A model generated the notes under the pieces. It ran no database searches. It saw nothing but the letters and a program-made list of their open reading frames with translations, and was not told where the DNA came from. The translations under genes and the position numbers were made by a program. Positions 1 through 25,748 of a DNA stretch of 25,748 nucleotides are shown in pieces. Source of the stretch: a virus; IMG/VR virus record IMGVR_UViG_3300048833_000037, positions 1 through 25,748 of that record. The stretch is one strand, 5' to 3'. How positions within the stretch are numbered: position 1 is the stretch's first letter; each line of letters starts with the position of its first letter.

Positions 1-258
1 TATCAGAACATACCTATAAGACACCAATTCAGAAATCTAGTAGACCACGTTGTGACCATGGAAAATGGCGCTCACTCTGAATTGCATTACAGATTCACTC
101 CACCAGTAATACCCCGAACCGAACTAATGATAGACGTACTAGACGAATATCTAGCTTTGAACGGGGTTATTAACTGTGTACACGAAAAACGAACCAATGA
201 CACTTACCAGATTCTACCTGAACGATGGGAAGTAATTAGGGCGACTTTTAAGGGATGA
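1..258 (+). CDS. Hypothetical protein, 5' end outside window
   Basis: The frame is open from base 1 to the TGA at 256-258, so the gene very probably starts upstream of the window. If it did start inside, the only starts are GTG at 52 and ATG at 58, and neither has a clear Shine-Dalgarno. The visible 85 residues are soluble, with a helix-like stretch around the ELMIDVLDEYLALNGV segment and a C-terminal end near ERWEVIRATFKG. I recognise no family. The phosphoesterase gene follows after a single base, so the two are probably co-translated. Confidence 0.6.
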   Translation, partial: YQNIPIRHQFRNLVDHVVTMENGAHSELHYRFTPPVIPRTELMIDVLDEYLALNGVINCVHEKRTNDTYQILPERWEVIRATFKG

Positions 259-259
259 A

Positions 260-1498
260 ATGTCACGAAAACCGAAGTGGGTCGGAACAGATTTACACAA
301 CCTTCTCACGTTATCCATAAAAGAACTACAAAAAATATACCCAGAAGAAAAACAATCAACACTAAAAGGCAAGAAAGCCTACTGGAAAAAGAAATTATTA
401 AACGGAGAAATAGAGATGCCTGAAAAAGAACCAAATCCAACCGCCAATCAGACTACCGTTGAGCAAGTAGGCGATAATCTCGTCTCGACGATTGAGGGCT
501 GGTATGAAGTCGTTACCAAAGACGCAGAGGGAGTAGCACAAGTCCATAGGTTATATAAGCACTCTACCAAAACTAGACCAAGTCCTAACCAAGTTTTTCA
601 ACCAGTAGAGCCAGCCATAATCCGACCCAACCGAGCCAAGATACCCAAACGCAACTATAAGGGCATTTTCGTTTTTTCTGACGCTCAGATTGGCTACAGA
701 CGTATAAATGACGAGCTAGTACCTATCCACGATGAACGAGCCATATCAGCTGCTCAGAAGCTTGCCAACGACCTTAGACCGAACTATGTAGTAGATTGTG
801 GCGATACCACCGATTTGGGCGAGCTAGGCAAGTATCCAGTAGACTCCAACCACCTACTAGGCACACTACAGCCTTCTTTGCAGCGAACACACAATCTATA
901 CGCTGAGTTTACAGCAGCTACTCCAGGTGCAGAACGCCACGCTGTTGATTCTAACCACGTAAAACGACTAGGCGATTATGTGCTTAGAAATGCCTTTGCC
1001 CTATATGACATTAGAGGGGCAGATGAGAAGTACCCAGCACTAAGCTATCCAGGACTCCTAAAACTTGAGCAAATAGGTTGGGAGTGGCATGGAGGCTATG
1101 GGGCGGCTGAGTATGAGTATGCTGACGATTTAGCTTTTATACACGGTACGTTTGCAGTCTCTAATGGTTCAACAGCAGCCAAACTATCTAAAGCTAACTA
1201 CGGCAGGAATATCGTACAGGGACACGCTCATCGCATGGAAACTCAGTACGCTACCGACAGACGAGGCAATCAGTACGGGGCGTTTGCTATGGGTGCTTTA
1301 TGTAGACGAGACGGCATAGTGCCAAGCTACCACTCGAGTATTGACCACCACAATCAACCAGTTAAACACTTCGAGAACTGGCAAAACGGGGTCATGTATA
1401 TCAGAGACTACGGTGACGGCAAATACCAATTCGACCACATACCAATACACAACGGAGTTATTTATTACGCAGGAAAGGAGTATAGAGGCGATGAATAA
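260..1498 (+). CDS. Calcineurin-like metallophosphoesterase
   Basis: A 412-residue protein with a metallophosphoesterase core after a basic helical N-terminus (residues 1-50) and a linker. The family's metal-binding motifs appear in order: SDAQIG at 140-145 (usually DxH, here Q replaces H), GDTTD at 181-185, SNH at 231-233, HGT at 295-297 and GHAH at 321-324. Enzymes of this fold hydrolyse phosphomono- or diesters, including nucleic acid ends, with two metal ions. Phage copies with this DNA-associated context are common, but the substrate is not known here. The start is ATG 260 with AAGGG five bases upstream. The C-terminus overlaps the next gene by eight bases. The Q for H change at 143 is worth noting, though such variants occur in phage homologues. 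Confidence 0.85.
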   Translation: MSRKPKWVGTDLHNLLTLSIKELQKIYPEEKQSTLKGKKAYWKKKLLNGEIEMPEKEPNPTANQTTVEQVGDNLVSTIEGWYEVVTKDAEGVAQVHRLYKHSTKTRPSPNQVFQPVEPAIIRPNRAKIPKRNYKGIFVFSDAQIGYRRINDELVPIHDERAISAAQKLANDLRPNYVVDCGDTTDLGELGKYPVDSNHLLGTLQPSLQRTHNLYAEFTAATPGAERHAVDSNHVKRLGDYVLRNAFALYDIRGADEKYPALSYPGLLKLEQIGWEWHGGYGAAEYEYADDLAFIHGTFAVSNGSTAAKLSKANYGRNIVQGHAHRMETQYATDRRGNQYGAFAMGALCRRDGIVPSYHSSIDHHNQPVKHFENWQNGVMYIRDYGDGKYQFDHIPIHNGVIYYAGKEYRGDE

Positions 1499-1757
1499 AG
1501 AACAACAGCAATTCTTAGACAGTTTCATGGATAACTTTAATTTGAAGTACCCACCTAGATATATAGAAGGAGTACGTAAGTATAAGAGCCACATTATAGA
1601 CGACTACACAGTAGAGGAACATATTGAAAACCTAGAGCAAGAGTTATTTGATGCACTTGCTTACTTACATGCAATACGAATACTGACAGCAGAACTTAGA
1701 GCTGCCAATGAACAACTAAATCAATTTGTAGGAGACCTATACAATGAACGGAGCTGA
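1491..1757 (+). CDS. Small helical protein, possibly MazG-like
   Basis: I chose ATG 1491 because a GGAG-rich stretch (AAAGGAG then GAGGCG) lies just upstream and the codon overlaps the phosphoesterase stop. The frame is open further upstream only by chance inside the previous gene. The 88 residues are helical, and ELFDALAYLHA resembles the ExxD helix of all-alpha NTP pyrophosphohydrolases (MazG/dUTPase-2 type), which clean or bias phage nucleotide pools. Only one such half-motif is visible, so the enzyme call is weak and a structural helical protein is the alternative. Confidence 0.65.
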   Translation: MNKEQQQFLDSFMDNFNLKYPPRYIEGVRKYKSHIIDDYTVEEHIENLEQELFDALAYLHAIRILTAELRAANEQLNQFVGDLYNERS

Positions 1758-2130
1758 AATGGATCCAATAGAACCAGGCGAACTTTATAATGTTTGGCAA
1801 TCTTATATAAACCAAGAAATACAAGGCGAATACATAGACCCCGAGTGGTCACACGAAATTGATGAAGATATACAACTAACCCTACCTTTTAACGAAAAAA
1901 GCGTGTATGAGGGCTTAGGACACGCCATAACGCCATATAGGTGGGCTTCTTACTTAGAAGATGCAGTCCAGCAACTATGTATGGGTAACGACTACTATAC
2001 TGGCCGAGCTGAACGATGTGATATGGCAGAACAAATCTTAAACGACAGGCTTGAAAGAGCCGCCACCAAACTAGAAAAGGCTTCACTATACGAGGCTATG
2101 CAGGTTTGGTACAGGAGCTATGGAAGATGA
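1744..2130 (+). CDS. Hypothetical acidic protein
   Basis: A 128-residue acidic, soluble protein of no family I recognise. It overlaps the previous gene by 14 bases. Two starts are possible: ATG 1744, with GGAG nine bases upstream, or ATG 1759, with CGGAG five bases upstream. The C-terminal half (from about residue 75) looks like a pair of helices. It shares an ATGA junction with the methyltransferase that follows, which suggests coupled translation. Confidence 0.7.
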   Translation: MNGAEMDPIEPGELYNVWQSYINQEIQGEYIDPEWSHEIDEDIQLTLPFNEKSVYEGLGHAITPYRWASYLEDAVQQLCMGNDYYTGRAERCDMAEQILNDRLERAATKLEKASLYEAMQVWYRSYGR

Positions 2131-3581
2131 TTAAGCAACAAGACTCACTAGCGTTTCTAAAAGAACAACAAGACTTATCGGTAGATATTAACTACTCAGA
2201 CCCTCCATACGCACTAGGCTCAGAGATAATCATACGACCAGACGGCAAAGTAGACTACAAGAACGCCAGCGACTTTATGAACAAATGGGAAATGCCTACT
2301 GGTGACTGGTGGGAACAATGGTTCAAAGAAGCCTTTAGAACTACTAAACACGGTGGCTACGTGATTATGTTCGGTATGGACAGACAACCACTTCTGTTCA
2401 AGTACTACGCTCACCTCGCAGGATTTACCGAGAAACAGAGCATGTACTGGTACTTTATATCTAACTTTCCAAAGGCTACTGATTTAAGCAAGATGATAGA
2501 TAAGAACGCAGGGGCAGAGAGATGTGTGGTAGGGAAATATGTAGCACCAGACGGAAAAGAAAGAGGTGGAGTGCCAAATATACTAATGGATGTTGCAAAT
2601 TATCAAACAGGAGACAGAAGCCCCGCTAACATAACAGCCCCATCAACCCCCCTAGCTCAAAAATACTCAGGCTATAAATACTCCATAGCTCCACTTAAAC
2701 AAACCAACGAAACCATTATGATATTCCAAAAGCCTTACAAGACTAAGAGCTGTTTACACGATACCCTAGCCTTTGAGAACGGTGATGAGAGTATCAGTGT
2801 CGGGGCGATGGATATTGATGGGAATAGAGTGGGTCTAAATGGCGAAAAACAACCTACTGGTAGTGGCGATAGGACAAGCTGGCGTGAACGAGAAAATAGA
2901 AGCGACAGACAAGACTGGTACGCAAGCAAAACAAGTGAAGCTGGTCGCTACCCCTCTCAAACCCTCTGTGATACAGGAGCAAGTGAAGTGCTGGATAGAC
3001 AGAGTGGGGTAAAAAAGGGAAGCAAGTCAGAACGGTCAAATAATATAGACCCTGACAACACATACAACGGAGGCTGGGATAAGTTTACTTCGCAAAACAA
3101 TGCTTGGGGCGATACAGGTGGTTGCTCTAAAATCCTCCACAAATGTGACTTTGAAGCTCAGGAACACGACCTATACATCTATCAACCCAAAGTAAGTAAG
3201 AAAGAGCGTAATGCAGGGTGTGAGGAGATGGGGGATGTATATAATCCACACTCTAGTTACGGCACGCAGACCGAAGAAGGGATTAAGGCGAGAGGAAGAA
3301 ATCCTGAAAATCAAAATCAACCTGTTAAGAACCACCACCCAACCCTCAAACCAATAGCCCTTAACGAAAAAGTCCTTAAACTATTCAAAACACCTAACGA
3401 CCAACGAATAATCTATCCCTTTGGTGGTGCGGGTTCAGAGATTATCGGAGGTATTAAAGCTGGATTTGATAACTGGTCAGCCTGTGAACTATCACCAGAG
3501 TATGTAGAGATAGCTAAAGCACGAATAGAATACTGGACTACCCTTGAAGAAAATGAACCTAAACAGGCGGTATTAGTATGA
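2127..3581 (+). CDS. DNA amino-methyltransferase (N6-A or N4-C)
   Basis: A 484-residue S-adenosylmethionine-dependent methyltransferase that adds a methyl group to an exocyclic amino group in DNA. The catalytic motif IV is DPPY at residues 25-28. The AdoMet-binding motif I is near the C-terminus, in the segment YPFGGAGSE followed by ELSPEYVEIA, and HPTLKPIALNEKV just before it is the usual lead-in. Motif IV before motif I is the beta-class order. The roughly 350 residues between them are long and hold the target-recognition region. The start is ATG 2127, an ATGA overlap with the previous stop and nine bases after AGGAG; a TTG at 2106 is also in frame but less likely. No restriction endonuclease is adjacent, so it is probably an orphan enzyme protecting phage DNA. 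Confidence 0.9.
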   Translation: MIKQQDSLAFLKEQQDLSVDINYSDPPYALGSEIIIRPDGKVDYKNASDFMNKWEMPTGDWWEQWFKEAFRTTKHGGYVIMFGMDRQPLLFKYYAHLAGFTEKQSMYWYFISNFPKATDLSKMIDKNAGAERCVVGKYVAPDGKERGGVPNILMDVANYQTGDRSPANITAPSTPLAQKYSGYKYSIAPLKQTNETIMIFQKPYKTKSCLHDTLAFENGDESISVGAMDIDGNRVGLNGEKQPTGSGDRTSWRERENRSDRQDWYASKTSEAGRYPSQTLCDTGASEVLDRQSGVKKGSKSERSNNIDPDNTYNGGWDKFTSQNNAWGDTGGCSKILHKCDFEAQEHDLYIYQPKVSKKERNAGCEEMGDVYNPHSSYGTQTEEGIKARGRNPENQNQPVKNHHPTLKPIALNEKVLKLFKTPNDQRIIYPFGGAGSEIIGGIKAGFDNWSACELSPEYVEIAKARIEYWTTLEENEPKQAVLV

Positions 3582-3793
3582 TGATGGAAATAAACGAAAC
3601 AGTAGACGGCATAACCTACGCTATCCAAGAACTTGACCAAGACTTGACCAACCTTATACCAAATTTACGTCGCAGAAAATGCACTCCAAGAGTAATGCAA
3701 GAAGTTGATGCACTACTTGATACAAGAAATGATTTAACTTCTATGTTAGGTGAACTAGCTTTTGATGAATATGAAAGGATGATGACAGAATGA
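3578..3793 (+). CDS. Hypothetical small helical protein
   Basis: A 71-residue protein with heptad-like leucines and a charged C-terminus (DEYERMMTE), probably a short coiled coil. It begins at ATG 3578 or ATG 3581, both overlapping the methyltransferase stop, and its stop overlaps the next start. Function unknown. Confidence 0.65.
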   Translation: MMMEINETVDGITYAIQELDQDLTNLIPNLRRRKCTPRVMQEVDALLDTRNDLTSMLGELAFDEYERMMTE

Positions 3794-3888
3794 ATAAACT
3801 AAAAAATATCTACTTTGACATAGTACACCTTTATTTATGGTATCTACTAAGACCCTGGTTGTGGGAAACATTTAGGAGGAACAAATGA
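3790..3888 (+). CDS. Micro-protein, possibly membrane-associated
   Basis: A 32-residue frame joined to both neighbours by ATGA overlaps (3790-3793 and 3885-3888). That arrangement argues it is real despite its size. The sequence is aromatic and hydrophobic in the middle (IYFDIVHLYLWYLLRPWLW), with basic ends, like an amphipathic or single membrane helix. Its last codons carry the AGGAGG that serves the next gene. Function unknown. Confidence 0.5.
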   Translation: MNKLKNIYFDIVHLYLWYLLRPWLWETFRRNK

Positions 3889-4181
3889 ACGAGAGAGTAA
3901 AACCTGATTACAGTGTAAGAATGGGCGTAGAAGGAACTGATGAAGGATATCTACTCGATAGCCGTTACGATTTCATAAGAGTATTTCCCTGGCTACAATA
4001 CGGTATAGTAAACATTGTTACAGAAGATGGAATCCACCGATTATATACAACCGAAGAACAATGTAGACGTATACATGAAGGCTCTGGTATACCTTTAGTA
4101 GAGTTAGAATGGATAGTAGAATCAGAGCATGAGAATATGTTAGAGATAATGGCTAATGATCTTGAATCTTGGATGGAATAG
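3885..4181 (+). CDS. Hypothetical acidic protein
   Basis: A 98-residue acidic protein starting at ATG 3885 behind a strong AGGAGG. It has a beta-rich look in the middle (FIRVFPWLQYGIVNIV, then EDGIHRLYTTEEQ) and an acidic helical tail. It is the last gene of the left operon: a promoter and terminator follow at once. No family recognised. Confidence 0.7.
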   Translation: MNERVKPDYSVRMGVEGTDEGYLLDSRYDFIRVFPWLQYGIVNIVTEDGIHRLYTTEEQCRRIHEGSGIPLVELEWIVESEHENMLEIMANDLESWME

Positions 4182-4188
4182 TTGAGTG

Positions 4189-4197
4189 TGTTATAAT
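4189..4197 (+). promoter_or_regulatory. Extended -10 promoter for rep leader
   Basis: TGTTATAAT is a perfect extended -10 element (TG at 4189-4190, TATAAT at 4192-4197). No convincing -35 lies 16-18 bases upstream; TTGGAT at 4169 is poor. The predicted transcript starts near 4203-4204, where the 27-base complementary segment begins. Confidence 0.6.
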
Positions 4198-4202
4198 GAA
4201 TG

Positions 4203-4229
4203 TATCAATCGCTAGATAAATAGCCTCAA
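4203..4229 (+). repeat. Distant inverted repeat, left copy
   Basis: Bases 4203-4225 are the exact reverse complement of 6005-6027. Extending to 4229 adds one mismatch at 4226, which is a G-U pair in RNA. The two copies are 1.8 kb apart and flank the rep-like gene and two small genes. Confidence 0.9.
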
Positions 4230-4250
4230 GAGAAATCAAGAGGCTTTTTT
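4222..4250 (+). terminator. Intrinsic terminator or attenuator before rep
   Basis: AGCCTC (4222-4227) pairs with GAGGCT (4240-4245) across a 12-base loop and is followed by a six-T run. Because a promoter lies just upstream and the rep-like gene 45 bases downstream, it may attenuate rep as well as end the left operon. Confidence 0.7.
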
Positions 4251-4294
4251 CGCTTTCTAGAATCTCTTTAATTAAAACAAAACAGAGGGTATCA

Positions 4295-5095
4295 ATGAAG
4301 GGATTTTATATCCATGTCAAAAATGATTTGCTAGAAGCAAAGCATTACGAAGCTATGGGGGCTTCTATATGGCTGTATTTATGGCTATTGGACAAAGTAA
4401 CAAGTGTTGACGAAAAAGGCGTTGGCAAGGTTTTAGGCGGAAAGCCAATAGTACATAGCGAGATAGAAAAAGAGCTAGGAATGACTAGACGAAGCTATCA
4501 AAGAAATATAGAAACGCTTAAAAATGCTGGGTATATTGATACGCTCAGAACACCAAATGGGCTTGTAATAAAAGTCCAAAAAACCAAAAAAGTGTTTGGT
4601 CAAAACGACACGAAAAAGACCCAAAAAGAGCCTAAAAGTGATGTGCCAAAAAGGTGCAGCAGTGATGGAGTGATGTGCCAAAAAGGTGCAGCGATGTGCC
4701 AAAAAGGTGCAGCGATGTGCCAAAAAGGTGCATGCAATATAAGACAAGACAAGGACAAGACAATTACATTATCTAAAGATAATGGAGCAAAGGCTCTGGA
4801 ATATGGTGATCCTGTAATAAATGAAATGTTTGATTATTGGCATGAAATAATCGGCTACAAAATTGAGTCTAAAGTCAAAGCAAATCGCATGGCTTGTAAG
4901 AACCTACACAAAAAATATGGTGAAGCCAAATTAAAGCAACTTATTACTGGCGTAGCTAAAGCACAGCAGGATAGGTACGCTCCAAGAATAGGTGACTTTA
5001 TCGAGCTTCAGTCAAATATGAACAAATTACTTGCATGGGGAAGATCTGTGCAGTCACAAGAATCATCAATTAAAAGTTTTGGGAGTAAGAAATGA
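4295..5095 (+). CDS. Replisome organiser / helicase-loader-like protein
   Basis: A 266-residue protein with the layout of Gram-positive phage replication initiators. An N-terminal winged-helix region (about 10-95, recognition stretch SEIEKELGMTRRSYQRNIETL) would bind the origin. A low-complexity middle follows, with three MCQKGA units at about 127-148. A C-terminal DnaD/helicase-loader-like domain (about 172-255, INEMFDYWHEIIGY onward) would contact the host helicase. The DNA of the middle holds four copies of a 21-base repeat, so the origin may lie inside the gene, as in lambda O and several lactococcal phages. Start ATG 4295, with AGAGGG upstream. It is preceded by an attenuator-like leader and overlaps the next gene by ATGA. 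Confidence 0.7.
   Translation: MKGFYIHVKNDLLEAKHYEAMGASIWLYLWLLDKVTSVDEKGVGKVLGGKPIVHSEIEKELGMTRRSYQRNIETLKNAGYIDTLRTPNGLVIKVQKTKKVFGQNDTKKTQKEPKSDVPKRCSSDGVMCQKGAAMCQKGAAMCQKGACNIRQDKDKTITLSKDNGAKALEYGDPVINEMFDYWHEIIGYKIESKVKANRMACKNLHKKYGEAKLKQLITGVAKAQQDRYAPRIGDFIELQSNMNKLLAWGRSVQSQESSIKSFGSKK
4640..4732 (+). repeat. Four iteron-like direct repeats in rep gene
   Basis: The core GTGCCAAAAAGGTGC occurs in four copies within longer 19-21 base units at 4640-4660, 4672-4692, 4693-4713 and 4714-4732. The last three are in tandem with a 21-base period (two helical turns). The first is set apart by 11 bases and is read in a different codon frame, so conservation is at the DNA level. An AT-rich stretch follows from about 4738. 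This suggests an origin with initiator-binding sites. Confidence 0.8.
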
Positions 5096-5439
5096 TAACA
5101 GTAAGAACCAGAAAACAAGCCTACGAAGTAGAAGCAGACTATCGAGACTTTGTAGAAGAACTAAACAACGCTAAGACACCGTATATTCAGGTAAACAACG
5201 AGCTTATAAGGAAGTCCGAGATAATTGGAGTAAAAAACTCTAATGTAATTTTTGCAGATAATCTAGTTGAAGCACCTACTCAACCAGAAAAAAAACGAAT
5301 GGAAAACCTTTTTGTGTATAATTACATGAAAGCATACATACCAAGACACATGAAAAAGATAGGAAGAAAACTACAAACAGATGAGATACGGGCGATTGTT
5401 GCAGAAGCCAGAGTATCATACGCTGACGATGTTCTATAG
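5092..5439 (+). CDS. Hypothetical protein in rep operon
   Basis: A 115-residue basic protein overlapping the rep-like stop by ATGA, so almost surely co-translated with it. The first 60 residues look like alternating strands (ITVRTRKQAYEVEADYRDFVEEL, shortened here, then YIQVNNELIRKSEIIGV), and the rest is a basic helical region. A role in replication is guessed from position only. Confidence 0.7.
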   Translation: MITVRTRKQAYEVEADYRDFVEELNNAKTPYIQVNNELIRKSEIIGVKNSNVIFADNLVEAPTQPEKKRMENLFVYNYMKAYIPRHMKKIGRKLQTDEIRAIVAEARVSYADDVL

Positions 5440-5491
5440 GGGTAATATGGTACTTTAACAACTTAAATGAGGGTAAGAAAAGGACTTTGTA

Positions 5492-5734
5492 ATGCAATTA
5501 CAAATAAGTATCCAAAGAAACGTACAGTACACAGGAAAAAAGGCTCTACCAGGTAGAATCTGTTTTGATGAAAGGGATCGGATGTGCGTACAGGTGGGAT
5601 ATTGTCCAGATTGTAGAGGAAAGATAATCATGTCTATACCAGATGCAAGAAAGTTTGCTAAGTTATACGCTGGTGAAGCCTCTAAACCTTTTAGTAAATT
5701 ACTGATACGAAGTATGAACAAAAGACGAACTTAA
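5492..5734 (+). CDS. Hypothetical small protein with CxxC
   Basis: An 80-residue basic protein starting at ATG 5492, eight bases after AAAAGGA. It carries a CPDC pair at about residues 38-41 and two further cysteines (about 25 and 32), so it could hold one zinc ion. An 11-base-pair hairpin lies 12 bases after its stop. No family recognised. Confidence 0.65.
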   Translation: MQLQISIQRNVQYTGKKALPGRICFDERDRMCVQVGYCPDCRGKIIMSIPDARKFAKLYAGEASKPFSKLLIRSMNKRRT

Positions 5735-5745
5735 AACACAAAGTA

Positions 5746-5787
5746 AAAGACCGAAGGTTTAACGTCACGTCGCACACTTCGGTCTTT
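5746..5787 (+). terminator. Terminator-like hairpin
   Basis: AAAGACCGAAG (5746-5756) and CTTCGGTCTTT (5777-5787) form a perfect 11-base-pair stem. The loop is 20 bases and contains GTCACGTCG. The A-rich left side and T-rich right side could make it work on both strands, though the T-tract is short. Confidence 0.65.
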
Positions 5788-5865
5788 ATGTAGGGTATTG
5801 TAACATATTAGAAAACAAAATGAAATATCTAACAGTAGTAAAGTAAAAAATCACATAAAAAAGAG

Positions 5866-5894
5866 TTGACACAAGCGTTATGGTAGAGTATAGT
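5866..5894 (+). promoter_or_regulatory. Consensus sigma-70-type promoter
   Basis: TTGACA at 5866-5871, a 17-base spacer, then TATAGT at 5889-5894. This is the best -35/-10 pair in the window. Transcription should start near 5901. Confidence 0.8.
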
Positions 5895-5900
5895 GAAACA

Positions 5901-5999
5901 TGTCACGACGTACAATGTATCCTTTACAAACGACATAGTTTAGAAAAGTAACAGATACGAAACACGAACGCCGTGACCTTAAAAAGTCATGGCTTTTTT
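5901..5999 (+). ncRNA. Leader RNA with switchable terminator
   Basis: About 99 bases between a strong promoter and an intrinsic terminator with no credible reading frame. Its 5' end (GTCACG at 5902-5907, plus CGT at 5909-5911) can pair with 5968-5977, which includes most of the terminator's left arm. Two exclusive folds are therefore possible: terminator, or 5'-end pairing that opens it. It may be a free-standing small RNA or the attenuator of the lysin operon. No known RNA family recognised. Confidence 0.5.
5970..5999 (+). terminator. Intrinsic terminator upstream of lysin
   Basis: GCCGTGAC (5970-5977) pairs with GTCATGGC (5986-5993) through eight pairs including one G-U. The loop is eight bases and a run of six T follows. 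Confidence 0.8.
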
Positions 6000-6000
6000 A

Positions 6001-6027
6001 TTGGGGCTATTTATCTAGCGATTGATA
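6001..6027 (+). repeat. Distant inverted repeat, right copy
   Basis: The reverse complement of 4203-4229 (23 exact bases at 6005-6027 and one mismatch in the remainder). It begins two bases after the T-run of the terminator, so it is only transcribed from the 5889 promoter when that terminator is read through. Confidence 0.9.
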
Positions 6028-6178
6028 GTCACACAGAGAAAACCACTTGTAACCGTCAAGACGAATTACAAGGATCAGGTACTCAAACGAACATAACGTG
6101 AGGTTAAGTTCAAAGAAGCGTTTAGTCGGTGGGCGACTTAAAAACCTACATTAAACAGGAGATTAGCCTATCAAGTTA

Positions 6179-6679
6179 TTGATAGCACTAGCGCTGGTGA
6201 TAATCACATCATCATCGTTAGCTGAAGCAGCTCCTATTAACAACGAGAACCTAGACGTACAAATAACGGTACAAGAGGAAGTCAAGACTGACCCTCCTCA
6301 AATCGAAGTTCCACCAGTTAAGACAGAGCCGGTTGTTCAGCCAGTACCAGTAGTCACACCTACTGCGAAACCTAAACAGCCGACACCGAAGCCAACGGTC
6401 ACAGGCAATAAAGAAACATGGCTACGAGAGTCCGGTATACCCGAATCAGAGTGGTGGGCAGTAGATTACATTGTTTCTAAAGAGTCATCGTGGAATCCGT
6501 TAGCAGTCAATAAATCGTCAGGAGCATGTGGGCTTGCTCAAGCGTTACCGTGCAGTAAATTAGGCACGAACTGGTCAGACCCAGTACACGCATTGAAATG
6601 GCAATATAGCTACGTGACGAGTAGATACGGTGGTTATCAACAGGCAGTAGCCTTTTGGAAAATTAACCACTGGTACTAA
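6179..6679 (+). CDS. Secreted SLT/lysozyme-like lysin
   Basis: A peptidoglycan-cleaving enzyme of about 167 residues. A hydrophobic N-terminal segment (IALALVIITSSSLAEAA) looks like a Sec signal peptide with an AEA-A cleavage site. A proline-rich linker (about 35-75) follows, then a C-terminal domain of about 85 residues related to lytic transglycosylase / aggregation-promoting-factor domains. The likely catalytic Glu is in SKESSWNP; GACGLAQ and the aromatic C-terminus are typical. The start is uncertain. The first standard start, TTG 6179, lacks a positive n-region and sits 16 bases after AGGAGA. ATC 6170 is seven bases after it and would give IKLL at the N-terminus. No holin gene is adjacent, and a secreted enzyme would not strictly need one. 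Confidence 0.85.
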   Translation: MIALALVIITSSSLAEAAPINNENLDVQITVQEEVKTDPPQIEVPPVKTEPVVQPVPVVTPTAKPKQPTPKPTVTGNKETWLRESGIPESEWWAVDYIVSKESSWNPLAVNKSSGACGLAQALPCSKLGTNWSDPVHALKWQYSYVTSRYGGYQQAVAFWKINHWY

Positions 6680-6681
6680 AT

Positions 6682-6731
6682 AACAGGCACAATCGAGTGC
6701 CTGTTGGTGGGGAGTAAGATCACCTCACCAA
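6682..6731 (+). other. Two back-to-back hairpins after lysin
   Basis: AACAGGCAC (6682-6690) pairs with GTGCCTGTT (6697-6705), and TTGGTGGGG (6704-6712) pairs with CCTCACCAA (6723-6731, one G-U). The two share two bases, so only one can be complete. There is no T-run, so these are not ordinary terminators. They may protect or separate transcripts. Confidence 0.6.
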
Positions 6732-6762
6732 TGGACACTCGAATTAACGAAAGGATCAGACA

Positions 6763-7080
6763 ATGGATAAAACAGAACAATGGGAGGACACAATGCACCT
6801 TATAAGAGATGTAAACAGAGCCTTCAAGTACAGACAAGAGAACGCACGATACATACCAGTCAGAGATGAATCAACAGAGTTTATCTTAGGCGACTATGGA
6901 CTAGACGACAAAGGAAACCTAGAAGATATGGACTGGCAGTGTCAGCACCTAAATCAAGGGTTCGATGAAGTAGACACACCTTTTATGACATTTGAGGGAG
7001 TAAAAGACTACACAACTGTAGTAAGAACATGTGACGACTGCAACGCCACCTATAACGAGATAGATGAGGAATGGCTATGA
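6763..7080 (+). CDS. Hypothetical acidic protein with Cys/His cluster
   Basis: A 105-residue acidic protein. ATG 6763 has AAGGA seven bases upstream; ATG 6793, behind GGGAGGA, is an alternative start. CQH in the middle and CDDC near the C-terminus could form one zinc site. It is the first gene of the recombination operon, joined to the annealing protein gene by an overlap. No family recognised. Confidence 0.7.
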   Translation: MDKTEQWEDTMHLIRDVNRAFKYRQENARYIPVRDESTEFILGDYGLDDKGNLEDMDWQCQHLNQGFDEVDTPFMTFEGVKDYTTVVRTCDDCNATYNEIDEEWL

Positions 7081-7559
7081 ATAAACTAGCAACAATTAAG
7101 GTATCTGGAGGCGATTACGCAACCGTACCGACTAGGCTTAAAGCATTTAGAGAAGCTAATCCTAGAGCAAGCATTACAACCGAGCCTACGATAAACGGTG
7201 ACACGATTGTATTCAAAGCAACTATTAAGCAAGACCAAGCCGACCCTAATTCAGCAGAAGCTACCGGTCACAGCTACGGAACAAACACAGGTGGCAAAGC
7301 ATTTGAACGATTAGAAACAGTAGCACTAGGTAGATGCCTGGCGATACTTGGCTATCTAAACAACGGACAAATCGCAAGCACCGAAGAAATGGAGGACTTT
7401 GAACAATTTAAGTTAGAGAAATACCAAGCAGAGATTGACGAAGCAGAAAGCGTTGAATCACTAATGGAACTATTTAACAGAATGACACCAGAGGAAAAGA
7501 AAGTATTTACAACTTCAGTATCTGAAAAGAAAAAGGAGTTACTAGATGCAGATAAATAA
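7077..7559 (+). CDS. Probable single-strand annealing protein (Erf/Sak-like)
   Basis: A 160-residue protein whose middle (a strand-rich region VFKATIKQ, then KAFERLETVALGRCLAILGY and an IASTEEME segment) resembles phage annealing proteins of the Erf/Rad52-like group, where the ETxAxGRxLxxLGY helix is typical. Such proteins anneal complementary single strands during phage recombination. The gene directly after encodes a YqaJ-type exonuclease, and that pairing supports the call. I prefer ATG 7077, six bases after GAGGA and overlapping the previous stop, over ATG 7071, which lies directly on it. The last 45 residues are an acidic helical tail that may bind the partner. The family call is from memory of the motif, not a search. 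Confidence 0.65.
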   Translation: MNKLATIKVSGGDYATVPTRLKAFREANPRASITTEPTINGDTIVFKATIKQDQADPNSAEATGHSYGTNTGGKAFERLETVALGRCLAILGYLNNGQIASTEEMEDFEQFKLEKYQAEIDEAESVESLMELFNRMTPEEKKVFTTSVSEKKKELLDADK

Positions 7560-8178
7560 AGCCGAGCAAGGCTCAGATGAATGGCTACAAGCCAGACTGG
7601 GAAAGTTCACAGCTAGTAGAGCTGGTGACCTAATGAAGAAACAACGCAACGGTACACCATACGCTGCACGTAAGAACTACATAACCGAACTAGCACTAGA
7701 ACGCTTAACAGGTAAAGCAAAAGAAGTAGTAGTTACCGAAGCTATGTTAAACGGAACTGAAAGCGAGCGAGTAGCAGCACTAGCCTACTCATTCCATACC
7801 GGAAACGAAACCGAGCAAACAGGATTCTGGCACAACGACATTTACGGAGCAAGCCCTGATGACCTAGTAAGTGATGACGGTGGTGTTGAGTATAAAAACC
7901 CAATGCCAGCCACTCACTACGAAACATTAAGAACACAGGAAATACCAGAACACTACTACTGGCAGGTAATTCAATGCCTACTAGTAACAGGTCGAAAGTG
8001 GTGGGATTACGTGAGTCACTGTGCAGACTTTGACACTAACGCCCAACTGTTCATTAAAAGAGTGAATCGTAAAGAAGTATTAGCAGACATCAAAGCCTTA
8101 GAAGCAGAGATCAGGAAAGCCAATAAGGAAGTAGAAGAACAAGTTAAGTTCATTAAGAACTATAAGGAGCAGTCATGA
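7546..8178 (+). CDS. YqaJ / lambda-type exonuclease
   Basis: A 210-residue 5'-3' double-strand exonuclease of the PD-(D/E)XK fold, which makes single-stranded tails for annealing. The N-terminal QGSDEWLQARLGKFTAS is the family hallmark. The active site includes E74 in GTESE, the SPD at 103-105 and E115-x-K117 in VEYKNP. HYYWQVIQ at 136-143 is the conserved helix after it. A charged coiled coil ends the protein (165-205). Start ATG 7546 follows AAAGGAG and overlaps the annealing protein gene by 14 bases. Confidence 0.88.
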   Translation: MQINKAEQGSDEWLQARLGKFTASRAGDLMKKQRNGTPYAARKNYITELALERLTGKAKEVVVTEAMLNGTESERVAALAYSFHTGNETEQTGFWHNDIYGASPDDLVSDDGGVEYKNPMPATHYETLRTQEIPEHYYWQVIQCLLVTGRKWWDYVSHCADFDTNAQLFIKRVNRKEVLADIKALEAEIRKANKEVEEQVKFIKNYKEQS

Positions 8179-8309
8179 GTGAGTCACTAGCAACCGATGA
8201 GCTAATGAAAATGTACAACTTAGGCATACAACATGGGCGCAACCTAGAACGCAAAGAGATAGAACTAGAACAATTAAAAAAAGAAGTAGAGGAACTAATA
8301 AATGAGTAA
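8175..8309 (+). CDS. Micro-protein, coiled coil
   Basis: A 44-residue frame that overlaps the exonuclease stop by ATGA and the next gene by eight bases. From about residue 24 it is a short charged coiled coil (ERKEIELEQLKKEVEELINE). It lies in the gap between well-supported genes and fills it exactly. Function unknown. Confidence 0.6.
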   Translation: MSESLATDELMKMYNLGIQHGRNLERKEIELEQLKKEVEELINE

Positions 8310-8556
8310 AGAAAACAAGACACCCAACAAGGCTGTCGCAAGCGTAAAGAACGCAATAAGTGAAGCCAACCAACTATTAAAAAACATCGAACTGTTCGTA
8401 GAAGCAATATGTCTACTAATCCTAGCCTATGCAGGTTACTGGACAGCATTCAACGTACCACTAAGAAACGAATACAAGTACGTGTTGATGTTCGCAGCAA
8501 TATTGATAGGACTACGAGGAAGCATATTACTAGTACAACGGATAAATAAGAGATAG
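8302..8556 (+). CDS. Two-helix membrane protein
   Basis: An 84-residue protein with a basic N-terminus and two hydrophobic helices, at about 32-52 (FVEAICLLILAYAGYW) and 60-79 (YVLMFAAILIGLRGSILLV), joined by a short charged loop, ending in QRINKR. Size and topology would fit a holin. However, it sits in the recombination operon about 1.6 kb from the lysin, so the holin idea is only a possibility. Confidence 0.7.
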   Translation: MSKENKTPNKAVASVKNAISEANQLLKNIELFVEAICLLILAYAGYWTAFNVPLRNEYKYVLMFAAILIGLRGSILLVQRINKR

Positions 8557-8558
8557 AT

Positions 8559-8822
8559 ATGAAAGCTAATTTAAGTAACTACAGGGCATTAGAAGATTAC
8601 TTAGACAAAAATGACATTGAATATCACAAGCTAAACGAATACCAGTACAGAATACTCGGTGAAGTAGCGATTGTAGATGTGTGGCCCGCAAGAATGACCT
8701 GTCACGTAATTCAGACAGAAGCAGTAGACCCTAACAGGTATTTCAGATTAGCTTACAACTTTAACGAGAAACAATTACAAGCAGTATTAAACGGAGAGGA
8801 ATGGAGAAAAGCGAATGGCTGA
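8559..8822 (+). CDS. Hypothetical protein
   Basis: An 87-residue soluble protein two bases after the membrane protein gene and overlapping the next by eight bases. It has a mixed helix-strand pattern (NYRALEDYLDKNDIEYHKL, then YRILGEVAIVDVWPARMTCHV). No family recognised. The tight position within the recombination operon is the only hint of role. Confidence 0.7.
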   Translation: MKANLSNYRALEDYLDKNDIEYHKLNEYQYRILGEVAIVDVWPARMTCHVIQTEAVDPNRYFRLAYNFNEKQLQAVLNGEEWRKANG

Positions 8823-9102
8823 TTTTGATAATAACATGCGAGGTGTACTTTTCCAGAACGATAAGGCAAAAGACACTCAACCAGACTATAAGGGTTCATG
8901 CGAAATAGACGGAAAACAATATTGGCTAAGTGGCTGGAAAAAGCTATCTAAGGATAATAAGCCTTTCTTGTCACTCGCAATTCAAGAAAAAGAAGTTGTT
9001 ACAGAGCAATCAGGTTACGAAAAAGCAAAGCAAGCTAGAGACAGTTTGCAAGATACAACGGACTATGACAGTCCACCAAATTTACAAGATATTCCGTTCT
9101 AA
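8815..9102 (+). CDS. Small SSB-like protein (DUF736-like) with DIPF tail
   Basis: A 95-residue protein. The first 60 residues follow the DUF736 / minimal OB-like pattern: GVLFQNDKAKDTQPDYKGSC, a G-K-Q-YWLSGWKK strand and KPFLSLAIQ. A flexible acidic segment follows and the protein ends in QDIPF. Bacterial SSB proteins end in a nearly identical acidic DIPF tip that recruits host repair and replication enzymes. It is the last gene of the annealing protein/exonuclease operon, which fits a single-strand DNA-binding role. Function is inferred. Confidence 0.7.
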   Translation: MADFDNNMRGVLFQNDKAKDTQPDYKGSCEIDGKQYWLSGWKKLSKDNKPFLSLAIQEKEVVTEQSGYEKAKQARDSLQDTTDYDSPPNLQDIPF

Positions 9103-9123
9103 AAAGGAATTGCACATTAACGA

Positions 9124-9231
9124 TTAGAGCGTAGTAGTGCTGGTAGTAAAAGAACTCCGGTCGCAACATGCATGTCTACTTCGAGTAGCGGTGGAAGACG
9201 GCAACTTTACTACTAGCACCATACGCTCTAA
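9124..9231 (+). ncRNA. Large folded RNA or cruciform element
   Basis: TTAGAGCGTA (9124-9133) pairs perfectly with 9222-9231. After a small internal loop, 9137-9152 pairs with 9205-9219 (about 16 pairs with one G-U and one bulged A). The 52-base apical part has its own CCGGTC/GACGG helix (9157-9162 with 9197-9201, one bulge) and a CTACT/AGTAG hairpin (9176-9188). No T-run follows, so it is not a terminator. I recognise no RNA family. It may be a leader element for the next gene, a free RNA, or a DNA cruciform. Confidence 0.6.
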
Positions 9232-9285
9232 CAAATTTATCAACAACTATGAGGGTAGTAATCAATAAAGGGTAAAGGTAGAAAA

Positions 9286-9489
9286 GTGGGTGAATTAAGA
9301 TTTGTAATACTTGTTCGCAGAGAAGGGCAATCAGTCCACGACAGCGACAAGTTCGCAACAGAAGAATTTACAGACATTCAAGAACTGAAAGAAGCTGTAA
9401 ATCATTACATAGATGTTCAGTTTGAAGATGAAGAAATCAACGGCACTGATAAAAGCGATATGTGGCCGGAGGTTAGCGATGAGAACTAA
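9286..9489 (+). CDS. Hypothetical acidic small protein
   Basis: A 67-residue protein from GTG 9286, seven bases after AAAGG. It has a strand-like N-terminus (ELRFVILVRREG) and an acidic remainder. It overlaps the next gene by 11 bases. Unknown function. Confidence 0.6.
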   Translation: MGELRFVILVRREGQSVHDSDKFATEEFTDIQELKEAVNHYIDVQFEDEEINGTDKSDMWPEVSDEN

Positions 9490-9778
9490 AAAACTTGTTG
9501 AAAGAGTCCTATCTCAAAAACCAGAAGCTAGAGATGACGACAAACTTTTAATGCTAGAAATATGGGAAATGCAAGGTCTTTGTTTCAGCGAAACTCAAAA
9601 AAAAGCATTTAAGCGTGTATCATCACCAGAATCTATTAGAAGAACACGTCAAAAGTTCCAGCAAGACGGAGAGTACAGAGCAAGCGATAGAGTGGAAGAA
9701 AAACGCTATCAGATGTATGTGGAGACTAAGGATGCGATACAGAAAGCTCCTTCCGCAATAAGTTGGTTGGCAGACTGA
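9479..9778 (+). CDS. Phage regulatory-type helical protein
   Basis: A 99-residue basic protein. I chose ATG 9479, six bases after GGAGG and overlapping the previous stop. The sequence (DDDKLLMLEIWEMQG, then SPESIRRTRQKFQQDGEY) matches a widespread phage family of unknown function often found just before late or packaging genes in Gram-positive phages, in ArpU-like positions. A regulatory or DNA-binding role is inferred from that context only. Confidence 0.7.
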   Translation: MRTKKLVERVLSQKPEARDDDKLLMLEIWEMQGLCFSETQKKAFKRVSSPESIRRTRQKFQQDGEYRASDRVEEKRYQMYVETKDAIQKAPSAISWLAD

Positions 9779-10462
9779 TGAGATATTTTTCAATGTTCTC
9801 TGGTATTGCCGGATTCGAGAAAGGAATACAACAAGCGTATGACATTAGCAATAAACAATCTACCCAGATCGAGCAAGACGGGCAAGGGAGGAACGGGGAC
9901 TCTGATGAAGTGGGACACGATGTTTTGCCTACAGGCAGGACAACCCCATTATGTGCTGGTTACTCCGAAATCGACAAATACGCAATTAAAGTCTACGAAA
10001 GGCAATTTAATGGACACAAAAACTACGGAGATGCAACAAGAATTGATCCCAAAGAACTCCCAGACTTCGACCTTCTCGTTGGTGGATTTCCTTGCCAAGC
10101 ATTCTCAATCGCTGGCAAACGTGCAGGATTTAACGACACCAGAGGGACACTCTTTTTTGACATCGCTAGGATTCTTGCAGAAAAAAGACCCCGACATTTG
10201 GTACTCGAAAACGTCAAAGGTCTACTTAGTCACGACTCTGGCAAAACTTTCCAGACAATACTTGGGGTTCTCTCCGACCTGGGGTATCGAGTTGAATGGC
10301 AAGTACTTAACAGCAAAGACTTCGGAGTTCCCCGATGACTGGACTAAGTATGGAGTAGGCGATGAACCAATCTCAGACACTCAACGCTACAAGATGTGTG
10401 GTAACGCAGTAACAGTAAACACAGTCCAAGCTGTAATGGAAGGACTGATGAAATGCCTGTAA
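9778..10462 (+). pseudogene. Broken C5-cytosine DNA methyltransferase
   Basis: The gene starts at ATG 9778 and encodes MFSGIAGFEKG (motif I, AdoMet binding), SEIDKYAI, GGFPCQAFSIAGKR (motif IV with the catalytic Cys), LENVKGLL (motif VI) and LNSKDFGVP (motif VIII). It stops at 10336-10338. Directly past that point, in another frame, the DNA encodes FPDDWTKYG and YKMCGNAVTVN (motif X) to the stop at 10460-10462. The target-recognition domain and most of motif IX, usually 100 or more residues, are absent. The join therefore combines a deletion with a frame change. Methylation is not expected. It overlaps the next gene by ten bases. Confidence 0.8.
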
Positions 10463-10860
10463 AAAGAGCTAAAGGCGCTAAAGCTAAAGCAGACCGACTC
10501 TTTAGTGAAGTAATACGATCCGTTGGTTATTGCGAAGCAGACGGCTATGACGATGTTAAATGTTCACCACAACTTCAATGTATGCACATAATCTCACGCA
10601 GATTTAACGCAACTAGATGTGACACTCGCAACGCATTTTCAGGATGTGCAGCGCACCATAGATTTTTCACTGACCATCCTAGAGAGTTCAGTAAATTCAT
10701 AACGACTACTTGGGCGCAGAAATACTACGACGAGGTATATCAGAACAGCAGGAACTCATCACTAGGTAAACAAGTTGATTGGGATGAGAGAGTAGCATTT
10801 TTAACAGATATAAAAGAACAACGAATAACGCTTGAAGAAGCAAGAGAGATGGAGGAGTAA
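10453..10860 (+). CDS. HNH / NinG-like zinc protein
   Basis: A 135-residue protein with a basic N-terminus and a Cys/His-rich core: C27, C37, C43, H45 (CMHIISRR), N60 (TRNAF), C65 and H68-H69. The HIISRRxxATRxDxxNA pattern is that of HNH nucleases and NinG/Rap-type phage recombination proteins, which cut branched or nicked DNA. The His-Asn-His set looks intact. The C-terminal 40 residues are acidic and helical. It overlaps the broken methyltransferase remnant, which may explain why that remnant persists. Confidence 0.75.
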   Translation: MPVKRAKGAKAKADRLFSEVIRSVGYCEADGYDDVKCSPQLQCMHIISRRFNATRCDTRNAFSGCAAHHRFFTDHPREFSKFITTTWAQKYYDEVYQNSRNSSLGKQVDWDERVAFLTDIKEQRITLEEAREMEE

Positions 10861-11085
10861 ATGAGTCAAACAAAAGAAGGAGCTGCTAAAGCAAAGTCAG
10901 TAATGATAGAAAAATACGGCCCTGATTTTTGGAAAAGAATCGGTAGTACAGGCGGCAAGAAATCTGGTACTGGTGGCTTCTACTACGCTAAGAAGAACTA
11001 CACACCAGACGACCCACGACATCCAGCTAATGCAGGCAAACGTGGAGGAAAATTAAGTGTACGTAAAGCAAAGGCAACAGTATGA
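10861..11085 (+). CDS. Gly/Lys-rich KGG-type basic protein
   Basis: A 74-residue, strongly basic protein with glycine-rich repeats (GSTGGKKSGTGGF, then PANAGKRGGKLS). It resembles small phage and stress proteins with GsiB/KGG-type motifs, many of which are proposed to bind nucleic acid. It starts immediately after the previous stop and overlaps the next gene by ATGA. Exact function unknown. Confidence 0.75.
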   Translation: MSQTKEGAAKAKSVMIEKYGPDFWKRIGSTGGKKSGTGGFYYAKKNYTPDDPRHPANAGKRGGKLSVRKAKATV

Positions 11086-11183
11086 CTAAGCTTGAAATCC
11101 TGTTACTAGCACTAACAATCTTAGTAGTAGTCGCACTGTTCAGTCAATCAGCTATGGCAATAATTATAGGGGGTATTCAATGA
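11082..11183 (+). CDS. Micro-protein, single membrane helix
   Basis: A 33-residue frame linked by ATGA overlaps on both sides. After MTKLE it is a continuous hydrophobic helix (ILLLALTILVVVALF), then a short tail. It could be a small membrane protein or an uncleaved signal anchor. Confidence 0.55.
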   Translation: MTKLEILLLALTILVVVALFSQSAMAIIIGGIQ

Positions 11184-11347
11184 GTTTAATAGAGTTTAGC
11201 TTTTTATTCACGGGAACTGTCTTTTTCATACTTGAATCAGGCAGACACCTATTCACCATCTACATGGCTAGAGAGATAAGTAAACACGAAATGGAGTGTG
11301 AAGAATGTCAGGAACAGGAACGAATAAGAGAAATAAGAAGAAAATGA
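11180..11347 (+). CDS. Small membrane-anchored protein with CxxC
   Basis: A 55-residue frame with ATGA overlaps at both ends. The N-terminus is hydrophobic (FSFLFTGTVFFIL), and the rest is a charged helix containing CEEC at about 40-43. The tail is basic (RIREIRRK). Function unknown. Confidence 0.55.
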   Translation: MSLIEFSFLFTGTVFFILESGRHLFTIYMAREISKHEMECEECQEQERIREIRRK

Positions 11348-11481
11348 AACTACCCAAAGACTCTATCTACAACCTAGATACATGGAAAATGGGCTACGAA
11401 GATGTCAAGAAACCTAAGCCTAAAGTAGTAGTCAGTCTAAAGAAGCGAATACAACACGCTTGGAGGGTATTAAAAGGATGA
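11344..11481 (+). CDS. Basic micro-protein
   Basis: A 45-residue basic protein from ATG 11344 (ATGA overlap with the previous stop). An upstream ATG 11305, eight bases after GGAG, would add 13 residues rich in Lys and Asn. It overlaps the glutaredoxin gene by ATGA. No family recognised. Confidence 0.5.
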   Translation: MKLPKDSIYNLDTWKMGYEDVKKPKPKVVVSLKKRIQHAWRVLKG

Positions 11482-11723
11482 AAGTACACCTATATAAAAC
11501 ACAGTACTGTTCTAAATGCCCAGCGGTAATTAAATATCTCAATAACAAACGAGTAGACTTTGAAGTTATTGATTGTACCAATGACGTAAACGATCTAACA
11601 CCAGCAAGTGAAATATCTGGTCAATTCACCGTACCTCAAACAAAGATAGGCAGAGAAGTCATAGTCGGTTTAGATTATGGCAAACTAGCAGACGCACTAC
11701 GGAAGAATGGTTTGATTGAATGA
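11478..11723 (+). CDS. Glutaredoxin / NrdH-like redoxin
   Basis: An 81-residue thiol-redox protein of the thioredoxin fold. The active site is CSKC (11-14) after the first strand VHLYKTQY. The cis-Pro segment is TVPQT (51-55) and IGREVIVGLDYGKL is the usual end. Such phage proteins reduce ribonucleotide reductase or other targets. No reductase gene is in the window, so it probably works with a host enzyme. ATG 11478 overlaps the previous stop; a TTG at 11460 is less likely. Confidence 0.85.
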   Translation: MKVHLYKTQYCSKCPAVIKYLNNKRVDFEVIDCTNDVNDLTPASEISGQFTVPQTKIGREVIVGLDYGKLADALRKNGLIE

Positions 11724-11869
11724 TGTGCTACAAACTTAGCTGTATGTGTGACTGTGGTCAAGAGCATAAAGAGTGTAGGATAGCAGGATTACACACTTTG
11801 GCAGAGATTGAATTATTAAAGGTAAAAGGAGTGAGCTATGAGCAATACAGAACCAACAGAGCTAGATGA
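11720..11869 (+). CDS. Cys-rich micro-protein
   Basis: A 49-residue frame starting with an ATGA overlap on the glutaredoxin stop. Five cysteines and two histidines lie in the first 25 residues (SCMCDCGQEHKEC), suggesting metal binding. It runs 32 bases into the next gene in another frame, which is longer than other overlaps here, so it is less certain than its neighbours. Confidence 0.45.
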   Translation: MMCYKLSCMCDCGQEHKECRIAGLHTLAEIELLKVKGVSYEQYRTNRAR

Positions 11870-12197
11870 ATTGGGCGAAATTAGTGAGATTTTAGAGGAG
11901 TGGCTTGACGAGGCTATGGCAACATCTTCATTGGGGGTGACTATTGATGATACCCGAACCGAAGATGACCGAAATAGACAGTATTCAGAAGCACTTGAGA
12001 AGAATTGTCGCCAAATCCTAGCCCTCATAAACAAATCCTACATCTCTCGTAAAGCAGTGGAGGAGGTATTTGAAGAAGAAGAAATAGAACTAAAGGCTCA
12101 AAAGCCTGGAGATGAAGTAACGTTCTTGCATAATCAACACGCTATCGGCTACAACCAAGCCATTGACGACATTAAGAAAAGGTTATTGGAATTATGA
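11838..12197 (+). CDS. Hypothetical acidic helical protein
   Basis: A 119-residue acidic protein behind AAAAGGAG. The segment NCRQILALINKSYISRKAVEEV resembles the middle of the 14777 gene product (AKRQINALITKARIDEVKK), with an acidic LxEI helix before it in both. They may be diverged paralogues. No function known. Confidence 0.7.
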   Translation: MSNTEPTELDELGEISEILEEWLDEAMATSSLGVTIDDTRTEDDRNRQYSEALEKNCRQILALINKSYISRKAVEEVFEEEEIELKAQKPGDEVTFLHNQHAIGYNQAIDDIKKRLLEL

Positions 12198-12460
12198 ACG
12201 ACAATACTCGAATTAAGCTAGAAAACATTTTGCTGACTTTTGGTAGCAGAGTTTTAGATGTGGCGAACAATAAAGAAAACCCAGCGATGGGTGAACTGAT
12301 AGATAAGCCTGTTAATGAAATCATAGAACTATATGCTAAGGACGTATTGCCAAAATCTGATGCACTAATACAAGATATGATAAACCTTCACGCAAATATG
12401 AAAGCTGATTATTTACGGCTTAGCTTAACCACAACACAACAAGGAGGAGAGAAAAGATAA
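12194..12460 (+). CDS. Hypothetical protein
   Basis: An 88-residue helical protein with ATGA overlap to the previous gene and a one-base overlap with the next. AAGGAGG near its end serves as ribosome binding site for the following gene. No family recognised. Confidence 0.7.
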   Translation: MNDNTRIKLENILLTFGSRVLDVANNKENPAMGELIDKPVNEIIELYAKDVLPKSDALIQDMINLHANMKADYLRLSLTTTQQGGEKR

Positions 12461-12762
12461 TGGACAATTACACAACAAACTTAAGCGGTACACCACGGGA
12501 TACAAATAAAGCCGAGCCACAGTTTGTAGTCGAAATACAGGAAATGACTAAAACACTTACGTTACTTGGAGAATTGCAAGACAGAATATACCACAAATTA
12601 AGTCCAGTAAGAAATCAGATGCTCACTAGTTCAGAGCCAGTAGTCGAACCAACGTCATCAACGACTGAAGCACCACTAGTTACAAGCCTAAAACAACTAA
12701 ACTATCAAGCAACTCGCATACTACAAAACTTTAGCAACACCTATGATGAAATAGACCTATGA
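12460..12762 (+). CDS. Hypothetical protein
   Basis: A 100-residue protein. A helical part (EIQEMTKTLTLLGELQDRIYHKL) is followed by a Ser/Thr/Pro-rich linker and a second helix, which suggests a two-helix or oligomerising protein. It overlaps the next gene by ATGA. Function unknown. Confidence 0.7.
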   Translation: MDNYTTNLSGTPRDTNKAEPQFVVEIQEMTKTLTLLGELQDRIYHKLSPVRNQMLTSSEPVVEPTSSTTEAPLVTSLKQLNYQATRILQNFSNTYDEIDL

Positions 12763-13004
12763 GATATATAGTTGAGCCAATTGGCTATAAAAAAGGAGTA
12801 AAGTACACCCGACAACAGTGGGAAAAGAACCATAAACCAACCTGTAGTGTTTACCCCTGCGAAGCGTGGAAAGACATCCACTGGCACTTTAACACTTGTA
12901 AACACGGTGTATGGACAGATATTAAACTTTGTAAGACTTGCGACAAATGGACAATCAGACGAATGAACGCCAAACCAAACAATACTAACCTAGATAAGGA
13001 ATAA
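12759..13004 (+). CDS. Small Cys/His protein, probable zinc-binding
   Basis: An 81-residue basic protein with C29, C34, an HWHFNTCKH segment and a later CKTC (58-61). The spacing suits one or two zinc sites of a treble-clef or ribbon kind. It could bind nucleic acid. No named family recognised. Confidence 0.7.
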   Translation: MRYIVEPIGYKKGVKYTRQQWEKNHKPTCSVYPCEAWKDIHWHFNTCKHGVWTDIKLCKTCDKWTIRRMNAKPNNTNLDKE

Positions 13005-13013
13005 GGAGACAAT

Positions 13014-13361
13014 ATGAAAACATCAAACCCAAACGGAGAACCAGTAACACATGGAGAGCTGGCTTTTATAAAAGTAGATAAACTACCAAGGCTATCTAAA
13101 AAAGAATCTGGTAAATATAAAATGTATATAGCTGGACACTCAGAAACAGGACACCATCACATAGTTGAATCAGATACCGAGTTTGAAGTAGTGTTGAGTG
13201 GCGAAGAACGCTACATGATTATAAAGGATTTGGCGAAATTGTGGCACAAAAAGTCTATAGATATTCACGAAACTAGAATACTTAGTCCTGGAATATATAA
13301 GATTAACGAGAAGACAGAGTATAATCCTTTCACTAAGCTTGTAACGAGAGTCTTTGACTGA
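13014..13361 (+). CDS. GHxHH-type small protein, partner of repeat protein
   Basis: A 115-residue protein behind AAGGAG. It contains HGELAFIKVDKLPRL, then GHSETGHHHIV, a WHKKSIDIHETRILSPGIY segment and a YNPFTKLVTRVFD end. This order matches small bacterial and phage proteins (G-E-x-TGHxH, H-x-P-hydrophobic-P-G-x-Y, x-R-V-x-D) that I recall being encoded beside proteins with QVxDQV repeats, as here. That association is from memory. The histidines suggest a metal site. Function unknown. Confidence 0.7.
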   Translation: MKTSNPNGEPVTHGELAFIKVDKLPRLSKKESGKYKMYIAGHSETGHHHIVESDTEFEVVLSGEERYMIIKDLAKLWHKKSIDIHETRILSPGIYKINEKTEYNPFTKLVTRVFD

Positions 13362-13368
13362 GGTGGTC

Positions 13369-14544
13369 ATGAGTAAAATAACCAAACTAACTTCCGAACA
13401 AGAAGAACTAATGTCTGTCGTTCGTCAAGAATGGCTAGATTGGGCTTTACTCGGAGGGGATGAAATCAACGAAGAAGATGTCAGGAGCGGAATAAACTGG
13501 CTGTACGAATTTGCAGGGTTGAAGAAACCAATCACCATTATTGTAGACAGTCCTTTGGGCGCTCAATACGCAGTACCCACGGCCAAGAAGCTTCTAGGTG
13601 GTAAACATGCCCAAGTGGATGCCCAAGTGTATGACCAAGTGTATGCCCAAGTGGATGCCCAAGTGTATGACCAAGTGTATGACCAAGTGCGTGCCCAAGT
13701 GGATGCCCAAGTGTATGACCAAGTGTATGACCAAGTGCGTGCCCAAGTGTATGACCAAGTGTATGACCAAGTGGATGCCCAAGTGTATGCCCAAGTGGAT
13801 GCCCAAGTGTATGACCAAGTGTATGACCAAGTGTATGACCAAGTGTATGACCAAGTGTATGCCCAAGTGGAAATTTTTGAGACGTTTGCATACAACACTC
13901 CTAGTTGGTATGCAGGTTGGTGTTCATGGGCAGACTTTTACGACAGAATCGAAATAGTCAAAAATCCTAATCTTAAACAATATCTTGCGTTTATGAAAAG
14001 TGGTGCATTTATGGGGATTTACCTAGACGGACTAGCAATAGTATGTCGTAGACCTCAAGCAATTCGCAGGGATAACGAAAACAGACTACATAACGACCAA
14101 AAACCAGCTATTGAATGGAGGGATGGATTCAAGCTTCATTTTCTAAACGGACTGTATTTTGAAGAAGCTACGTGGAAGAAAATAGTTAAACAAGAGCTAA
14201 CCCTAGGACAGCTCGCCAAACTAGAACTAGGAGCAGATAAAAGTGCTGTAGCTATGCAGTTTCTTCGTCCAGACCGACTACTAAAACAAGCCAAAGCCAA
14301 GCTAATCCATACAGGCATTAAAGGCACTGAGCTGTATCAAGTAGACGAGTTCACCCACCATATGACGGGTGGAGAAAAACTAGGCGATACTGAGTACTGC
14401 ATAAAGATGAAACACCCAAGCCTAGAGACGATATACATTGAATGGGTAGAACCAACCATAGGGATGATAGGTGATGCAGACCTAGCCCAAGCAAAAGCTT
14501 TTGGGATGACTAAAGAACAATACTTAATGGCGATAGAGGCGTAA
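13369..14544 (+). CDS. DUF6745-like protein with [AD]QV[DYR] repeat
   Basis: A 391-residue protein. ATG 13369 follows GAGGTG; a TTG at 13354 is in frame but overlaps the previous gene. The N-terminal 80 residues are helical. Residues 81-168 are 22 copies of a four-residue unit, always x-Gln-Val-x. The C-terminal region (SWYAGWCSWADFYDRIEIV, then GLAIVCRRPQAIRRDNENRLH) matches a family with QVxDQVx arrays, for which I recall the name DUF6745. The function of that family is not known to me. It follows the GHxHH protein by seven bases. Confidence 0.75.
   Translation: MSKITKLTSEQEELMSVVRQEWLDWALLGGDEINEEDVRSGINWLYEFAGLKKPITIIVDSPLGAQYAVPTAKKLLGGKHAQVDAQVYDQVYAQVDAQVYDQVYDQVRAQVDAQVYDQVYDQVRAQVYDQVYDQVDAQVYAQVDAQVYDQVYDQVYDQVYDQVYAQVEIFETFAYNTPSWYAGWCSWADFYDRIEIVKNPNLKQYLAFMKSGAFMGIYLDGLAIVCRRPQAIRRDNENRLHNDQKPAIEWRDGFKLHFLNGLYFEEATWKKIVKQELTLGQLAKLELGADKSAVAMQFLRPDRLLKQAKAKLIHTGIKGTELYQVDEFTHHMTGGEKLGDTEYCIKMKHPSLETIYIEWVEPTIGMIGDADLAQAKAFGMTKEQYLMAIEA
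13609..13872 (+). repeat. 22 x 12-base perfect coding repeat
   Basis: Each unit is G-[CA]-C-CAAGTG then GAT, TAT or CGT (final unit GAA). CAAGTG never varies and no synonymous change is seen. Units 4-7 (13645-13692) and 8-11 (13693-13740) are identical, so a 48-base block duplicated. This points to recent expansion by slippage or unequal recombination. Confidence 0.97.
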
Positions 14545-14546
14545 CT

Positions 14547-14780
14547 ATGAATCAATCTAAGAACACTGGTAATAGTTTTGTTGTTTTTTGCGGCAGCAAG
14601 GACACAATGGAAAAGATATCTGAAAGGGGAGCTAGAGCATTGAACCCTAAGACAATGAAATATCAGCTTATTGATAAATCAGCGAAATACTCTGTTGTTA
14701 AGTCAGGTCACGTGCTTTACGATCTTGTTGCAGACATTGATTTGAGGAGAATAGCCAATGAGAAAGGTCTTATTTTATGA
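14547..14780 (+). CDS. Hypothetical protein
   Basis: A 77-residue basic protein two bases after the repeat protein gene. It begins with a strand (SFVVFCGSKD) and a helix (TMEKISERGARAL). It overlaps the next gene by ATGA. No family recognised. Confidence 0.65.
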   Translation: MNQSKNTGNSFVVFCGSKDTMEKISERGARALNPKTMKYQLIDKSAKYSVVKSGHVLYDLVADIDLRRIANEKGLIL

Positions 14781-15088
14781 GTACCCTACCCAATCCAGAC
14801 GATACAGAGTTAGAGGAAATACTAGACGAGATATTTGCACCACTTATAGATAACCCCAATTTAACTTTGACAACTACATACTGGAACGAAGCCAAGCGCC
14901 AAATTAACGCCCTAATTACTAAAGCAAGAATAGATGAAGTTAAAAAGATTTGGGGTCATGCTAGAGAACATACGATTACTGGTATAGAGATGATAATGCA
15001 CCACTCAAAAGGACAAATTGATTTTATTGAAGCAGTAGATACAAAACACTTAGAAAAACGCCTAATCGAGTTAGAGGAGAACCTATGA
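14777..15088 (+). CDS. Hypothetical acidic helical protein
   Basis: A 103-residue acidic helical protein, joined to both neighbours by ATGA overlaps. EAKRQINALITKARIDEVKKI resembles part of the 11838 product, so a diverged duplicate is possible. The C-terminus (KHLEKRLIELEENL) looks like a coiled coil. Confidence 0.7.
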   Translation: MSTLPNPDDTELEEILDEIFAPLIDNPNLTLTTTYWNEAKRQINALITKARIDEVKKIWGHAREHTITGIEMIMHHSKGQIDFIEAVDTKHLEKRLIELEENL

Positions 15089-15327
15089 AAGAGAGCATAT
15101 CAATTAGAAGTATATTAAACCAACTATTCTTAGACGGAGTATCTGATGGTGGTACTGGTGGGAGTCAAAAAAACTCAGTAGACCTATCTGAAGCCCAACT
15201 CTTTGAACTGCTTGAGAGTAAGGCAGAAACATTTAATCAGGTTGAATATTTTAAGAGCGGTTCGGTGGTAAAGACGGATGTTCAAGCTATACCTCTAAGT
15301 GCATTAAATGAATTAAGGGGTAAGTGA
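15085..15327 (+). CDS. Hypothetical protein
   Basis: An 80-residue protein of unknown family. Its C-terminus ALNELRGK is encoded by DNA with an AAGGGG that doubles as a ribosome binding site for the next gene. The 15633 product ends in the same ALNELRG. Confidence 0.65.
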   Translation: MKESISIRSILNQLFLDGVSDGGTGGSQKNSVDLSEAQLFELLESKAETFNQVEYFKSGSVVKTDVQAIPLSALNELRGK

Positions 15328-15599
15328 TGATAGTTAAGTTTGGAAATCTAGTACAGCCTAGACATAGCGAAGACCCTGAAAAACCAGAAGCCAGAGAAAA
15401 AGTTACTGAGATGATGCAGAAGCTACACGAAGCAGGATTTGTAAGACAGGAAAATATCAGAGATGGTGTTAAAGACGGTAAGTTTTACCATGTATTTGAT
15501 TTACCTCATCAGATTGAATTTGGCGGAAGTTCAGAAGAAGCAATAGAAATAATGACACCATATTCTGACTATATGAAACCATTGCAGGTAGTAGCATGA
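15327..15599 (+). CDS. Hypothetical protein
   Basis: A 90-residue protein. ATG 15327 overlaps the previous TGA by one base; a GTG at 15324 is an alternative. It has a helix with MMQKLHEAGF and a possible strand KFYHVFDLP. No family recognised. Confidence 0.65.
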   Translation: MIVKFGNLVQPRHSEDPEKPEAREKVTEMMQKLHEAGFVRQENIRDGVKDGKFYHVFDLPHQIEFGGSSEEAIEIMTPYSDYMKPLQVVA

Positions 15600-15632
15600 C
15601 AAAATCTAACGAAATTAAGGAGTAAATAGATT

Positions 15633-15929
15633 ATGAATACAGATAAACAAGATGATGTTGATTTAATTATGAAAAGCAATCTGCCAGCTAGAATCAAGCG
15701 TGATAAAATCCGCCAAATGCTAGCCACCCAAAAAGCAGACCTCTTAAATCAGGTAGAGGAGAAGGTTATAGGAAAAGACGGACTTTACAGCAATCGCAAA
15801 GCTAGAGCACAAGAACTTATAGATACTGTAGGCGAAGATAAAGTGCCGACACTTCATGCTATGTATACAATAGCAAGAACCGATTTACGCCATACCCAAC
15901 GCCAAGCACTTAATGAACTAAGGGGCTGA
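15633..15929 (+). CDS. Hypothetical basic helical protein
   Basis: A 98-residue mainly helical protein, last gene before the late promoter. AAGGAG lies 11 bases upstream of ATG 15633. It shares the ALNELRG terminus with the 15085 product but not the rest. Unknown function. Confidence 0.65.
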   Translation: MNTDKQDDVDLIMKSNLPARIKRDKIRQMLATQKADLLNQVEEKVIGKDGLYSNRKARAQELIDTVGEDKVPTLHAMYTIARTDLRHTQRQALNELRG

Positions 15930-15961
15930 ATTCCGTCTAAAGCTAAAAGACTACTGTTCCA

Positions 15962-15984
15962 ATATCACACAATAACTGTGATAT
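15962..15984 (+). promoter_or_regulatory. Palindromic operator at late promoter
   Basis: ATATCACA (15962-15969) and TGTGATAT (15977-15984) form an exact inverted repeat with a seven-base spacer. It covers the -35 position of the promoter at 16000, so a dimeric regulator binding here would control the packaging genes. The hairpin is upstream of the transcript start, so a DNA-level role is more likely. Confidence 0.6.
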
Positions 15985-15996
15985 ATCTCACTCTCA

Positions 15997-16005
15997 TGGT
16001 ATAAT
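15997..16005 (+). promoter_or_regulatory. Extended -10 promoter for packaging genes
   Basis: TGGTATAAT, with TG at 15997-15998 and TATAAT at 16000-16005. There is no good -35 (TGTGAT at 15977-15982). Such promoters often need an activator, and the operator above overlaps the -35. Transcription should start near 16012. Confidence 0.65.
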
Positions 16006-16176
16006 GTACGCAACGATCTAGCACATAAAAACTATTAAATACGTACAAAGGCACTTCCAGTAGTCTGATCCCTATTGTTAGTGTCCTAGAGCCAGTCAAC
16101 CCCCAAGACTTTCTTTCCAACTCTTTTTTTATGGCTGGCTTGCTTTGTATTTATTGAATAACTAATAGGAGGAGAA
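16006..16176 (+). other. Untranslated leader of late operon
   Basis: About 165 bases without a gene. I see a GGCACT/AGTGTCC hairpin (six pairs, one bulge, long loop), a pyrimidine run around 16109-16131, and AGCCAG/CTGGCT arms on either side of it. A strong AGGAGGAG ends the region. No terminator is convincing. Confidence 0.5.
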
Positions 16177-16344
16177 ATGCCTAGTATTCTAAACAGAAAA
16201 CAAAAACACAGAGCATTTATGAAACATGTTAAAGGACTCCACTGGAAGAACAGCCCGAATAAAGAATGGGCAGAAACGGCAAAGTCAAGTTACTTAAAAA
16301 TCAGCGAAAGGGAAACATGGAAGAAGCCAGAAACTACATTATAG
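16177..16344 (+). CDS. Hypothetical basic micro-protein
   Basis: A 55-residue basic protein (ILNRKQKHRAFMKHVKG, then WKNSPNKEWAE) behind the best Shine-Dalgarno in the region, AGGAGGAG, as first gene of the late operon. That placement argues it is real. It overlaps the next gene by 28 bases. Function unknown. Confidence 0.65.
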   Translation: MPSILNRKQKHRAFMKHVKGLHWKNSPNKEWAETAKSSYLKISERETWKKPETTL

Positions 16345-16646
16345 AAAAACATCCAGATAAGCTAGAAGTATTTGATACTTGTACTAAACTAAACCTAGAT
16401 ACTGAACACTACTGGTGCTATATACCAGAAGGCAAATTCGCAGAAGATTTATACGCAGAAGAATCATCTCCATTTATCGGTGTATTCAAGAAAGAACAAA
16501 ACGGTTATAAGTTCGCAGAATACAAAGCACCATACCCTACGGAAGATGAGCTAATATCACACGTTACTGAACTTCACGTTACTCCAGAAGATATAAAGAA
16601 ATCTAAATGGCAACTACTTGCAGAAGCATACCTACATGAAAACTAG
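16317..16646 (+). CDS. Hypothetical acidic protein
   Basis: A 109-residue protein. I chose ATG 16317, a few bases after AAAGGG, over an in-frame upstream ATG at 16266 that lies deep in the preceding gene. It has a strand-rich middle (HYWCYIPEGKFAEDLY) and an acidic helical end. No family recognised. Confidence 0.7.
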   Translation: MEEARNYIIEKHPDKLEVFDTCTKLNLDTEHYWCYIPEGKFAEDLYAEESSPFIGVFKKEQNGYKFAEYKAPYPTEDELISHVTELHVTPEDIKKSKWQLLAEAYLHEN

Positions 16647-16902
16647 ACCAAGCATAGATATTGCTATCACAAGAGAAGATGACAAGATTAAATTTGCTAT
16701 AGGAAAATACGAACTAAAACTTATACCTACTAAAGAAAACACACAGAGATACGATTTCCTAGCTTTAGAACAATTTATTACAAGAGTAGCCAAAGAAGAA
16801 TACAAAAAGATTATTGAGAGGGATGTATTAGAAAAGAATCTAGCATCACTAGTTAATAATGATGAACCACCTATTGAAGAACAGTTAGTGGGGAGCTTGT
16901 AA
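16636..16902 (+). CDS. Hypothetical protein
   Basis: An 88-residue protein from ATG 16636, overlapping the previous gene by 11 bases with no clear Shine-Dalgarno, so probably coupled. A TTG at 16618 is a weaker alternative. Mixed strands then a helix (YKKIIERDVLEKNLASL). Unknown function. Confidence 0.65.
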   Translation: MKTRPSIDIAITREDDKIKFAIGKYELKLIPTKENTQRYDFLALEQFITRVAKEEYKKIIERDVLEKNLASLVNNDEPPIEEQLVGSL

Positions 16903-17063
16903 TGAAGTATGATTGTGAAATAAAGAAAATATCATCTAAGAAACTCGCAAGCCTAGATATTGAATATGAAGTTGTACTCAGGACAAGCAATCCAGAAGTT
17001 TTAAGTCTTGGTGCATTAAGTGGAGAAACACTGGTTATGGTTGAGGTAACGCCACATGACTAA
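16902..17063 (+). CDS. Hypothetical micro-protein
   Basis: A 53-residue frame that overlaps the previous stop by one base and the terminase small subunit start by eight. It looks strand-rich (LDIEYEVVLRTSN, then GETLVMVEVTP). It fills the gap exactly, which supports it. No family recognised. Confidence 0.6.
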   Translation: MKYDCEIKKISSKKLASLDIEYEVVLRTSNPEVLSLGALSGETLVMVEVTPHD

Positions 17064-17430
17064 GAAAGGCAATACCCCAACAGGAGAGACACTGCAAGAG
17101 AAACAGGCAAGATTGAAAAAGTCAGCACTAATAAATGCCGAGATATTTTACCATTACGAACTCATAGCAAGAGCTACAGGGATTACTGATGACACGCTTA
17201 AAAAGTATAGAGATACTGATCATGAATTTTCGGAAGAGCTAGAAAAAGTCAGAACACAATTTATAGGTAGGAATATGAGACGTTCAAAGCCTGAGTTTTT
17301 ACTAGAGAGACTAGAACCAAAATTCTTCAAAGAACGCAAGGAAACAGAACTAACAGGTAATCTAGGAGTACTTAGTGCAGAACAAGCTGAACAACTTATC
17401 AGAGCAAGAGCAGAACGCAGCGATTCTTAG
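17056..17430 (+). CDS. terS: Terminase small subunit
   Basis: A 124-residue probable DNA-recognition subunit of the packaging motor. An N-terminal helix-turn-helix (about 33-58, ELIARATGITDDTLKKYRD) would bind the packaging site. A coiled segment follows, and the SKPEFLLERLEPKFFKER stretch is typical of this family before the C-terminal tail. It lies directly before, and overlaps by 56 bases, the large subunit gene. Confidence 0.8.
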   Translation: MTKKGNTPTGETLQEKQARLKKSALINAEIFYHYELIARATGITDDTLKKYRDTDHEFSEELEKVRTQFIGRNMRRSKPEFLLERLEPKFFKERKETELTGNLGVLSAEQAEQLIRARAERSDS

Positions 17431-18856
17431 AGAGATAGCACTAAATGGTACGTTCGCAGAGTACTGCATAGCCATTGACAGAAACTATCAATTAGAGTGG
17501 TTTCATAAAGAAATAGCAAAGAAGCTTGAAGCTGGGTATAAAAGGCTAATGGAGGGTAAAGACGTGCGCATAATGATATTTATGCCTCCTAGACACGGTA
17601 AAAGTGATATGGCAACACAAAAGTTTCCATCATGGGTACTAGGAAAAACACCATCAATACCCGTCATGGTTGCATCTTATTCAGACGAACTCGCCACAGA
17701 CTTCGGGCAACGCACCAGAGACATAATGCAATCACCACAATATAAGCAGATGTTTAATTCAAGACTTAGAGCCGATGCTAAAGCTAGAGGTAAATGGCAA
17801 ACAGAAGAGAATGGCGGCTATACAGCAGTTGGTGTAGGTGGTGCTTTGACTGGTAGGGGATTCAAGATAGGTATCATTGATGACCCATTCAAGAACCGAG
17901 AAGAAGCCGATTCAGAAACAATAAGAGAGTCAAGACACAAATGGTATCAATCAACCTTCTCAACACGTGAGGAAGGTAATTCGATGATTGTATTCATACT
18001 TACTCGATGGCACGAAGACGATCTAGCCGGAAGAGTACTGGCAGATAACGAGAGGGCTAAAAAAGCAGGTGAAGCATATGATGATTGGGATGTGATTCTG
18101 TATAGGGCTATATCTACAGAGGACGATAACCACAGGACTACTGGAGAAGCGTTGTGGCCAGATAAATTTCCTATTGAAAAGCTGATGAATAAAAAGACTC
18201 AAATGGGAACTTATGAGTTTTCAGCACTTTATCAACAGAACCCCATAGATGAAGAGGATAGAAAATTTAAGACTGAGTGGTACAGATACCGAGAACTAGA
18301 GGAAGTCTATAAGCTTGACACCTATAATGTCATGACCATAGACCCTAGAGGCAAAGACGATGTAAAGCTAGGTAAGGACTTTGTTGGTATAACTATTAAC
18401 TTCACAGACACACAGGGCAAGTGGAATATCATCAGTTACAGAGAAAAATTGTCGGCAACACAGATTATTGATCTGATGTTTACTACTTGGCAAAAGTACG
18501 GTCTACACAAAATAGGTATTGAGGACAACCAATTTACTCAAGGATTGAAAGTTAGCTGGGAAGAAGAGTCACGCAAAAGAGGTGTTTATCCATATATCGA
18601 ACTACTAAAGCATGGTGGCACACAGAAGGAACTAAGAATAGAAGCGCTTGTACCGAGATATGAAAGAGGTGGTATATATCACATCACCATAAACGGACAG
18701 AAGCAATGTGACGACCTAGAAGATGAATTGGCTCACTTTCCTAAAGCAACTAATGATGATGCGAGTGATTCACTAGCCTATCAGACTAAAGCTACATCAA
18801 GACCTGACGATGAACCAACACCAACTAGAAGCTCAGTATCAACACTAATGTACTAA
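17375..18856 (+). CDS. terL: Terminase large subunit
   Basis: A 493-residue packaging ATPase and nuclease. The ATPase has Walker A PPRHGKSD (71-78), Walker B IGIIDDP (165-171) and a coupling motif LTRWHEDDL (209-217). The RNase-H-like nuclease has D323 (TIDPRG), E383-D384 (IEDNQF) and D462/D465 (NDDASDSL). All expected acidic residues are present, so it should be active. It starts at GTG 17375, seven bases after GGAG, inside the small-subunit gene. It pumps DNA into the prohead through the portal encoded downstream. Confidence 0.95.
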   Translation: MQNKLNNLSEQEQNAAILREIALNGTFAEYCIAIDRNYQLEWFHKEIAKKLEAGYKRLMEGKDVRIMIFMPPRHGKSDMATQKFPSWVLGKTPSIPVMVASYSDELATDFGQRTRDIMQSPQYKQMFNSRLRADAKARGKWQTEENGGYTAVGVGGALTGRGFKIGIIDDPFKNREEADSETIRESRHKWYQSTFSTREEGNSMIVFILTRWHEDDLAGRVLADNERAKKAGEAYDDWDVILYRAISTEDDNHRTTGEALWPDKFPIEKLMNKKTQMGTYEFSALYQQNPIDEEDRKFKTEWYRYRELEEVYKLDTYNVMTIDPRGKDDVKLGKDFVGITINFTDTQGKWNIISYREKLSATQIIDLMFTTWQKYGLHKIGIEDNQFTQGLKVSWEEESRKRGVYPYIELLKHGGTQKELRIEALVPRYERGGIYHITINGQKQCDDLEDELAHFPKATNDDASDSLAYQTKATSRPDDEPTPTRSSVSTLMY

Positions 18857-18867
18857 AGGGAGGCAAC

Positions 18868-19143
18868 ATGCAATACGGAGAAATACAACACTACCAAGAA
18901 GATGAAGGCAAGCAAAAAGTTACTACAATAAAACTCCGTCATGGTCTACCGTTTCTTGATGAGTCTACATACAAAGAACGAGTACAAGTGATACGACCTA
19001 GCGACCTAGACTCAATAATTGAGACTATGCACACCGAACACGCATTAAATGAAACATATGGTGCATGGCTAGAGAAAGCTAAAGACGGAAGATTGTATGT
19101 TGTGAAGTATTGGGTGGAACGAAAACCTATAAATAAAACTTGA
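18868..19143 (+). CDS. Hypothetical protein between terminase and portal
   Basis: A 91-residue charged protein starting after GGGAGG. The pattern is strand (KVTTIKLRHGLPFL), helix (SDLDSIIETMHTEHAL), strand (RLYVVKYWVERKP). No family recognised. The portal promoter begins at its stop. Confidence 0.7.
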   Translation: MQYGEIQHYQEDEGKQKVTTIKLRHGLPFLDESTYKERVQVIRPSDLDSIIETMHTEHALNETYGAWLEKAKDGRLYVVKYWVERKPINKT

Positions 19144-19147
19144 CTTG

Positions 19148-19156
19148 TGATATAAT
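19148..19156 (+). promoter_or_regulatory. Extended -10 promoter for portal
   Basis: TGATATAAT, with TG at 19148-19149 and TATAAT at 19151-19156. No -35 is seen at the right distance (TTGACT at 19140 is only five bases away). Transcription should start near 19163, four bases before the leader hairpin. Confidence 0.65.
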
Positions 19157-19166
19157 ATAGACATAT

Positions 19167-19217
19167 AAGCCACCGAAGCACGGACGCTTACAGATAAGGT
19201 AACGTGCAACGTGGCTT
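19167..19217 (+). promoter_or_regulatory. Start-codon-masking hairpin of portal mRNA
   Basis: Three nested helices: AAGCCAC (19167-19173) with GTGGCTT (19211-19217), GCACG (19178-19182) with CGTGC (19203-19207), and CTTA with TAAG around a CAGA loop (19187-19198). The outer helix contains the portal GTG start codon, and the only Shine-Dalgarno candidate (TAAGG) is in the inner part. The fold should restrict translation unless a factor opens it. Confidence 0.65.
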
Positions 19218-21016
19218 CTTCTTTTTTAAACAAAGACAACTTCAAAGAACATTGGATAGCTTCTAAGACGTTTATGGATAGAATCCGTAAACCCTATGAT
19301 GAAATTGAAAGAATTAAAAACAATCATCCTCATCCGAAGATTGACCCAGCTTATCCTAAAACAACAGACGGCACTACAGCAGCTCAAGTCCGACAAGTAC
19401 CCAGAAGAGCAGTACAACAAGTACCATATGGCAATGCTAGTGTAAGAGGTGACGAATCTCTATCATGTCTAGCTAATTTCGCATTAAAAGACGAGATTAT
19501 GCCTAACTCCGATACGCAAGACATCGTACTAGCTAAGACATGGAAGGGTATAGAAGATATGCAGACCTACGGATCTGCTGATGCTTTAATCTTCTACAAA
19601 ACCGATGGAGATTACTTCGGTACTGACTGGCGACTTATCTACAAGAGAGACATCTACCCAGAGGCAGGGCGTGGAACATACAACGAGTGTAACTTTATAT
19701 TCGTTAGAGCTTATTACCAAATATCTGACCTACAAGCAATCGTCAACAAAGAAGAAATGCTTGCTGAATCTGCTAAAAAGCGTGGAGAGAAGTATAAATC
19801 TACTTGGGACTTGAAGATGATTAAAGAGCTAATAGAAGAAGGTAAAACTTCTGCTAAAGAGGCTCAAGAACAAACAGACACAGAAAAAGACCGAGACATC
19901 AACGCCACATCATACAAGTTCGTACATGGCTACCAGAAGGGCAAGAAAGCCATGTTCTACACCTATTGCCTAGATAAAGATGTATTCATACGTGAATGGG
20001 AAACAAACGACCCAAGAGGCGTATTACCTGTTAGACGTGCTTATTACGAGAATGATATGTCAAACCCTGACGGTAGAGGCATCGTTGAGTTGGTTGCACC
20101 ACTACAGAACTACCTAGACTCTACTCTTCAAGCGTGGCAATATGTACAACTTTACAACATTGACCCAGCAATCACTAAGAGAGGTAACTTCAATAAGAAT
20201 CAGATTAAACTTCGACCTGCATCCATTATTGATATGGGTAACGACCCGAACGCTAAGATTGACCTGTTCACAATTGATTCATCTTCTGTCAATAACTTCT
20301 CTAATACTTATGGACTGGTTAAATCTCAAATTCTAAACCTATTTGGTGGTGATGACCAGAGTATATCTGCAAGTGTAGGTAATCCAACATTCTCTAAGAC
20401 TTCTGCTGGTGTAAATGCACGTCAAGAGATTGTAGGAATAAACGATAACTTTATACGCAAACGAGTAGAGAACTGGCTAGGCGAGATATGGGCTACACAA
20501 TTAAACATCTACTTCCAAGTCACTCAGGGGGACAGAGACTTCTACCCATCTACCAAAGAACTCAAGAAGCTAGAGAAATACCCAGATACCGAGTACTACA
20601 CAATTGACGGTAATAAACTAACTATTCACTTCTCTAAGATACAAGACAAAGAATTTACATTTGAAACAGAAGTATCTACCTCTAAAGCACCTGACTCAAA
20701 CGAATCTAAAGATAGATTGATTGAAGCTGTTGAAGCGTTGCAAAAGACCGGACTTATCCAAGTAGTAGACCCTAAACAACTTGCTAGAAGAATACTCATT
20801 CAATCAGAAGTCGAAGACGTAAACGAACTTATGCCGGAACAAGAAGAAGTGACTGATGAGCAAATCATGCAGAACCTACTAGAAGCTGGCTACCCAGAAG
20901 AACTAGCACGTATGGGTATGGAACTTGAAAAGCAAGGTTATACACCTGAACAGATTGACAAAGTTATGCAACAGCAAATGAAAGCAATGCAAGCACAAGA
21001 ACAGGAGGTCATGTAA
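19211..21016 (+). CDS. Portal protein
   Basis: A 601-residue protein in the usual portal slot, after terminase and before scaffold and capsid. The N-terminal 80 residues are helical and basic. A long central core (YGSADALIFYKTDGDYF, then NPDGRGIVELVAPLQNYLDS and PASIIDMG) resembles portals of podovirus-like phages. The C-terminal end is helical and Gln/Glu/Met-rich (from about 540). Twelve copies would form the ring through which DNA enters the head. GTG 19211 is the start, since no good Shine-Dalgarno precedes the next ATG. Translation is likely controlled by the leader hairpin. Confidence 0.8.
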   Translation: MASSFLNKDNFKEHWIASKTFMDRIRKPYDEIERIKNNHPHPKIDPAYPKTTDGTTAAQVRQVPRRAVQQVPYGNASVRGDESLSCLANFALKDEIMPNSDTQDIVLAKTWKGIEDMQTYGSADALIFYKTDGDYFGTDWRLIYKRDIYPEAGRGTYNECNFIFVRAYYQISDLQAIVNKEEMLAESAKKRGEKYKSTWDLKMIKELIEEGKTSAKEAQEQTDTEKDRDINATSYKFVHGYQKGKKAMFYTYCLDKDVFIREWETNDPRGVLPVRRAYYENDMSNPDGRGIVELVAPLQNYLDSTLQAWQYVQLYNIDPAITKRGNFNKNQIKLRPASIIDMGNDPNAKIDLFTIDSSSVNNFSNTYGLVKSQILNLFGGDDQSISASVGNPTFSKTSAGVNARQEIVGINDNFIRKRVENWLGEIWATQLNIYFQVTQGDRDFYPSTKELKKLEKYPDTEYYTIDGNKLTIHFSKIQDKEFTFETEVSTSKAPDSNESKDRLIEAVEALQKTGLIQVVDPKQLARRILIQSEVEDVNELMPEQEEVTDEQIMQNLLEAGYPEELARMGMELEKQGYTPEQIDKVMQQQMKAMQAQEQEVM

Positions 21017-21315
21017 TGGATGAGTACCCACAAGACGGTTCAAGTTTCTATACGCCAAAAATGCCAGAAGAAACAAAACAACAACTATTAGATGAGAGAA
21101 GTAAAAGCTCTATTGCATCTCCATTTATTGAAGAAGTATCTGAATGGTTTGATGAACAAATAAAACAGTTTGATAGTGTCTCACTTGCACTATACGAAGC
21201 AGAAGCACGTGGAGTGACTATAGAAGAGATATTGAACGCACTCAATATATGCAAAGACAAGTTTAGCGAAAAGAAAGACGAGTTTATGTCTCTACAGATG
21301 AACCTCAAAAAGTAG
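21016..21315 (+). CDS. Hypothetical acidic virion-region protein
   Basis: A 99-residue acidic helical protein overlapping the portal stop by one base, after AGGAGG-like AGGAGGTC. It could be a head or portal accessory protein. No family recognised. Confidence 0.7.
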   Translation: MDEYPQDGSSFYTPKMPEETKQQLLDERSKSSIASPFIEEVSEWFDEQIKQFDSVSLALYEAEARGVTIEEILNALNICKDKFSEKKDEFMSLQMNLKK

Positions 21316-21321
21316 GTGTAT

Positions 21322-21361
21322 CTCGTGGTCTTGCTCTAATCCTCAAGGGCGAGATCACGAG
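21322..21361 (+). other. Strong hairpin between portal and scaffold genes
   Basis: CTCGTGGTCTTGCTC (21322-21336) pairs with GGGCGAGATCACGAG (21347-21361) through 15 pairs including three G-U, with a 10-base loop. No T-run follows. It may be an RNA processing or stability element that sets scaffold and capsid levels. Confidence 0.65.
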
Positions 21362-21424
21362 GCACATCTCACCTCAAACGTATCAGCAAACGTACAGGCT
21401 GTAAAAACTAATAAAGGAGAGTAT

Positions 21425-22219
21425 ATGGCAGAGGAAGCCACAGACGTAATTCCAGAGACTACAGAAGTAGTCGAGGATGCAGTTGAGACAACAACTGAAA
21501 CTGAATCGTCAGAAGTAGAACAAACAACTGAAGAAACACAAGCCGAAGAGACTGAATCAGTCGAGGCAAGTGAAGATTCAGAGGAAGAAAGTGATAGCAC
21601 GGAAACAGTAGCAGAGGAGGAATCCGAAGCAGATGAAACGAAAGAGCTAAAACCAAAAAGCCAAAACAGGTTTCAACAACTGGCTAATGAACGGAACTAC
21701 TGGAAACAGAAAGCCGAAGAACTAGAACAGTTAAAAGTACCAACAGAGGAAGATTATTTAGAAGCTGGAGACGATGAACTTACGGCATCTGTCAAAGCGA
21801 TTAAAGCTGAAAGAGAACGAGATAAAGCTGTAGATAGCATCGTCAACCTTAATCAGTCAATCACGAATGACATGCAGGCTGTACAACATGAATTTCCAGA
21901 ACTAGACCCTAACTCTAAGGTATTTAACGAAAAACTAGCTAAAAGTCTCATGGATCAATATGACCGTGACACCGGAGCTGAGTATGACCCTGATTCTGGC
22001 TTGATGATAAGCACTACACAACTTCCATATCAATACATTAAAGACAAAATGGACTTGATAGGCATGACTAAAGCAGAAGCTACAGTCGAGGCACAGAAGA
22101 ATGTTGAGAGAATGGTTGCACAGTCAGATACTCCTAGCAGTACTGCACCACAACCACAAAACACAAACGGTGAATCACTAGAGCAAATGCGAGAACGTCT
22201 AGCCGGACTCAAGTTCTAA
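21425..22219 (+). CDS. Capsid scaffold protein
   Basis: A 264-residue protein with a very acidic, Thr/Ser/Glu-rich first 75 residues, then a coiled coil (FQQLANERNYWKQKAEELEQL) and a helical C-terminus that ends in a MRERLAGLKF tail. Composition, length and place directly before the major capsid gene are typical of scaffolds, which bind capsid protein through the C-terminal helix and leave before maturation. Start ATG 21425 follows AAAGGAG. Confidence 0.85.
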   Translation: MAEEATDVIPETTEVVEDAVETTTETESSEVEQTTEETQAEETESVEASEDSEEESDSTETVAEEESEADETKELKPKSQNRFQQLANERNYWKQKAEELEQLKVPTEEDYLEAGDDELTASVKAIKAERERDKAVDSIVNLNQSITNDMQAVQHEFPELDPNSKVFNEKLAKSLMDQYDRDTGAEYDPDSGLMISTTQLPYQYIKDKMDLIGMTKAEATVEAQKNVERMVAQSDTPSSTAPQPQNTNGESLEQMRERLAGLKF

Positions 22220-22237
22220 TAGAAAAGGACAAATTCG

Positions 22238-23155
22238 ATGGCTGACACTACAAGCTCAACCCTAGCTGCCGATCTGCAAACCTATTTCAGCAAACGACTT
22301 CTTGATATTAACGAGAAGGATGCTGTATTGCAGACTGCTGCTTACAAAGAAAATATACCAAGTAACTCAAGCAAGACTATTAGCTTTACGCAATACTCTC
22401 GACTTGCTGTACCTGGCTCTGTACTAACAGAAGGTACTACACCTTCAAACACTACTGTATCTAACGCTGCTGTAACCGCAGTTGTAGACCAGTGGGGTGC
22501 ATTCGTAACACTAACAGATATCGCTGAATTAACTGTCAAGCACCCAGTTGTAGGCGAAATCGAAATGCTACTTGGCGAACAAGCTAACGAAACTATTGAA
22601 ACTCAAATCAATACCGTACTTGTTGCTGGTACAACAGTTCAATACGCAGGAACAGGTAATGCTGCTCGTGCTGACTTGGCTGCTGGTGACGTAATGACTA
22701 CTACTGAATTACAGAAAGCACTAAAGACACTACGTGTTAATGGCGCTCGACCTGTAATGAATGGTAACTTCGTACTGTTTGTTGACCCAAGTGTTGAACA
22801 AGACCTATTAGCTGACTCAACTTTCAAAGCTACTGCACAATTCGGTTCAGTTGCTAAGACTGGTGAATCATACGCTAAAGGCGCTGTTCTTGGCACATGG
22901 TTCGGTATAGAAGTACGCAGAAGCAATGTTATCCCAACAATCGCTTCTACTACTACTGTACACACTAGCTATCTTGTAGGACGCAATGCTTACGCAATGA
23001 CGACTCTACAGAACCTAGAAACCTACGTTGAAGCCCCTGGTGGAAACGCAGACCCACTTCACCAACGTCGAACTATCGGTTGGAAAGTCGCATTCAAGAG
23101 CGTTATCTTGAACCAAAACTTCATGGTTCGTATCGAAACAGGAAGCGCATTCTAG
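22238..23155 (+). CDS. Major capsid protein, N4-gp56 type
   Basis: A 305-residue capsid protein. The segment SKTISFTQYSRLAVPGSVLTEG, split here, and then VDQWGAFVTLTDIAELTVKHPV with LLGEQANETIETQINTVL follow the N4-gp56 family pattern, one of the HK97-fold groups. The C-terminal RRTIGWKVAFKS segment fits too. It self-assembles on the scaffold encoded just upstream. AAAGGA precedes ATG 22238. Codon use is more even than in the neighbours, as expected for an abundant protein. Confidence 0.9.
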   Translation: MADTTSSTLAADLQTYFSKRLLDINEKDAVLQTAAYKENIPSNSSKTISFTQYSRLAVPGSVLTEGTTPSNTTVSNAAVTAVVDQWGAFVTLTDIAELTVKHPVVGEIEMLLGEQANETIETQINTVLVAGTTVQYAGTGNAARADLAAGDVMTTTELQKALKTLRVNGARPVMNGNFVLFVDPSVEQDLLADSTFKATAQFGSVAKTGESYAKGAVLGTWFGIEVRRSNVIPTIASTTTVHTSYLVGRNAYAMTTLQNLETYVEAPGGNADPLHQRRTIGWKVAFKSVILNQNFMVRIETGSAF

Positions 23156-23176
23156 TAGCAATACTGAATGACCCTA

Positions 23177-23198
23177 TGGGGGAGGGGTAAATCCCCCA
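23177..23198 (+). other. GC-rich hairpin after capsid gene
   Basis: TGGGGGA (23177-23183) and TCCCCCA (23192-23198) form seven pairs around an eight-base loop. There is no T-run. It could be a weak terminator or a 3' end protector for capsid mRNA, lowering expression of later genes. Confidence 0.6.
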
Positions 23199-23221
23199 CT
23201 AACTAAGAGGAAGAGGAAACA

Positions 23222-23503
23222 ATGAGTAAAGACGTAAAAGCTGAATCACCAAAAGAGGAAGCTAAAGTTAAAATGATTGACCTAGTACTAGACCGACCTA
23301 TGACAACCAACGGTGTTGCTCTAGGATGGGAAGTTATTGACGGCAAACCTGAATTTACTGGAAAAGTGACTGTTACCGAAGCCATTGCAGAGGACTTAAA
23401 AGCTCGTATGGCACTAGCACAAGAATCTGACCGTGCAAGACTACGAAATGACGGACAGACTATTGATGCTGCACCTGGTGGCATAGCTGTAGGTGGCGCT
23501 TAA
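23222..23503 (+). CDS. Hypothetical small virion-region protein
   Basis: A 93-residue protein behind AAGAGGAAGAGG. It has a charged N-terminus, a strand-like core (IDLVLDRPMTTNGVALGWEVI) and a Gly/Ala-rich C-terminus. Small proteins after the capsid gene are often head fibres, decoration or head-completion proteins; I cannot tell which. Confidence 0.7.
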   Translation: MSKDVKAESPKEEAKVKMIDLVLDRPMTTNGVALGWEVIDGKPEFTGKVTVTEAIAEDLKARMALAQESDRARLRNDGQTIDAAPGGIAVGGA

Positions 23504-23505
23504 AG

Positions 23506-23967
23506 ATGGACGGAGTATTTAGGGAGGCAGTAAAGTATGAACCAACAGTCCAGCCTGATAATGCACCTAAATCTCCACCACCTATTCTCGCTAAATCTAC
23601 TGACGATAGAGGTTTATACGTCTATGAAACACTAGCAGGTCATCCATACACAGCAAAGCACTTCGACATGATGCCCCATTGGGAATCCCCAACATCAGAA
23701 ATGCAAGACAAGATTAAATCTGTCGATGAATGGGTGCAATCTAAGGCTAGAGAGAGGAATCTAGCAGACTCTAGTGCTTCATATGACGAAATTATAGACG
23801 GTGTACTCAAACAGATAGGCAAAAGTAAGAACGAATCTAAACAAGCTACATTTGAACGCATATCTAACGCTATAGAGGCTTACAAACGGCTTGAAATGGC
23901 TAAATTACCACCTGTACTAGACGTTAAATCAATGACACCAGACGAATACAAGAAAACGAGAGCATAA
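23506..23967 (+). CDS. Hypothetical head-region protein
   Basis: A 153-residue protein starting two bases after the previous stop. The first 70 residues are Pro-rich and partly ordered, and the rest is helical (EMQDKIKSVDEWVQSKARE, then TFERISNAIEAYKRLEMAKL). Position suggests a head-completion or adaptor protein. No family recognised. Confidence 0.7.
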   Translation: MDGVFREAVKYEPTVQPDNAPKSPPPILAKSTDDRGLYVYETLAGHPYTAKHFDMMPHWESPTSEMQDKIKSVDEWVQSKARERNLADSSASYDEIIDGVLKQIGKSKNESKQATFERISNAIEAYKRLEMAKLPPVLDVKSMTPDEYKKTRA

Positions 23968-24330
23968 ATGACACCAGATAGAACAAACTTACCTTATACA
24001 AGCCAGTCTGAGCAGTCTGTATTAAACAGATCGCAAGATTCTAAGTATGACGTAATTGCTGTTGAGTTACTCGTTGAGAATGACGCAGAGAATGCACTAG
24101 TCCGGTTAAAAAGAAGTGATTTAGGTGGCTCTTCTAATTCTAGTGCTACATTTGACATCAGAAACATAGAGGAAGATGCAACTTATAAATACTTTGGCTT
24201 TGAAGAACGTGGTGGTACAGACTGGCGAATCATGCGTAAGACTTTGGCGACTAGTACCTTTTTATACGCTACTGGTACGACAGATTATGCAACTAACTGG
24301 ACTGGCAAAGCAGGACTTACGTATGCGTGA
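23968..24330 (+). CDS. Hypothetical virion protein
   Basis: A 120-residue protein beginning directly after the previous stop. It reads as beta-rich (KYDVIAVELLVENDAENALVRL, split here, then TFDIRNI and TATYKYFGFEERGG-like strands). It ends in a Thr/Gly/Tyr-rich part. Possibly a tail or adaptor component. No family recognised. Confidence 0.65.
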   Translation: MTPDRTNLPYTSQSEQSVLNRSQDSKYDVIAVELLVENDAENALVRLKRSDLGGSSNSSATFDIRNIEEDATYKYFGFEERGGTDWRIMRKTLATSTFLYATGTTDYATNWTGKAGLTYA

Positions 24331-24357
24331 AACAATAATTAAACTAAAGGAGAAATA

Positions 24358-24789
24358 ATGTCAAAATCAAACACAACAGAGAACGATTTAGTAAAGTTCT
24401 ACGGAAACAACGTAGCAATGCCTTCATACGGCACTAACCTATATGTTCACCTACACACGGCTGACCCAGGCGAAGGTGGAACCAGCTCGACCAGTGAAGC
24501 AACCTACACTAGTTACGCTCGTGTAACAACTATTAGAGATAACACAGCTTGGACCATTTGTGATGCAGACGGAACACCTAATGCTAACGGTTCTGCTTTC
24601 AAGAACGCAGTAGATGTAGTCTTCCCAGAGTGTACTGGTGTATCAGATGATGAGGATATAACTCACGCTTCACTTTGTACTAATGCAGGACAGATACTTT
24701 ACTCAGGGGCTTTAACAGCTCAGATTAAGATTACCAACCTGACCACTCCGTACTTCCCAGCTGGCACACTAATCTTCAAGGAGGACTAA
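24358..24789 (+). CDS. Putative tail or virion structural protein
   Basis: A 143-residue beta-rich protein starting after AAAGGAG. LYVHLHTADPGEGGTSSTSE followed by YTSYARVT is a pattern I associate with small phage tail-fibre or tail-associated proteins. Gly/Ser/Thr-rich throughout. The assignment is by resemblance only. Confidence 0.7.
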   Translation: MSKSNTTENDLVKFYGNNVAMPSYGTNLYVHLHTADPGEGGTSSTSEATYTSYARVTTIRDNTAWTICDADGTPNANGSAFKNAVDVVFPECTGVSDDEDITHASLCTNAGQILYSGALTAQIKITNLTTPYFPAGTLIFKED

Positions 24790-24790
24790 A

Positions 24791-25411
24791 ATGGCTGAAT
24801 CATTTACTCAACTACCACCTAACTCAACAGGTAATAAGATACGAACCAGAACTAAAGTTATTGGTGCAAACACAGTTCACGAACAAGCTGTATATCAGGC
24901 AGCACTTCCTACCTATTACGCTTTAGCAGACGCAACAACTTTCGCAGCTAACAAACAACTCATCTCAATTCTTAACGCTACAGGCTCAGGTAAGGTCGTG
25001 GCTATTAAAAAGATGTTTATGATAAACACCCAGCTTGCTTCCGTAACTGGTGTAGCTGTCCGAGCTGATGTTAAGCGTATGACTGCTCACTCAGCTGGTA
25101 CAGTAATAACTCCACAATCTTGTGATAGCTTAAACGCTGCTTTACCTGCTGAAATTACTGTAAGAACTGGTGCAACAGTAACAGAAGGTGCATTACTTTT
25201 TCCATTAACTTTCACAAACGATGAAGCTGGTGCAACTCAGGCTTTCCCAAGTACTCAGTTAATGGCTGGATTAAACTGGATGCCAGAAGGTGTAGAAACT
25301 CAAGAAACTAGATTACGACCTGGCGAAGGACTAACGGTTAAGCAGATTACTTCTTCAACTGTCGGTCAATTTGCGTGGCTAATTGTCTTTACGGTAGATG
25401 ACGAGGTATAG
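24791..25411 (+). CDS. Virion structural protein, first of tandem pair
   Basis: A 206-residue beta-rich protein starting one base after the previous stop, behind AAGGAGG-like AAGGAGGAC. It is Ala/Thr-rich with a STGNKIRTRTKVIGANTV N-terminus. The next gene encodes a clear paralogue, so the pair may form a hetero-oligomer or be duplicated tail parts. No named family recognised. Confidence 0.75.
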   Translation: MAESFTQLPPNSTGNKIRTRTKVIGANTVHEQAVYQAALPTYYALADATTFAANKQLISILNATGSGKVVAIKKMFMINTQLASVTGVAVRADVKRMTAHSAGTVITPQSCDSLNAALPAEITVRTGATVTEGALLFPLTFTNDEAGATQAFPSTQLMAGLNWMPEGVETQETRLRPGEGLTVKQITSSTVGQFAWLIVFTVDDEV

Positions 25412-25414
25412 ACT

Positions 25415-25748
25415 ATGGCTGAAAGCTATACTCAACTAAGCGTAGACTCCACAGGCAACAAGATACGAGAACGTGAACGTACTATTGGTGCTAATGATGT
25501 TAGAGAACAAGCAGTCTTTCAAAGTGCTAGACAGTCTTATGTAGCTCTTGTAGAAGATAGTGTTTTCGCTAACTCCAAACAGCACTTCTCCTTATTTAAT
25601 GGAAGTGGTAGTGGCGTAATTGTTAGAGTGCAAAAGCTCTACATTACTAATATGGTGCTAACTACTGTCGCTGGTGGTATAAGACGACTTGATGTGAAGA
25701 AGATAAGTGCTTGCTCATCTGGTACAGATATAACTCCCCTTAAACAAG
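25415..25748 (+). CDS. Virion structural protein, second of pair, 3' cut
   Basis: Starts at ATG 25415 and runs off the right edge with 111 codons visible. It matches the previous product from the first residue: both have MAES-[FY]-TQL, STGNKIR, IGAN-x-V, EQAV, and NxxGSG-x-V. The copy lacks close identity in most of the rest, so the duplication is old. No function known. Confidence 0.75.
   Translation, partial: MAESYTQLSVDSTGNKIRERERTIGANDVREQAVFQSARQSYVALVEDSVFANSKQHFSLFNGSGSGVIVRVQKLYITNMVLTTVAGGIRRLDVKKISACSSGTDITPLKQ

Follow-up and report, generated by a model that had tools for sequence, protein, structure and literature searches.

Two complementary sequences in the leaders of adjacent transcription units of a phage are probably the sites through which two RNAs pair with each other, a reading that we place at about 60% from a computational analysis of two phages. 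Judged from the sequences, complementarity appears to have been kept without the sequence itself being kept, a pattern that would fit RNA-RNA pairing best, and the arrangement suggests that an antisense RNA controls the timing of lysin synthesis. In the window, by which we mean the whole stretch of 25,748 nucleotides analysed (IMG/VR record G000), positions 4203-4225 match the reverse complement of 6005-6027 exactly over 23 bp, followed by a T-G (in RNA, U-G) pair at 4226/6004 and three further pairs out to 4229/6001. The 27-base cross-complementarity between two leaders described in the initial annotation is therefore real. Exact inverted repeats in the 25.7-kb window reach 23 nt in this pair and 13 nt in the runner-up, and the longest in each of 60 dinucleotide-preserving shuffles of the window measured 13 to 17 nt. 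There are two copies, inverted relative to each other: no third copy of the arm occurs in the window at up to three mismatches, nor any below eight. Exact searches with a 19-mer of the arm in IMG/VR and with a 23-mer in GTDB genomes returned no match, and none of the Rfam 15 covariance models reached its gathering score in the window; what matches there were, both in the window region and at the related locus L044 described below, were at chance level (E up to 5).

Transcription units carrying the arms

The left arm (4203-4229, + strand; inverted repeat with 6001-6027) lies at the 5' end of a predicted upstream transcript. An extended -10 scan placed the promoter of this RNA at 4169-4197 (+), with a -35-like TTGGAT at 4169-4174, a 17-nt spacer and an extended -10 element (TG-T-TATAAT) at 4189-4197; with the predicted start at A4204, the RNA would begin AUCAAUCGCUAG. 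The earlier placement of the left copy at the very start of the RNA made from this promoter thus holds as a prediction. The copy was also said to cover the left arm of a terminator, in agreement with sequence and fold, which give a terminator-like hairpin at 4223-4250 (+; stem 4223-4227/4240-4244, T4245-4250) with its left stem side inside the arm. If the predicted RNA ended at 4250 it would be 47 nt long, with a fold of -11.1 kcal/mol. Beyond it lie the gene called "rep", which encodes a DnaD-like helicase loader (4295-5095, +; phrog_7498, E 3.2e-25), and a small conserved gene closing the upstream unit, orf5492 (5492-5734, +), a 41% homolog of which stands directly 5' of the lysin leader in L044. 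The unit ends in a hairpin with an 11-bp stem (5746-5787, +). As a separate observation, the helicase-loader gene contains four copies of an iteron-like 21-24-bp repeat, GATGTGCCAAAAAGGTGCA, at 4637-4734, which could mark a replication origin.

The right arm (6001-6027, +), which folds as a local hairpin, belongs to the leader of a putative lysin gene. A strong promoter (5866-5894, +; TTGACA-17-TATAGT) precedes a leader that is more structured between 5901 and 6002 than its shuffles (z -3.0) and that contains an early terminator at 5970-5999 (+; stem 5970-5993, T-run 5994-5999). The right arm starts at 6001, two bases past the last T, just as first noted, and among transcripts from the 5866-5894 promoter it is predicted to be present only in lysin mRNA that reads through the 5999 terminator. 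Since the arm lies beyond the terminator, pairing cannot decide termination there and would have to act on one of two RNAs, the upstream one or the lysin mRNA produced by read-through. The gene itself (6170-6679, +) encodes an SLT-domain transglycosylase (PF01464; phrog_12661) with a signal-peptide-like N-terminus. It starts about 140 nt 3' of the right arm, and the distance from the arm to the ribosome-binding site is 130 nt, so there is no obvious way for pairing to block translation directly.

The open reading frame of the lysin has no ATG, and the ORF tool placed its start at TTG 6179. A good ribosome-binding site (AGGAG, 6157-6161) stands 8 nt before ATC 6170, and a protein begun there would have the typical signal-peptide sequence MKLLIALAL...; the gene might use a rare AUC start located in a small hairpin, or the sequence might contain an error. 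Elsewhere in the window, a long 12-bp tandem array at 13560-13900 lies in an ORF, encodes (QVYD/QVDA)n and is open in several frames.

Relatives of the window and its lysin

The collections searched contained no close relatives of the window, no usable close relatives of rep, the lysin or the PDDEXK nuclease, and no relatives that could be reached via orf5492. A lysin-based search recovered the distant locus L044 (record G012, 40,490 bp), whose lysin is 50-55% identical to that of the window. It carries an inverted repeat at 3894-3912/4688-4706, exact over 19 bp and 22 bp long with one G-U pair; no other inverted repeat in the 40.5-kb record is as long (runner-up 14). As in the window, the arms are present in two inverted copies, yet their sequence is unrelated to that of the window arms except for AUCAAU at the RNA start. 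The initial annotation had named compensatory change in related phages as a check, and here both copies are altered together with complementarity kept.

The surroundings of the arms are also alike. The left RNA of L044 has a promoter of the extended -10 type at 3853-3881 (TTGTAA-17-TACAAT, TG present), with the predicted +1 at A3888, where the RNA would start AUCAAU, and the left arm beginning 3 nt past it, and the lysin promoter at 4570-4598 has the same hexamers and the same spacer bases AAGCGT as in the window. The right arm begins 19 nt past the T-run of the lysin-leader terminator. Predicted duplex energies are -43.7 kcal/mol for the window and -43.9 kcal/mol for L044 (-23.4 and -20.6 net of refolding), and G-U pairs lengthen the helix in both. 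When each lysin leader was compared with its own genome, the arm pair ranked first in both phages, with scores of 71 (window) and 53.5 (L044) against at most 48 and 47 for shuffled leaders; the longest exact complement was 23 nt against 16 in the window and 19 nt against 14 in L044. In the predicted folds of both phages, the left arm is made up of a single-stranded 5' segment and the left strand of the first hairpin, which would suit it to strand invasion.

The covarying arms support the pairing of the two RNAs that was originally proposed, though not the link between replication and lysis that was attached to it. In G012, where the left RNA enters a noncoding stretch of ~340 nt and then the orf5492 homolog, the search for a rep homolog came up empty, which means that the link is not general. 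Nor does a terminator directly follow the left arm of L044: the left hairpin lacks a T-run, and blocking of the rep terminator therefore cannot be the conserved function.

Among more remote phages, the terminase of the window defines a clade known from IMG/VR contigs. The longest inverted repeats of its members behave as operators within promoters or form close local hairpins, and none of them joins two leaders; the other SLT-lysin leaders examined are without a long pair, save for an 18-nt match in the coding DNA of L067.

These relatives show further peculiarities around the lysin. In several, two overlapping frames share the SLT lysin, the first encoding a membrane anchor and the other the SLT domain, which lacks a clear start (L031 16162-16714 in G010; L009/L011 in G003; L056; L067 4783-5213), possibly reflecting a programmed frameshift. 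Noncoding blocks of about 210-260 nt adjacent to the lysin and closed by long inverted repeats occur in G007 (7307-7562; L033), G008 (8447-8655; L035-L037, reverse complement) and G003 (28288-28517; L010-L012, reverse complement). The G007 and G008 blocks have pieces in common (CATGG..TATAAG..AGCTAGTAG..CTACTAGC), the G003 block is without an Rfam match, and the blocks might represent an undescribed structured RNA. By eye, the lysin leader of L046 appears to contain a tRNA-Leu-like sequence at about 1350-1470.

Protein sites, chance duplication and inversion as alternatives

The strongest competitor of RNA pairing, a serious one although we consider it rather unlikely, is that the arms act as DNA: both would bind one phage regulator of the upstream promoter (+1 to +22) and of the lysin unit (about +100), possibly with looping, the site being phage-specific. 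The suggestion of paired protein-binding sites was already made in the initial annotation and has precedents in this phage group. ACGGTAAGCGAAAGT stands between -35 and -10 in three promoters of G003, and AACACGACTATGCTAA or a close variant takes this position in four promoters of G010; each phage has its own 15-16-bp site, in both orientations, as an apparent phage-specific operator, and G008 has a similar repeated site. Like these, the arms are long, repeated, phage-specific sequences with inverted copies. The right window copy is, in addition, partly palindromic (8/13, reached by 1.2% of shuffles) and falls within a weak promoter-like TTGGGG-17-GATAGT. The sites in G003 and G010, however, lie inside promoters in three or four copies of mixed orientation, the several promoter copies that characterise the operator set of a repressor, whereas the arms sit in predicted transcripts (the leaders), outside promoter spacers, and number only two per genome, always inverted. 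A position just past a terminator, 84-104 nt 3' of the start site, would also be odd for an operator, and in L044 the arm is not palindromic and the right copy has no promoter-like hexamers nearby. Two further candidates for repeated sites in the window were discarded. Read as an operator copy that has diverged, the spacer of the 5866 promoter is not significant, its score being equalled by 1320 of 2000 random segments, and an ATCTAGC core, present in nine copies against 3.4 expected, lies mostly within genes and is not convincing as a repeated motif.

It is improbable that the window repeat is merely a functionless short inverted duplication and the G012 repeat a coincidence. The likeness between the window arms does continue to 33 nt (91%), and complementary pairs of comparable length turn up elsewhere, namely the 18-nt pair in L067 coding DNA and a 19-nt inverted repeat in one of 40 shuffles of G012. 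Against this, the G012 pair occupies the same two positions relative to the promoter start and the lysin-leader terminator, with unrelated sequence. The other DNA-level alternative raised at the outset, that the arms delimit a DNA segment whose inversion would flip the lysin promoter, is very improbable: inverted arms do flank this promoter in both phages, but no recombinase gene was seen among the ORFs in or beside 4203-6027, the arm sequences differ between the phages, and the flipped state would deprive the lysin of its promoter.

Possible control of lysin synthesis and known systems

Under RNA-RNA pairing, the 5'-end RNA of the upstream unit would bind the read-through lysin leader in trans. 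Duplexes of 22-26 bp are within the cutting range of RNase III, and the duplex of this length formed here might expose the lysin leader to RNase III-type cleavage or else lock it, such that leaky read-through into the lysin gene would be silenced until the upstream promoter is switched off. We favour this repression of the lysin, giving it roughly double the probability of the opposite direction, an action of the lysin leader on the start of the upstream RNA.

A second contact between the two units is suggested by the other end of the upstream transcript. The loop of the hairpin that terminates the upstream unit (window 5757-5776; L044 4479-4502) is complementary to part of the lysin-leader terminator, namely its 5' arm and loop (5968-5982 in the window), over about 15 nt in both phages and with different sequences. 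The loop sequence also recurs at the 5' end of the lysin leader itself (GUCACG in the window, GAUUCGC in L044), which could pair with the same terminator arm and act as an antiterminator. This contact, tested post hoc, is strong in local shuffle tests; genome-wide it ranks second in G012, with a score inside the null range, and in the window it is outside the top six. We regard it as rather doubtful, therefore, that the two contacts make up a two-point circuit in which both ends of the upstream transcript contact the lysin leader, so that it would gate first the read-through and then what becomes of the resulting mRNA, even though both contacts covary between the two phages.

Lysis timing is classically credited to holins and antitermination proteins. 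If the proposed pairing is correct, these phages time a cell-wall-degrading enzyme via an antisense RNA from the start of a neighbouring transcript, without a dedicated protein, and an antisense pair can persist through complete sequence turnover. The pair is short and phage-specific, and could easily be rebuilt in a reporter.

In the open-access literature we found phage antisense RNAs, one of them proposed for an endolysin gene, and did not find the arrangement seen here. There is a mechanistic likeness to the CI/seq RNAs of phage P4 and to IsrK of Gifsy-1, where a short RNA from a terminated leader pairs in trans with a read-through phage transcript (PMC4825925). Attenuated leaders and trans base pairing on a read-through transcript are common to these systems and the one proposed here, but in P4 and Gifsy-1 the RNA and its target belong to one transcription unit, whereas in the window they would come from two adjacent units and the target is the leader of a cell-wall enzyme. 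The OOP RNA of lambda, acting on cII, and the sar RNA of P22 are small phage antisense RNAs with their own promoter and terminator and long perfect pairing, and OOP promotes RNase III cleavage of its cII target (PMC12197685). OOP is encoded on the strand opposite its target, whereas both RNAs of the window would be transcribed from one strand, at two distinct sites, and their pairing would be kept by covariation of two sites. A case alike in function is PAK_P4as15, an antisense RNA of the PAK_P4 endolysin gene that was proposed to delay lysis via the endolysin mRNA (PMC12197685). That RNA is about 550 nt long and cis-encoded opposite the gene, in contrast to the short 5'-end RNA of the window, which would act in trans on a 5' leader.
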